Shown here: in pieces, positions 1-48,036 of the stretch
Numbering within the stretch: the first letter of the stretch is position 1
Layout of the letters: every line of letters starts with the position of its first letter
Source: Methanobacteriota archaeon
Lineage (GTDB): Archaea > Undinarchaeota > Undinarchaeia > Undinarchaeales > Undinarchaeaceae
NCBI GenBank assembly: GCA_002687935.1
Contig: NZBN01000008.1
Location: 1-48,036 of the forward strand
Direction of reading: 5' to 3'
DNA: 48,036 nt
Program-made: the position numbers and the translations under genes
Notes under the pieces: generated by a model
Seen by the model: the letters and a program-made list of their open reading frames with translations, nothing else
Told to the model about the DNA's origin: nothing
The model's database searches: none

Positions 1-2
1 TC

Positions 3-13
3 ATATATAAATC
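3..13 (-). promoter_or_regulatory. possible TATA box for a gene left of the window
   Basis: Read on the minus strand, an AT-rich TTTATATA stretch lies just inside the left edge. At normal archaeal spacing the transcript would start outside the window. The element also reads as a TATA box on the plus strand, so its direction is uncertain. Confidence 0.25.
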
Positions 14-52
14 ATTCTATTGTTAGTTATTTCTAATAAAAGTATAACCATT

Positions 53-74
53 CTCTAACATATCTGTTATAGAG
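53..74. repeat. small imperfect hairpin downstream of ndk
   Basis: CTCTA and TAGAG pair as a 5-bp stem, followed by ACA/TGT with a two-base bulge and a 4-base loop. It lies in the 114-base noncoding stretch after ndk. It might be a transcript 3' end structure, but no strong T-run follows it on either strand. Nothing else is recognisable in 1-114. Confidence 0.25.
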
Positions 75-114
75 CATTAACAGAGCTGTAAAAACAATAA
101 CAAGCGAGCAATAA

Positions 115-534
115 TTATACTAATTCGGATTCACTAAAGAATATTGGAATTTCTCTCTCAGCTGATTTAATAGAATCTGAAGCGTGAACTAAGTTTCGAG
201 GAAGTTCTTCTTCCCCAAGATCTCCACGGATTGTTCCAGACTCGGCATTCTCAGGATTAGTTGCACCGATTAAATCACGAACTTTCTGAACTGCTCCTTC
301 TGACTCAAGAACCAATAGGAGAGCAGGACCTTCCATAGCGAAATCAACAAGTCCTTGATAAAAGTCTCTTTCTGAATGCTCCTGATATAATGTCTCTGCC
401 TGTTCCTGTGAAACATTGAAAAGTTTCGCAGCCCTTATTGTAAAACCGGCACCTTCTATTCTCTTGATTATTTCACCAACAAGTCCTCTTTTTACAGAAT
501 CAGGTTTTATCATGCAAAAAGTTCTCTCAGTCAT
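115..534 (-). CDS. ndk: nucleoside diphosphate kinase
   Basis: Transfers the gamma phosphate between nucleoside tri- and diphosphates through a phosphohistidine, balancing cytosolic NTP pools. The 139-residue protein is close to the usual length for the family. K10 lies in the conserved KPD segment, and the active-site histidine is H117 in NLVHASDS. The canonical motif has HGSDS, so Gly is replaced by Ala, a common conservative variant. The start overlaps the end of the L24e gene by 8 bases, indicating translational coupling. It is the last visible gene of the L7Ae-S28e-L24e-Ndk operon, a gene order found across archaea. Identification is secure. Confidence 0.97.
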   Translation of the reverse strand: MTERTFCMIKPDSVKRGLVGEIIKRIEGAGFTIRAAKLFNVSQEQAETLYQEHSERDFYQGLVDFAMEGPALLLVLESEGAVQKVRDLIGATNPENAESGTIRGDLGEEELPRNLVHASDSIKSAEREIPIFFSESELV

Positions 535-859
535 TTTTCTTTTCCTCTGCTTCTTTCTTCTCTTCTTTATTCTCTGTTGTTTTTACTAGTTCAGCTTCAT
601 TTTCAGGTTTTGGAGGCTTACCCTTTTCCTTCTTTGGCTGAGCTTCCGACTTTGCACGAACCTCAGCTGCTACATCTATTCTTCCTTTTGCCTTCTGATA
701 TTTTCGTGTCCAACCAAATTTAACAGGATTTCTTCCGAGTTTGAGAAGGTTCTTCTCGCACTTGTTAGAACAGAAATAGAGAAGTGAACCCTCTTTCTTG
801 ACGAAAATCTTACCAGTACCTCTTTCAATCTCGGTACCGCAAAAAGAACATCTTTCCAT
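527..859 (-). CDS. rpl24e: large ribosomal subunit protein eL24 (L24e) with charged C-terminal tail
   Basis: A zinc-ribbon protein of the 50S subunit. C4, C7, C30 and C34 form the CX2C...CX3C zinc site, followed by the FGWTRKYQKAKGR segment typical of the family. Archaeal L24e proteins are usually about 60-70 residues; this one has 110. The extra ~50 residues (from about 61) are rich in Lys and Glu and look disordered. The gene lies one base from the end of S28e and overlaps ndk. S28e and L7Ae beside it also carry charged extensions, so this is not a frameshift artefact confined to one gene. Confidence 0.95.
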   Translation of the reverse strand: MERCSFCGTEIERGTGKIFVKKEGSLLYFCSNKCEKNLLKLGRNPVKFGWTRKYQKAKGRIDVAAEVRAKSEAQPKKEKGKPPKPENEAELVKTTENKEEKKEAEEKKND

Positions 860-860
860 T

Positions 861-1241
861 TTAAACTCTCTTTATATCTCCTACATCCATAAGACCGCGT
901 TTTAGAAGAAGTATATCTCCTTCACGAATAGGTCCTTTAACATTTCTTTTTACAACGCGCCCTTTGTCTCTTCCGTCGAGAACCTCAGCTCTAACCTGAA
1001 TAATTCCTCCAGTTGCACCAGTTCGTCTCATTATTTCAGTAACTCGTGCAGGAATTGAAGATTCTGCTGCAAGAGGTGCGCCTTCCTGTTTTGACTCTTT
1101 TTTTGAAGTTTTCTTTGATTTTTCTTTTGAAGGTTTTTTAGAGACCTCTTTAGGAGCTTCAGAATCTTTGGAATCTTCCTTTGAGTCTTTTGACTCTTCA
1201 GTGAGTTCCTTCTTTTCAGGCTCGGCCTCCTTCTTCGCCAT
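861..1241 (-). CDS. rps28e: small ribosomal subunit protein eS28 (S28e) with Lys/Glu/Ser-rich N-terminal extension
   Basis: The last ~63 residues are the complete S28e OB-fold protein: [15 protein letters not shown], then [20 protein letters not shown]. That core matches the usual ~65-75 residue family length. About 60 residues before it are a low-complexity Lys/Glu/Ser run beginning [11 protein letters not shown]. The first ATG is supported because it shares a base with the upstream L7Ae stop codon; no internal ATG precedes the core closely. The extension probably protrudes from the ribosome or is disordered; its role is unknown. Confidence 0.93.
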
Positions 1242-1729
1242 TATTCAGATTTTTCCTCTTCAGTGGGTGCTTCAGGTTCTGCAGGTTTTTCTTCTGCTTT
1301 TTCTTCAGCGGGTGCTTCAGGTTCTGCAGGTTTTTCTTCTGCTTTTTCTTCAGCGGGTGCTTCAGGTTCCTTTGCCGGCTTCTTACTTCCTGCCTTTGAG
1401 AGCTCGCTTACAAGGTCTGTAAGTTGCTTCTTACCTTCACCAGCGTCGACAATTGCAACACATGCGGTAGGTACATTGAGGCCTGCTGCCTTTCCAAGCT
1501 CTGCTCTGAATGGAACTCCTATACAAGGAATTTCACGCTCTTTGCAAAGCGGTGTTATGTGAGCCACTACTTCTGGAGGAGAAACATCCTCAGCAAAAAT
1601 GACGAGTTTTGTCTGCTTCCTCTCAATGGCTTTTGTGGACTCATTGGTCCCTTTCCTAAGCTTTCCAGTCTCTGAAACTATGTTTAGAAGACTGTAAGCC
1701 TTATTTACAAGTTCTTGGTTTTCTGTCAT
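1241..1729 (-). CDS. rpl7ae: ribosomal protein eL8 / L7Ae, kink-turn RNA binding, with repeated acidic tail
   Basis: L7Ae binds RNA kink-turns in 23S rRNA, C/D and H/ACA guide RNPs and RNase P. The core (about residues 1-120) carries the family segments [15 protein letters not shown] and [17 protein letters not shown] place the start at 1729 (MTENQELV) because an AGGTGA ribosome binding site lies about 7 bases upstream; an earlier in-frame ATG at 1759 lies before this site. The C-terminus adds about 40 residues of Pro/Ala/Glu repeats encoded by tandem 45-base units. It is the first gene of the L7Ae-S28e-L24e-Ndk operon. Confidence 0.95.
1261..1369 (-). repeat. 45-bp tandem repeat inside the L7Ae gene (about 2.4 copies)
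   Basis: Units at 1261-1305, 1306-1350 and a partial third from 1351 are almost identical; the first two differ by one base near the start. Each encodes 15 residues of the acidic [15 protein letters not shown] type. Near-identity at DNA level points to recent slippage or duplication. Confidence 0.9.
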
Positions 1730-1783
1730 ATCAATCACCTCTCTTTCGAGATCAATCACGTGGCGTATTTAGAGTTTAAAGAT

Positions 1784-1794
1784 GTATATAAATG
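1784..1794 (-). promoter_or_regulatory. TATA box of the L7Ae-S28e-L24e-Ndk operon
   Basis: The minus strand reads CATTTATATAC. A start site about 26 bases downstream falls near 1763, giving a leader of about 33 bases that contains the ribosome binding site before ATG 1729. This also argues against the ATG at 1759 as the start. Confidence 0.6.
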
Positions 1795-1804
1795 TTGAGG
1801 AGAG

Positions 1805-3406
1805 CTACTCATGTGTAAAAATGAACTTAATTGGCTTGTCTGACGACTCTACACGTGCGAAACCGACGCGTTCGAACTGAACAATTTCCCCAAGCTTAAG
1901 TTTGGAAACTTCCTTTTGTGCAAGACCTTTGATTGTTTTTCCTGTTTCAGAAATAAGTAATTCTGTATCTACTGCATCAGTGTCAACCCACTGTAATTTT
2001 TTAGTGTCCGCCTTAACTTCATCCGAGTCAAATTCGGCTTTTCCCTTAGTTGTGAGCTTCACATTGAAAAGGTCTTTAAGCCTGAATATTTCCCCCTTTT
2101 TCATTGATTTTGCATCAGCCTTTGGAATGTAGAAAGTTCCTTTAGACTTCACTTCGATTTTCTCAGGAGAGGGAACAAAAAAGTAATGTTTTGTTTTTGG
2201 ACTGAGAATTTTCCTGTTTATTGTGTTTAAAGCATCAATGCTTATTGTTGTACTTCCGGAAGTCATTCTCACCTCCTTGGCAAGACGTTCGAGTGTTTCC
2301 GGAACAATACCGCGACGCTTTATAGCTTTGAGTGTTGCGAGACGTGGGTCATCCCAGCCACTTACCTTGCCGTTGTCAATAAGCTTCTGAATTTCTCTTT
2401 TTGAAGTTGGAGTACCCTCCAGATTTATTCTCGAATACGATATAATATGAGGATTATCCATACCAAGAAGCTCCCTTATTTTGTTCTGCAGTTTATTTCT
2501 TTGCTGAAACTCATTGGAACGGAGGACGTGAGTCACACCACATTTTGCATCTTCTATTGCATTTGCGAAATCATATAAAGGCCAGACTCTGTATTTATTG
2601 CCTTGTAGAGGATGTTCAGCTTCGACGATTCTCATTATAGTTGGGTCACGGAAAGTTGTGTTCTTCGACTTCATATCAAGTTTCAGGCGAAGGCTTGCAC
2701 TTCCCGGCTTGAGAGTAGTCTTCATTTCAGTGAAGAGTTTATCACTCTTTTCAGGAGAGATTCTGCGACATGGACAATTCTTACCGTCATAACGAAGCTT
2801 TCTTGATTTTTCAACAGGACATACGCAAACATAGGCATCGCCTGAATTTATGAGAGCCTCAGCATGTTTATAGAATAAATCAATATCATCAGAATTTCTT
2901 TTTACCTTGTCATATTTTATACCAAGCCATGCAAGATCTTCCTTAATTGCCTCATAATATTCTGTTCTTTCCTTCTCTGGATTTGTATCCTCAAACCTGA
3001 GAATTAATTTTCCGGAATATTTTTGTGCATAATAATGATTGAAAAAGAAGGAAACTGCGTGCCCAATATGAAGATAACCATTAGGCTCAGGTGCAAGTCG
3101 TGTTACAACCTTCCCTTTTACAGCCCCAGGAAGCTCAGGAAGTTCTCGTTCCACCTTCTCCTTTTTCTCGAAGAGTTCAGGTTTTTCCTCTTTTAGGATG
3201 ACTTCCATTTCACCAATACTAAGTTTGTTGGCATCCTTTACAGCTTTTGAAATAAGTTTACGTAAAGTTGGAAGATCCTTCTTTAGAGATTGATTTGAAG
3301 AAAGTGTCTTCCCAAGGACAGCTCCTTCACTTGCCTTTCCTTTATGAAGAAATGCGTTTTCAAGGGCAAAGAGGAAAACATCACGCTCTATTTTTTTGGC
3401 GACCAT
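1805..3406 (-). CDS. gltX: glutamyl-tRNA synthetase, archaeal type
   Basis: Charges tRNA with glutamate. Archaeal enzymes are often non-discriminating or paired with a GatDE amidotransferase. The 533 residues include an archaeal N-terminal helical domain (1-100), HIGH at 113-116, a CxC...CxC zinc site (C194, C196, C211, C213), a KMSKS-equivalent TSKR at 334-337 and a beta-barrel anticodon domain of the GlnRS/archaeal GluRS type at the C-terminus. The PEPNGYLHIGHA segment resembles GlnRS, but the N-terminal domain and the GWDDPRLATL segment are those of archaeal GluRS. A TATA-like CTATTTAAAT about 26 bases upstream of the ATG suggests a leaderless transcript of its own. Confidence 0.94.
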   Translation of the reverse strand: MVAKKIERDVFLFALENAFLHKGKASEGAVLGKTLSSNQSLKKDLPTLRKLISKAVKDANKLSIGEMEVILKEEKPELFEKKEKVERELPELPGAVKGKVVTRLAPEPNGYLHIGHAVSFFFNHYYAQKYSGKLILRFEDTNPEKERTEYYEAIKEDLAWLGIKYDKVKRNSDDIDLFYKHAEALINSGDAYVCVCPVEKSRKLRYDGKNCPCRRISPEKSDKLFTEMKTTLKPGSASLRLKLDMKSKNTTFRDPTIMRIVEAEHPLQGNKYRVWPLYDFANAIEDAKCGVTHVLRSNEFQQRNKLQNKIRELLGMDNPHIISYSRINLEGTPTSKREIQKLIDNGKVSGWDDPRLATLKAIKRRGIVPETLERLAKEVRMTSGSTTISIDALNTINRKILSPKTKHYFFVPSPEKIEVKSKGTFYIPKADAKSMKKGEIFRLKDLFNVKLTTKGKAEFDSDEVKADTKKLQWVDTDAVDTELLISETGKTIKGLAQKEVSKLKLGEIVQFERVGFARVESSDKPIKFIFTHE

Positions 3407-3428
3407 AGTTTAAAGTTGAATAATAAAT

Positions 3429-4766
3429 TTAAATAGATATCCTCCTGCCGTTTCTTAGCAGGTGGACATTCTTTCCAATAATATATTTATCCTGCCCTAG
3501 CTCCTTGTTTATCTCCTCAGCGAGAGTTCCAAAGGCGGCCAATTTCTCAATATCTCCATGACAAGGTATTATGTGCTCAGGCTTAACCATGTGAAGAAAT
3601 TCACGGTGGTCCTCTCGGGCAGAGTGACCAGAAACATGAACATCTCTAAATATTCTGGCTCCCTGAGTAGTGAGCACATCCTCTAAACGCTTCCTGTTCT
3701 GTATATTTACAGGCGTTGGGATCGTAATACATGAGAACATTATTTTGTCACCAGGGTCGATTGTGAATGTATATTCCTTCCTGGCTATCCTTGAGAGAAT
3801 TGCATTTGGTTCACCCTGACCTCCTGTGCAAACGATGATATATTTTGACTTGTCACGGGCTATTTTCTTAAGTATGGCTCTTACAGCCCTTTGATGCCCG
3901 GCTATTTCAACATTAGGGAATTTTTTGAAATTGATTTTCTTTGCAACATCTGTGTACTTTCCGATAGACCTTCCAAGGAAAACAACTTTTCTCCGCATTC
4001 CTTTTGATGCCTCAACAATAGTATTAAGCCTTTCTATATGTGAAGAAAAGCATGCAATAACTATTGCATTTTTTGAAGCCATATTATCGCGCAGAGTATC
4101 TTTTAGCATCTCCAGAGCAACAGATTCAGAAGGAGTCTTTCCTTTTTCTCCAGATCTGATTGCCTCTACAATAAGAGCATGAACTCCTTTATTTCCAATC
4201 TTCCTTATGCGCTTATAATCAGGAGGAGGTGAGAGTTTCTGTTTGTTATCTAGCTTGTAATCAATTCCATAGAAAACCGCACCATATTTTGTATGGAGAA
4301 CAGGGAAAACAGTCTGTGGAACGGAGTGAGTACTGTGAATAAACTCCAAAGTAACGTCTCCGAATTCCAGTTCCTCGCCGGCATTCATAACCACGAAATT
4401 ATTGAAATTTAATTTATCATCCTTGATATTTGATTTAAGAAGTTCAATTGTAAAGGGAGTTCCTATAACGGGAGCATTATATCTTGCAGCAAGATAGCCT
4501 ACTGCCCCAATATGGTCAAGATGCGCATGTGAGAGTATTATCGCTTCAACCTTTCCTTTGAACTCATCTAGAATTGAATCGTCAGGAATTGCGCCAGACT
4601 GCAGAAGATTTTTTTTGTTTATAGGCAGACCTGACTCCTGTAACAAAATCATTTTGTCAAGAGCTATCCCCATATCAAGAATAAAGACCTTCTCATCAAT
4701 TTTCACAGCGGTCATATTCATACCGACTTCTTCGTATCCGCCGATTGCAAAAACATCTACTGCCAT
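3429..4766 (-). CDS. rnj: archaeal RNase J, metallo-beta-lactamase/beta-CASP ribonuclease
   Basis: A beta-CASP family 5'-3' exoribonuclease (known for archaeal RNase J), acting in RNA decay in the cytosol. The metal-binding SHAHLDH motif is at residues 79-85. Further beta-lactamase motifs are seen in HSTHSVPQ and in HVSGHSAREDHREFL near the C-terminus. At 445 residues it has the usual archaeal length and lacks the KH domains seen in FttA. It lies downstream of eno-rps2 and upstream of gltX on the same strand. A TTAATAAA element about 28 bases before the ATG may be its own promoter. Confidence 0.92.
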   Translation of the reverse strand: MAVDVFAIGGYEEVGMNMTAVKIDEKVFILDMGIALDKMILLQESGLPINKKNLLQSGAIPDDSILDEFKGKVEAIILSHAHLDHIGAVGYLAARYNAPVIGTPFTIELLKSNIKDDKLNFNNFVVMNAGEELEFGDVTLEFIHSTHSVPQTVFPVLHTKYGAVFYGIDYKLDNKQKLSPPPDYKRIRKIGNKGVHALIVEAIRSGEKGKTPSESVALEMLKDTLRDNMASKNAIVIACFSSHIERLNTIVEASKGMRRKVVFLGRSIGKYTDVAKKINFKKFPNVEIAGHQRAVRAILKKIARDKSKYIIVCTGGQGEPNAILSRIARKEYTFTIDPGDKIMFSCITIPTPVNIQNRKRLEDVLTTQGARIFRDVHVSGHSAREDHREFLHMVKPEHIIPCHGDIEKLAAFGTLAEEINKELGQDKYIIGKNVHLLRNGRRISI

Positions 4767-4811
4767 AAGTCTCTAAACTGTTTTGTATTTATTAAGCTTA
4801 GCCTTTAAGAA

Positions 4812-5447
4812 CTACTGGGGCTGAACTTCGGAAATATCCTCAAATTCTTCCAAGGGGACTTTGAAATCGTCTGCACTCTTCAGTTTTCCACGCTTAAGCA
4901 GGACTTCTCGGGCAAGAACCCAGAAGACGAGAGCAAGTGATTTCTTTCCTTTGTTATTGACAGGCAGAACAAAATCAATGTTCTGCGTCATATTATTGGT
5001 ATCGCAAAGAGCCAGAACAGGAACATTATTTGAACAGGCTTCTGTAATTGCCTGCTTGTCACCTGCAGGGTCAACAGCGATTAGTAGCGCAGGCTCCCTG
5101 AATCCCTTATACTCAGGATTTGTGAAAGTTCCTGGCATGTACCTTGTAGTATAGGAATTTGCCCCTGTAACTTCTGCAAATTTATCAGCAGCCTTCTTTC
5201 CGGCATCTCTTGCACAAACAACAACCACTTTTGCAGAGGGATGCTTGGCAATGTAATCTGATGCCTCACCGAGCTTCTTGTCAATTAAACCTATATCAAG
5301 AATTGAGAGACCATCAGGTCTTATTTTGTAAATGTACAGAAGCATATCCTTCATCTTTCTCTGCGTCCCAATGTGGACTCCTGCTGCAAGATACTTGTCC
5401 AGTGATACAAGATTTCCATCAGGTATTGTCTGTATTTCGTCTTTCAT
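4812..5447 (-). CDS. rps2: small ribosomal subunit protein uS2
   Basis: A 30S subunit protein needed for late assembly and translation. The 211-residue sequence begins after a short N-terminus with YLAAGVHIGTQRKMKDM, contains the conserved TRYMPGTFTNP and FREPALLIAVDP segments, and has the usual archaeal length. The start codon shares a base with the enolase stop (TAATG), so the two genes are translationally coupled. The eno-rps2 pairing is part of the widespread archaeal L13-S9-RpoN-RpoK-Eno-S2 order; the upstream half of that cluster is absent here. Confidence 0.97.
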   Translation of the reverse strand: MKDEIQTIPDGNLVSLDKYLAAGVHIGTQRKMKDMLLYIYKIRPDGLSILDIGLIDKKLGEASDYIAKHPSAKVVVVCARDAGKKAADKFAEVTGANSYTTRYMPGTFTNPEYKGFREPALLIAVDPAGDKQAITEACSNNVPVLALCDTNNMTQNIDFVLPVNNKGKKSLALVFWVLAREVLLKRGKLKSADDFKVPLEEFEDISEVQPQ

Positions 5448-6661
5448 TAGATTCTAGTTTTTGCCATCTCGAGTTCGGGATTCTGTTCTTCAATTCTGAG
5501 AACTTCATTTAATTTTGCGACTCGTTCGCCTCCGACAACCCCTGTTTTTATTAGTGGTGCCGAGAATCCGACTGCCAGATGGGCTATCGAATTATCGCTT
5601 GTCTCTCCCGAACGATGGGAGACAACAGAAGCGTATCTGCTCTGGTTTGCCTCTTTTATAACCTTTTCTGTCTCAGTAAGGGAACCGACCTGATTTGGTT
5701 TGATTATAATTGAATTGCAGGCTTCTTTGTCTATTGCGGTCTTTAATCGTTCAGAGTTTGTTACAGTTAAATCGTCAGCAACAACAAGACATTTCTTTCC
5801 GACAGACTTCACTAATTCGGAAAACCCGTCAAAATCATCCTCTTGCATTGGGTCTTCCAGATAGAAAATACCAAAGTGCTCAACAAGTTCAGCCATATAA
5901 TTTGCCTGCTCTTCTGGAGACAGTTCTTTGTGCCCATAGGAATATTTTCCATCGCTGTAAAATTCACTTGCCGCCACATCAAGACCAGGATGAATTTCAA
6001 ACCCGAGGTCTGCTGACACTTCCTGACACGATTCTGAAAGAACTTGAAGTGCTGAATCAGTTGTAATTTTTGGAGCCCAGGCACCTTCATCATTTCTTCC
6101 GCGTGTAAAATCTTTTATTGAAGAAGCTAGTTTTTCACCTGCCTTTTTATGTACAAGAGAATTTGCAAAAGATGCCTCAGAAAAGGATGGCGCTCCAGTA
6201 GGAATGCACAGAAATTCCTGTATTTCCGGACTGCCTTTTCCTGAATGAACTCCGCCACCGATTACATTGCCAACTGGGCGAGGAAGTGTTGAGCCTCCAA
6301 AAAGCTCATAGAATTGTATTTCCTTTTCGAGTGCCTCAAGACGGGCTGTTGCCAGAGAAAGGGCAACTGAGAGATTTCCTCCAAGATTTTGCATACCCTC
6401 ATCTTCCTCTGCCAGAAGACTGTCAAGAGCCTTGTAAGTGATTTCAGTTCCAATAATTTTATCTCGGTAAGTACTGTTAAAAGTAGCTATTGCCTGTGAG
6501 GCTCCTCCTTCTGGAAATGCTTGTACTTCATGAGCCCCTACACTCGCCCCGGAAGGAGCCGCAGCACGTCCATAAAAAGCACCTGAATAAACCTGTACTT
6601 CAACAGTCTTGTTTCCACGAGAATCAAAGATTTCCCGAGCAAGAACATTTGTGATTGTCAT
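5447..6661 (-). CDS. eno: enolase (phosphopyruvate hydratase)
   Basis: Interconverts 2-phosphoglycerate and phosphoenolpyruvate, with Mg2+. At 404 residues it is close to the usual 410-430. Recognisable segments are REIFDSRGNKTVEV at the N-terminus, the catalytic region YLEDPMQEDD, VVADDLTVTN, IIIKPNQVGSLTE and the SHRSGETSD loop. With PEP synthase (26478) and FBP aldolase/phosphatase (34469) it supports a gluconeogenic route. It is first in the eno-rps2-rnj block and is transcribed divergently from psmB. Confidence 0.97.
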   Translation of the reverse strand: MTITNVLAREIFDSRGNKTVEVQVYSGAFYGRAAAPSGASVGAHEVQAFPEGGASQAIATFNSTYRDKIIGTEITYKALDSLLAEEDEGMQNLGGNLSVALSLATARLEALEKEIQFYELFGGSTLPRPVGNVIGGGVHSGKGSPEIQEFLCIPTGAPSFSEASFANSLVHKKAGEKLASSIKDFTRGRNDEGAWAPKITTDSALQVLSESCQEVSADLGFEIHPGLDVAASEFYSDGKYSYGHKELSPEEQANYMAELVEHFGIFYLEDPMQEDDFDGFSELVKSVGKKCLVVADDLTVTNSERLKTAIDKEACNSIIIKPNQVGSLTETEKVIKEANQSRYASVVSHRSGETSDNSIAHLAVGFSAPLIKTGVVGGERVAKLNEVLRIEEQNPELEMAKTRI

Positions 6662-6684
6662 TATTAAACAGAGTTTCTGAAGTC

Positions 6685-6693
6685 TTATATAAT
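6685..6693 (-). promoter_or_regulatory. TATA box of eno
   Basis: The minus strand reads AATTATATAAG, centred about 29 bases before the eno ATG, predicting a start site within a few bases of the codon (leaderless or nearly so). Confidence 0.5.
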
Positions 6694-6715
6694 TTTAGAT
6701 GTGCATATCAGAAAG

Positions 6716-6726
6716 TATTTATAATA
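6716..6726 (+). promoter_or_regulatory. TATA box of psmB
   Basis: TATTTATAATA, centred near 6721, predicts initiation near 6747. That is after the first in-frame ATG (6699) and before the TTG at 6774, which has its own ribosome binding site. It is therefore important for choosing the psmB start. Confidence 0.55.
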
Positions 6727-6773
6727 AGTTTTTTAGTCTTATAATCAGAGTTATTGAAATAGTGGTGAATTTT

Positions 6774-7406
6774 TTGGAAACAAAGGAGATGCAAAAATAT
6801 TTGAAGGGAACCACAACCCTTGCGTTCATATGCAAGAGCGGTGTTGTGGTAGGAAGCGATACCCGCTCAACTATGGGTTTTCTTATCTCTGATAAGAAGT
6901 CCAAAAAAATATACAATATAGATGACCGCATGGCGCTTACAACTGCAGGCCTTGTTGGTGACAATGTAACTCTTGTCCGAGTGATGAAAGCTCAGGCAGC
7001 ACTTTCAAGACTGGAGAAAAAACCACTTACAATAAAGGGAGCAGCGAACCTCCTTTCAAATATACTCTACTCAAGAAGGGGTTTCCCTTTCATGGTTCAG
7101 CTTGTTCTGGCCGGCTATGATTCAGCGCCACATGTCTATGAGCTGGATGCAGTAGGTGGAATGAGTGAGAAGAGTGTTTCCGCAACAGGTTCAGGAAGTC
7201 CGACAGCATATGGAGTTCTCGAATCTGAGTACAAGGAAGGAATGTCATTAGAAGACGGAATAAAGCTGGCAGTAAAGGCAGTTAAATCAGCCATGGAAAG
7301 AGACGCAGCAAGCGGAAATCACATAGACATAGTCACAGTCACGGGGGATGGATACGCAGAAGTTCCACAAGAAACCATCAAAGAAATACTGAAGAGTTTT
7401 GAATAA
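6774..7406 (+). CDS. psmB: 20S proteasome beta subunit
   Basis: Proteolytic subunit of the archaeal 20S proteasome, an N-terminal threonine hydrolase processed from a propeptide. The catalytic Thr begins TTTLAF after KG. I start at TTG 6774 because GGTGA lies 5 bases upstream and the TATA box sits near 6721. This gives a 12-residue propeptide, METKEMQKYLKG, and a mature protein of 198 residues. The ATG at 6789 has GGAG directly against it, too close for use, and the ATG at 6699 lies before the predicted transcript start. The Asp/Lys/Ser active-site neighbourhood (GSDTRSTMG, GSGSPTAYG) is intact. FttA follows on the same strand, a gene pair common in archaea. Confidence 0.95.
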   Translation: METKEMQKYLKGTTTLAFICKSGVVVGSDTRSTMGFLISDKKSKKIYNIDDRMALTTAGLVGDNVTLVRVMKAQAALSRLEKKPLTIKGAANLLSNILYSRRGFPFMVQLVLAGYDSAPHVYELDAVGGMSEKSVSATGSGSPTAYGVLESEYKEGMSLEDGIKLAVKAVKSAMERDAASGNHIDIVTVTGDGYAEVPQETIKEILKSFE

Positions 7407-7445
7407 ACTCATTGGATTTCTTTTGACAGATATTAAACAACTATT

Positions 7446-9362
7446 ATGAAGAAATTTGTAGAAGAGCTCAACGAAAAAATACCGAGCGGTGCGCAACTTA
7501 CGGAGGTTCAAGTAGAGGGATCTAAAATTATTCTTTATTCAAAGAATCCTGAATACTTTAGTGAAAACCCTGAACTGATTAAAACTATCGTAAGCAATTA
7601 CAAGAAAAGAGTAGACGTACGAGCGACACAGGAAATTTTGGCAGACCCAGACAAAGCTCGTCAGATTATAAACGAGCTTGTTCCCGATGAAGCCGGAATA
7701 GAAAATGTAACTTTTGTAACCGACATTAGTAGAGTAATAATTGAAGCTGACAAACCAGGTCTCGTAATAGGAAAGAGTGGAGCCACGCTTAAGGAAATAA
7801 AGGAAAAGATAAAGTGGTCTCCACGAGTTGAGCGAGTTCCTGTGATGAAGTCCAAGATTGTTGATACAGTCAGACAAGTCATTTACACAGATATGGACGC
7901 CCGGAAGAAATTCCTTGAGAAGCTTGGGAAGAAACTTCTGACAAAGAGTTCAAGTGGTGGACAGAAGGAGGAGAAAAGGGATTACTGGGTCCGAATGACT
8001 GCACTCGGAGGATTCAGACAGGTAGGAAGAAGCTCCGTTTTCGTTCAGACGCCAGAAAGCAGAGTCCTCATAGATTGCGGAGTCAATGTAGCAGCCACAG
8101 GAACAAAGGAATTCCCCTACCTCAATGCACCGGAATTTAAAATAGCAGACCTTGATGCAGTAGTCGTAACTCACGCACATTTGGACCATTCAGGAGCAAT
8201 ACCCTATCTTTTCAAATATGGCTATGACGGACCGGTTTATTCTACTCCGCCAACGCGTGACCTGATGACAATGCTTCAGCTAGATTATGTTGATATTGCC
8301 CAGAGAGAAGCAAAGAAAGTCCCTTACGGAAACAAGGACATACACGAGCTCATAAAACACAGCATAGTTCTTGATTACAAGGAAGTTACAGACATAACTT
8401 CAGATATGAGACTGACATTTTACAATGCAGGGCACATACTTGGCTCAGCTCAGGCACACCTGCATATAGGCGACGGTCTTCACAATTTAATCTATACCGG
8501 GGACCTAAAATATGCAAAAACTAATCTTTTGGACCAGGCAGAAACCAATTTTATGCGACTTGAAACTTTGATAATGGAGAGCACATATGGAGGAAGAACT
8601 AATATACAGCAGTCCCTTGAAATTGCGGAACAGCAGATGACAGATGTAATTAAGAATACTATACGCAAAGGAGGAAAAGTTCTTATTCCTGTACTTGCTG
8701 TAGGAAGAGCCCAGGAAGTTATGATAGCCCTCGACAAAATAGTCAGAAAAGAGTCCATGGATGGACTAAAGTGCTATCTTGACGGAATGATTTGGGATGC
8801 AACAGCAATACACAGTGCATATCCTGAATATCTTTCATCCAGCCTCAAGCAGAAAATGCTCAATGAGAACACAAATCCCTTCCTTTCAGGAATGTTCAAG
8901 AGAATAGGTGGGCATAAAGAGAGAGAAGAACTCATAACGAGTGAGGTTCCTGCTCTTATAATGGCAACATCCGGAATGATGCAAGGAGGGCCATCTGTTG
9001 AATACTTCAGGAGACTGGCAGAGAATCCGGATAATAGCATAGTATTTGTCGCCTACCAGCCAGAAGGTTGCCTTGGAAGACGAATCCAAAAAGGAATTCC
9101 CCAGATATCTGTTGAAAAATTAGGAGGGGGAAATGAAATGGTTAATGTCAAGATGGATGTTAACACTATAAGTGGTTTCTCTGGACACTCTGACAGAAAC
9201 CAGTTGATGAATTTTGTTTCAAGAGCAAGACCACGTCCTGAGAGAGTTTTAACCTGCCATGGAGAAAGTTCAAGATGTATTGACCTAGCAAGCTCTATTT
9301 ACAAGACATTTAAATTTGAGACCAGTGCCCCAAAGAATCTGGAAACTGTACGAGTACGCTGA
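7446..9362 (+). CDS. fttA: FttA / aCPSF1, KH-domain beta-CASP nuclease, transcription termination factor
   Basis: The archaeal homologue of CPSF73. Work on methanogens and Thermococcus shows that aCPSF1/FttA cleaves nascent RNA and terminates transcription. The 638 residues comprise an N-terminal KH region with VIGKSG near 107-112, a metallo-beta-lactamase domain with THAHLDHSG at 242-250, a beta-CASP domain with the RAQEVM segment, and C-terminal SGFSGHSDR and CHGE motifs. Length and domain order are standard. It lies about 40 bases after psmB. Confidence in the family is very high. Confidence 0.97.
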   Translation: MKKFVEELNEKIPSGAQLTEVQVEGSKIILYSKNPEYFSENPELIKTIVSNYKKRVDVRATQEILADPDKARQIINELVPDEAGIENVTFVTDISRVIIEADKPGLVIGKSGATLKEIKEKIKWSPRVERVPVMKSKIVDTVRQVIYTDMDARKKFLEKLGKKLLTKSSSGGQKEEKRDYWVRMTALGGFRQVGRSSVFVQTPESRVLIDCGVNVAATGTKEFPYLNAPEFKIADLDAVVVTHAHLDHSGAIPYLFKYGYDGPVYSTPPTRDLMTMLQLDYVDIAQREAKKVPYGNKDIHELIKHSIVLDYKEVTDITSDMRLTFYNAGHILGSAQAHLHIGDGLHNLIYTGDLKYAKTNLLDQAETNFMRLETLIMESTYGGRTNIQQSLEIAEQQMTDVIKNTIRKGGKVLIPVLAVGRAQEVMIALDKIVRKESMDGLKCYLDGMIWDATAIHSAYPEYLSSSLKQKMLNENTNPFLSGMFKRIGGHKEREELITSEVPALIMATSGMMQGGPSVEYFRRLAENPDNSIVFVAYQPEGCLGRRIQKGIPQISVEKLGGGNEMVNVKMDVNTISGFSGHSDRNQLMNFVSRARPRPERVLTCHGESSRCIDLASSIYKTFKFETSAPKNLETVRVR

Positions 9363-9371
9363 GCTAAAGCT

Positions 9372-9389
9372 AATTTAATAAATTAAATT
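9372..9389. terminator. palindromic element between convergent fttA and sepF
   Basis: AATTTAAT and ATTAAATT form a perfect 8-bp inverted repeat with a 2-base centre, in the 37-base gap between two convergent genes. AT-rich with short T-runs on both strands, it could serve as a two-way 3' end. Archaeal termination does not require hairpins, so function is inferred. Confidence 0.4.
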
Positions 9390-9399
9390 TTAACCAATT

Positions 9400-9816
9400 T
9401 TATTCTGACTTTTCTGAGTCAGCTACAAGTTCATGTGAACTTTCAGATACTGCCCCGATTCTTACAATTCCGACTGAAGGTGGAGAGATGAGTATTACAT
9501 CCTCTTTTATTCCTACAATGTCCCCTCCGATTGCCTGGCAGGTTCTTTGTATTCTCTTAAGCGCTCTTTTTAGCTCAAGTTTTTCCTGCATAAGCCTTGG
9601 CTTAACCTTCAGAACTATGATATTATTTCTATCTCTTAGATTATCAAGAACTCCCTCAACATCAGAAAAATCATTCATAGACAAAACTCTGATTGAAGTG
9701 CTTGACTGCGGTTCGTGACCCTTCCAGTCGATTTCAACAAATTTTGGTTCCTTCATTACTGAAGTTGGTGTTGAAGAATTCGAGCTTCTCTTGAATATGT
9801 TTTTGAATCCGGCCAT
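9400..9816 (-). CDS. sepF: SepF, membrane anchor of FtsZ
   Basis: Archaeal SepF tethers the FtsZ ring to the membrane. The 138-residue protein starts MAGFKNIFKR, a short amphipathic segment expected to bind membrane, then a linker, then the SepF core with FSDVEGVLDNLRDRNNIIVL and a GGDIVGIKEDVILISP segment. I start at 9816 because GGGAG lies about 8 bases upstream; an earlier ATG pair lies before that site. A TATA element at 9850-9862 suggests independent expression from the exosome superoperon upstream. Its presence implies FtsZ-based division. Confidence 0.9.
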   Translation of the reverse strand: MAGFKNIFKRSSNSSTPTSVMKEPKFVEIDWKGHEPQSSTSIRVLSMNDFSDVEGVLDNLRDRNNIIVLKVKPRLMQEKLELKRALKRIQRTCQAIGGDIVGIKEDVILISPPSVGIVRIGAVSESSHELVADSEKSE

Positions 9817-9849
9817 CTTATTTTCTCCCATCATACACTATATACAGTT

Positions 9850-9862
9850 GTTATTTAAAGTT
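9850..9862 (-). promoter_or_regulatory. TATA box of sepF
   Basis: The minus strand reads AACTTTAAATAAC, just inside the gap after the prefoldin gene. A start near 9831 would leave a leader of about 15 bases that includes the GGGAG ribosome binding site. Confidence 0.45.
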
Positions 9863-9870
9863 TTCCAAGG

Positions 9871-10227
9871 CTATTGGGCTCCACCCTGCTCAGGCGGCTT
9901 GAAAGAGCCCTCTAGTTTTTCCTGGATTGACTTGAGCTTGTCATTGATTGAAGATTCCTGTTTTTTTAGTGATTTAAGTCTGACATCAATCATTTCTGCC
10001 TCATCATCCAGCCCTTTTTTTGCTTTTTCTGAATCTGTTTTTAGCATAATCTGGCCAACTATTTTGTAGACCTCAGAAGGATTGTGTTGGGATATCTCTT
10101 CCAATGCTTTTTTGGTTTCAGCAAGACGCATTTCAAGTTGTGTCTTCTGAGTCAATATCATCCTGAGCTGCTGCTGATATTCCTGAAATTCCCTCAGGGA
10201 GTTTTTTGTTTCTTCTGACATATTCAT
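9871..10227 (-). CDS. pfdB: prefoldin beta subunit
   Basis: Subunit of the hexameric prefoldin chaperone that passes unfolded proteins to the thermosome. The 118-residue protein is two long coiled-coil helices joined by a short hairpin, with the signature NPSEVYKIVGQIMLKTD near the middle. The start overlaps the pcc1 stop as ATGA, and GGAGG lies about 7 bases upstream. A second ATG two codons later is an alternative. It is the last gene of the exosome superoperon, its usual place in archaea. Confidence 0.93.
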   Translation of the reverse strand: MNMSEETKNSLREFQEYQQQLRMILTQKTQLEMRLAETKKALEEISQHNPSEVYKIVGQIMLKTDSEKAKKGLDDEAEMIDVRLKSLKKQESSINDKLKSIQEKLEGSFKPPEQGGAQ

Positions 10228-10454
10228 TTTTTATCCTCCATATTACTGTCAGCAAGCATGCCGACAAGTTTGAGATAGGAATTGATAGCCGCCCGCATTG
10301 CTGCTGCGTCTGTCGCCTCGAACTCCATCACTATTTTTCCGTCTTCAGACCCCAGCTTTACTTTGAAGCGTTCTGCGTCGTCAAGGTCAGGTTCAAGGGA
10401 AATGACGATTGCTTCTGCGTCGTCCGCTTCAACCTCAATTATTGCTTTATACAT
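10224..10454 (-). CDS. pcc1: KEOPS complex subunit Pcc1
   Basis: A small dimerising subunit of the KEOPS complex that makes the universal t6A37 tRNA modification. The 76-residue protein begins MYKAIIEVEADDAEAI and ends in the helical segment AAMRAAINSYLKLVGML, matching the family. The start at 10454 places the gene 7 bases after the rpoP stop; a longer reading from 10532 would run back through rpoP and is rejected. Order rpoP-pcc1-pfdB is standard for archaea. Confidence 0.9.
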   Translation of the reverse strand: MYKAIIEVEADDAEAIVISLEPDLDDAERFKVKLGSEDGKIVMEFEATDAAAMRAAINSYLKLVGMLADSNMEDKK

Positions 10455-10461
10455 CTTAACA

Positions 10462-10602
10462 CTATACAGCAGGAACTGTTCTGGCAACCGGCTGTCTCTT
10501 TTTGACAAAAATCTTGTAATCACACTTAACACAGCGAATTACACCAGATGCATCTCTGAGTTCCTCAGTATTTGCTCCACAGCTTACACATCTATATGCC
10601 AT
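10462..10602 (-). CDS. rpoP: RNA polymerase subunit P (Rpo12/RpoP)
   Basis: A 46-residue zinc-ribbon subunit of the archaeal RNA polymerase, equivalent to eukaryotic Rpb12. I found it by translating the gap between L37Ae and pcc1. It begins MAYRCVSCGA, has zinc cysteines C5, C8, C24 and C27, and ends in a basic tail RQPVARTVPAV. The start overlaps the end of the L37Ae gene by 11 bases. Length, cysteines and location all match the family. Confidence 0.95.
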   Translation of the reverse strand: MAYRCVSCGANTEELRDASGVIRCVKCDYKIFVKKRQPVARTVPAV

Positions 10603-10903
10603 CTAGAACCTCCTCTTGAGACTGTTCTGAATCTTTTGTTTTTTGGGAAACCCCAGAAGACGAGAGTCTTGCCTTTATCTCTTCAATTGAAGAGGAAGGC
10701 GAGTAGGCCCCTGCTGAAAATTGTAGGTCGCACTTTCTGCAGCGCCACACACCAACAAATTCCCTTCGGACTTTCTTGGCTTTGCAGCTTGGGCATGGGT
10801 GCTTGGCTTTGGAATACTTTTCAATTGCAGCAGTCCTAAGCCTAACCTTACGACCATATCTCTGGCCGAATCTTCCTGCTGAGCCTACTAGTTTTGTTCT
10901 CAT
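10592..10903 (-). CDS. rpl37ae: large ribosomal subunit protein eL43 (L37Ae)
   Basis: A zinc-ribbon 50S protein. It starts MRTKLVGSAGRFGQRYGRK, has cysteines C37, C40, C55 and C58, and the segment VWRCRKCDLQFSAGAYSP. The family is usually 70-95 residues; here about 25 extra residues of polar, low-complexity sequence close the C-terminus and overlap rpoP. It lies 4 bases after rrp42. Secure identification. Confidence 0.95.
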   Translation of the reverse strand: MRTKLVGSAGRFGQRYGRKVRLRTAAIEKYSKAKHPCPSCKAKKVRREFVGVWRCRKCDLQFSAGAYSPSSSIEEIKARLSSSGVSQKTKDSEQSQEEVLDGI

Positions 10904-10907
10904 TGTC

Positions 10908-11660
10908 TTATTTTAGAAGCTTTCTTGTTTCCTTGGATCGTTTTGCTGCTATCTTGACACAGGAAAGAATTTCCTCTGTAGTCCAGTTGTTTGAACCAGC
11001 TTTCTGCATTGCGCAGACATTGCCCTTGTCCTCAAGAGTAACGGTGAAACGTGCGTCAAGAACCTTCTCTTCATCGAGAGAGGGATCCAGCAGTATGTGC
11101 TCACCTATCTTTATAAAGGTGTTGGCAATTGGCTTCTTTACAACTGGAAGCTTTCCAAATTCTTCATCATCTACGTTGTGCAGAGCTGCAACACCTGCAA
11201 GAGATGCTGCATCGATTGGATTCCCTGAATAATTGAGAGTCCATAGATCCACAAAGACAGATCTTACTTCAACGCCTGATTCAATAACAAGCTTGTCCAT
11301 TTCAATGGCCTTAGACTCGCGAATTCCGCGATCGACAACCCTTGACAACTCTATATCGTTGTCGCTTGGCGGGCCCAGTGAGAAGTGCTCGTAAGACAGA
11401 GGAGTCAATTCAGCGCTAACTGAAAGAGTTCCACTGTCTGGAGAGTCAGGATAAGGTTCCATTTTTCCAAGTGAAATTCCTGCCGCAACTTCCATTTTTC
11501 CAAGTTTTACATTAGCGGAGCCTTTTGCCCTGCCATACAGACCTGTTTCAATTATGATTGGTCTGATTTCGTCAAACTTTCTTCCGTCGAGACGCTTACC
11601 AGCATCGGCAAGAGCCAGAACGTGTTCTCTTTCAATTTTAGAAATTATTGCTCTACTCAT
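10908..11660 (-). CDS. rrp42: exosome subunit Rrp42
   Basis: RNase PH-fold subunit of the hexameric archaeal exosome ring; inactive itself but needed for Rrp41 activity. The 250-residue protein opens with a helix, then [18 protein letters not shown] and [16 protein letters not shown], and later has [19 protein letters not shown]. Length is slightly under the usual 260-275. It overlaps the 3' end of rrp41 by 8 bases, as expected for stoichiometric partners. Confidence 0.95.
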
Positions 11661-12372
11661 TTTTGTATCTCCTCTTCAGAGCATCTTTCTGAAGTCCATA
11701 TATTGTTTTGCAACCATCTATTGCATATTTGAGTGCCTGTTCGAACTCGTCTTCTGTCATCAAGCCATCCATTTGTAGGAGGGTGATTTCGTCGAGTCCG
11801 GCGGCATATGCAACAGGCAAATCAGCCTGACCTGTATTGTCCTCTATTCCGTTTAGGTCGAGAACAACAGTATCATCTATTTTACCTGCGGCGCATGAGG
11901 CGACCATGTCGCGCATCTTTATTCCCGCATCAGCAAGAGCAACAGATGCTGCTGTAAGACCAGTAACTCTTGTACCTGCATCTGCTTGTAGAATTTCTAT
12001 GTGCAGTCTTATTGCAGACTGTGCATAGTCCTCTACATATATTACAGATTCAAGGGCTTCTTTGGTAACCTTTGCAATTTCCTTGGACCTTCTGTCAGGA
12101 CCAGGTCTTTTTCTGTCCGGAACCGAGAAAGGTGCCATTTCATATTGTGTCTGAAGGACAACGCGGTCCGGAAGCATTTTGTGCCTTGGATGCATTTCCA
12201 CAGGACCGTACACAGCAGCAAGTACATGTGAACCGCCCATTTCAACATATGCAGAACCGTCAGCCTGTTCAAGGACTCCGGCTTCTATCTTGACTGATCT
12301 TAGTTCGTCGAACTTTCGACCATCGAGACGCTTTCCATCCACTATAAGGGCTTCTCCGTTTGATGATCCCAT
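11653..12372 (-). CDS. rrp41: exosome subunit Rrp41, phosphorolytic active site
   Basis: Catalytic RNase PH subunit of the exosome, degrading RNA 3'-5' with phosphate and adding tails in reverse. [18 protein letters not shown] opens the domain, [16 protein letters not shown] binds RNA/phosphate, [19 protein letters not shown] follows, and the catalytic Asp lies in [15 protein letters not shown]. The 239 residues match the family. The start codon shares bases with the rrp4 stop (TAATG). Confidence 0.96.
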
Positions 12373-13130
12373 TATTCTTCAGCCTCCTTTGATTCTTCAG
12401 TTTCAGCTTCAGGTTCTTTTGACCCTACAGGCTTTGGTTTCAGGGAAGATTTGTTTCCGGTTGATTTCTCCAGAAATTCCCTGATGTTTTCAGTTAATCC
12501 AGGCATATGAGCTTTGCTTTCGATAAGTCTTATCGCTTCTACAGCGAGTTCTTCATTATCTCCACTAAGCCATACACGGCCATTTTGACCTACAGTTATC
12601 TTGCAGCCAGTCATGTCCTTTATCATCTGGACCATTGTTCCTTTTCTTCCTATTACACGAGGAACTTTCGTAGAAGTAATAGTTATAATTCGGCCGCCGT
12701 TAAGCTTGTATAGACCGCGATCCTTCATTGTCAGACCTGCGTTCATTGCCTTAGATACATTCATTACTTTTGCAACAACTGTATCTCCAATTCCATATAT
12801 CTTGGATATATCTTCGTCATCAAGATTAACAAAGTAATCTGTTCCATTAGCCACAGTCAAAACTCCGCCATAAGCTGAGTTGAGGTCTAGTGACCAGTGT
12901 GAGAACGAGATGTCTTTGACAACTCCGATGACAACATCCCTTGGCTTTGGTATATATCTACCATTAAGCGCTATCACCTTGATGAAATTCTCTTTAGAAT
13001 CTACAAGGCCCAGGATGTTCGAATGTACATTTTTTCCACTCTTGTAGGTGCCTTCACCAAGCAAGAGGTCTCCAGTTCCTAGAAGTTCTCCAGGAACTAC
13101 AATATCTCTATTTTTTATTTTCAATGTCAT
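12372..13130 (-). CDS. rrp4: exosome cap subunit Rrp4
   Basis: RNA-binding cap of the exosome. The 252-residue protein starts at 13130 ([15 protein letters not shown]), with GGAG about 6 bases upstream; the longer frame from 13211 overlaps SBDS and has no family similarity in the extra part. Order of domains: N-terminal domain with [16 protein letters not shown], an S1 domain (about 60-125), then a KH domain with VIGRKG at 159-164. A Glu/Lys-rich tail of about 40 residues ends the protein. Confidence 0.95.
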
Positions 13131-13155
13131 TTTTTCTCCTTTTGTTTTTTTGTTT

Positions 13156-13851
13156 TTATTTCTGCAATTTCTTGCATTCAAATGATCCCTGTGTGGCTCC
13201 GTTGAGCTCATTATAGAAGCTCTCCTCGACCCCCGCAGGGATTTTGATTGTTACCTTGAGGCTTCCGTCATTAAGCCACTGTTCACTTTCTATTCCAAAA
13301 TTACGCAGCATTCCATACGCTTTTCCGGTGTGAACGGCAGGCACAATAACCTCTAGCCTCAGTTTTTCTACACTGATTGGAAGAAATTTCGAAATCGCCT
13401 CTACGACCGTTTGAACTTGGTCTTCGGCTTTTCTTAGAGGATCAATATGAATCTTGGACTCTTCCATCGCCACCTCTATTCTATTAGGGGGGTGTGGATG
13501 TCCTGTCTGCGGGTTGAATGCATCCCGCGCAATGAGAGTCGATATCATCTTTTTCTTTTTATCGAGTAACTCTCTTCGCTGATCCGTCGTCAGCTGAATT
13601 TCTCCTTTCAGTACTATTTCTTTACCCACTTGTAGCGGATTTGTTGTATTAAATACTTTTTGTAAGTCCGCTTCTGGCACTCTTTCGGCTTTTCTGGCAT
13701 CAGAATAGACTTCCTGAACTGCCATAAGCTCTGATAATTCGACATCTTCACCTGCTTTTAGAGCCTGCGCTTTATCAGAATCAACCAAAACTTCAAAATG
13801 TTTTCCGCCGGATGAATACCGGGCAAGAGTAGAATCCTCAATACTTACCAT
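13156..13851 (-). CDS. sbds: ribosome maturation protein SBDS (Sdo1)
   Basis: Archaeal homologue of the Shwachman-Bodian-Diamond protein; in eukaryotes it works with EFL1 to release eIF6 from 60S subunits. The 231-residue protein shows the three-domain SBDS plan, with KHFEVLVDSDKAQALKAG early, a central QREELLDKKK-like helix segment, and the conserved GHPHPPNRIEVAMEE. The start shares bases with the psmA stop. Its place between psmA and rrp4 is the conserved superoperon order. Confidence 0.95.
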   Translation of the reverse strand: MVSIEDSTLARYSSGGKHFEVLVDSDKAQALKAGEDVELSELMAVQEVYSDARKAERVPEADLQKVFNTTNPLQVGKEIVLKGEIQLTTDQRRELLDKKKKMISTLIARDAFNPQTGHPHPPNRIEVAMEESKIHIDPLRKAEDQVQTVVEAISKFLPISVEKLRLEVIVPAVHTGKAYGMLRNFGIESEQWLNDGSLKVTIKIPAGVEESFYNELNGATQGSFECKKLQK

Positions 13852-14585
13852 TATTCCTTCTTTTTCTTTGAGCCAGAGAGTTTAGACATGTGAGACTTGC
13901 ATTCTTCCTGTGAAAGTATGTCAAACTTACCGCCTTTTTCAACATACGCGAGCTCTATATTTTGCTCGTTGAAACGGCTTGCATCCGCGCTTCGCATGCC
14001 TTTGAGGGCAAGATCTATAGCTTGGTCACGGGCCATATCATCCTTGTAATGCTTTGTAAAATAATCCCGGACCTTGTCAGAATTCTCTCCAATTGCTGCT
14101 GCCATATATTCCCAGTATGAACCGGAAGGATCTGTTTCGAAAAGCCTTGCATCTCCGTCAACACCGCCAATAAGCATAGATGTTCCAAAGGGCCTTACGC
14201 CGGCAACTTGTGTATGAAGCTGCTGATAGTCGCAAATTTCCTTTGTAAGAGAATCAACAGCCATTGATTCTTCATAAGTTATTCTGTGAGATTGAGCCAT
14301 AACTCTGGCTTTGTCCACAATCCTTCTTCCGTCTGCTACAAGACCAGATGTTGCAGCACCTATGTGCTTGTCAACTCTGTATATTTTTTCAATTGAACCA
14401 GGAACCATAAGTTTCTCGGACACGTTTTTGTCCGCGGCAAGCAGAACTCCGTCTGCATAAACAATTCCTAAAGATATTGTACCTTTCTTAACAGCTTCCC
14501 TTGCATATTCGACCTGATAGAGTCTTCCTTGTGGAGAGAAAACCGTTATCGCACGGTCATAACCCATCATCTGTGGCGGTTGCAT
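13851..14585 (-). CDS. psmA: 20S proteasome alpha subunit
   Basis: Forms the outer rings of the 20S proteasome and gates substrate entry. The diagnostic N-terminal segment is YDRAITVFSPQGRLYQVEYA, within the first 30 residues, followed by the alpha signature helix. Length 244 is typical. An AAGGAGGT ribosome binding site lies just upstream of the ATG. The C-terminus is Lys-rich. The beta subunit lies elsewhere in the window at 6774, on the opposite strand. Confidence 0.97.
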   Translation of the reverse strand: MQPPQMMGYDRAITVFSPQGRLYQVEYAREAVKKGTISLGIVYADGVLLAADKNVSEKLMVPGSIEKIYRVDKHIGAATSGLVADGRRIVDKARVMAQSHRITYEESMAVDSLTKEICDYQQLHTQVAGVRPFGTSMLIGGVDGDARLFETDPSGSYWEYMAAAIGENSDKVRDYFTKHYKDDMARDQAIDLALKGMRSADASRFNEQNIELAYVEKGGKFDILSQEECKSHMSKLSGSKKKKE

Positions 14586-14608
14586 AATTTACCTCCTTTC
14601 TTTTAACG

Positions 14609-14962
14609 CTACTTTCGTTTTCTGTTTAAGTATTTATCCTTTGTCTTTTTAATGGTGCCGGAAACTCCGAGGACTCTGAAAGTCATAGGGGAGCCTCCAA
14701 TACTTGTTATTATGGCGAGTGATGCGATGACTTCCGTAAGTGCTTTGTTTGAGCAACGGACTATTCCACTGGATGTTTTTGAGTCATATTCTATAAGCCA
14801 GAGATTTGCATTGCTTGTTCCAAGCTCTCCAAGGAAGGAAAGGAGTGAGTTTAAGATCTTGCTGACAATCTGCTTTTCGCTTATTTTGGTCTCAGACAGT
14901 AATTCGAATGAGATATATCGCCAGTTCTCCTTTAGCGTTGGCTTAACTTTGAACTTAACCAT
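14609..14962 (-). CDS. rnp2: RNase P protein component 2 (Pop5)
   Basis: Protein cofactor of the RNA-based RNase P that matures tRNA 5' ends; Pop5 pairs with Rpp30. The 117-residue sequence has the Pop5 opening KPTLKENWRYISFELLSE, central GELGTSNANLWLIEYD, and the RCSNKALTEVIASLA segment. It overlaps rnp3 by 8 bases, consistent with a complex formed by co-translated partners. Confidence 0.92.
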   Translation of the reverse strand: MVKFKVKPTLKENWRYISFELLSETKISEKQIVSKILNSLLSFLGELGTSNANLWLIEYDSKTSSGIVRCSNKALTEVIASLAIITSIGGSPMTFRVLGVSGTIKKTKDKYLNRKRK

Positions 14963-15620
14963 TTTTAGTTATACCTTCCTTGACAGTAACACCGCTGTGC
15001 TTCCGTCTGTTTTTTTCAACAAGTTCTTTTGGAAATCCCATAACGGCTCGCTTTGCTTCAGCATTGCTCATACCCAGGACTTCTGCAAGCGCCATCATCT
15101 GACGAGGCTGTCTTAACCCATACTTGCTTGAAGCGCCAGTTGTCATGACGATATCAAGCTTGTATTTTCTTGCAAGAAGGAGATTGAACTTTATTTTTGA
15201 AAGGAGTAAAGACCTTTTTATTCCCGTGAGCTCGAGAATATCCGCAAGGTTTATTTCAAGTGCAACATTGTTCTTAGAAGCCAGTGCTGCAGAGGACTGG
15301 TCTATAAAGGCGTGTGAAATTACATCGACAAGGGAAGACTCAGCAGCGGCTCTCATAGCACGCGGGCTCTTGGTATTTATCATAAGAATATCTACGGACT
15401 CTCGGTTTTTCAATGCAGTTTTTACATCACCTGATTTGTCTGCATTCACTTCGAGAACTGAGAAAATATCAACACCTGATTCTTTTGTAGACTCTTTCAC
15501 AGCTTCGTACTGCTCTTTTTTGAAATTATTTCTAAATAGAATCCCGGCTCCGCTTATCCCAAAACTTTCAAAATCTGGAAAACCTTCCTTCAAAATAACT
15601 GAGTTGTGTAGGTCGTACAT
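14955..15620 (-). CDS. rnp3: RNase P protein component 3 (Rpp30)
   Basis: TIM-barrel-like RNase P subunit that partners Pop5. The 221-residue protein contains VLEVNADKSGDVKTALKN, the ARKYKLDIVMTTGASSKYG segment and LRQPRQMMALAEVLGM, all typical of Rpp30. It lies 27 bases after L15e and overlaps rnp2. Length is near the family norm. Confidence 0.92.
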   Translation of the reverse strand: MYDLHNSVILKEGFPDFESFGISGAGILFRNNFKKEQYEAVKESTKESGVDIFSVLEVNADKSGDVKTALKNRESVDILMINTKSPRAMRAAAESSLVDVISHAFIDQSSAALASKNNVALEINLADILELTGIKRSLLLSKIKFNLLLARKYKLDIVMTTGASSKYGLRQPRQMMALAEVLGMSNAEAKRAVMGFPKELVEKNRRKHSGVTVKEGITKNG

Positions 15621-15647
15621 AATTTTCTGAGCACAGGAAGCTTTAAA

Positions 15648-16217
15648 TTAGTTTCCTCTGTTTTTATTTGCACCAAGGCTCGGTCTCGATTTCTCAACAC
15701 CATAGCCCTTCTTGTGAAGGCCTCTTCCCCTCTTTCCAGAAGAAGTAAGACCGCGGTAAACACGCTTCTTGTGCTTGTTTGAACATATCCAGTTTATTCT
15801 TGAATCTGCCACTATTTGAGGATGATAAGGATCAACAAGGATTACTTCGTACCATACGTTTTTTCCGTCGTCTCCGACCCAGTAAGAGTTTAGAACTTCC
15901 ATGTTCGGATACTTTCTTGAAACCCTGTTTTCTAAAAGTGATTGTAGGCTCTTGCCCGGAGTAACAAAACGACCGTAGCTTGTCGGCTTCCTTGCAGCTC
16001 TAGGTGCAGGACGCTTTCTGCCTCCTTTGGTCATTCTTGTTCTGACAATAGTATAACCGCCCTTTGCACGATAGCCAAGAGATCTTGCACTATCTATTCG
16101 TGTGGGACCTTCGATTCTTGTGAATCTCTGCTCGGCTCTCCACTTAAGATAGCGCTTCCTCTGAAGCTCAACATTCGGTTTTTTCCATGCCTCCCGCATG
16201 TATTTGTAGTATCCCAT
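15648..16217 (-). CDS. rpl15e: large ribosomal subunit protein eL15 (L15e)
   Basis: A basic 50S protein of 189 residues, usual length 190-200. It begins MGYYKYMREAWKKP, contains RIEGPTRIDSARSLGYRAKGG and SYWVGDDGKNVWYEVILVDP, and ends in the GKRGRGLHKKGYG segment. It is the first gene of the exosome superoperon, with GGAG-type ribosome binding site about 8 bases before the ATG and a TATA box about 75 bases upstream. Confidence 0.97.
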   Translation of the reverse strand: MGYYKYMREAWKKPNVELQRKRYLKWRAEQRFTRIEGPTRIDSARSLGYRAKGGYTIVRTRMTKGGRKRPAPRAARKPTSYGRFVTPGKSLQSLLENRVSRKYPNMEVLNSYWVGDDGKNVWYEVILVDPYHPQIVADSRINWICSNKHKKRVYRGLTSSGKRGRGLHKKGYGVEKSRPSLGANKNRGN

Positions 16218-16288
16218 TTTGTGTCTCCGATTTGCACTCAGCCTGAAGCATCATAGTACGGATAGGTCATTCTTATGAGCTGTCCGAC

Positions 16289-16298
16289 TTATAAAGCT
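16289..16298 (-). promoter_or_regulatory. TATA box of the exosome superoperon (L15e promoter)
   Basis: The minus strand reads AGCTTTATAAG. A start near 16267 gives a leader of about 50 bases before L15e, longer than other leaders in this window. The 128-base gap 16218-16345 holds this promoter and the opposing one for 16346; no RNA gene is evident in it. Confidence 0.55.
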
Positions 16299-16313
16299 TT
16301 GGGAGAAGGAAAA

Positions 16314-16323
16314 TATCTATAAA
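16314..16323 (+). promoter_or_regulatory. TATA box of the 16346 gene
   Basis: TATCTATAAA is centred about 27 bases before ATG 16346, so transcription is predicted to begin at the start codon (leaderless). Confidence 0.5.
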
Positions 16324-16345
16324 GAAGTAAAACTAAAGGCAGAAT

Positions 16346-17281
16346 ATGATTAGTCTTGAACAACTTGATACATGGGAAAAGAAAGTTCAGAAAGCGATTG
16401 AGGAAGGAAATATTGACAACTCATTTGCAAAAATATTGAAATCTATCAAAAATGTTCAAAAAGCCAAACAGGCCGGACGAGGCTTAAAACATCAGAGACC
16501 TACAGCAGAAATAAGAGAAAGGGCAGAAGAAATTTTTAACAATTTTATTGACAGTTATATAATCAGCGTCCTCGAAAAAGAAGGACAAGACATTGTAAAT
16601 GATGTAATTGGACAGAAAGGTGTGGAAGTCAGAAGTCTTTTCCACAGGAGACTTGTTAATGAATTGAATGATAGGAGGACGGTTTCGACTCAGAACTGTA
16701 TTGATTCACTAAATAGAGTTCAGGAAAGAGCTAAAGAAGAATCTGAAATTGCTGAGAGTTTGAAGTATTACGAAGCGGCTCGTTATATGAATGAAGAATA
16801 CAAGGTAAACATTTGGACTTATATGAAATTTATTGAGAAAGAGCCTGATATAGATTATGAAAGTCTTGAAAACCGCTTCTGGTGGAGAGGTGAAGGCGGA
16901 GTAAGAGACGCTAAGAATCTGAAAATTCTTGAGAATGCTTCAAAGGACAAAAAAATACCAATGAAAATGAGAGAACGTATTCTCAATATTATTAAAGCGC
17001 GAAAGTCAGGACGTGAAAAGCTGGCAATTGCAGAGACAAAGTTGGCGACATCTATTGTAAACAAGCTCTCTGAACTTTTAGAAGCCAGACCCGACATAAC
17101 CGAAAAAGAAGCATTTGACGAATTATTTAACATAGAAGGAATTGAAGAAGACAATATAAGAGAACTTATACGGATGGCCGCACGGAACCTCAGTGAAGGT
17201 GGTGAACGTGATTCAGTTGTATATAGATGTCTTGTAACGTTGTATGGAAGACCTTCAAACAAAAGACTTGTAAAAGAATAG
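16346..17281 (+). CDS. uncharacterised, largely helical cytosolic protein
   Basis: I do not recognise this 311-residue protein. It has no signal peptide, membrane segment, cysteine motif or nucleotide-binding loop. The sequence is highly charged and looks nearly all alpha-helical. Notable spots are a central WWRGEGGVRD stretch (about 175-184), a basic cluster near KARKSGREK, and a final PSNKRLVKE. It starts the plus-strand run opposite the exosome superoperon, with its own leaderless-type promoter. Codon use looks like its neighbours. A structural or RNA-binding role would be guesswork. Confidence 0.75.
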   Translation: MISLEQLDTWEKKVQKAIEEGNIDNSFAKILKSIKNVQKAKQAGRGLKHQRPTAEIRERAEEIFNNFIDSYIISVLEKEGQDIVNDVIGQKGVEVRSLFHRRLVNELNDRRTVSTQNCIDSLNRVQERAKEESEIAESLKYYEAARYMNEEYKVNIWTYMKFIEKEPDIDYESLENRFWWRGEGGVRDAKNLKILENASKDKKIPMKMRERILNIIKARKSGREKLAIAETKLATSIVNKLSELLEARPDITEKEAFDELFNIEGIEEDNIRELIRMAARNLSEGGERDSVVYRCLVTLYGRPSNKRLVKE

Positions 17282-17283
17282 GC

Positions 17284-17295
17284 TAAAATATATAA
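17284..17295 (+). promoter_or_regulatory. TATA box of the 17319 gene
   Basis: AAAATATATAAC lies about 28 bases before the ATG at 17319, predicting a near-leaderless transcript. Confidence 0.4.
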
Positions 17296-17318
17296 CTGTA
17301 TGACAGCTATTTCTGACT

Positions 17319-17792
17319 ATGGCAGTGTTCGGAGACCTCTATAGTGGATTTATGAATATGTTGATTTTTATGTTTCTGTCAATATTAGTGATAAGCCTGA
17401 TAGCAGCATTCATAATAATGAAATACGGAAAGAAAAAGGAAGAGAGTGGTGAAAAGGAATCTTCAATCCAGGTAAAATTCCTGACAACAAAAATAGGAAT
17501 AATTTTAGGAGTCCTTCTGCTGATAGCAATGATTATTGTAGGAAGCTCATTCAAAGTTGCATTATTAGTCTTTGTTGTAATAATCGCAATATCTATGATT
17601 ATAGACCTTGCAAAAAGTAGGGGGAAATCTAAGTCACCTGTTTCAAGTTCCAAGAAAACAAAGACCGCCAAAAAAACTATCAAGAGAGGAGAACAGAAAG
17701 GAGTTTTAAACCCAGAAGACCCTCGGACTGCAAAGCTTTATGCGAATTATCCCTTCCTTAAAGAGAAGGAAAATAAGAATAATAAATCTTAA
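17319..17792 (+). CDS. small membrane protein, unknown function
   Basis: A 157-residue protein with about three hydrophobic helices: residues 13-35, then a close pair at roughly 59-73 and 77-94, separated by a charged loop (KKKEESGEKESS). The C-terminal 60 residues are hydrophilic and Lys-rich, and end with LNPEDPRTAKLYANYPFLKE. Not recognised as a known family. It sits between the orphan 16346 gene and the winged-helix protein, each with its own upstream TATA-like element. Confidence 0.7.
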   Translation: MAVFGDLYSGFMNMLIFMFLSILVISLIAAFIIMKYGKKKEESGEKESSIQVKFLTTKIGIILGVLLLIAMIIVGSSFKVALLVFVVIIAISMIIDLAKSRGKSKSPVSSSKKTKTAKKTIKRGEQKGVLNPEDPRTAKLYANYPFLKEKENKNNKS

Positions 17793-17845
17793 GACTTGAG
17801 GAGATTTCCGATAGGTTAAAATACATTTTTCTTCATATAATAACT

Positions 17846-18913
17846 ATGCAAAAACTTGATGAGCAGATTCTTAATATAATAAGAAATGCCGGACCCTCGA
17901 CTCCGATGGAGATAGCTAGCAGGATTAACGGAACGGACTCCTTGATAGTTGGTGCAGTTCTCGCAGATGCGGCAAGTCAGAAGAAGATAAAAAAGTCAAA
18001 ACGAAGGATTGGTGGTGGTCTTCGATACTATTATTTTCCGGACCAGTTTGGAACTCTGCAGAAAAAAATAAGCAGTTCACTTACAACGCATGAGAAGGAA
18101 GTTCTTCAGATACTTATGAAGGAAAATCTTCTTGGAGAATTTGAAATATCAAACCAGATAAAGTTAATTCTTCCAAATCTTGAGGATTTGATTCGGGCTT
18201 TCAACATAGAACATGGGGGAACAACATACAGATGTTGGAGTGCCCCGACAATGGATGAAAAACTTGCATTTGAAACTGCTATGGAGAAAATTACAGGAAG
18301 AGTGGGCAGCGTAGAACCTGAAGTAGCAAAGGTGGAAACTGCAGAAAAGAAAATCCAAGAAGTTAAAAAAGAAGAGCCGGCTGCCAAGATAGAAAAACCA
18401 AAGGAAGAAGAAAAGCCTGAAGCAAAAATCCAGGAAAAGTCCAAACCAGCGTCCAAGGTCGCAAAGAAATCTAAAACTTCTGACTCAAGACAGATAAAGC
18501 TTTCAAAGGAAGACACGACGCAGAAGGAAACTGAAGAGGAAATGCGGGACCGCATACGGAAGGAGATATTAAGAGAAATTGAGGGAGATTTTGGAGATAT
18601 TGTTCTTAGATGGCTGGAGACCCAAGATATTGACGTTCGTTCAGAAAACTCAGTGCCGGATGAGAATACATATGAACTTGATGTGAAAGTTCCGACACCA
18701 CTTGGAAGGCAAACATACATGGTAAAAATACTTGATTTTCCAAAGAAGCCCGCAAGCCAGAATGATGTAGCAGCGATAGGAACAGAGGCAGTAACACGAA
18801 GAGTTCCAGCAATGGTCATAAGTTCAACAGGCTTTGCGAAGACAGCAATAAAATATGTTGATAAGGAGCTGAAGGATTTGGTCTTCCTTATTGACAAAAA
18901 TGACATAGAATGA
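17846..18913 (+). CDS. winged-helix protein with charged linker and C-terminal nuclease-fold-like domain
   Basis: A three-part protein of 355 residues. Residues 1-70 read as a winged helix (ILNIIRNAGPSTPMEIASRI, then a GGGLRYYYF wing); 70-150 look like a second small helical or winged domain; 155-245 are a Lys/Glu-rich linker. Residues 250-355 have an alternating strand/helix pattern with YELDVKVPTPLGRQTYMVKI and VPAMVISSTGFAKTA, resembling the restriction-endonuclease-like fold of Mrr/Holliday-resolvase families. I see no complete catalytic PD-(D/E)XK set, so nuclease activity is not claimed. A DNA-binding role is inferred. Confidence 0.7.
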   Translation: MQKLDEQILNIIRNAGPSTPMEIASRINGTDSLIVGAVLADAASQKKIKKSKRRIGGGLRYYYFPDQFGTLQKKISSSLTTHEKEVLQILMKENLLGEFEISNQIKLILPNLEDLIRAFNIEHGGTTYRCWSAPTMDEKLAFETAMEKITGRVGSVEPEVAKVETAEKKIQEVKKEEPAAKIEKPKEEEKPEAKIQEKSKPASKVAKKSKTSDSRQIKLSKEDTTQKETEEEMRDRIRKEILREIEGDFGDIVLRWLETQDIDVRSENSVPDENTYELDVKVPTPLGRQTYMVKILDFPKKPASQNDVAAIGTEAVTRRVPAMVISSTGFAKTAIKYVDKELKDLVFLIDKNDIE

Positions 18914-18916
18914 CAA

Positions 18917-18947
18917 GCTGAGATAAAGTTTATAAGCAAATCTCAGC
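18917..18947. promoter_or_regulatory. 8-bp inverted repeat bracketing the TATA box of the PhoU/TrkA-C gene
   Basis: GCTGAGAT (18917-18924) and ATCTCAGC (18940-18947) are perfect inverted copies, 15 bases apart. The spacer contains the TATA box GTTTATAAG (about 18928-18936). The layout suits a dimeric regulator blocking TBP access, or a hairpin ending the upstream transcript; sequence alone cannot decide. Confidence 0.55.
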
Positions 18948-18961
18948 AATAATAAATAGAA

Positions 18962-18974
18962 GGTGAACTTCACC
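18962..18974. promoter_or_regulatory. palindrome overlapping the ribosome binding site of the PhoU/TrkA-C gene
   Basis: GGTGAACTTCACC is a perfect 13-base palindrome just after the predicted transcription start and just before ATG 18979. It includes the GGTGA ribosome binding site. It could be an operator half or a small hairpin (GGTG/CACC) that hides the site. Confidence 0.45.
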
Positions 18975-18978
18975 CTTA

Positions 18979-19587
18979 ATGGCAGACGAAACCTACGAAG
19001 TAGATGAAATTGTGGATGAACTTCTGAATAAGAAGCGCGGCATAAAGGAAATTATAAAGGAGATGAAGAATGTCTCCGAACTTATGGTTGACCTTGCGTA
19101 TTCAGCAATACTTTTCAATAATGATGATTTGGCTGAGGAAGTCAAGGGACTAGAGGAGGAGATGAACAAACTCCGCCTTCAGATTGAGATAAGCGCAATG
19201 CTGGCGGCCCGAACATCAGAAGATGCCTCAAAACTGAGTGGAATAATTAGAGTTGCCGCTGCAGCGGAGAGTATATCCAATGCCGCCGAAAAAATAGCAG
19301 ATACAGTTCTCAGAGATATAGAGCTTCACCCTGTTCTAAAGGAGGCGCTTGAAGAAGCTGAAGAAACTGTTCAGCGAGTTGTAGTAAAAGCGAAATCTGA
19401 AATTGATGGAATGGCAATAAAAAATATCCGTGACAACAAAAAGTACGCGGTTGATATACTATGTATCAAGCGCGGGGGAAAATGGATTTTTGACCCGAAG
19501 TGGGAAAGTAAAGTTAAAGCTAAAGATATGGTAATAGTTACAGGCTTCAAGGAAAATGTTGAGCAGTTTAAGGACCTTGTGAAGTGA
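18979..19587 (+). CDS. PhoU-like / TrkA-C (RCK_C) domain protein
   Basis: Residues 1-125 form PhoU-like helices (MKNVSELMVDLAYSAILF, then AESISNAAEKIADTVL). Residues 130-202 look like a TrkA-C ligand-binding domain: MAIKNIRDNKKYAVDILCIKR and KAKDMVIVTGFKENVEQF. Such proteins in archaea are thought to gate or regulate cation (K+ or divalent) transport; no channel gene is adjacent. The 202-residue length fits the standalone family. The stop overlaps the methyltransferase start. Two inverted repeats at the promoter suggest regulation. Confidence 0.85.
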   Translation: MADETYEVDEIVDELLNKKRGIKEIIKEMKNVSELMVDLAYSAILFNNDDLAEEVKGLEEEMNKLRLQIEISAMLAARTSEDASKLSGIIRVAAAAESISNAAEKIADTVLRDIELHPVLKEALEEAEETVQRVVVKAKSEIDGMAIKNIRDNKKYAVDILCIKRGGKWIFDPKWESKVKAKDMVIVTGFKENVEQFKDLVK

Positions 19588-20126
19588 AATCCTTCTATAG
19601 AGATTTTATGTTTGAAGTTTCTGACGATGTTTATTCTCCCAGGGAGGACTCTTTTCTTATTGCAGATTCCCTTGAACTGAAAGGCAATGAAAAGGTGTTG
19701 GATATGGGGACTGGTAGCGGAATTCTTGCAGTTGTCGCAGCGTCTAAGGGTTGTGAAGTTACAGCAGCAGACATAAATCCAGGGGCTGTAAAATGCGCGA
19801 AAGAAAACGCTGAGAGAAACCAAGTTTCAATAGAAGTTCTTGAAAGTAATTTGTTTGAGAATATCTCCGGAAAATTTGACCTTATACTATTCAACTTGCC
19901 TTACATCAAAATGAATGAAAAGCCTAAGAAAGTAATAGATCTCAGTTATAATAGCCCAGGAACTATTGAGGGCTTTCTCAAAGAATACAAAGAACATTTG
20001 AAGCCAAGTGGGAGGGCGATTGTTGTAAGTTCCAGCCTCTCAGGCATCGAGCCGGAGAGTCTTGGGAAGATTATTGCACGGCAGAAGCTCCCTTTTGAAG
20101 AGATTTTTGTTGTTGAATTAGAATAA
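19584..20126 (+). CDS. HemK2/Mtq2-type glutamine N5-methyltransferase (NLPY variant)
   Basis: A class I SAM-dependent methyltransferase of the family that modifies the GGQ glutamine of release factor aRF1. The GTG start at 19584 overlaps the upstream stop as GTGA and gives the family's usual N-terminus, ending in VYSPREDSFLIADSL. SAM motif I is VLDMGTGSGILAV (38-50). The catalytic NPPY tetrapeptide is NLPY here (104-107), a Pro to Leu change. ATG 19608 is an alternative start but would shorten the N-terminus. Length 180 is typical for HemK2 (about 190-200). Confidence 0.85.
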   Translation: MKSFYRDFMFEVSDDVYSPREDSFLIADSLELKGNEKVLDMGTGSGILAVVAASKGCEVTAADINPGAVKCAKENAERNQVSIEVLESNLFENISGKFDLILFNLPYIKMNEKPKKVIDLSYNSPGTIEGFLKEYKEHLKPSGRAIVVSSSLSGIEPESLGKIIARQKLPFEEIFVVELE

Positions 20127-20633
20127 AGATATCAGCAAATAAACTGAAGCAAGCCCTAAACCCAGCAAGGATTTTATGACAATAAAATTAAGAGTAAACT
20201 CCAGCCAAGGAGCTGATTTGTTTTCGAACTTCTTTATTATGAAGAAGGCAGGAATTGAAGCGACAATTATTCTTGACGCAGAAAAGGATAGAATTGGTGC
20301 TGTGTGGGGATTTACCACTCTAGATAGGGCTGAGAAGAAAAGAATAGCCAAGGAAGCTCCTGCGAGGTAGCCAGTAAAGAAGCGCCGTGTATTATCACTT
20401 TCAGTTCCGAGGACAAGTTGAGCAAGACCGTCCAGAGCCATTGGAGTCATGAAAACTAGAGGTAGTAGAAGTCCTGAAATTGCATTAAAGGGGCCAAACC
20501 AGAGCAAAAGAAGAATGGTAGAAACGAATGCCCCGAGATAAACACCTGTGCACCTTGAGCAAACGACTAAATATTTGGAGAACTTGAAAGAGCGTTCAGG
20601 TCTCTGATGGCACATAAATTTTTTCAGTTTCAT
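20118..20633 (-). CDS. DUF2085 membrane protein
   Basis: A 171-residue membrane protein with about four to five hydrophobic helices. The DUF2085 signature is at the N-terminus: FMCHQRPERSF followed by VCSRCTGVYLG, three conserved cysteines and a histidine that may bind metal. DGLAQLV and the NTRRFFTGYLAG segment are also characteristic. The family's function is unknown. It overlaps the DRG stop codon as ATGA, and its 3' end overlaps the convergent HemK2-like gene by 9 bases. Confidence 0.85.
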   Translation of the reverse strand: MKLKKFMCHQRPERSFKFSKYLVVCSRCTGVYLGAFVSTILLLLWFGPFNAISGLLLPLVFMTPMALDGLAQLVLGTESDNTRRFFTGYLAGASLAILFFSALSRVVNPHTAPILSFSASRIIVASIPAFFIIKKFENKSAPWLEFTLNFIVIKSLLGLGLASVYLLISLF

Positions 20634-21703
20634 CTTTTCTGTACAATAGTAAGTAAATCGCCGTCCTTTAATACATGATTGAGACCAGCTTTCTGGTTGG
20701 CAAATTTTGCGCTCTTCCCCGTCACCATTGCATAACGGAAGTTCTTTCGGAAGGTCTTATGAAGCTTTGAGCAGACTTCCCCAACAGTCGAATCGGCCTT
20801 GACTAAGAGAGGCTCCTCTAAATCAGCTTTTTCGCCCTGAGGTTTCATAAAAATTCTAATGAGCTGGAGCTTAGTAAAAATACTCTCTTTCAAATCTTCG
20901 AGACCTTCGCCCTCTTTTGCAGATATAGAAACCTGCTCCTTGTGAAGTTTTGGGAGCTCCTTCACAGAATCAGATTTGTTAACAATCACAAGTGAGGGAA
21001 GATAAACCCGGTTCTTGACAATGCCGTCAATAAGCTGGTCAAGATCAACCGCATCTTGTATAGTAATTGAAGCATTGAGATAGCCGAATTCTGAAAGAAC
21101 GCTTTTTATGAGAGAGTTTGCAAGTTTGCATTTTGATATTTTTTCGATTTGTATTCCACCATAAGCTCGCTTCTCTATTGAAATTCTTGGAGGCCTCTCA
21201 TCAAGACGGAGATTTGCATCATAGAGTTCTTTCAACATTTGTTTATATTGCTCTGGTTTGTTGGCATCAATTACAAGGCAAAGCAGGTCACCCATTCTTA
21301 TAACAGAGAGAACTTCCCTTCCGCGACCTTTTCCTGATGCCGCACCTGCAATCAGCCCGGGAACGTCCAGAAGCTGGAGCTCGGCTGATTTGTATTTCAT
21401 TGCCCCCGGAACTACAGTAAGAGTCGTAAAGTCGTAGTGACCAACTTCACTTTTTGCATTTGTCAAAGCATTAAGAAGTGTACTTTTTCCAACAGATGGA
21501 AAGCCGGCAAAAATAACAGTTGCGTCTCCGCTCTTTTTTATTCCATAGCCAAGACCACCCCCCTGAGAAGAACCCTTTTCAGCAGAGGCTCTAAGTTTTG
21601 AGAGTTTTGCCTTCAGCTTTCCGATGTGGTGCTGAGTCGCCTTATTGTAAGAAGTTTTGCGGATTTCATCCTCAATCTCCTTAATTTTATCTTCTACTGA
21701 CAT
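20630..21703 (-). CDS. DRG-family (Obg-related) GTPase
   Basis: Developmentally-regulated-GTP-binding family, ribosome-associated GTPases conserved in archaea and eukaryotes. The 357 residues comprise an N-terminal helical hairpin (1-45), a G domain with P-loop GFPSVGKST (67-75), the HYDFTTLTVVPG switch region, G3 DVPGL (113-117), G4 NKSD near residue 240, and a C-terminal TGS domain ending GLNHVLKDGDLLTIV. Length and domain order are standard. The ATG lies about 28 bases after a TTAAATA element, suggesting a leaderless transcript. Confidence 0.96.
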   Translation of the reverse strand: MSVEDKIKEIEDEIRKTSYNKATQHHIGKLKAKLSKLRASAEKGSSQGGGLGYGIKKSGDATVIFAGFPSVGKSTLLNALTNAKSEVGHYDFTTLTVVPGAMKYKSAELQLLDVPGLIAGAASGKGRGREVLSVIRMGDLLCLVIDANKPEQYKQMLKELYDANLRLDERPPRISIEKRAYGGIQIEKISKCKLANSLIKSVLSEFGYLNASITIQDAVDLDQLIDGIVKNRVYLPSLVIVNKSDSVKELPKLHKEQVSISAKEGEGLEDLKESIFTKLQLIRIFMKPQGEKADLEEPLLVKADSTVGEVCSKLHKTFRKNFRYAMVTGKSAKFANQKAGLNHVLKDGDLLTIVQKR

Positions 21704-21730
21704 AGATAGAAAGAGTTCCCCTCGAAGTAT

Positions 21731-22021
21731 TTAACGATACTTGTTCTTGTTTACAACTTTGGTGACGAGCTTCTTCAGAAGTTTCATTTCCTCGTCGTGT
21801 TTTGAGAACTGATAAATTCCTACACCAAGGAAAATTATTCCGATTGTGATTGCTGAAAGCCCTATAGTTATGAACCAGTTGGTTATATGAGAAAACCCCA
21901 TGAATGCGAAACCAAAGAGTATGAAGGCAATTGATGTTCTGATGTGGGCAAGCACAGTCCTCTCGTGTGCCAGTTCTGTTCTTTTGTAAGAGAGGTGAGT
22001 CCTCACATCATTTTTTGCCAT
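21731..22021 (-). CDS. DUF202 small membrane protein
   Basis: A 96-residue protein with two hydrophobic helices (about 27-43 and 48-70). The N-terminal stretch RTELAHERTVLAHIRTSIAFI is the recognisable DUF202 pattern, in which conserved Arg and Glu precede the first helix. In yeast the related VTC1/Nrf1 domain acts in vacuolar polyphosphate machinery; the archaeal role is unknown. The C-terminus is basic and cytosolic by the positive-inside rule. It has its own TATA-like element about 26 bases upstream. Confidence 0.8.
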   Translation of the reverse strand: MAKNDVRTHLSYKRTELAHERTVLAHIRTSIAFILFGFAFMGFSHITNWFITIGLSAITIGIIFLGVGIYQFSKHDEEMKLLKKLVTKVVNKNKYR

Positions 22022-22059
22022 AAACTTAGTTTCTGTTTAGAGTATTTATTAATTTCGAG

Positions 22060-22683
22060 TTAGACCAGATCGATTTTGAGGGGGTACATAGCTTCGTCAT
22101 TCCATCGGACAAAATAGGCCTTCATCGGAAGTTTGCGCCAGATATACTTCCTCTTGTTCACCATAAGAATGACTGCACCCATACCATTTGCCCTATTTTG
22201 TTCGGAAATAAAAGTCCTTGCAGATTCCAAATCATTGGTAGATGGAACAAGGAGCCTCTCTTTAACTGGCTTATTGTAAAAGTCGCTTTCAAATGTAGAA
22301 TCATTTTTTGGGAACTGGTTTGGAATGATGTGTTCAACATGAGAATGGGCAATCCCTATCATATCGGACTCCCCACGAGAAAGATGGGAGGTTTTTACAA
22401 TGTAAGGAAAACAATACTTTTCGTCAACGTGCTCAACATCAGTTACACGAAAGTAACCATCTTGGGAAGAGCCAGGCTTTTTTCCTTCTGAAAGTATTTT
22501 TACTCCGCCTTCTCTTCGGCCTCGAAGAACTCCAAGATACTCGATTCCAGTTTTTTGGAAAGTCAGCCTTTTCCTTGAAACTTTTGTTATTTTCTTAAGA
22601 ATTTGTGAAGGAAGAACAAGTTTTTCTGGAATTCCTGACGTGCCAACAAGGGCTTTTTTAGTTTTAATTATTTTAAGAGACAT
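22060..22683 (-). CDS. JAMM/MPN-like metalloprotease with insertion in the active-site motif
   Basis: A 207-residue protein that matches the JAB1/MPN/Mov34 metalloenzyme pattern in pieces: E48 in GIEYLGVLRG, the histidine pair H113/H115 in IGIAHSHVEH, and PSTNDLESA with S148 and D151. In ordinary JAMM proteases the second His and the Asp are about 11 residues apart (HSHPx6Sx2D). Here they are 36 apart, and the Pro after HSH is Val. If active it would cleave isopeptide or ubiquitin-like (SAMP) conjugates; no ubiquitin-like gene is adjacent. Divergent from trmJ, sharing a promoter region. Confidence 0.75.
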   Translation of the reverse strand: MSLKIIKTKKALVGTSGIPEKLVLPSQILKKITKVSRKRLTFQKTGIEYLGVLRGRREGGVKILSEGKKPGSSQDGYFRVTDVEHVDEKYCFPYIVKTSHLSRGESDMIGIAHSHVEHIIPNQFPKNDSTFESDFYNKPVKERLLVPSTNDLESARTFISEQNRANGMGAVILMVNKRKYIWRKLPMKAYFVRWNDEAMYPLKIDLV

Positions 22684-22702
22684 ATAAAGAGAGTAGATAA
22701 CA

Positions 22703-22712
22703 TATTATAAAT
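22703..22712. promoter_or_regulatory. shared TATA element of the divergent JAMM and trmJ genes
   Basis: ATTATAAATG on the plus strand and CATTTATAAT on the minus strand both read as TATA boxes. The centre is about 27 bases from the trmJ ATG (22734) and about 24 from the JAMM ATG (22683). Both genes would be leaderless, driven from one central element. Confidence 0.5.
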
Positions 22713-22733
22713 GACTTATGCAATCCTATATCT

Positions 22734-23417
22734 ATGGTTTCAGTAATTCTTCTTAAACCACTTTACCAAGGAAATATAGGTTCAGTAACCAGAGCTATGA
22801 AAAACTTCGGATTTAATGAGCTCCTCATTGTAGGTGCAGAAATTGAAGACGAAGCGAGAAAGATGGGAATGCACGCACAAGACATTTTAGATGGGGCAAA
22901 ACTTTTCGACACTCTCGAAGACGCTGTAAAGAGTTTTGACCTTATTATAGGTACAACTTCATATGAAAGTGGCAAGGACGACAAATTTCTGAAGATGAAT
23001 TTTACTCCGACGGAATTGAAAGAAAAATTAGAACAGGTGAGTGGAAAAACCGCTTTAATTTTCGGACCTGAGGATTCTGGACTCTCAAATGACGAACTCT
23101 CCCGCTGTGATATGACAGTAAGTATTCCAACTGCAGAAGAATACAGGTCTATGAACCTGTCCCACGCAGTGGCTGTTTTACTTTATGAGCTCTCAGGACT
23201 GGAAGGAAAACGGGAGGCAAGACTTGCATCAAGAAAAGAGCTTGACATTATGCGAAATAATATTGAAGAGATTTCAGAGCTTTCAGGACACACTGAAAAA
23301 GAAAAGCTATTTAATGAGATGGTCGGTAAGATATTAGGAAGGTCGATGATTACAGGTCGTGAGGCAAGCACACTTATCGGTTTTCTTAAAAAAATTAAGG
23401 GAGAACTTAAGAAATAA
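22734..23417 (+). CDS. trmJ: tRNA 2'-O-methyltransferase TrmJ, SPOUT family
   Basis: SpoU/TrmH-class RNA ribose methyltransferase; archaeal TrmJ methylates position 32 of tRNAs. The 227 residues show a trefoil-knot SPOUT domain: KPLYQGNIGSVTRAMKNFGF (first 30 residues), ALIFGPEDSGLSNDEL near 115-130, and IPTAEEYRSMNLSHAVAVLL near 140-160. A C-terminal helical extension follows, as in TrmJ. The next gene begins 6 bases after the stop, suggesting an operon with the DUF1512 gene. Confidence 0.9.
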   Translation: MVSVILLKPLYQGNIGSVTRAMKNFGFNELLIVGAEIEDEARKMGMHAQDILDGAKLFDTLEDAVKSFDLIIGTTSYESGKDDKFLKMNFTPTELKEKLEQVSGKTALIFGPEDSGLSNDELSRCDMTVSIPTAEEYRSMNLSHAVAVLLYELSGLEGKREARLASRKELDIMRNNIEEISELSGHTEKEKLFNEMVGKILGRSMITGREASTLIGFLKKIKGELKK

Positions 23418-23423
23418 TACAAA

Positions 23424-24695
23424 ATGGTTATTGGAATTCCGGCAGACACAAGCATTTGGGGAACAATTGTTAATTGGACAATATTGCTGATAATGTTTAT
23501 GTATGTTCTTCCGAAGCTTTACCTCTATCAGATTTTTTCAAAGCTTGAAATGGCGGCTCAAAAGTTTGAGGCAATGTCCAAAAAAAGCCAGGCCATGGTA
23601 GTGAAAAACACATCACCTTTTGGAAGAGCAAAAAAAGACATACCAGAAAGAGTTACAAGATTCGTTGACTTTTTTATAGTCCCTCCAGTAAGTCTTGATC
23701 CTTTTGGAATAATAAAGAAGCTCGACCACATTATAGACAATTCTGATGCACGATTTAGGAAGGCTGCAGATTACATAGCACCTGATGCAGACAGTGAGCA
23801 GAAGATGAATGTGTTTATGGGAATGCAGGCAGCCGTTATGATAAATATGGTGGCAAAGGTAGTCAGACATTATGTTGAAATGACGAAAAAATTCAAGAAC
23901 CTGCAGTTTGCAATGCTCCTGCAGATGCAACTTCCAATGTTGGAGAAGATGGTGGAATCAGAAGTAAAGGGTCTCCACGCCTTCTTAAATGGGCACGCGA
24001 TAGGAGATGGAATTGGCCCGATGGTAATTGCAAGTCAGTTGGATACTGAAGGAAAGGAAATCGCAAAGGAGGCAATAGCAGCAAGTAGAACCGTCAATGG
24101 ACGGAAAGTCACATTCATAAAAGCAAGAGGTCCAGGTGGAAGACTCGGAAAAATTGGAGAAGCAGTTGAAAAAATAGCGGCAAAGGGGAAGGTTGCACGG
24201 ATAATAACAGTTGATGCTGCCCAGAAGCTTGAAGGAGAAAAAACCGGAACAATTTCAGAGGGAGTTGGAATCGCCATGGGAGGTCCTGGAGTCCAGCGCT
24301 ACAAAATAGAGGAAGTTGCTACGAAGTATAAACTTCCAATGGATGCAATAGCAATAAAAATGAGTCCATTCGAAGCTATATCACCAATGCCTGAAAAGGT
24401 TGTGGACTCTCTGAAAAATGCAGTTGACATGCTCAATGAAAGAATAGCTGAAGTTCCAAAGGGCAAGCACATTATTGTTGTAGGAGTTGGAAACACCTGC
24501 GGAGTTCCGAATACCAAGAAAAACCTTGAAAAATATGTGAAAAGTATAAAGGAACGAGCAAGGAAAATTAAGAAAGCAGAAAAAGAGAAGAACAAGACTT
24601 GGTGGGGCGGAACAAAGAAGGAAGCTGAGATGTGGAATTTTAACCGTGCAGATATTTTAAATTTAGGAAAAACCGCAGGGTTTATTAAGCAATAG
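23424..24695 (+). CDS. DUF1512 archaeal membrane-anchored protein
   Basis: A 423-residue protein matching the archaeal DUF1512 family, whose function is not known. One N-terminal membrane helix (about 12-30) anchors a large cytosolic part with VPPVSLDPFGIIKKLDHI, a Gly-rich GHAIGDGIGPMVIASQL, and ARGPGGRLGKIGEAVEK. Glycine-rich loops near 190-250 and 280-300 hint at phosphate or nucleotide binding. The gene lies between trmJ and L10e with small gaps, so it may be linked to RNA or ribosome metabolism; that is inference. Confidence 0.8.
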   Translation: MVIGIPADTSIWGTIVNWTILLIMFMYVLPKLYLYQIFSKLEMAAQKFEAMSKKSQAMVVKNTSPFGRAKKDIPERVTRFVDFFIVPPVSLDPFGIIKKLDHIIDNSDARFRKAADYIAPDADSEQKMNVFMGMQAAVMINMVAKVVRHYVEMTKKFKNLQFAMLLQMQLPMLEKMVESEVKGLHAFLNGHAIGDGIGPMVIASQLDTEGKEIAKEAIAASRTVNGRKVTFIKARGPGGRLGKIGEAVEKIAAKGKVARIITVDAAQKLEGEKTGTISEGVGIAMGGPGVQRYKIEEVATKYKLPMDAIAIKMSPFEAISPMPEKVVDSLKNAVDMLNERIAEVPKGKHIIVVGVGNTCGVPNTKKNLEKYVKSIKERARKIKKAEKEKNKTWWGGTKKEAEMWNFNRADILNLGKTAGFIKQ

Positions 24696-24717
24696 AGAAA
24701 CATTTTGAGATAAACAA

Positions 24718-25266
24718 ATGGCAGAGAGAGCTGGAGGCGTATATGCAAGAATGGATGGGAGACCTTACACAAGGGTTTCCAACAAGAAGCCACGAAAGGC
24801 TTATGTAAAGGGAGTTCCGCACAACAGAATACACAACTTTGAATCCGGAACAAAGCGTAATGATTATACAGCTGAATTAATACTACGAGCCCAGAGAGAT
24901 GTGCAGATAAAGCACAACGCTCTTGAGGCTGCCAGAGTTGCAGTTACAAAAACTCTTTCCCCACTTGGAAAGGAATATTTTATGAAAATTAGAACTTATC
25001 CACATCACGTTCTCAGGGAAAACCCTCTAGCAACAGGTGCCGGAGCTGACAGGTTCTCAACGGGAATGAGCAAGGCTTTTGGAAAGATTGTCGGAAGGTC
25101 TGCCAGAGTCACAAAGAATCAAGCAATAATCAGTGTTAATGTAAAGAAGGATCAGATTATTCTTGCAAAAAATGCTCTCAGAAAGGCTTCAATGAAACTT
25201 CCAATTAAGTGCAGAACAGAAATAAATGAGCTTGCAGAAAACAGTAAAACTGTAGCAAGTAAATAA
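24718..25266 (+). CDS. rpl10e: large ribosomal subunit protein uL16 (L10e)
   Basis: A 50S protein near the A-site and P-site tRNA elbows. The 182 residues contain RPYTRVSNKKPRKAYVKGVP at the N-terminus, KIRTYPHHVLREN, and the disordered loop around GADRFSTGMSKAFGK, all diagnostic. Usual archaeal length is about 170-180. Its stop codon directly abuts the stop of the convergent methyltransferase gene. Confidence 0.96.
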   Translation: MAERAGGVYARMDGRPYTRVSNKKPRKAYVKGVPHNRIHNFESGTKRNDYTAELILRAQRDVQIKHNALEAARVAVTKTLSPLGKEYFMKIRTYPHHVLRENPLATGAGADRFSTGMSKAFGKIVGRSARVTKNQAIISVNVKKDQIILAKNALRKASMKLPIKCRTEINELAENSKTVASK

Positions 25267-25273
25267 TTATTTA
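25260..25273. terminator. 14-bp palindrome spanning two abutting stop codons
   Basis: TAAATAATTATTTA is a perfect palindrome that includes the L10e stop and the stop of the opposing gene. With no intergenic space, transcripts of both genes must end inside each other. Terminator function is inferred only from position. Confidence 0.3.
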
Positions 25274-26382
25274 GATTTCCAGAAGCGGGCTATTAGAGCT
25301 TCTTGTGAATATGATTTATGTGACGGTTTTCCCTTCTTACTCCTACCTTTTTTTGCCTTACCTTTTGTAACTTTTACTCTGAATCCAACTTCAGAAGCTT
25401 TTTTCTCGAAACGTTGTTTTGTCCAGCCCTGATGTAAATTACTAAATGCTTCAAGGGGCATAACAAGAACTTCACTGTTAGTTATCGCTGAGAACTCCCC
25501 TCTGTCAATTCCATTTTTGTCTTCATATGCTTCATATTCTTCTATGAAATTTATTAACTCGTCCTCGACTTCATCAATATTTCTCCAGATTCCAAACTTA
25601 CTCATATGGCAAGGATATGTTTTGTCAAATGTGAAACGCTCCATAAGATAAGGGGGGTGTGTTTTTTTGTCATCTATGTATCTTTTAATTTCATGTCCGA
25701 ATTTTTTGAAACTGACATCCTGACCGTGTTTTGCTTCACGTGATTTAAGACAGGGCTCCACACCATACATAGACTTGACAAAATCATCCCTCTTTTTGTT
25801 GAAGTATTCAACAGGCTCACCGACCATATACAATTCATCATTAACTCCACCCTCACCGCGCTTTCGAACATCCATTAAATTGTAGACGTTTTCAAGTATT
25901 CCCCTCTGATATATAGAAGTATATTCAGAAAATTTGAATCCAAACATTGTGAAGATGTCCATATAGGGCTCCTCAAAAAGCTTCTTTATTTTCTTGTTTT
26001 CTGAAATTCTGTCAAGAAGCTCTTCAATAAAAATAACTTTTTTTATGAATTTTGGTGAATAGTGACCATTTTTTCTAAGATGTTTCTTGGCAAGTTTCAT
26101 CAAATTGCCTGTTGGCTCTATTGCAATTATTTGCTGAAGACTCTCTGGAAAGTCCTTGTGTAAGTCAAATAAATCAGAAAACTCGCGTCCTGTCCCAATT
26201 CCAAGAACGATTATTCTGGTTTTGAGACCCTTTTTCTTGGCTTTTTTTATTCTCTTCTTTAGTTTTTTGTAAATCTTTTCCTCATAATTACGAGGCGATG
26301 TTGCTAATCTCTTGTTAACAAGAGGGGCAGACGCCCAGTAGGCTTCCTGTCCGCTAGAATAATATTTCCTCCAGTCGACCAT
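25267..26382 (-). CDS. Rossmann-fold (SAM-dependent) methyltransferase, substrate unknown
   Basis: A 371-residue protein with a class I methyltransferase core: IIVLGIGTGREFSDLFDL (57-74) as SAM motif I, then an acidic residue after the second strand in IIAIEPTGNLMKLAKKHL (85-102). A basic stretch (KKLKKRIKKAKKKGLK, 39-54) precedes the core. The C-terminus has a Lys/Gly-rich segment and ends QEALIARFWKSK, similar to the last strand of many methyltransferases. The middle (150-320) is unusual. It is a monocistronic gene among housekeeping genes, with a TATA element about 28 bases upstream. The target cannot be named. Confidence 0.7.
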   Translation of the reverse strand: MVDWRKYYSSGQEAYWASAPLVNKRLATSPRNYEEKIYKKLKKRIKKAKKKGLKTRIIVLGIGTGREFSDLFDLHKDFPESLQQIIAIEPTGNLMKLAKKHLRKNGHYSPKFIKKVIFIEELLDRISENKKIKKLFEEPYMDIFTMFGFKFSEYTSIYQRGILENVYNLMDVRKRGEGGVNDELYMVGEPVEYFNKKRDDFVKSMYGVEPCLKSREAKHGQDVSFKKFGHEIKRYIDDKKTHPPYLMERFTFDKTYPCHMSKFGIWRNIDEVEDELINFIEEYEAYEDKNGIDRGEFSAITNSEVLVMPLEAFSNLHQGWTKQRFEKKASEVGFRVKVTKGKAKKGRSKKGKPSHKSYSQEALIARFWKSK

Positions 26383-26442
26383 AAAAGAATTTTAAGAGTG
26401 GAAATTAATATAGTTTTTCAATCTGGGAAAAATTTAGCAAAT

Positions 26443-26449
26443 TTTATAA
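26443..26449 (+). promoter_or_regulatory. TATA box of ppsA
   Basis: TTTATAA is centred near 26446, predicting a start site near 26473. The first in-frame ATG (26454) lies upstream of that point; the ATG at 26478 lies just after it. Confidence 0.5.
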
Positions 26450-26477
26450 GCACATGAACGCTACCAGACTTAATATT

Positions 26478-29111
26478 ATGAATGATGAAAGTTCTGCCAT
26501 AGTTCTCTGGTTTGATTCTATTTCAAAGGGTGATATAGGGAAAGCTGGAGGCAAGGGAGCCAATCTTGGAGAGATAACATCTTTTGGACTTCCAGTTCCA
26601 CCGGGCTTCGTTGTAACTGCCCAAGCCTACGAACTGTTTCTGAAAGAGGCAAATATAGTCGTCGATATGAAGGATATTTTAAAGGACCTTGATGTGGATG
26701 ACACAGAAGCTCTAAACAAGGCTGCAACGGCGATAAAGGGGATGATAAAGAATGCCTCTATCTCAGACGAAATTTCAGGACCAATAAAGGAAGCCTATGA
26801 AAAAATGTCAAAGAAGACTGAAAAGGGGATAATACTTGCAGGAACTGGAGAAGAGGGAGAATTTGTTGCAGTAAGAAGTTCAGCAACCGCAGAAGATTTG
26901 CCTGATGCCAGCTTTGCAGGACAGCAAGCGACCTTCCTCAATATCAGAGGAAAGAAGGACCTCGTTCAGGCAGTCAAGGACTGCTGGGCATCACTATTTG
27001 AGCCGAGAGCAATATTTTACAGGGAACGAAAAGGATTCGAACACGAAAAAGTTCTTATGTCAGTCATTGTGCAGAAGATGGTGGATTCTGAGAGCGCAGG
27101 GGTCATGTTTACATCTAATCCAGTTACAAATGATGAATCTGAAATATCTATAGAGGCAGCATGGGGACTTGGAGAGGCCGTTGTAGCTGGCCAGGTGAAT
27201 CCAGACAGATATCTGATAGACAAGGAAACATTAGGTATAAAGAAAAAGGATGTGCCACGCAAGGACTTTATGTACATTCGTGATATTTCAACAGGAAAAA
27301 CCGTCAAAGAGAATCTGACTGAGGAAACAGGAAGTAAGCAAGTTCTAAAGGAGGAGGATATGCAGGAATTGGCTCGTTTTGGAAAGACCATAGAGGAGCA
27401 TTACAACTGGCCACAAGATATTGAATGGGCTATTGAGGACGACAAGATATACATACTTCAGACAAGGGCTGTTACCACACTAGGAGAAAGAGGAGGAGAT
27501 AAAGTTGAAGAACGGAGAAGTGAAACAGTCCAAGAAGCTGAAACAAGTGTCTCTACGCCGGTGAGTGAAGATGGACCAGTAATAGTTGAAGGTTTCGGAG
27601 CAAGCCCAGGAATAGGGGCAGGAAAGGTAGTTCTTGTACAAGACATATCTCAACTTTCGAATGTTGAAAAGGGAGCTATAATGGTGACAGAAATGACAAC
27701 ACCCGATATGGTTCCCGCAATGGAAAGGGCGGCGGCAATTGTCACGAACTCCGGAGGTTTGACCTGCCACGCTGCGATAGTTTCAAGAGAACTTGGAATT
27801 CCATGTATAGTTGGAACCAGCAATGCAACAGAAGTTCTGAAGAATGGACAACAAGTAACAGTTAATGCAAATGATGGAAAGGTTTACGAAGGAATTGTTA
27901 AAAAAATGATAGAAGAGGAGGAGGCAGTTTCAGAAGAGGAAGATGACGAACCAGTCCCTGAAACACGGACAAAGATATATATGAATTTGGGAGTTCCGAA
28001 AAGAGCTGAGGAGCTGGCAAAACTGCCTGTTGATGGAATTGGTCTGATGAGAGAGGAATTCATATTCGCGAGCTCAATAAGAGAGCATCCGCTCGCCATG
28101 ATAGAACGAGGAGAGGAGCAGAAATTTATAGATTTACTTTCAGATGAAATTGCAAAAGTTGCCAGAGCTTTCAGCCCGAGACCGGTGGTTTTGAGACTGT
28201 CGGATTTCAAAACAAATGAATACCGAGCATTGAAAGGCGGAGAAAAGTACGAGGAAAAGGAAGAGAACCCAATGATAGGTTGGAGAGGTTGTTCCAGATA
28301 TACTACTGAGGAATACGGTCCGGCATTCAGGCTTGAGTTAAAGGCAGTACAGAAAGTAAGAGAGGATATGGGTCTGAAAAACATCATCATAATGCTTCCC
28401 TTTGTAAGAACTCTTGATGATGTGAAAAAGGTGACTGCGCTAATGGAGGAAGAAGGTCTTCACAGAGGTCCTGACCTGAAACTGTGGATGATGGCAGAAG
28501 TCCCAAGTAATGTTATACTTGCAGACAAATTCGCTGAGCTCGTAGACGGCTTCTCTATCGGAAGTAATGATCTGACGCAGACTATTATGGGTGCGGACAG
28601 GGACTCTGAACTTCTTCAGAGACTTGGATATTTTGATGAAAGAAATGAAGCAGTGATGAGATCCATAGCAAGGCTGATTAAAGTAGGAAAAGAGAAGGGA
28701 ATAACGGTTTCGATATGTGGACAGGCTCCTTCAGTTTATCCTGAGTTTACGAAATTCCTAGTTGAAGAAGGAATAACATCAATAAGCGTAAATCACGATG
28801 TTGTGAAAAAGGTCAGGAGACTGGTGGCAAAGGTGGAAAGTGAACTCAGAGAAAGCATCCCGAAAGCAGAAAGTGCCCAAGAAGAACCAATCAGTGACAC
28901 CGCTGAGGCGGAGGAAATTGTGCCTGAAAGTGAACAGAAACCATCCGGAGAAGAAAGAGAAACTGAGAAAACAGAAGAGGCTCCAGTTGAATCATTTGAA
29001 GAAGAATCAGAAGATGAAAATGATGAGAAAGAAGATAGCACAAATCACTCTGAAGCAGAATCTGAGTATACTGAGCCGGAAGAGCACAGTGAGGGTCAGC
29101 AGACACTCTAG
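26478..29111 (+). CDS. ppsA: phosphoenolpyruvate synthase with acidic C-terminal tail
   Basis: Converts pyruvate and ATP to PEP, AMP and phosphate, the entry to gluconeogenesis. The 877 residues (from 26478) hold an ATP-grasp domain (GGKGANLGE, RSSATAEDLPDASFAGQQ), the mobile phosphohistidine domain with GGLTCHAAIVSRELG (His at about 431), and the PEP-binding TIM barrel with IGSNDLTQT and catalytic SICGQAPS. I choose 26478 over 26454 on promoter spacing; both are in frame. After the barrel, about 80 residues of Glu/Ser/Asp-rich sequence are added; typical archaeal enzymes are about 750-820 residues and lack this tail. Confidence 0.96.
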   Translation: MNDESSAIVLWFDSISKGDIGKAGGKGANLGEITSFGLPVPPGFVVTAQAYELFLKEANIVVDMKDILKDLDVDDTEALNKAATAIKGMIKNASISDEISGPIKEAYEKMSKKTEKGIILAGTGEEGEFVAVRSSATAEDLPDASFAGQQATFLNIRGKKDLVQAVKDCWASLFEPRAIFYRERKGFEHEKVLMSVIVQKMVDSESAGVMFTSNPVTNDESEISIEAAWGLGEAVVAGQVNPDRYLIDKETLGIKKKDVPRKDFMYIRDISTGKTVKENLTEETGSKQVLKEEDMQELARFGKTIEEHYNWPQDIEWAIEDDKIYILQTRAVTTLGERGGDKVEERRSETVQEAETSVSTPVSEDGPVIVEGFGASPGIGAGKVVLVQDISQLSNVEKGAIMVTEMTTPDMVPAMERAAAIVTNSGGLTCHAAIVSRELGIPCIVGTSNATEVLKNGQQVTVNANDGKVYEGIVKKMIEEEEAVSEEEDDEPVPETRTKIYMNLGVPKRAEELAKLPVDGIGLMREEFIFASSIREHPLAMIERGEEQKFIDLLSDEIAKVARAFSPRPVVLRLSDFKTNEYRALKGGEKYEEKEENPMIGWRGCSRYTTEEYGPAFRLELKAVQKVREDMGLKNIIIMLPFVRTLDDVKKVTALMEEEGLHRGPDLKLWMMAEVPSNVILADKFAELVDGFSIGSNDLTQTIMGADRDSELLQRLGYFDERNEAVMRSIARLIKVGKEKGITVSICGQAPSVYPEFTKFLVEEGITSISVNHDVVKKVRRLVAKVESELRESIPKAESAQEEPISDTAEAEEIVPESEQKPSGEERETEKTEEAPVESFEEESEDENDEKEDSTNHSEAESEYTEPEEHSEGQQTL

Positions 29112-29602
29112 GAAATTAGTTTATCTTTGTATTTCAACGCAAGCCAGCCTATGCCATATCCAAGAAGTGCTCCGAAAATAACATCCAAAGGATAGTGGTA
29201 TCCGAGGTAAATCCTGCTTACACCAACAAGTGCCGCAAGTGAATATAGAATCCAAGCACGATTCTTCATTTGCACAGACAAAATAGAGGCTGCAAAAAAT
29301 GCTCTTGAACTGTGTCCGCTGGGGAAAGATGTTGCTATTTCCGACAAAGGTCTTAGTCTACCTATAGAAATTTTAAGAAATCCTGTAAGGATTTCGCTAA
29401 CGATGAGTCCAAGAAGAAGGAGTTTGAAATATTTCTTTTCTTTTCCATCGTAATAGTAGACAATCGGGACTACTATAAGCCATAACCAGAAATCTGCCAA
29501 GTGACTCACTGCCGAAAAGAAAAAATCAGGAAGCGTGCTACCGGATAAACTATAAATATAAAGGAACAGGCTCTTATCAAACGCAATAAGCTCTTCTAAC
29601 AT
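29108..29602 (-). CDS. PAP2-family membrane phosphatase
   Basis: A 164-residue integral membrane protein with about five helices. The three phosphatase motifs are present: KISIGRLRP, ATSFPSGHSSRAF, and SRIYLGYHYPLDV. The family dephosphorylates lipid phosphates such as polyprenyl pyrophosphate or phosphatidate-like lipids; the specific substrate is unknown. Its stop codon overlaps the ppsA stop on the other strand (CTAG). Confidence 0.9.
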   Translation of the reverse strand: MLEELIAFDKSLFLYIYSLSGSTLPDFFFSAVSHLADFWLWLIVVPIVYYYDGKEKKYFKLLLLGLIVSEILTGFLKISIGRLRPLSEIATSFPSGHSSRAFFAASILSVQMKNRAWILYSLAALVGVSRIYLGYHYPLDVIFGALLGYGIGWLALKYKDKLIS

Positions 29603-29628
29603 AGCTTGTATTTGAAGAGGTAATATAA

Positions 29629-30606
29629 ATGTTTGAGGAATATTCCGACGAAATAAAGGAGAAGAAAGCTAAGAGAATAGCGATACAGCTACCCAGCGGA
29701 CTTAAGAGGAAGACACCGGAAATACTTTCAGAACTGAAAACGATTGTTGGTGACGGAGTTGAACTTCTTGTTCTTGGAGATACTGCATACGGAGCCTGCG
29801 ATTTGAGAGATATAGAAGCAGAGAAAATCGGGGCTGACCTTATGATTCATTTTGGACACGCCTCTTTCAGAGTCAAGGAAGCAGTCCCTACAGTCTACGT
29901 TGAATTTTTCTCTGAGCAGGATATAGGACCAATAGTTGAGAAAGCAGCTAAGGAGATTAATGAGAATACGATAGGACTGCTTTCCGTTGTTCAATTTTCA
30001 AAGCAGATTGAAAAGGCCAAGGAAATTCTTGAGAAAACAGGAAAGAAAGTAATAATTGGACAATCGCGATCAAGATCAAAGCACGCTGGGCAGGTACTTG
30101 GATGCGATTTCACAGCAGGAACCAGTATGGAGAAGGATGTTGACTGCTTTTTGTATATAGGAACTGGGAATTTTCATCCAGGAGGCGTTGCAATGGGAAC
30201 TGAGAAAATAGTTTATGTTGCAGACCCTGAGCGGGAAGAGATACGAGATATGAATGAACTTAAAGACAAACTTTTGAGAGTACGATTTGCCAAAATTGAA
30301 GCAGCGAAGAAAGCTAAGCGATTCGGAATTATAGTAAGCCCGAAAGGAGGTCAAAACAGACTCCCTTATGCGAGAAAAATTGCAAGCCTTCTTAAAACTG
30401 CAGGAAAGGAGGCATTCATAGTTGTTGTTGATGAAATAACACCTCACAAACTGGATGAATTTATGTTCGACTATTGGGTATGCACTGCATGCTCCCGTAT
30501 AGCATATGATGATGAAGCAGTGTATAAGAAAATGATAACGCCACAGGAGGCAGAAATAGTTGCCGGAAGCAGAGAGTGGAAGGACTACGTAGTTGACCAC
30601 TTTTAG
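29629..30606 (+). CDS. dph2: diphthamide synthase Dph2 (radical, 3-amino-3-carboxypropyl transferase)
   Basis: Catalyses the first step of diphthamide formation on elongation factor 2, using a 4Fe-4S cluster to generate a 3-amino-3-carboxypropyl radical from SAM. The 325-residue protein has candidate cluster cysteines C57 (YGACDL), C159 (LGCDFTAG) and C285/C288 (WVCTACSRIAYDD), spaced as in the Pyrococcus enzyme. IQLPSGLKRKTPEI opens the first domain. A GAGGT ribosome binding site lies about 9 bases before the ATG. It is divergent from the PAP2 gene with only 26 bases between. Confidence 0.95.
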   Translation: MFEEYSDEIKEKKAKRIAIQLPSGLKRKTPEILSELKTIVGDGVELLVLGDTAYGACDLRDIEAEKIGADLMIHFGHASFRVKEAVPTVYVEFFSEQDIGPIVEKAAKEINENTIGLLSVVQFSKQIEKAKEILEKTGKKVIIGQSRSRSKHAGQVLGCDFTAGTSMEKDVDCFLYIGTGNFHPGGVAMGTEKIVYVADPEREEIRDMNELKDKLLRVRFAKIEAAKKAKRFGIIVSPKGGQNRLPYARKIASLLKTAGKEAFIVVVDEITPHKLDEFMFDYWVCTACSRIAYDDEAVYKKMITPQEAEIVAGSREWKDYVVDHF

Positions 30607-30642
30607 ACTAGTACTTGGATAATAGCTCAATCTTATTTTTGA

Positions 30643-30655
30643 AAACTATTTAAAG
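30643..30655 (+). promoter_or_regulatory. TATA box of rpoL
   Basis: AACTATTTAAAGC, centred near 30650, predicts a start within a few bases of ATG 30679. A T-run (TTATTTTTG at 30633-30641) just before it may end the dph2 transcript. Confidence 0.5.
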
Positions 30656-30678
30656 CATATAAGTTATAAAAGACAGCC

Positions 30679-30951
30679 ATGGAACTTAATATTATAAAAG
30701 AAGAAAAGGACATGCTGCAAGTCGAGTTAGTCGGAGAAACACATACTCTTGCAAATATCCTTAAAGAGGAGCTTTACGAGGACCCGAAGGTCAAGGGAGC
30801 TGCTTATGTAAAAGAGGATTCTCTTACATCAAATCCGAGGATTGTTATAAGAACTTCTGGAAAGAAGCCAATGACAGCTCTAAAGGATGCTGCAAAGAGA
30901 ATTCAAAAACAGACGGATGACTTCGTCTCAAAATTTGAAAGGGCTAATTAA
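30679..30951 (+). CDS. rpoL: RNA polymerase subunit L (Rpo11)
   Basis: A 90-residue subunit that pairs with RpoD in polymerase assembly, equivalent to eukaryotic Rpb11/AC19. It shows the alpha-like dimerisation segment ELVGETHTLANILKEEL, followed by PKVKGAAYVKEDSLTSNPRI. Length is typical. The signal peptidase gene follows after about 30 bases. Confidence 0.94.
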   Translation: MELNIIKEEKDMLQVELVGETHTLANILKEELYEDPKVKGAAYVKEDSLTSNPRIVIRTSGKKPMTALKDAAKRIQKQTDDFVSKFERAN

Positions 30952-30983
30952 GCACTTTTCACATTCTATGTTATGAGGCTGTA

Positions 30984-31502
30984 ATGGACAGAAAAGAGGT
31001 AGCAGAAACTATATTGTACATGTTTTTTGGTTTTGTTATAGCTGTACTTGGGCATGCGGCTCTCGGCTATGCCCTGGAAACTGATTATCCGGTTGTCTCT
31101 GTTGTTTCAGAGAGTATGGAGCATGACGATGTCAGAACTTACAGAGAGTGGTTTACAGACAGAAATTTTGATGAAACTGAACTAGAAAAATGGCCCTTTT
31201 CTAAAGGAATGAACAAAGGAGATTTGGTATTAGTTAAGGGCTCAGTCATAAACGAGCTTGAGGCAGGAGATGTAATTGTATATAGAGTCGGTGGAGGAAA
31301 ACCAATTATACACAGAATTGTATGGATAAATGATTCAAGGATATATACGAAGGGAGATAACAATAAAAATACAGACCAAGAAGGAGTTCATCTTGCCCCA
31401 CCAATACAGGACCAGCATGTACAAGGAAGAGCGGTATTTAGAGTTCCCTTGCTTGGTTGGATAAAAATAGCATTTATGAATATTACGGGGTTGTTTGGAT
31501 GA
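30984..31502 (+). CDS. type I signal peptidase, archaeal/ER type
   Basis: A membrane serine protease that removes signal peptides from exported proteins. The 172 residues have an N-terminal membrane helix (about 9-30), the catalytic Ser in SVVSESMEH (S44), His in IIHRIVWI (H110) in place of the bacterial Lys, and Asp residues in TKGDNNKNTD (D125, D131). This Ser/His/Asp pattern is that of the S26B (Sec11-like) class. Its stop codon overlaps the TFS start (ATGA). It would not process the lipoproteins at the right end, which need a different enzyme. Confidence 0.9.
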   Translation: MDRKEVAETILYMFFGFVIAVLGHAALGYALETDYPVVSVVSESMEHDDVRTYREWFTDRNFDETELEKWPFSKGMNKGDLVLVKGSVINELEAGDVIVYRVGGGKPIIHRIVWINDSRIYTKGDNNKNTDQEGVHLAPPIQDQHVQGRAVFRVPLLGWIKIAFMNITGLFG

Positions 31503-31810
31503 AGTTTTGTGAAAAATGTGGAAGTCTTATGAAGCCAAATGAAAGTGGAAGCTCTTTTGAATGCGACTGCGGACATAGTGAAGGTGCAGGAAATGAGCAT
31601 GTGACGACAGAGAAAATTGAAAGAGAGGTTCCCGATATTGTTGTAAAGGAGGAAGGAGATAAAGTGCTTCTTCCTGAGACAGAGGCAGACTGTGAATGTG
31701 GAAACAAGAAAGCCTACTATTGGATAGAACAGACAAGAAGCGCTGACGAAGCACCAACACGATTTTACAGGTGCACAAAGTGTATGCATACTTGGAGAGA
31801 ATACTCCTAA
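31499..31810 (+). CDS. tfs: transcription factor S (TFS), archaeal TFIIS-like cleavage factor
   Basis: Stimulates RNA cleavage by stalled RNA polymerase. The 103-residue protein starts at 31499, overlapping the signal peptidase stop; a longer frame from 31457 lies inside that gene and is rejected. The N-terminal zinc ribbon uses C4, C7, C22 and C24. The C-terminal ribbon runs ADCECGNKKAYYWIEQ to RCTKCMHTWREYS. The catalytic acidic hairpin SADEAPT with adjacent D and E is intact, so the factor should be active. Confidence 0.95.
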   Translation: MKFCEKCGSLMKPNESGSSFECDCGHSEGAGNEHVTTEKIEREVPDIVVKEEGDKVLLPETEADCECGNKKAYYWIEQTRSADEAPTRFYRCTKCMHTWREYS

Positions 31811-31864
31811 TCCAGTAAATTTATAAGACAGCCGGCTTTAGCACTCAGGTAAAGGAGGTGCAAA

Positions 31865-32062
31865 ATGGCAATAAAACACGGAAAAGTCTGGGAATCTTTG
31901 CTTGTCGCAGGCTCCATAATTTTCGCATTTGGAATTATATGGGGAGCTCTACTTCTGGCAAAGGAATTTACAGAGGCACAGGGAGCGCTTGTTCTCATAA
32001 TAATAGGAACAATCTTATTGATTCTTTCTGAGACAAGTCTTCTCTCAAAGGGAAAGAAATAA
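31865..32062 (+). CDS. small two-helix membrane protein
   Basis: A 65-residue protein with two hydrophobic helices (about 11-32 and 39-57) and basic ends. A strong AAAGGAGGTG ribosome binding site stands about 5 bases before the ATG, one of the best in the window, which supports it as a real gene. No family recognised. It lies between tfs and the OB-fold gene. Confidence 0.65.
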   Translation: MAIKHGKVWESLLVAGSIIFAFGIIWGALLLAKEFTEAQGALVLIIIGTILLILSETSLLSKGKK

Positions 32063-32088
32063 AAGATTAAAACTCCAAGCTGGTGCTT

Positions 32089-32430
32089 ATGGAAAAATTA
32101 AGAAGGGCGCCAGCTCTGGAGAGATTTGTTAAGGACATACGTCCTGAAGATATCAGAGTTCGTGTTGTAGGAATTGTATCTGACAAAGGAGACGATTCAT
32201 TTATGCTTGAAGATGAGACAGGGAAAATTCTTGTAAAATCTGCAAGTGGTTTGTCATTTGAAAATGGGAGTAAAGTCCGCATCTTTGGAAGACCAGCTAC
32301 AGCAGAACAGGGCATTATATTGGAATTTGAAATTGCTCAGGATATGAAACTTCTTAATCAAAAACTATATAAGAAAACCGCCACTTTAAATCAAAATAAG
32401 GACACTGATGGAAACCAAAATAATCCTTAA
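32089..32430 (+). CDS. OB-fold nucleic-acid-binding-like protein
   Basis: A 113-residue protein. About residues 15-85 show an OB-fold pattern (IRVRVVGIVSDKGDDSFMLE, DETGKILVKSASG, GSKVRIFGRPA), like small RPA or tRNA_anti-type domains. I use ATG 32089; a GTG six bases earlier is possible. The 3' end overlaps the next ORF by 23 bases. Being just upstream of PCNA it may act in replication or repair, but no specific family can be assigned. Confidence 0.65.
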   Translation: MEKLRRAPALERFVKDIRPEDIRVRVVGIVSDKGDDSFMLEDETGKILVKSASGLSFENGSKVRIFGRPATAEQGIILEFEIAQDMKLLNQKLYKKTATLNQNKDTDGNQNNP

Positions 32431-32671
32431 AACCGCATTGATAGCACTAGTTGTGTTTGTTGCAATAATCTCTGTTGCAGAAGCACGAAGAGGCGCAGCT
32501 GATGAGGATGCAGAGAACTGCATTCTTAAGCCTGAAACAGGACTCAGTATCGCTTCAGTAACTGGAGGCTTTGCCTACATATTTGCAGGCGGAGCAAGTC
32601 CACTAATAATACTTGCTGTTGCATTCATTGTTGGTTTTATATCATCACACTTCATATGGCACGGATTCTAG
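32408..32671 (+). CDS. small membrane protein overlapping the OB-fold gene
   Basis: An 87-residue protein with a signal-like first helix (about 7-25, ending VAEARRG) and a second hydrophobic hairpin region (about 45-85). GGA lies about 8 bases before the ATG. It starts inside the preceding gene. No family recognised, and the short length leaves some doubt, though the hydrophobic pattern and codon use look genuine. Confidence 0.55.
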   Translation: METKIILKTALIALVVFVAIISVAEARRGAADEDAENCILKPETGLSIASVTGGFAYIFAGGASPLIILAVAFIVGFISSHFIWHGF

Positions 32672-32716
32672 GGAATCTTATGACTTTATGAGAAATAGAA
32701 AGAGTGGGAACAGTAG

Positions 32717-33463
32717 ATGGCATTTAAATTTATATTAGACGAACCGGACCTTTTGAAAGAGTGCGTAATAGCCGCATCAAGTATGCTCAATGAGGCACTT
32801 CTTTCAGTCGACAGTAATGGAGTCAGCCTTGTGAGTATGGACTCAGCAAATGTTGCTCTTGTAGAATTTAATATTCTTGCAGGAGCATTCAGAGAACTGG
32901 AAGCTTCTGAAAAAACTGGATTTGGTGTCAATATGACAGACCTTGTTTCTGTAATGCGAAGAATAAAATCTACAGAAAGTCTTGAAATGTCTATGAATGA
33001 CGGCATGCTATCTATGAAGATATTTGGAAATGCAAAAAGAGCCTTTCAGATACCTCTGATAGATGTGAAGAAAGAGACTAAAATCCCGCAGCTGGACTTT
33101 CCTGCAAGTATTGAGATAAAGGCCAGCTTCCTTGAGGACGGAATAAGCGATGCAGAAATAATTTCAGATGCAGTTATACTGGAAGCCGACCCTGACTCAT
33201 TCACAATCCGCTCGAGAGGAGATAACAGAACTGCCGAACTCAAGATGCAGAAAGGGGAAGACGGAATAGTTAGTTTGGAGGCAAAGGACCACGTTAAATC
33301 AACCTTCTCCCTGGATTATTTAAAGAAAATGATAAAAGCATCAAAGATATCTGATGTTGCCAGTGTAAGAATTGGAAATGATTATCCTCTGAGAATGACC
33401 TTCACAGTAATAGACAAAGCCCATATAGGATTTGTTCTTGCTCCAAGAATAGAGAATGACTGA
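32717..33463 (+). CDS. pcn: PCNA sliding clamp
   Basis: Trimeric DNA clamp giving processivity to polymerases and recruiting PIP-box proteins. The 248 residues match the two-domain clamp: FKFILDEPDLLKECVIAASS at the start, SVDSNGVSLVSMDSANVALV, an interdomain connector near 120-130, and the C-terminal DYPLRMTFTV followed by VLAPRIEND. Length is typical (about 245-250). It begins a stretch of replication genes. Confidence 0.96.
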   Translation: MAFKFILDEPDLLKECVIAASSMLNEALLSVDSNGVSLVSMDSANVALVEFNILAGAFRELEASEKTGFGVNMTDLVSVMRRIKSTESLEMSMNDGMLSMKIFGNAKRAFQIPLIDVKKETKIPQLDFPASIEIKASFLEDGISDAEIISDAVILEADPDSFTIRSRGDNRTAELKMQKGEDGIVSLEAKDHVKSTFSLDYLKKMIKASKISDVASVRIGNDYPLRMTFTVIDKAHIGFVLAPRIEND

Positions 33464-33482
33464 AATATTGTCAATATTTTTT
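33464..33482 (+). terminator. hairpin plus T-run after pcn
   Basis: AATATTG and CAATATT are perfect inverted copies around one base, followed by TTTTT. This sits directly after the PCNA stop codon. Confidence 0.45.
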
Positions 33483-33500
33483 CTGAAAACCGAGCGATAC

Positions 33501-33510
33501 CTTTATAATT
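33501..33510 (+). promoter_or_regulatory. TATA box of the 33532 gene
   Basis: CTTTATAATT is centred about 27 bases before ATG 33532, predicting a leaderless transcript. Confidence 0.5.
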
Positions 33511-33531
33511 AAAAACGAATTACAAGCTCTG

Positions 33532-34386
33532 ATGAGTAAAAAAAAAGATTTTAGTTTCTATTACAGTATAGCGCTTTTATCACTGCTCGCTCTAATTATT
33601 TTTATGCAACCGCAGGCAGGAGAAACAATTCCTGACCTTGATGAAGTTACAAGTGTGGAAGGTGTGATTGTTAACGGGGAAGCAGTTCAGGAAATTGAAA
33701 TTCAGGAAGAACTTGTTGAGATTGTAAAATTCGAAGGAACTTTACAGGAAACAACCTGTAATATTGATGCAGGATGGCCTGCGCATTGCCCGATAAAAAA
33801 AGGAAGTAGAGAATTTAGAACCTGTTGGATTGAATCAACAAGTGGAAGTTCTGACCTTTTCGCAAATATAGGATGCGGGGCGATGACCATTCACGCAGAA
33901 TTTAAGCAGATGGCATCAATGGCAACATCAAGAGAAGCCCGGCTTGTTCTTCTGCCCGGACCAAATATAACAGCAAGATATCTTCTGTCTCTTGATATGA
34001 GAATAAACGGTCTTCCGACAACGGAAGCCGACGACCAAGGTCTTGTTATTAATGTTGAGGAAGTGCAGAATCATAGAAAAATTGTGATAAGTGTTTCTGA
34101 GGGGAAAATATGTGTGAGAGAATCCGCTGAGGAATGTGTAGAGAGTTCTGAAGTTATAGAAGCAACACAACCCGGGAGAAATAAGTGGGAAATTGTAGGA
34201 GAAGATTCTGACCTAAGAATATATGTTGATAACTCATTGATTGCAGAGTTCTCGGAACTTACACTTCTGTCCTACCAGCAAAGTGGAAACCTGCTGTCAA
34301 TATATGCCAGGCTGAATCCGGACGATATGAGTGGGAGCGTCTTGGATGTTGAAATTAGAGAGGCTGAATTTTACAATATAATATAA
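33532..34386 (+). CDS. membrane-anchored extracellular protein, possible laminin-G/concanavalin-like fold
   Basis: A 284-residue protein with an N-terminal membrane helix (about 10-28) and an outside domain. Four cysteines occur between about 80 and 125 (TTCNIDAGWPAHC, TCWIE, IGCGAM) and two more near 185-205, likely disulphides. The second half has a beta-sandwich pattern including WEIVGEDSDLRIYVDNSLI, reminiscent of laminin-G-type sugar-binding domains. No family certain. It interrupts the replication gene run between PCNA and FBPase and has its own promoter. Confidence 0.65.
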   Translation: MSKKKDFSFYYSIALLSLLALIIFMQPQAGETIPDLDEVTSVEGVIVNGEAVQEIEIQEELVEIVKFEGTLQETTCNIDAGWPAHCPIKKGSREFRTCWIESTSGSSDLFANIGCGAMTIHAEFKQMASMATSREARLVLLPGPNITARYLLSLDMRINGLPTTEADDQGLVINVEEVQNHRKIVISVSEGKICVRESAEECVESSEVIEATQPGRNKWEIVGEDSDLRIYVDNSLIAEFSELTLLSYQQSGNLLSIYARLNPDDMSGSVLDVEIREAEFYNII

Positions 34387-34423
34387 AAGTTTTTTAGAAT
34401 TCCATATAAGTAGTCGGAGCAAG

Positions 34424-34433
34424 CTATTTAAAG
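34424..34433 (+). promoter_or_regulatory. TATA box of the FBP aldolase/phosphatase gene
   Basis: CTATTTAAAG predicts initiation near 34454, leaving a short leader with a GGGAG ribosome binding site (34458-34462) before ATG 34469. Confidence 0.5.
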
Positions 34434-34468
34434 AATACAGGAAAAGAAAGGAAGAGTGGGAGAAAAGT

Positions 34469-35569
34469 ATGGTAGAAAAAACAACACTTTCAGTAATAAA
34501 GGCAGATGTAGGAAGCGTCCCAGGGCATGTAGTAGCACCGCCGGAACTTTTGGAAGAATGTGAAACCATTCTCAATAAAGGACTTTCAGAGAACACAATA
34601 AATGATTTTTATATAACACGGTGCGGAGACGATATTCAGTTAATAATGACGCACTTTAATGGAGAAGATAACAAAGATGTTCATAAACTTGCATATGATG
34701 CCTTTGTATCTGCAACAAACAAAGCAAAGGAAATGAAACTTTATGGTGCAGGACAGGACCTTCTGAAAGACACTTTCTCAGGAAATGTTAAGGGAATGGG
34801 ACCTGGTGTTGCTGAGATGGAATTTGAGGAAAGACCTTCTGACCCCGTAATAGTTTTCGCAGCAGACAAGACAGACCCCGGAGCTTTCAGCCTTCCATTC
34901 TACAGGATGTTTGCAGACCCTTTCTGCACACCCGGACTAACAATTGACCCGACACTCCAGGACGGATTCAGTTTTGAAATTCACGACATTAAAGAAAGTA
35001 GGAAAATAACGCTAGACGCTCCTGAAGATACCTACAAACTTCTCGCATTTATAGGCTCAACCGGAAGATACCTCATAAAGAGAGTATACAGGCGCTCAGA
35101 CGGAGAAATTGCAGCTGCGCTTTCCACTGAAAAATTGGCACATATAGCCGGAAAATATGTAGGCAAGGATGACCCAGTTGCGATAGTTCGCTGCCAGTCA
35201 GGTTTTCCAAGCGTTGGAGAAGCTCTTGAGCCATTTGCCTTCCCGCACCTTGTTTCAGGTTGGATGAGGGGCTCGCACAGAGGTCCTTTTATGCCGGTTT
35301 CGCAAGAAGACGCGAGAAATTCCAGACTTGACGGACCTCCACGAGTAATAGCTCTCGGATTCCAGATAAATAAAGGAACACTAGTAGGACCAGAAGACCT
35401 GTTCAATGATATAGCATATGACAGAACACGTGAAAAGGCACATGAAGTTGCAGATTATATGAGAGGACACGGTCCATTTGAACCGCACAGACTTGGAGAA
35501 GAGGAAATGGAATACACAAGCCTTCCGAAAATCCTTAAATCACTGGAATCTAAGTTTAAGAAGATTTAA
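34469..35569 (+). CDS. fbp: bifunctional fructose-1,6-bisphosphate aldolase/phosphatase (type V)
   Basis: Joins triose phosphates and dephosphorylates the product to fructose 6-phosphate, the ancestral-type gluconeogenic enzyme of archaea. The 366 residues are standard for the family. Diagnostic segments are TLSVIKADVGSVPGH at the N-terminus, YGAGQDLLKDTFSGNVKGMG, ADKTDPGAFSLPFYRMF, and HRGPFMPV with RLDGPPRV. With eno and ppsA it implies sugar synthesis from pyruvate. It lies 30 bases before the primase gene. Confidence 0.96.
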   Translation: MVEKTTLSVIKADVGSVPGHVVAPPELLEECETILNKGLSENTINDFYITRCGDDIQLIMTHFNGEDNKDVHKLAYDAFVSATNKAKEMKLYGAGQDLLKDTFSGNVKGMGPGVAEMEFEERPSDPVIVFAADKTDPGAFSLPFYRMFADPFCTPGLTIDPTLQDGFSFEIHDIKESRKITLDAPEDTYKLLAFIGSTGRYLIKRVYRRSDGEIAAALSTEKLAHIAGKYVGKDDPVAIVRCQSGFPSVGEALEPFAFPHLVSGWMRGSHRGPFMPVSQEDARNSRLDGPPRVIALGFQINKGTLVGPEDLFNDIAYDRTREKAHEVADYMRGHGPFEPHRLGEEEMEYTSLPKILKSLESKFKKI

Positions 35570-35599
35570 GAACAGGTCGAAACAATACTTTTTGGGAGA

Positions 35600-36853
35600 A
35601 TGTATAAAGAGGCTATCGAGAGTTATTATTCCAGGACGAATGTCCAGAGAGCTATACTGGGAGTTTCAGAGAACAGAGAACTTATACCTGTTCTTTCAAC
35701 AGGATCATTTGGAAGCAGGCCTAATGCCGTCTATTATGAAAAAGATGTAGAACAGATGGTAAAGGGCGGAGCAATAGACTTCCACTGCTCAGTTGAACGC
35801 TGGAAGGACCCTTTGAAGCTCAAAACAGGGATGAGAAAGGAAGACCAGGACGCTTTGAGAATTGGATGGGACCTTATTATAGATATAGACTGCAAGAAAA
35901 CACTGGAAGAGGCCAAAACTGCCTGTATAATACTTCTTGACAGAATTGAAGAACTGAATATACGCAACTATGGCGTTAAATTTTCAGGTAATCGGGGTTT
36001 CCATATTGTAGTTCCCTTTGAAGCATTTCCTACAGAAGTTATGGGAATGGGAGAAATTGCAAAAAATTATCCCGGACTTCCAAGAAAAATGATACAATAT
36101 CTTGCAGACAGCACTTTTGATACGATGTATGAAGCATTTGGAGAAAATCCGAATGATGTTCTTGAAATAGACCATGGAGTTATAAGCCCCAGACATCTTT
36201 TCAGAGCTCCATATGCCCTGAACAGAAAAACCTGGCTCGCAAGCATACCTCTTGATAAAAAGGAAATCAAGAACTTTGACCCTCAAAGTGCACAGCCTTC
36301 AAAAGTAAAGGTGAAAAAGAAATTTCTCAAGGAAGTTGATGAAAATGAGGCAATTGAACTGCTCAGGTCTGCCGCGTATTGGACCTCAAAGCGGGAAAAG
36401 GCCACTGAGAAAAAAACTATTGCGTTTGAAGTTCCAAAGGACGCAATTCCTGTAAAGTTTTTCCCAAGTTGTATACAGAAAATAATGGAAGGACTAGATG
36501 ACGGAAGAAAAAGGAGTGTTTTCATATTGGTTTCCTTCCTTCACAGAATAGGTTGGGAAAGGCAGGATGTTTGGACCTTCTTGGTAGATTGGAATAAGAA
36601 AAATAAGCCTCCTCTGGCAGATACCCTTCTAAAATCGAGTTTCACGAGCCAGTATACAGGAGAAGGACCTAAGATGTCACCAAATTGTAGCAATCCGGGC
36701 TATTATGGAGGCTTTGGAGACAGCACATGCGACCACAGGAATCCTGTGTCATATACTCTGGGAAGAGTAAAGGCAATAAAAAGAAAAAAACCCAGAAGGC
36801 GTAGGGCAAAGACTAAAAAGGAGACCAAACAAGAGAAGGGAGTGGGAGAATGA
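35600..36853 (+). CDS. priS: DNA primase: PriS catalytic domain fused to a PriL-like C-terminal domain
   Basis: Makes RNA/DNA primers for replication. Residues 1-225 are PriS: SFGSRPNAVYYE near the start, catalytic D95 and D97 in IIDIDCKK, SGNRGFH at 129-135, and a late DHGVISPRHLFRAPY. PriS alone is about 330-350 residues; here 417. From about 285 the sequence follows the PriL iron-sulphur domain: VKFFPSCIQKIMEGL (C291), a helical region with LHRIGW, PNCSNPG (C363), and STCDHRNPVSY (C377). Three of the usual four cluster cysteines are visible. Fused primases are known in Nanoarchaeum and related archaea. A basic tail ends the protein, overlapping the GINS gene. Confidence 0.92.
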   Translation: MYKEAIESYYSRTNVQRAILGVSENRELIPVLSTGSFGSRPNAVYYEKDVEQMVKGGAIDFHCSVERWKDPLKLKTGMRKEDQDALRIGWDLIIDIDCKKTLEEAKTACIILLDRIEELNIRNYGVKFSGNRGFHIVVPFEAFPTEVMGMGEIAKNYPGLPRKMIQYLADSTFDTMYEAFGENPNDVLEIDHGVISPRHLFRAPYALNRKTWLASIPLDKKEIKNFDPQSAQPSKVKVKKKFLKEVDENEAIELLRSAAYWTSKREKATEKKTIAFEVPKDAIPVKFFPSCIQKIMEGLDDGRKRSVFILVSFLHRIGWERQDVWTFLVDWNKKNKPPLADTLLKSSFTSQYTGEGPKMSPNCSNPGYYGGFGDSTCDHRNPVSYTLGRVKAIKRKKPRRRRAKTKKETKQEKGVGE

Positions 36854-37425
36854 CAGAAGTAATAACATACGAGACACTTCGAGAAATACAAAGAGACGAG
36901 AAAAGGTCTTCAAAGCTTTACTCTCTGGGCAAGAATTTCTATTCTGTTGTTCAGGACTACCTTGGACGAGAACTTCCAGAAGACGATATATCAAGAAATG
37001 AGATATTGAATGCTCGAAAAATACTTGAAGATATACACGATAGGAGAGAGAAGAAGATAATAAATTACGCACTTGCAATAGCAAGAAATAATGAGAAGCT
37101 TGATGTGCCTGAAATGACGCCAGAGGAACATTTGCTTCTCGAAAAGCTTGTAGAAACGCTTAAAAAGTACCGGGGTAACATAGATAACACTTCACCTTCA
37201 GAAGCAAAAGAAGTGCCAGAAACTGAAGTGGTGTCTGCTGAAGAAAAAGAAGATTTAGAAGACAGCGAAACAAAGCTTGTGCAAGTAAAACTTCTCGAGG
37301 AGCTGCCACAGATTGTAGGAGCAGATATGGAAGAATACGGTCCATATTCAGAAGGAGAAGTCGCAGAAATTCCGGAAGAAAACGCAAAAATACTGATTGA
37401 AAATAAAAAGGCAGAAGAAAAATGA
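36850..37425 (+). CDS. gins51: GINS complex subunit (Gins51 type)
   Basis: GINS joins MCM and a Cdc45/GAN-type protein in the archaeal replicative helicase. The 191-residue protein has the Sld5/Gins51 order: an N-terminal helical A domain (ETLREIQRDEKRSSKLYSL, FYSVVQDYLG, NARKILEDIHDRREKKI), an acidic linker (about 115-140), and a small beta B domain at the C-terminus (GADMEEYGPYSEGEVAEIP). It overlaps the primase stop as ATGA, a common PriS-GINS pairing in archaea. Confidence 0.9.
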   Translation: MTEVITYETLREIQRDEKRSSKLYSLGKNFYSVVQDYLGRELPEDDISRNEILNARKILEDIHDRREKKIINYALAIARNNEKLDVPEMTPEEHLLLEKLVETLKKYRGNIDNTSPSEAKEVPETEVVSAEEKEDLEDSETKLVQVKLLEELPQIVGADMEEYGPYSEGEVAEIPEENAKILIENKKAEEK

Positions 37426-37700
37426 ATATACCAAAAACATTGAATATGTATTGTGCATGGTGCAAGAAGCACAACGCACACGGAGTATTCGTTTCAAAAA
37501 AGAGACAGAAGAGAGCACTTTCCATAGGACAGAGAAGGTTTAAGAGAAAGATGGAAGGTTACGGCTCATTCCCCAAGCCAATGCCACAGGGAAAGAAGCC
37601 AACACAAAGGCAGGATCTCAGATTTAAGTGCGGAGAATGCAATAAGGCAAACACTCGGGCAAAAATGCCAAGAGTAAAGAAATTCGCTCTGACTGACTAA
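37422..37700 (+). CDS. rpl44e: large ribosomal subunit protein eL42 (L44e)
   Basis: A zinc-binding 50S protein near the E site. The 92-residue protein has zinc cysteines C11, C14, C70 and C73, with a basic middle (KRQKRALSIGQRRFKRK) and the end RAKMPRVKKFAL typical of the family. The start overlaps the GINS stop as ATGA. In most archaea S27e and aIF2-alpha follow directly; here a membrane protein gene comes next and S27e is not present. Confidence 0.93.
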   Translation: MNIPKTLNMYCAWCKKHNAHGVFVSKKRQKRALSIGQRRFKRKMEGYGSFPKPMPQGKKPTQRQDLRFKCGECNKANTRAKMPRVKKFALTD

Positions 37701-37707
37701 TAAGCAC

Positions 37708-38409
37708 ATGTCGTTGCCAATTTTAGAAATAATCCGATGGAAGAGACTTTACTATTTTAGCCTGTCTGCATTCATTCTTTCAGCTATATTTTTCAAAATT
37801 AATCCCCTCATATCAGCAATTCTTATGTTTTCTATGTTGTCGTGGTGGACTCTTCTTCCAGGAAGAATTTCCCCATATCTTATGGAAATAAATATAGGGG
37901 ATTTTTTCACAGTTATGGTTGCTCTGAATATTGGAGTTGTGGAAGGTGTCATATTCGGCTTTCTAAATATATGGGCCGGACCAATATTTGGAAGGGCTGA
38001 AAGACTGCAATTGACCAGCAGGATATCGATTGTAGCAATTCTTGCAACACTCTTAGTTCCGACAATATACAGCTTTACAAATCAGAGTGTTCTTTATACA
38101 CTCTACGGATATTCAATAGCATTTTACACAATACACCTTACCTCGAGTCTTATGATTTCTCTAAGGGCTTTCCTCAATGTAATGAAATTTTCATTAATAG
38201 CAGTTCCAATGGCATTTATCACCAACAGAGCCTATTTTTCAGTATTTGGAAATTCTTCTACTCACTTTGCCGGAATTGAAATAGGAAGTGAGATGATGTG
38301 GGTAAGTGGTGCACTTCTTACATTTTTCACTATTATGAATTTCCGCGAATTCCTAGCACAAAAAGCCAATATAGGTGGCTCAATCATAAAGAGCGAGAAA
38401 CATATATAG
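37708..38409 (+). CDS. polytopic membrane protein, unknown function
   Basis: A 233-residue protein with about six hydrophobic helices and few charged loops. The third region carries NIGDFFTVMVALNIGVVEGVI and a GRAERLQLTSR loop. The helix with paired glycines and the N-terminus are loosely like ECF-type S components or other small transporters, but I cannot assign a family. It sits where S27e is usually found, 7 bases after L44e, and is followed by aIF2-alpha. Confidence 0.65.
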   Translation: MSLPILEIIRWKRLYYFSLSAFILSAIFFKINPLISAILMFSMLSWWTLLPGRISPYLMEINIGDFFTVMVALNIGVVEGVIFGFLNIWAGPIFGRAERLQLTSRISIVAILATLLVPTIYSFTNQSVLYTLYGYSIAFYTIHLTSSLMISLRAFLNVMKFSLIAVPMAFITNRAYFSVFGNSSTHFAGIEIGSEMMWVSGALLTFFTIMNFREFLAQKANIGGSIIKSEKHI

Positions 38410-38430
38410 GCGCGGGGACAGGAAAAGGTC

Positions 38431-39219
38431 ATGGCAACAGAAAAGAGAGCTCAAAAATTCCCTGAAGAAGGGGAATTTGCAATGGGAATTGTATCAAAGA
38501 TTTTCCCCTACGGTGTTTTTGTTAAGCTGACAGACTATAACGGAGTTGAGGGAATGGTACACGTTTCTGAGGTCTCCAATAAATGGGTCAAGAACATAAA
38601 GGACCACGTTAAGGATAAGCAGGTAATTGTTGTAAAGGTTTTGAGGGTCAGCACAGGAAAGGGACATGTTGATTTGTCAATAAAGTCTGTAAAGGACGTT
38701 CACAGAAAAAAGATTCTTGATTCTCATAAGAGAAAGCAGAGAGTTGAAAAACTTCTGGCTATATCTGAAAAAGAAATAAAAAAAGAGAGTGCAGCAGATG
38801 TAATGGAGGCTCTTGAAGATGGTTACAAAGAAGCTTACTCTGCTCTTGAAGCAATACTTTCTGACGGAGGAGAAGCTTTGGAAGGTATTAAACTTTCAGA
38901 TGAATGGAAGAAGGAACTTGTAAAACTTTCGAATGATAATATTGAACTGCCGGTAGTCTCAATAAAAGCTATTCTTAAGCTTGAGAGTGAAGACGGAAAA
39001 GGTGTGGAAACAATAAAATCGGCTGTTAAGAAAGCTCGGAAAGCGAATGATGATAAGGAAGTTAATCTTGAACTGAAATATAAGGGAGCTCCGCACTATT
39101 CAATAAGACTGACAGGTCCCGATTACAAAAAAATTGAAAAGATTATGGAGAAAGTATCATCTGCCGCAATAGATGAAATGAAGGGAAATGGCGGGAGTGG
39201 ACAGCTTATTAGGGAATAA
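38431..39219 (+). CDS. eif2a: translation initiation factor aIF2, alpha subunit
   Basis: One of three aIF2 subunits that bring initiator tRNA to the ribosome. The 262 residues match the family: an S1 domain (about 12-85) with FAMGIVSKIFPYGVFVKL, then MVHVSEVSNKWVKNIKDHV, a helical domain, and a C-terminal alpha/beta domain that binds the gamma subunit. An AGGAAAAGG-type ribosome binding site and a TATATA element lie just upstream. Its stop overlaps the nop10 start. Confidence 0.95.
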   Translation: MATEKRAQKFPEEGEFAMGIVSKIFPYGVFVKLTDYNGVEGMVHVSEVSNKWVKNIKDHVKDKQVIVVKVLRVSTGKGHVDLSIKSVKDVHRKKILDSHKRKQRVEKLLAISEKEIKKESAADVMEALEDGYKEAYSALEAILSDGGEALEGIKLSDEWKKELVKLSNDNIELPVVSIKAILKLESEDGKGVETIKSAVKKARKANDDKEVNLELKYKGAPHYSIRLTGPDYKKIEKIMEKVSSAAIDEMKGNGGSGQLIRE

Positions 39220-39389
39220 TGGCAAAAATTCTCAGATGTACGAAATGCAGACAGTATACTATAAAAACTATCTGCCCTAATTGCAAAATAATTACAGCAA
39301 GTCCTGAACCGGCAAAATACGACCCCAAGGACAAGTACGGAAAATACAGAAGACAGGCACGAACAGATGGAAACCTTCGTAAAGTATAG
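39219..39389 (+). CDS. nop10: H/ACA ribonucleoprotein subunit Nop10
   Basis: A 56-residue protein of the box H/ACA pseudouridylation RNP. I found it by translating between aIF2-alpha and the PAC2 gene. It has zinc cysteines C7, C10, C19 and C22, then PEPAKYDPKDKYGKYRRQA, the conserved linear segment that binds Cbf5. Start overlaps the aIF2-alpha stop (TAATG); the 3' end overlaps PAC2 by 23 bases. Order aIF2-alpha-Nop10-PAC2 is standard in archaea. Confidence 0.95.
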   Translation: MAKILRCTKCRQYTIKTICPNCKIITASPEPAKYDPKDKYGKYRRQARTDGNLRKV

Positions 39390-40161
39390 CAAAAAACCTA
39401 AATTAAATAATCCAGTTCTTATAGAGGGACTCCCAGGATTTGGACAGGTAGGGAGACTTGTTTCCGAGCACCTTGTTAAAGAATTTAAAGGAAAGAAATT
39501 TGCAGAGCTTTATAGCCCTCACTTTCCACCACAGGTCATGATAAAGAATGACGGGCTTATAGACATGATTTCAAATAACTTTTTCGCGATAAAGAGACCG
39601 AAGAAGCGCGACATTCTTGTTGTTATAGGAGAGTCACAAGCGGCGACTATAACTGGGCAGTATGAAATCTGTGAAAAGATACTTGATGTCGCCAAGGAAT
39701 TTGGAGTTAAAGATATTATAACAGTTGGCGGATATGCAATGGGCAGACTTATGAAAAGACCGAAGGTGTATGGAGCCGCTAATGACAAGAAAATAATAAA
39801 GGAATTTTCGAAACACGGGGCAATATTCAAAACAAAGGGGGACAGAGGAGGAATTGTTGGCGCATCCGGTCTGCTTCTGGGCTTGGGACAGCTCAGAGGG
39901 ATGAGCGCAGTATGCCTGATGGGAGAAACACCAGGACACCCGCTTTTAATAGATGCAAAGGCTGCTGAAGAGGTTCTTAATATTATAGGAACTTATCTTG
40001 GAGAGGAAATTCCAATGGGAGAGCTTGATAAGAGGGCGAAAGAGCTTGAGAAGTTCAGGCTCGGACTTGAGAAAATGATGAAGAAGGCCATTCAGCAAGT
40101 AGAGAGGCAGGAAGAGAGTGAGCAGAAGAAGACTGAAGAGAAAGTCAAGTATATCGGTTAA
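39367..40161 (+). CDS. PAC2-family protein (proteasome assembly chaperone-like)
   Basis: Related to eukaryotic proteasome assembly chaperone 2; archaeal members include the PbaB class. The 264-residue protein opens with NPVLIEGLPGFGQVGRLVSE, contains RDILVVIGESQAATITGQYE, ITVGGYAMGRL and GLLLGLGQLRGM, and has a coiled, charged C-terminal tail (about 220-264). A proteasome is encoded in the same window (psmA, psmB). Position directly after nop10 is conserved among archaea. Confidence 0.92.
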   Translation: METFVKYSKKPKLNNPVLIEGLPGFGQVGRLVSEHLVKEFKGKKFAELYSPHFPPQVMIKNDGLIDMISNNFFAIKRPKKRDILVVIGESQAATITGQYEICEKILDVAKEFGVKDIITVGGYAMGRLMKRPKVYGAANDKKIIKEFSKHGAIFKTKGDRGGIVGASGLLLGLGQLRGMSAVCLMGETPGHPLLIDAKAAEEVLNIIGTYLGEEIPMGELDKRAKELEKFRLGLEKMMKKAIQQVERQEESEQKKTEEKVKYIG

Positions 40162-40166
40162 TTATT

Positions 40167-41123
40167 TTAATTTGTAAGCTGAGCCCTGCAAGTTGTTATT
40201 TCTTCTGAAGAACCATATATTCCGAACTTGCCTTTGAGTTGTTCTGTAACGCGATAGCCGTAATTAGATACGACGCTGATTGTACAGAAGTCCTTGACGA
40301 AATTTATATTCCCAGTATAATTAAGTAAAAGTGTTTTTATGAGGTCCTGCTTGCCGAAGCGGAGCTGTAGCTCAGCATCAGAATATGTGAGTTCTTTGTT
40401 ATTTTCTTCAGTAAAGTTACAAGGACCTGACAAAGTCAGCATAGTCTCATTCATATAGCCAGAGCCTTTGTATCCGGCGAGGCCGTCTCCTGTGTTTTTA
40501 ATTTTTAGGCGGATGCTGAAGCTCGTTGCATTTTCAGAAATAATTAAGGGTTGATTTCTTAGAGACTCTATCTCTATCTGGACCGGACCTGCGCTCGGGA
40601 AATTCTCTCCAGTTCCGCTTGTCTGACCGCCGAGACGCTCTGCTTCCTGTTGAGACATTAGAAGAATTGATGCCCATCCCTCTGATTTGTACATGTAACT
40701 GATAGATGCAGCAACTATGCTTTCACGTGGATCGCAACCTGCCTGCATATCCCACTGGACTGAGTATGCATCTCCCTCGCTGCAGATTGAGAGGTCAGGA
40801 GGATAGAGAGTAGGAACCGCTTTGAACTGTTGAGTGTCGCCTCCGATTCCGAAACCAGGATGACTCCATAAGTCTGCCTGGATATCCGTCGCCTCATAAT
40901 TTCCGCCGTTCTGGAGGTCCATAGAAAGACGTACAGAACCGCCGACAGGAACGTCTTCGTAACCAGGAGAGAAGCTCAGTATTTTTATGGCGTCTGTCTG
41001 TGAAACAACGACTGGGCATTCCTTTGCTTTGCCCTTGCATCCGCTGACGGAAACTGCAAGGAGAATAACAAGTACAACTAGAGCGAATTTTCCGAAGCCT
41101 GTTTTTTGTCTTATCTTAGTCAT
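40167..41123 (-). CDS. CARDB-like surface lipoprotein, paralogue 1 of the array
   Basis: A 318-residue secreted lipoprotein: signal helix about 10-28 with lipobox VSGC and lipidated C29. Domain 1 (about 45-160) has ILSFSPGYEDVPVGGSVRLS and LQNGGNYEATDIQADLW, the beta-strand pattern of CARDB-like domains. Domain 2 (about 180-318) has GPVQIEIESLRNQPLI and IKNTGDGLAGY. The end reads NYGYRVTEQLKGKFGIYG, the equivalent of the YTY strand in the other members. Further cysteines near 124-133 and 233 and in the C-terminus may form disulphides. It closes the operon, 2 bases after paralogue 2. Confidence 0.8.
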   Translation of the reverse strand: MTKIRQKTGFGKFALVVLVILLAVSVSGCKGKAKECPVVVSQTDAIKILSFSPGYEDVPVGGSVRLSMDLQNGGNYEATDIQADLWSHPGFGIGGDTQQFKAVPTLYPPDLSICSEGDAYSVQWDMQAGCDPRESIVAASISYMYKSEGWASILLMSQQEAERLGGQTSGTGENFPSAGPVQIEIESLRNQPLIISENATSFSIRLKIKNTGDGLAGYKGSGYMNETMLTLSGPCNFTEENNKELTYSDAELQLRFGKQDLIKTLLLNYTGNINFVKDFCTISVVSNYGYRVTEQLKGKFGIYGSSEEITTCRAQLTN

Positions 41124-41125
41124 TT

Positions 41126-42160
41126 TTATCTTGAAGGTGCGTAGCTTACTCTTGCATTGGCGTCAATCATATATGTGTATTCTACTGAAGCCTCGAAAGC
41201 TGTGGCATCCTGAATTATGTTACTGGCTGTTGATTTTACTGTGAACATAATGTCGTAGCTCCTCCACTGTTTGGTGCTTCCGATGATTTTTAGTTTCATT
41301 GGGTCAGTTTGTCCTGTTATAACAAGAGTGTCTCCATCCCTTAAAAACTCAAAGTCATTTTCACTATCTTGAGTCTGAGTCTGTCCTTGACCTTGTCCTT
41401 GAGTCTGTTCCTCTTCCTCTGTCTCCGGTGGAATGGTTGAAGGAGGCTCAAGAACAGCAGGATCAAATTTCAGCCTTATTTCTTTGAAAGAGTTGTCTTC
41501 AAGAGAACCTCCACCACTATTCTTAACATTCACTGCAACAGAAACTGTTTGCGTAGTATTAGGCTGGAGAATAATTGGAGTTTTCGGAGCGACTATTTCA
41601 AGGCTTATTGGAGCAGGTGAGCTGTAAGAGTTCAGAACATATCCGGTTATCTGACCACCTTTCTGGAGCCAATTGTCGTAAGAGGATAGTAGAGCTTCCT
41701 GTGTTCCTGTGGTGCTGTAATCGTACATTACTCTGAGTCCGAAGTCCTGACCAGTTGTTGCCTTTGGAAGGCTCGTTGGAGCCAGTAAGATAAGCTCTTT
41801 TTCAACTATATCTCCAGGGATTCCCTTGTCGCGATTAGGTCTCTCTAATCGGTCTATTCCATTCGGAACAAATTCACTGTTGCAGGTAAAATTAGAAACA
41901 TCCAATGGTGTAGCAGCTCCGCAGTTGAAAAGTATGAATTTTAGATTCGTCGCATCAAAGTTTCCATTGTTCTGTGCCGCTGAATAGAAGGTTATCGGGT
42001 CGCCGGGATTAACTGTTGAAACAATGGGATAGAAGGAAGTAATTGAAACTCCAGGATAGGAAACCTCTGTCGGAGTTTCTTTATCGTCCACCCCAATCTG
42101 AGTTCCTGTGCATCCTGATACAAGGACTACGAGTGCTATTAGGAGAATTGTGTTTTTCAT
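41126..42160 (-). CDS. CARDB-like surface lipoprotein, paralogue 2, with Gln/Glu-rich loop
   Basis: A 344-residue lipoprotein with lipobox VSGC at C17. Domain 1: YPGVSITSFYPIVSTVNPGD and AQNNGNFDATNLKFILF. Domain 2: SPAPISLEIVAPKTPIIL and VKNSGGGSLEDNSFKEIRL. It ends VEYTYMIDANARVSYAPSR. It is closest to paralogue 3 (shared YDYST, NW and LNSYS segments), suggesting recent duplication. In place of that protein's calcium repeats it carries an inserted Glu/Gln/Thr-rich loop at about 243-270 in a different position. It overlaps paralogue 3 by 4 bases. Confidence 0.8.
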   Translation of the reverse strand: MKNTILLIALVVLVSGCTGTQIGVDDKETPTEVSYPGVSITSFYPIVSTVNPGDPITFYSAAQNNGNFDATNLKFILFNCGAATPLDVSNFTCNSEFVPNGIDRLERPNRDKGIPGDIVEKELILLAPTSLPKATTGQDFGLRVMYDYSTTGTQEALLSSYDNWLQKGGQITGYVLNSYSSPAPISLEIVAPKTPIILQPNTTQTVSVAVNVKNSGGGSLEDNSFKEIRLKFDPAVLEPPSTIPPETEEEEQTQGQGQGQTQTQDSENDFEFLRDGDTLVITGQTDPMKLKIIGSTKQWRSYDIMFTVKSTASNIIQDATAFEASVEYTYMIDANARVSYAPSR

Positions 42161-43350
42161 TCCTCAATTACGACAGTGGCCTGCCCCTCCTCTATATATG
42201 TATAGTCGGCTTCGGCGCTGAAGCTTATAACCTCTTGTATGATTGCTTCAACAGATTGTGAAGGATTGTATATGTTGGTATTTGGATTTCCGTCTGAAGC
42301 CTCTACTAAGTCAGCTATTCCATCACCATCATCGTCGTCATCTTCATTATCATCCACTCCATCATTATCATAATCAGTTGGGGACGAGTCCATTGCATCA
42401 GGAGTTCCATCACTGTCATCGTCAGGATCTAAATCGTCAGGAATACCATCCCCATCATTATCATTTTCAGACTGGGCAGTTAATTGTGTTTGTTGTTCCG
42501 ACTCAGTGGGTGCTTCAGTTGGAGTTTTTATCTTAAAAATTGCCTTATAGGAATTCCACTGATTGGCTAAACCAATAAGCTGAAGCTTACTTGAATCACT
42601 GACAGTAAGCATATTATCGCTTGCTAGTGATTGTGTGAAGTCTCCAGAATACAGCGAAAGCAATGAAGTATCATAATAGAGTCTGACTTCCCCCAACTCA
42701 CTGCCATTCACTATACCATTTCCTGAGTTTCTTATAATAACCGCAATAGTGATAAACTTGTCCTCATTTGAATCGGCAGGAAGAATAACAGGCTCCGAAG
42801 GAACATTTATTTCTATACTCATTGGAGCATCAGTGCTGTAGGAGTTCAAAGTCCCGACATCAATCTGCTGATTGCTGGCCTTCCAGTTTTCGAAGGAACT
42901 CAGAACTACGTCAGCACCGGCTGATGTGCTGTAATCGTATCTGACGCGGGAAAGGAAGGTGTGTGAAACTTTTCCTCCGATTATATTGTCAGGTGCTGTC
43001 AGTCTGAACTGAGTCTCAGTTATCTCGCCGGGAACATTGAGCTCCAAATCCGGTTTTGAGAGTTTAGCTTCCAAGTCAGAGTACTCATCGCATTCCCAAG
43101 TCGCATCATTAGATTCTTCCGAAGTTCCACAACCGAAGAGCATTACATCAACATCTATTGCATCGAAATGTCCTGTGTTCTGAACCTGGAGAAGCAGGTC
43201 TATCTCGCCGCCTTCCATAACTGTTGATGAAAGTGGATAAAATTCTGTTATTGAAACGCCGGGGTACCCTAATAGGTCTGAGACCTCAGGACTTGCTGTA
43301 CAGCCTGTTACGAGAACTGCCACTGCTATTAGGAAAATTGTCTTTTTCAT
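42157..43350 (-). CDS. CARDB-like surface lipoprotein, paralogue 3, with TSP3-type calcium repeats
   Basis: A 397-residue lipoprotein with lipobox VTGC at C17. Domain 1 (about 28-140): YPGVSITEFYPLSSTVMEGG and VQNTGHFDAIDVDVMLFGCG. Domain 2 starts near 174: APMSIEINVPSEPVILPADS and IIRNSGNGIVNGSELGEVRL. Residues 296-356 are Asp/Asn/Gly-rich repeats of the thrombospondin type 3 kind (DNDGDGIPDDLDPDDDSDG, DYDNDGVDDNEDDDDDGDG), which normally bind calcium. They are inserted between the strand IFKIKTP and the final EADYTYIEEGQATVVIEE. It overlaps both neighbours by 4 bases. Confidence 0.85.
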   Translation of the reverse strand: MKKTIFLIAVAVLVTGCTASPEVSDLLGYPGVSITEFYPLSSTVMEGGEIDLLLQVQNTGHFDAIDVDVMLFGCGTSEESNDATWECDEYSDLEAKLSKPDLELNVPGEITETQFRLTAPDNIIGGKVSHTFLSRVRYDYSTSAGADVVLSSFENWKASNQQIDVGTLNSYSTDAPMSIEINVPSEPVILPADSNEDKFITIAVIIRNSGNGIVNGSELGEVRLYYDTSLLSLYSGDFTQSLASDNMLTVSDSSKLQLIGLANQWNSYKAIFKIKTPTEAPTESEQQTQLTAQSENDNDGDGIPDDLDPDDDSDGTPDAMDSSPTDYDNDGVDDNEDDDDDGDGIADLVEASDGNPNTNIYNPSQSVEAIIQEVISFSAEADYTYIEEGQATVVIEE

Positions 43351-44252
43351 TCTTTCACCAATATATTGACTGGATCTGTGTCCATTATATATGTATAATC
43401 TCCAAGGACCTCAATTGTATAGGAAGTGATGTCCTCGAGATAGTCCAGGCTGAGATCGCACTTAACACTACGCTCCTGTGTTTTTCCGAAAAGTGATACC
43501 TCGCCATTACTAACATCGTCAGAACAGCTGGTCGTTACATCATTTCTGACTGGTCCTCGCACAATATAGACCACAAAATTCTGTATATCACCGCTGACTG
43601 AACCGGAGCCTGTATTTCTTATTACGATATTTAGGCTCACATCAACGCTCTCGGGAGAAGATGAAACTTTTATAGGAGGGACATCGTAAATTGCGAAACT
43701 GACAGGAGCAGAGGAGGTTGTACTCTGTATAGAGAAAGCTCCTGGACCCTGTTCATTGTAAATGTCTCGGGAAACGAGATGAATATTTGAGGTTGCCAGA
43801 GAGCTATAATCATAACTTATCCTTGCTTTCAAAGACTTCTGCTGATTTACTGAAACGCTTGGGGCAGTCATTACCCAGTAGCTATAGAGGCGTTCTCCGG
43901 ACTGTTCAAATTCCAGGTCAGGCGCAAGCAAAGAAGTAGCAGAAACAGAATTTTCGCTCACTGTTGAGAAACCGCTCTTTTGGAAAAGATTGACAACAAT
44001 ATTTTCTGCGTCGTGGGCACCGACATTCTCAACATCAAGACCAAGCTCAACCTCGTCGCCAGAGTCAACGCTTGACTGTGAAGGACTAAAATCCCTTATG
44101 ATGATTCCGTAAGTCAGGGAAGTTCCGAAACCAGCCGAACTTATTTCTGCTTCCTCAGTAGGTAGTGGAAACTTATCAACTATATCTGCACAGCCAGATA
44201 TAGATAGGGCAAGAGAAATAATGAGAATTGTAAGTAAAAGCTTAGATTTCAT
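43347..44252 (-). CDS. CARDB-like surface lipoprotein, paralogue 4
   Basis: A 301-residue lipoprotein with lipobox ISGC at C21. Domain 1: GIIIRDFSPSQSSVDSGDEV and VENVGAHDAENIVVNLF. Then ISYDYSSLATSNIHLVSRD. Domain 2: APVSFAIYDVPPIKVSSSPE and IVIRNTGSGSVSGDIQNFVV. The end is LGDYTYIMDTDPVNILVKE. A TATA element about 29 bases upstream suggests it starts its own transcription unit with paralogues 3-1, in addition to any read-through from upstream members. Confidence 0.8.
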   Translation of the reverse strand: MKSKLLLTILIISLALSISGCADIVDKFPLPTEEAEISSAGFGTSLTYGIIIRDFSPSQSSVDSGDEVELGLDVENVGAHDAENIVVNLFQKSGFSTVSENSVSATSLLAPDLEFEQSGERLYSYWVMTAPSVSVNQQKSLKARISYDYSSLATSNIHLVSRDIYNEQGPGAFSIQSTTSSAPVSFAIYDVPPIKVSSSPESVDVSLNIVIRNTGSGSVSGDIQNFVVYIVRGPVRNDVTTSCSDDVSNGEVSLFGKTQERSVKCDLSLDYLEDITSYTIEVLGDYTYIMDTDPVNILVKE

Positions 44253-44274
44253 CCTTAATGAGTAGGGATAAGGA

Positions 44275-44288
44275 GTTTATATTTATTT
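44275..44288 (-). promoter_or_regulatory. TATA box before paralogue 4
   Basis: The minus strand reads AAAAATAAATATAAAC, centred about 29 bases before the ATG at 44252, in the only sizeable gap inside the lower half of the array. Confidence 0.4.
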
Positions 44289-45179
44289 TTAGTCCGATTT
44301 TAGGACCATCAGACTTTCAATAGGAGAGAGGAGTTTGTAGTGGTACTCTGCTGTTACCTGAACCTGACAGGATGTTGAAACGCTATCATCCGCAATATTA
44401 TATGTAGCCTCAAAACTCTTTCTTCCTTCTTTACCCTGTATGAGTTTTACACCACTTACATTCTGTGTAAAATCTGTGCAACCAGGACCAAGACCTCGTA
44501 CGGTGATGTCGTCAATACATCCAAAGGCCTCTGTGCAGTCTCCTTTTTTGTTGCTAGAACTTATTGTATCAAGACTTTCAACCTTTCCTGTGCCTTCATT
44601 GACAAATATTACTGTGAAACGGACTGGAATATCACCTGTTCCTCTGACCTGAACAGGTTGATTTGCTACTATATCTATGAAAATGGGAGAATGGCTACTA
44701 CTGGATGCATCTGGATATGCTGAAGTGCCGATTTCTCTTAAAACATCACGAGGAACAAAGTGAACAGTAGATACTCCACTTGATTCATAATCATAGGAAA
44801 TTTCTGCCTGAACTTCCTCCAATCTGTTCTGAAGCACATTTGGTGCCTGGAGCTCCCAGAAAAAGGCATCGCTGGCATATGTATCGCCGAGAGGTATTCC
44901 GAGATCAGAGCCATCTATCTCTGTGGCGGTAGTGTTTGTAAATGAACCTGATCTGATGAGCTTAGCCTTTACGTTAGATGCTGTGAAATCACCTCTGTTT
45001 TCGGCGACAAGTGTAATGCTGGCGGACTCTCCGGAATAGACATCACCAAAATCAGACTGGAAACTTCTCACAGCTATGCCATCGCCTGAAGGAGGGGCTT
45101 CTGTGTCCTTTCCGGCACAAGCAGATATAGAAACTACTAAGAGAAGTAATATTAAAAATAAAACTCTGGGGTGTTTCAT
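44289..45179 (-). CDS. CARDB-like surface lipoprotein, paralogue 5
   Basis: A 296-residue lipoprotein with lipobox ISAC at C21. Domain 1: GIAVRSFQSDFGDVYSGES and AENRGDFTASNVKAKLIRSG. Then ISYDYESSGVSTVHFVPRD. Domain 2: SPIFIDIVANQPVQVRGTG and FVNEGTGKVESLD. The end has VTAEYHYKLLSPIESLMVL. Cysteines occur in a KGDCTEAFGCIDDITV stretch and nearby, likely disulphides. No inserts, so it is probably close to the minimal form of the family. Confidence 0.8.
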   Translation of the reverse strand: MKHPRVLFLILLLLVVSISACAGKDTEAPPSGDGIAVRSFQSDFGDVYSGESASITLVAENRGDFTASNVKAKLIRSGSFTNTTATEIDGSDLGIPLGDTYASDAFFWELQAPNVLQNRLEEVQAEISYDYESSGVSTVHFVPRDVLREIGTSAYPDASSSSHSPIFIDIVANQPVQVRGTGDIPVRFTVIFVNEGTGKVESLDTISSSNKKGDCTEAFGCIDDITVRGLGPGCTDFTQNVSGVKLIQGKEGRKSFEATYNIADDSVSTSCQVQVTAEYHYKLLSPIESLMVLKSD

Positions 45180-45199
45180 AGCAATTGACTATCTACTCT

Positions 45200-46555
45200 T
45201 TACTGTAGCTCGACTGAGTTGACATTTCTGTCAGTAGCTGTCTCTCCGAGATAATTTGCGGTTCCTCTGAGAGTTATGTGGTCAGATGTAGTTCCAGTTG
45301 GTGCTGTAACTATTACAGACCATACACCGTTTGAATAGCTGTTTCCACTTGCTGAAACTGGAACATTTAGCTCAGTAGAACCGTTGATAAGAGTGAAATT
45401 CAGATAACTTGCACTTGTTACATCAAAGGACGGGTTTGTATCTGTTACAAGCTCTCCTTGGTATGCTAGAGTGAATGTTATTGTTTCGCTTCCTGAGGAT
45501 GTCCAAGTTCCCTGTGAAGTGGTTGATGGGTCAGTAATCTCGAGAGCGAGTGCGCCTTCAGAAGTTCCTATGATATCGAGACTTGTGGAAACTGACTGTA
45601 CATAGGTGTAAGAAACCTCAGATTCTATTGCAAATGTATTGTAGCCATTGACCCTGTCAGAGTAGGACTGCAAATGGCACTGAACAGTTCTTGTGTATCC
45701 ACCTTCTGTAAGGCGGAGTTTGTTCTGCTTTGCTGAGCTTGAGCTTGAATCTATTAAAAGGACTTTTACACCGTCAAGGCTGTTTGAAGTCCTTAGGTCA
45801 AAGTCGCACTTGGACTCGTCAACTGTCAAACCTGAAGGAATGCTAAGCCTTATAGAGGAAACTCTGTCCCTCTCACCTGTAGCGTCGTAGACAGTTCCAC
45901 TTCCGTCGTTATATACTGTAACTCTTAGTATGAAATCATCCTCTGATCCAGACATTCTTACATATGGTGCTGGTGCTTCCATTGCAATACCTACTGGACC
46001 ATTCCTGGCTTCCTGGGTAGGTGATGCTGGAACTCTCTCCCCACGAGCCTCTAGCTCTGTAAGATGTGATGCTTCCGCGATTACGACTTTTTGTGATACT
46101 ATACTCTTTGTGTCATATCTGACAGCTGCTGTTAGTGAAATTTCTCTGTCAGGAGATGTTGCTGAAACGTATGGAGCTGTTACATCCCACTCAATGTTAC
46201 CAACTCCACCTGCAAGACCTTCATCAGTATTTGGTCTCTCAAGTGTGCCGGGGCTCAGTGAAGTGTAAGTTCCGAGTGCTGTTCCGCTGATGCCATCATA
46301 TCCCTGAAGTCTTACTTCAACATTTTCAGCATTGACAGGTCCTGTATTCTCGGCCTCAACTGAGATAAGGAATGCTTCATTGGAGTCAAACAAGTCTCTT
46401 CCTTCTGTATCTATAGAAAGTACGAGTGAATCTGCGCCTGCAGTTCCGACAGCAGCTCCGGTGTCTCCGCCTGTACAGCCGGTAATAAGAAGCGTAGCTG
46501 AAAGAACAACAAGTGTTAGAAAGAATTTGTTATATATTGTGTTCGACTTTTTCAT
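45200..46555 (-). CDS. CARDB-like surface lipoprotein, paralogue 6, with extra C-terminal beta domain
   Basis: A 451-residue lipoprotein with lipobox ITGC at C27. Domain 1: ADSLVLSIDTEGRDLFDSNE and VEAENTGPVNAENVEVRLQG. Domain 2: GPVGIAMEAPAPYVRMSGSE, YNDGSGTVYDATG, then SEVSYTYVQSVSTSLDIIG. Unlike the others, about 118 more residues follow (333-451), Ser/Thr-rich with strand-like repeats (SGSETITFTLAYQGEL, NGVWSVIVTAPTGTTSD), probably an immunoglobulin-like domain. A TATA box lies about 28 bases upstream. Confidence 0.8.
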   Translation of the reverse strand: MKKSNTIYNKFFLTLVVLSATLLITGCTGGDTGAAVGTAGADSLVLSIDTEGRDLFDSNEAFLISVEAENTGPVNAENVEVRLQGYDGISGTALGTYTSLSPGTLERPNTDEGLAGGVGNIEWDVTAPYVSATSPDREISLTAAVRYDTKSIVSQKVVIAEASHLTELEARGERVPASPTQEARNGPVGIAMEAPAPYVRMSGSEDDFILRVTVYNDGSGTVYDATGERDRVSSIRLSIPSGLTVDESKCDFDLRTSNSLDGVKVLLIDSSSSSAKQNKLRLTEGGYTRTVQCHLQSYSDRVNGYNTFAIESEVSYTYVQSVSTSLDIIGTSEGALALEITDPSTTSQGTWTSSGSETITFTLAYQGELVTDTNPSFDVTSASYLNFTLINGSTELNVPVSASGNSYSNGVWSVIVTAPTGTTSDHITLRGTANYLGETATDRNVNSVELQ

Positions 46556-46576
46556 ACAACATTAGAGTTGCTAATG

Positions 46577-46589
46577 GCTTATATACTTT
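46577..46589 (-). promoter_or_regulatory. TATA box before paralogue 6
   Basis: The minus strand reads AAAGTATATAAGC, about 28 bases before the ATG at 46555, in the 41-base gap after paralogue 7. Confidence 0.5.
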
Positions 46590-46596
46590 ATCAAAT

Positions 46597-48036
46597 CTAT
46601 GTCACTGTGACATATTCACCAGTTTCTGGATCGAAGTATTCGTTTATGGTTGCAGTTCCGTTGGGACTGGTATCACAATCACAGGCTGTGCTAGGTCCGC
46701 AGGCATCTGCGCAGGTTCCGTAGATAGTGATTTTTTCCGTTGCAGATTCCTGGTACAAATATTCTTTAAGGCGAACTCTGAAATCATATGTTGCAAAATC
46801 ACGACCTTCTTCAATTTGTGGTGCTATTAGGAGACAGCCGAATGGTGGGTTTTTCAATATATTAGTTCCGGACTCTATGTTAGTAAGAGAGCTTAATGTT
46901 GATTTGATCCCAGGACGGTAAGTCTGATATATAGTACCTGAAGTAGGGTCGGTGAGATTTCCATCAGAATTGTTTTCAAAACCCTCTCTGAAGTAATCAT
47001 CCAAATTATTTGCATTTATAGGATCAAAGTCACAGAATGTTGTGCCTTCCCATGCCTTTGAGAAATTTGCAGGAATGTAGATTACCATATCATCTTGCTC
47101 AATTTTCTGAACAATTCCAGCACCTTTGTTTTGAAGTTGTACAAGGAAGAGTGTAGGGGTGTTGGCTATAACTTGGTCCTCTGCAGTTCCGAAAGCCATC
47201 ATAAGAGGTCCTGCAGGAGAATAACTCTTGCTTATTTTGTTGACTATTTTCTGTTCTGAAGATGTTGATGTAACCTGAGTCTGGACATCCTGTATAACAA
47301 GAGTTCCGACTAAGTCAGTCTTTGGAAGGAAGGTGTAATTTACTGTAAGCATAATATCTGGTTGCTGGACATCTCCGACACCGAGATTTGTTCCTCCGAT
47401 TTGCATTCCATACCAGCGGATTTGTGTTATGTCTTGAGGTTTTAGAGTGCATTCAGTTTTTTCTGTTCCATCGTCAAGAGCAATTGGATAACCGTCTTCG
47501 TCGAATAACTGGCTTCTGCAGGCTCCAGTTACTACGGGCTCGACAGTACTCTCTTCTTTTTGTGTAAGTGGCGAAGAAAAGAGGCAAAGGTGTGTATTGT
47601 AGTATGACTCACCAGACAAGCCACCAACAAAAGACTGGAGTGACTTCCTAACAAGAGCAAATACATCACAATTTATTGTTTCTCCTTTAAACTCTATAAC
47701 AGTCTGAGCTCCGATATTTGAAAGTGGAAGGTGGAAGGTGGAATCTCCGACACCCTTATTCTGGAACTCTGCAACGATGCTAAAGGGCTGATAGTCATAA
47801 ACAGATGCAGGAACCATCTTGAGAGTCGTTATCTCGAAACCCTGCCATATCTCTTTTTTACTTCCGCCTTCAGTAACGCAGAATGGGTGACAGGCTTCGA
47901 AATCCATAGGGCTTGTTATGGCAACTCCGGCAACTGTTGGAGGGAGTATCTTCGCTTTGACGTAGTACCAGCTGTCTACAATACCATCCCATATATGTCC
48001 TGGAACTGCGGAAATCTGTTCAGTTGTTGCCTCGAA
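46597..48036 (-). CDS. CARDB-like surface protein, paralogue 7 (5' end beyond the window)
   Basis: The frame is open to the window edge, giving at least 479 residues. An internal ATG at 47907 is not needed as a start because another 43 codons upstream read sensibly (TTEQISAVPGHIWDGIVDSW). The N-terminal signal is therefore not visible. Shared features: FEITTLKMVPASVYDYQPFS with AEFQNKGVGDS, then VNYTFLPKTD, then GPLMMAFGTAEDQVIANTP and LQNKGAGIVQK. It ends with a Cys-rich stretch (GTCADACGPSTACDCD) absent from the others. Most diverged and longest member. Confidence 0.75.
   Translation of the reverse strand, partial: FEATTEQISAVPGHIWDGIVDSWYYVKAKILPPTVAGVAITSPMDFEACHPFCVTEGGSKKEIWQGFEITTLKMVPASVYDYQPFSIVAEFQNKGVGDSTFHLPLSNIGAQTVIEFKGETINCDVFALVRKSLQSFVGGLSGESYYNTHLCLFSSPLTQKEESTVEPVVTGACRSQLFDEDGYPIALDDGTEKTECTLKPQDITQIRWYGMQIGGTNLGVGDVQQPDIMLTVNYTFLPKTDLVGTLVIQDVQTQVTSTSSEQKIVNKISKSYSPAGPLMMAFGTAEDQVIANTPTLFLVQLQNKGAGIVQKIEQDDMVIYIPANFSKAWEGTTFCDFDPINANNLDDYFREGFENNSDGNLTDPTSGTIYQTYRPGIKSTLSSLTNIESGTNILKNPPFGCLLIAPQIEEGRDFATYDFRVRLKEYLYQESATEKITIYGTCADACGPSTACDCDTSPNGTATINEYFDPETGEYVTVT

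Follow-up and report, generated by a model that had tools for sequence, protein, structure and literature searches.

The closest described counterparts of a palindrome at an archaeal core promoter are repressor sites lying over the BRE/TATA or over the transcription start, as reported in PMC4158304 and PMC10570040. In the Thermococcales, the TrmB/TrmBL1 operators (TACT-N3-AGTA; TGM TATCAC-N5-GTGATA) are inverted repeats at the BRE/TATA or start, e.g., the TrmB site TACT-N3-AGTA at the malE BRE/TATA (PMC4158304), and EnfR is associated with a 36-bp pseudo-palindrome over a TATA-like sequence of the codh cluster, centred at -21 from the translation start (PMC10570040). The locus considered here is situated in a 48,036-nucleotide stretch of DNA (hereafter the window), which is contig C8 of an Undinarchaeota genome (G000; 666,542 bases, 86.6% complete). 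In its BRE-like purines, its TATA box and an AGGTGA complementary to the 3' end of the 16S rRNA it is the same as an archaeal BRE/TATA core promoter with a Shine-Dalgarno (SD) leader, from which it differs in having its TATA box framed by an 8-bp inverted repeat (IR1). IR1 shares its position with the TrmB/TrmBL1 operators and the arrangement of a wide pseudo-palindrome over a TATA-like box with the EnfR operator. Its sequence, however, differs from both, and it is further distinguished from the TrmB/TrmBL1 operators by a 15-nt spacer and by having no second genomic site at 0-1 mismatch. Little has been mapped of how DPANN-type archaea control transcription, and we know of no mapped operator in the phylum Undinarchaeota; a real operator in DPANN-type archaea would, if true, be useful.

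The left arm of IR1, GCTGAGAT (18917-18924), starts 4 nt past the last stop-codon base (18913) of the upstream gene and forms 8/8 pairs with the right arm, ATCTCAGC (18940-18947). The 15-nt spacer between them, AAAGTTTATAAGCAA on the plus strand (18925-18939), holds BRE-like purines (AAAG) and the TATA box TTTATAAG (18929-18936), the putative BRE and TATA together reading AAAGTTTATAAG (18925-18936). As a whole, IR1 (GCTGAGAT-N15-ATCTCAGC) spans 31 bp around the BRE/TATA (18917-18947), and its half-site centres are 23 bp, or about two helical turns, apart. The second palindrome (IR2), GGTGAACTTCACC (18962-18974), has 6-bp arms and a 1-nt centre (C). The initial annotation had reported a perfect 8-bp inverted repeat bracketing the TATA box, which is indeed present letter for letter, and a 13-base palindrome covering the ribosome binding site, which agrees with the position of IR2 over an AGGTGA matching the 16S rRNA 3' end. 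It had also described the two as nested, but they lie side by side with 14 bp between them. Transcription is predicted to start at 18958-18960 on the plus strand, 26-27 bp from the TATA centre, which would give a leader of about 19-21 nt; this estimate combines the sequence with the archaeal promoter spacing, i.e., a start about 26 bp downstream of TATA, given in PMC4158304. The 16S rRNA 3' end of G000 reads GATCACCTCCT; its anti-SD is intact and its TCACCT pairs with AGGTGA (18961-18966, plus strand), and because of this complementarity AGGTGA is read as a 6-nt SD. The 16S pattern GGATCACCTCC had no match in G000, where the base preceding GATC is A. The SD is located 12 nt before the ATG, which is on the long side of the norm. 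Judged by its sequence, the 18917-18974 region is very probably a promoter.

The comparison set consisted of two genomes of the same genus (G001 and G002) and one of the same order (G003; 50% protein identity). The gene upstream of the promoter (17846-18913, plus strand), encoding 355 aa, is found in the same place in all three, so that its position is conserved across the order, with 50% identity in G003. A Pfam search with this protein gave no family at E 0.001; a match to the Sta1 regulator was sub-threshold (E 0.019, 15.1 bits vs a cut-off of 80). Of solved structures, two matched (E 0.072), both of a centrosomal protein and neither convincing, and the structure model, built with three close sequences, is of low confidence (pLDDT 43). 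These three results (Pfam family, solved relative, fold model) give the 355-aa protein no backing as a local repressor, which it may nonetheless be. By eye, its N-terminal part resembles winged-helix DNA-binding repeats.

The gene downstream of the promoter (18979-19587, plus strand; identified from the ORF list and Pfam) encodes a 202-aa protein with a PhoU domain (E 4.8e-10, 40.1 bits, cut-off 23.5) and, C-terminal to it, TrkA_C (E 1.4e-5, 25.3 bits, just below the curated cut-off of 27). Its stop is overlapped by the start of a gene for a HemK2/MTQ2-family protein methyltransferase (19584-20126, plus strand; TIGR00537, 141 bits, cut-off 87), which also adjoins the PhoU/TrkA_C gene in G001 and G003, the two relatives examined for this. 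In each of G000, G001, and G003 the two genes (18979-20126) share 1-4 bases, and no functional reason for their association is evident. A PhoU/TrkA_C protein is encoded in 4 of the 6 genomes of the phylum examined. Neighbours were listed at the loci of 17 relatives and 10 neighbour proteins from 9 of these loci were scanned; a divalent-cation transporter, MgtE, adjoins the homologue in 6 of these 9 loci. Homology with the MgtE-neighboured relatives extends over nearly the full length of the protein, whereas the neighbours in G000 are the 355-aa protein and the methyltransferase; the MgtE gene of this genome is not beside the locus but on contig C2. The two domains and the MgtE neighbourhood thus uphold the earlier suggestion of an ion-transport-associated product, and an ion-transport accessory protein is a plausible assignment. 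It had also been proposed that the protein could be its own repressor; Pfam, however, finds no DNA-binding domain in the 202-aa protein, which counts against simple self-repression, and this candidate was set aside on the Pfam evidence.

Within the window, inverted repeats of both types were observed at chance level. Perfect 8-bp repeats with a spacer up to 20 number 23 vs 22.5 expected (sd 6.2) and 6-bp repeats with a spacer up to 3 number 66 vs 60.3 expected (sd 11.0), with expectations from 30 Markov sequences; a frequency above chance is, therefore, not supported. Fifty-nine ORFs were picked mechanically (at least 60 aa, longest taken first, with predicted starts), and the 33 ORF rows with an upstream gap of at least 25 bp yielded 27 distinct intergenic segments. 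The 8-bp type occurs in one of these, the 6-bp type in three and both in one, against simulated means of 0.49, 1.78, and 0.18, respectively. The statement that no other promoter in the window shows such palindromes consequently stands in these segments if it refers to the 8-bp repeat or to the combination of the two, but not for the 6-bp palindrome class of IR2 (3/27, including IR2's own segment). By simulation, P is 0.0077 for the presence of both types in one 65-bp region taken alone and 0.17 for at least one such segment among the 27, indicating that the pair is uncommon yet unsurprising in a window-wide search. Most of the apparent oddity of this promoter is what is expected for an AT-rich intergenic region. 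A scan of 17800-20200 for bacterial-type promoters gave 5 vs 4.2 expected. The corresponding terminator scan gave 5 terminator-like sites vs 2.1 expected; one of these is IR2 on the minus strand, on which no gene end was seen at this site.

Neither palindrome is damaged in G001 (IR1 8/8 pairs, IR2 6/6), but each has one broken pair in G002 (IR1 7/8, IR2 5/6), so that the conservation in close relatives called for earlier is seen in one of the two. The IR1 arms of G001 are ACTGAGAT (left) and ATCTCAGT (right), which pair mutually, with an A-T outer pair vs G-C in G000. The outer left base is, however, the junction of a difference of roughly 125 bp, and this outer pair is therefore not a clean double substitution. 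The differing stretch holds a 44-aa ORF (L064 on contig C11 of G001, 1568-1702), which separates the 355-aa gene from the promoter; it has an ATGA overlap with the upstream stop, and its TGA stop is in the left arm of IR1. Among the three genomes it is specific to G001, having no match in G000 or G002, where ATG ACA AGC TGA takes its place and could be its remnant; its start may resemble an acetyltransferase N-terminus. In G002 the IR1 arms are GCTGAGAT and ATCTTAGC, with one DNA mismatch that is a G-U pair as RNA, and IR2 reads GGTAAAATTCACC, broken by a substitution that also weakens the SD. The IR1 spacer is AAAGCTTATAAACAA in both G001 and G002, with AAAGCTTATAAA as its BRE/TATA part.

The 62-bp leader is 55/62 (G001) and 56/62 (G002) identical to that of G000, compared with 536/609 and 543/609 for the PhoU/TrkA_C coding sequence and with mean identities over the aligned window of 0.856 (24,900 bases) and 0.859 (46,806 bases). 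For the left and right arms of IR1 and the left and right arms of IR2, identities are 7/8, 7/8, 6/6, and 6/6 in G001 and 8/8, 7/8, 5/6, and 6/6 in G002. The arms are thus not conserved above the surrounding leader in these two genomes and, since the leader itself is conserved no better than coding sequence, they are not singled out. Simulation at the leader's own divergence gave P 0.15 for IR1 being kept so well and 0.29 for IR2. Of the 8-bp repeats of the window that could be aligned, 2/9 are intact in G001, including IR1 (one base of which was set by hand), and 3/22 in G002, where 9/22, including IR1, keep at least 7 pairs; none of 9 is intact in both. Six of 29 6-bp repeats are intact in both genomes, IR2 not being among these. 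In G003, which has the same neighbours as G000 apart from a small divergent ORF, the sequence upstream of the PhoU/TrkA_C copy is AAAAAGGCTTATAAAGTG, with a CTTATAAA box and a TATA region reading AAAGGCTTATAAAGTG; it holds a counterpart of neither IR1 nor IR2. By sequence, the TATA region is common to G000 and G003 and the palindromes are not, the latter being seen only within the genus. A repeat of at least 8 bp is present within 90 bp upstream at 2 of 27 distant homologous loci (L005-L031, G003 included, some being two per genome with a common upstream region), in both cases with other sequences, and 2/27 loci have no upstream repeat of at least 5 bp; the starts of these homologues were guessed (farthest in-frame ATG, else GTG/TTG).

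A search of the G000 genome for further copies found no second place at 0-1 mismatch for either IR1 (CTGAGAT-N15-ATCTCAG) or IR2 (GGTGAANTTCACC). With 2 mismatches IR1 has four places, each inside an open frame at least 114 aa long, and two of them are copies of a single sequence that recurs at contig ends. When up to 3 mismatches were allowed, IR1 gave 37 places vs 18 for the reversed pattern in G000 and 44 vs 16 and 44 vs 19 in the other two genomes, but the reversed pattern contains CTA and TAG and is not composition-matched, for which reason this excess is given no weight. IR2 with up to 2 mismatches gave 31 places vs 25 for its reversed pattern in G000. None of the half-sites CTGAGAT, ATCTCAG, GGTGAA, and TTCACC occurs in the 210 bases before the MgtE ORF (predicted start). 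A motif common to the MgtE gene was, therefore, rejected, and the genome search for the same motifs that the initial annotation had proposed gave no second copy at 0-1 mismatch. In G001 and G002, a repeat CTGAGA...TCTCAG, which has 2 mismatches to IR1, covers the stop codon of another gene (L037 1501-1529 and L038 1501-1529); it matches no tRNA or Rfam family.

On balance, we are inclined to regard the region, with modest confidence, as an ordinary archaeal core promoter with an SD leader, in which the palindromes are sequence coincidences without a dedicated repressor. TBP and TFB would bind the TATA/BRE at 18925-18936, transcription would begin near 18958-18960 and yield a leader of roughly 20 nt, and the AGGTGA SD would guide the ribosome; the promoter would drive the PhoU/TrkA_C gene, probably together with the overlapping methyltransferase gene, and presumably no dedicated regulator acts at the palindromes. 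Of this, the sequences themselves, how they read in the three genomes, the pairing with the anti-SD and the chance-level frequency are direct observations. Against coincidence it can be argued that none of the 27 segments has an 8-bp repeat other than IR1, which is placed around the TATA like an archaeal repressor site, that the single-region P is low, that its hairpin is rarely matched by shuffled sequences, that G001 keeps 8 pairs despite the changed outer pair, and that near-matches to IR1 (up to 3 mismatches) outnumber those to the reversed pattern in G000. The placement of the arms astride the BRE/TATA, the spacing of the half-sites, the precedents cited above and the intact palindromes of G001 would all suit IR1, and perhaps IR2, as an operator at which a bound dimeric regulator blocks TBP/TFB or RNA polymerase in a genus-specific control. 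This we nevertheless consider unlikely: each palindrome has one genomic site at 0-1 mismatch, their frequency is at chance level, G002 has one broken pair in each and G003 has neither, and no known regulator adjoins. An operator would need a repeated motif or wider conservation, neither of which was found, although a single-target repressor is possible; the operator claim is, as it stands, unsupported. The ion- or phosphate-responsive repression of the initial annotation likewise finds no backing, given the missing second copy, the lack of a palindrome in G003 and a genus-level conservation no better than that of coding sequence.

A different use of IR1 would be as an RNA stem-loop, either closing the mRNA of the upstream gene at its 3' end or lying between cistrons in a read-through transcript; it would stabilise or bound that mRNA while the same DNA serves as the next promoter. 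We regard this as rather unlikely, yet it is the best remaining lead. IR1 begins just past the upstream stop codon and would form an 8-pair hairpin; for the 45 bases that follow the 355-aa gene's stop the folding energy is -11.5 kcal/mol, and the z of -5.3 (100 mononucleotide shuffles) is the lowest of the 3' ends of 58 mechanically chosen ORFs of 85 aa or longer in the window. With 5000 dinucleotide shuffles the z becomes -4.6, and the shuffle p values are 0.0004 for G000, 0.0016 for G001, and 0.022 for G002, which are uncorrected and not independent. The stem kept in three genomes is the one narrow lead left by the tests: if G-U is allowed, the substitution that breaks the DNA palindrome of G002 leaves 8 pairs in all three, with P 0.042 (uncorrected) for all 8 in both relatives, and the repeat that G001 and G002 carry over a further gene's stop codon has similar arms. 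However, no U-run follows IR1, the next bases being AATAATAAATAG, and in Methanococcus maripaludis the U-tract correlates with termination efficacy (PMC8716108). Hairpins are, moreover, not in general use at gene ends of the window (mean z -0.14), the left arm overlaps the stop of the extra ORF in G001, and G003 lacks the stem. The hairpin was chosen after the repeat had already been noticed, and since the p of G000 multiplied by 58 is about 0.02 for a feature picked post hoc, the stem is rated a lead. An Rfam search of the whole window gave 0 matches at the gathering score. That in this genus the 31-bp IR1 is doubly used, as a conserved 3' stem-loop of the upstream mRNA and as a DNA frame of the BRE/TATA where a dimeric regulator could block TBP/TFB, appears quite improbable. 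Highly improbable, finally, is a role of IR2 as a 5'-leader hairpin that hides the SD and tunes translation, perhaps by temperature. Its RNA, GGUGA-ACU-UCACC, has a 5-bp stem and a 3-nt loop and covers 5/6 SD bases; it folds at -5.1 kcal/mol in G000 and slightly more stably (-5.6) in G001, where the loop centre changes from C to A and the arms are unchanged. A 5-bp stem at the extreme 5' end is, however, weak; the shuffle p is 0.07 in G000 and 0.045 in G001, and in G002 the hairpin is lost (p 0.45) through the same substitution that weakens the SD itself.

At the other end of the window, the first 1.3-1.4 kb (1-1392) match the beginning of contig C10 (L045) in inverted orientation at 99.9-100% identity, and contigs C8 and C10 probably join at the window start. 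The break in the assembly may be explained by a 45-bp tandem repeat (1257-1369) within the tail of a 172-aa ORF.

Follow-up and report, generated by a model that had tools for sequence, protein, structure and literature searches.

A single-chain primase with a reduced iron-sulphur site in a marine Undinarchaeales archaeon, and apparent repeated loss of cluster cysteines among fused archaeal primases

Introduction

Can a cell prime its chromosome without the iron-sulphur cluster of its primase? Most archaea have a primase built from two proteins, and whether its cluster is essential has long been debated, with a redox-switch function and a purely structural one in dispute since 2017. Evidence on this role has so far come from engineered or mutant enzymes. 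The question is raised anew by a gene in a 48,036-nucleotide stretch of DNA (hereafter the window; contig NZBN01000008.1, positions 1 to 48,036, assembly GCA_002687935.1) from a marine Undinarchaeales archaeon. A first-pass annotation, made from the sequence without database searches, had read this gene as a fused primase that serves its lineage as a one-protein enzyme and lacks one of the cysteines of the cluster.

The fusion is real, although not new: according to passages of Dombrowski et al. 2020 (PMC7414124), a PriS-PriL fusion is common to all Undinarchaeota and DPANN Cluster 2, and the lineage and single-gene architecture described there, and earlier for Nanoarchaeum equitans, match those of the window primase. 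On the cluster cysteines, their state and their repeated loss, the passages reporting the fusion say nothing, and it is the loss that gives the gene its wider interest.

Methods

Genomes from six groups at phylum level, together with the lone genome G019, were searched with the window protein or with a family profile, and 237 of them, mostly draft assemblies, were read for their cysteine state. The latter was defined as the first (C1) and second (C2) cluster cysteines plus at most two cysteines in the loop ahead of a conserved NP; two genomes were assigned to the four-cysteine class by hand, on account of an alignment shift (G142) and a split open reading frame (G258). The primase tree, a quick tree in which G019 forms a long branch, was built without the cysteine columns. 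For comparison with PriX we used a profile that was built chiefly from cysteine-poor members and covers the N-terminal half of the C-terminal domain.

Results and Discussion

A single-chain primase in a replication gene cluster

The gene (35600..36853, +) starts with ATG and encodes 417 amino acids, in which a PriS catalytic domain is joined to a PriL-type C-terminal domain (CTD) in one reading frame. Both parts matched Pfam models over the cut-off, DNA_primase_S (PF01896) at residues 98-218 (E 1.7e-7) and, with the full protein as query, DNA_primase_lrg (PF04104) at residues 241-341 (E 1.4e-5); NCBIfam models of PriL and PriS gave weak matches in a domain order agreeing with that of Pfam. The fused architecture proposed by the first-pass annotation was thereby borne out, as were the positions of its motifs: D95, D97, SGNRGFH (129-135), FFPSC (C291), LHRIGW, PNC (C363) and STCDHRNPVSY (C377, H379).

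In the PriS-type catalytic part (approximately residues 1-235; 35600..36304, +), D95, D97 and S129-H135 are invariant columns of the family alignment A1, while D191 is by its position the probable third acidic catalytic residue. With D191 so assigned, the window primase has the catalytic signature of the AEP superfamily (DxD, SGxxGxH and a third acidic residue). Reading the sequence by eye, we found no zinc-binding Cys motif of the PriS kind between D97 and S129, which is not decisive, because the active PolpTN2 of the Thermococcus plasmid pTN2, likewise a single chain with PriS-like and PriL-like domains, has no zinc motif either (PMC3973330). PolpTN2 differs from the window primase in being plasmid-borne, in its length of 923 aa and in having all four cysteines, and it is light brown when purified (PMC3973330).

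The PriL-type CTD spans approximately residues 284-388 (36449..36763, +). A profile of 12 related proteins matched the solved PriL 9f26_B with an E-value of 2.5e-7, and its four cysteine columns aligned with FPPC, PPNC, LC and C of that structure; together with PF04104, this establishes the homology of the domain to the PriL CTD. Among 40 CTDs of the family, 30 matched PF04104, seven PriCT_1 and one PriX. With the PriL CTD of archaea and eukaryotes (PMC2852410; PDB 9f26) the domain shares the order FPxC, PNC, loop and NP, the PF04104 family and presumably the helical core, but it is without the third cysteine, and a PriL N-terminal domain was not recognisable in the window primase. AlphaFold models, based on a shallow alignment of the window protein and two relatives, had mean pLDDT of 34 (whole primase) and 44 (residues 239-397), and a fold search with the low-confidence model of residues 239-397 returned no fold match.

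The host genome comprises 666,542 bases in 11 contigs and is 86.6% complete; within it, no second priS or priL was detected, the sole matches to PF04104 and PF01896 being this gene, although at such completeness a separate priL could still lie in the missing remainder. A fused-type primase gene was present in all six Undinarchaeota genomes examined, in one of which (G005) a contig end leaves the first 129 residues only. These findings support the earlier reading of a one-protein primase. The nearest public records belong to archaeon UBA55 and Candidatus Undinarchaeales SRR5007147.bin71.

The surroundings of the gene are those of the canonical archaeal replication gene cluster, in which PCNA, PriS and Gins15 are described across archaea together with L44E and aIF2-alpha (PMC2643942). 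Upstream are PCNA (32717..33463, +; PF00705/PF02747) and FBPase (34469..35569, +). Downstream, the start of Gins51 (36850..37425, +; PF22090, E 3.3e-21) overlaps the primase stop codon (ATGA), ribosomal protein L44e (37422..37700, +; PF00935) overlaps Gins51 in turn, and aIF2-alpha (38431..39219, +; PF07541) follows. The seven PriCT_1 matches among the 40 CTDs could be taken to mean that the protein is a PrimPol of a mobile element with a PriCT-like tail rather than a replicative primase. We regard this as very improbable: the gene is the only PriS/PriL of its genome, sits within the core replication cluster and has a fused-type counterpart in every genome of the phylum, and no relative was found among viral contigs.

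It should be added that a 284-aa protein whose N-terminal stretch is hydrophobic (33532-34386, +) is encoded between PCNA and FBPase, and a hydrophobic 233-aa protein (37708-38409, +) between L44e and aIF2-alpha, both without a Pfam match. Further along, 40167-46555 (-) holds a series of adjacent genes encoding proteins that resemble secreted lipoproteins and one another, each with a hydrophobic N-terminus with Cys; the two tested had no Pfam match.

Three cysteines and a candidate histidine ligand at the cluster site

The window primase keeps three of the four PriL-type cluster cysteines. C291 (FFPSC; 36470..36472, +) and C363 (PNC; 36686..36688, +) occupy the first and second cysteine columns of alignment A1, each with the codons TGT/TGC/TGC in three species of the genus. 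Between C363 and the remaining loop cysteine, residues 364-376 (SNPGYYGGFGDST; 36689..36727, +) form a shortened loop with a four-residue gap at the third column (C3) relative to the sister families, so that the third cysteine is deleted. The loop is followed by C377-D-H379 (36728..36736, +), comprising the last cysteine and a candidate substitute ligand, H379, whose codons are CAC/CAT/CAC. In alignment, the window sequence SPNCSNPGYYGGFG----DSTCDH-RNPV stands against APNCDNLGYYKDFGICTPDEFCQKIKNPV of the sister families; all four cluster cysteines are present in G003 and G004, the two sister families (50-52% identical), G004 reading PNCDNLGYYKDFGICTPDEFCQKIKNPV. Overall, the ligand-bearing loop is four to five residues shorter than in these families.

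Three species of the window genus (PNCSNPGYYGGFG----DSTCDH-RNPV) lack the third cysteine through a common in-frame shortening; it is identical in the two further species and in two public contigs, and this rules out an assembly slip or artefact as the cause. The single missing cysteine of the first-pass annotation is therefore confirmed. C377 might also be viewed as a displaced C3, which is disfavoured since, counted from the invariant NP, its spacing (4 versus 5 residues) fits C4 better; no other result depends on this assignment.

How far is the site still in use? At silent sites the window species has diverged from the other two by a dS of about 0.9-2.6 where computable, and C291, C363 and H379 have been retained through silent codon changes. 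C377 and H379 are constant across the three species, in contrast to the variable residues 374-376 and 378. The CTD is under purifying selection, with omega of about 0.04 in one deep pair, the sole pair computable. Low omega, and residues kept despite changing codons and neighbours, argue for the continued function of the CTD, C291, C363, C377 and H379; the three conserved cysteines could nevertheless be kept for other reasons, the species being 86-88% identical.

Most likely, and in keeping with the Suf genes of its genome, the window primase would still bind metal, as a His-ligated Fe-S cluster or as zinc, in a structural and not a redox role. An ordinary [4Fe-4S] cluster that works just as that of four-cysteine enzymes does, with the three cysteines as ligands and a distant or non-protein ligand in the fourth place, appears unlikely to us. 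Three-cysteine [4Fe-4S] sites do occur in other enzymes, and the window genome has Suf genes; against this, the shorter ligand loop changes the geometry of the site, and nothing points to a substrate that an open iron site might bind. In its favour is also that the window encodes a Dph2-type diphthamide synthesis protein (29629-30606, +; PF01866), a member of an Fe-S enzyme family, so that the organism still encodes other Fe-S proteins.

Apparent repeated loss of cysteines across fused primases

Among the 237 genomes, four cluster cysteines were counted in 185, three in 12, two in six, one in two and none in 32. On the tree, the label of four versus fewer cysteines changes 17 times (13 forced by the starred branches) and the zero-cysteine label eight times (seven forced). 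The changes are read as losses because canonical PriL has four cysteines, and on this reading of the sequences the cluster cysteines of fused primases are lost many times over the tree. Lineages without any of them include f21/f34/f35/f36, f93, f65/G209, f67/G214, f37/G139, f48/G140 and G019, the first four families belonging to an apparently halophilic phylum whose f33 member retains four. We found no open-access paper describing such repeated loss, although an earlier description is possible.

In proteins with partial loss, alterations fall most often on the third cysteine column. In the 32 zero-cysteine proteins, C2 is always replaced by an aromatic residue (Y in 21, F in 10, W in one), as if to fill a cavity, and C1 by T, P or S. 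The frequent change at the third column, the aromatic C2 and the fact that these 32 proteins keep the domain give some weight to the view that the metal site of the window primase is already dead, i.e. that loss of the third cysteine abolished the cluster, packing alone holds the CTD and the three cysteines are remnants awaiting complete loss. We consider this possible, but not the favoured reading, as C2 of the window genus is still a cysteine and not an aromatic residue, and as neither C377 nor H379 has been lost amid the turnover of neighbouring loop residues and silent codon drift.

Retention of a Cys3-His metal site, which we prefer, is also consistent with the distribution of histidines. 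H379 as a substitute ligand was originally a guess and is still a candidate only, but it has gained comparative support: a loop histidine occurs in 11 of 12 three-cysteine proteins, versus 28 of 185 (15%) with four cysteines and five of 32 with none (Fisher p 5e-8, relatedness ignored). By lineage, it is found in about four of five, and independent pairs, too few to reach significance, stand at 2.7 to 0 (sign test p 0.25); the apparent association with the three-cysteine state rests on about five lineages.

Other arrangements with histidine were seen as well. Two distant lineages, L121, L122 and L124 (phylum of G023) on the one side and L188 (G155) on the other, have in common a C-H-x-C pattern in which C1 and C4 are kept, C2 is exchanged for His and C3 is lost. 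In L154, L162, L175 and L178 of family f37, His stands exactly in the column of the fourth cysteine (YCGxxxHxxIKNP) and makes this a candidate Cys3-His site.

As to the cause of loss, want of assembly genes was rejected, since SufB/D are encoded by the window genome and by most of the altered lineages that were tested, and are missing from several four-cysteine lineages. Exposure to oxygen might instead drive lineages of oxic waters to drop or modify a solvent-exposed, oxygen-labile cluster, and for the archaeal primase cluster partial exposure to solvent and a lower stability in air are indeed assumed (PMC2852410). Superoxide dismutase (SOD) is encoded by three of three genomes of the marine window genus and by neither of the two four-cysteine sister families; over the selected genomes, it is commoner with altered sites (21/35 versus 13/44), the raw p-values being 0.011 for SOD and 0.022 for Suf. 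Both associations are gone with independent pairs (for SOD, median p 0.69 with relatedness allowed for; 4.6 pairs for and 2.3 against), and several zero-cysteine genomes are without SOD. The oxygen explanation is accordingly a hypothesis only, and in our opinion a rather doubtful one.

A PriX-like initiation motif retained throughout

Contrary to the cysteines, one motif of the CTD persists. D301-G-R-K-R305 (36500..36514, +) is the counterpart, in a weak profile alignment (E 0.2-0.3), of D70-S-R72-K-R74 in PriX, the site of the initiating NTP; the aligned stretch is LQDSRKR in the PriX structures 4wyh and 5of3 (chain C), and two of 14 members of the N-terminal-half set matched PF18689. Mutants of PriX D70, R72 and R74, which bind the initiating NTP, have initiation abolished or severely impaired and extension spared (PMC5700102). 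The motif, in the form D/E-G-R/K-K/N-R, is present in essentially all surveyed fused primases and in every cysteine-state class, and as DGRKR in 32 of 32 zero-cysteine proteins (first CTD copy), whereas solved archaeal PriL sequences read otherwise at this place. Its retention where cysteines were lost points to stricter constraint on the initiation site than on the cluster ligands.

PriX of Saccharolobus solfataricus is a close parallel, being a PriL-CTD-like domain with a D-x-R-K-R initiation site that works without an Fe-S cluster (PMC5700102). It differs in being a separate third subunit, itself devoid of a cluster, beside an Fe-S-bearing PriL, while the window domain is fused to PriS and has three cysteines.

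Proposed mechanism and implications

Taken together, it is likely that the window gene encodes the single-chain replicative primase of its cell, one that combines a PriX-like initiation site with a degenerate cluster site, the latter probably still a Cys3-His metal site. In such an enzyme the PriS part (D95, D97, D191 and SGNRGFH) would join nucleotides and carry out elongation, and the CTD would bind, on D301, R303 and R305 (the counterparts of PriX D70, R72 and R74), the first NTP, which becomes the primer's 5' end, and present it at the PriS site when the first dinucleotide is made. The covalent tether between CTD and PriS may replace docking by way of the N-terminal domain of PriL. Related enzymes staple the end of the CTD to its helical core with a [4Fe-4S] cluster held by four cysteines; in yeast, the smaller C-terminal part supplies two of these four ligands (PMC2852410). 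In the window primase, with its shortened loop, this site is reduced to C291, C363, C377 and probably H379. An Fe-S-free chimeric primase showed normal DNA priming in vitro (PMC5700102), and a Sulfolobus strain carrying such a chimera grows (PMC12019639).

For fused primases of Undinarchaeota and DPANN Cluster 2 at large, we lean towards the view that the Fe-S site has been repeatedly dismantled, by exchange of one Cys for His, as in the window genus and others, or by full removal with an aromatic C2, and that the PriX-like site is always kept. If so, chromosomal priming in living lineages needs no cluster, and a role as redox switch is not universal. Natural chromosomal primases with stepwise loss (four cysteines, three plus His, two, none) and close relatives with four offer matched pairs for this question; the window primase, at 417 aa in one chain, is one intermediate and small enough for simple biochemistry.

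Some additional matches deserve mention. Second, or only weaker, PriS-like matches were noted in certain DPANN genomes (G162:C3:12122-12595, G165:C53:8-400, G122:C33:11120-11593 and G236:C3:236361-236810) and are perhaps additional AEP proteins. Furthermore, a fused-type primase of the lone genome (L054, G019:C2:4384-5733; part of the adjoining sequence is masked) has two tandem PriL-type CTDs nearly without cluster cysteines, the four positions reading T, F, Y, T in the first copy and T, L, C, T in the second, where the DGRKR motif is lost as well (VEPER).
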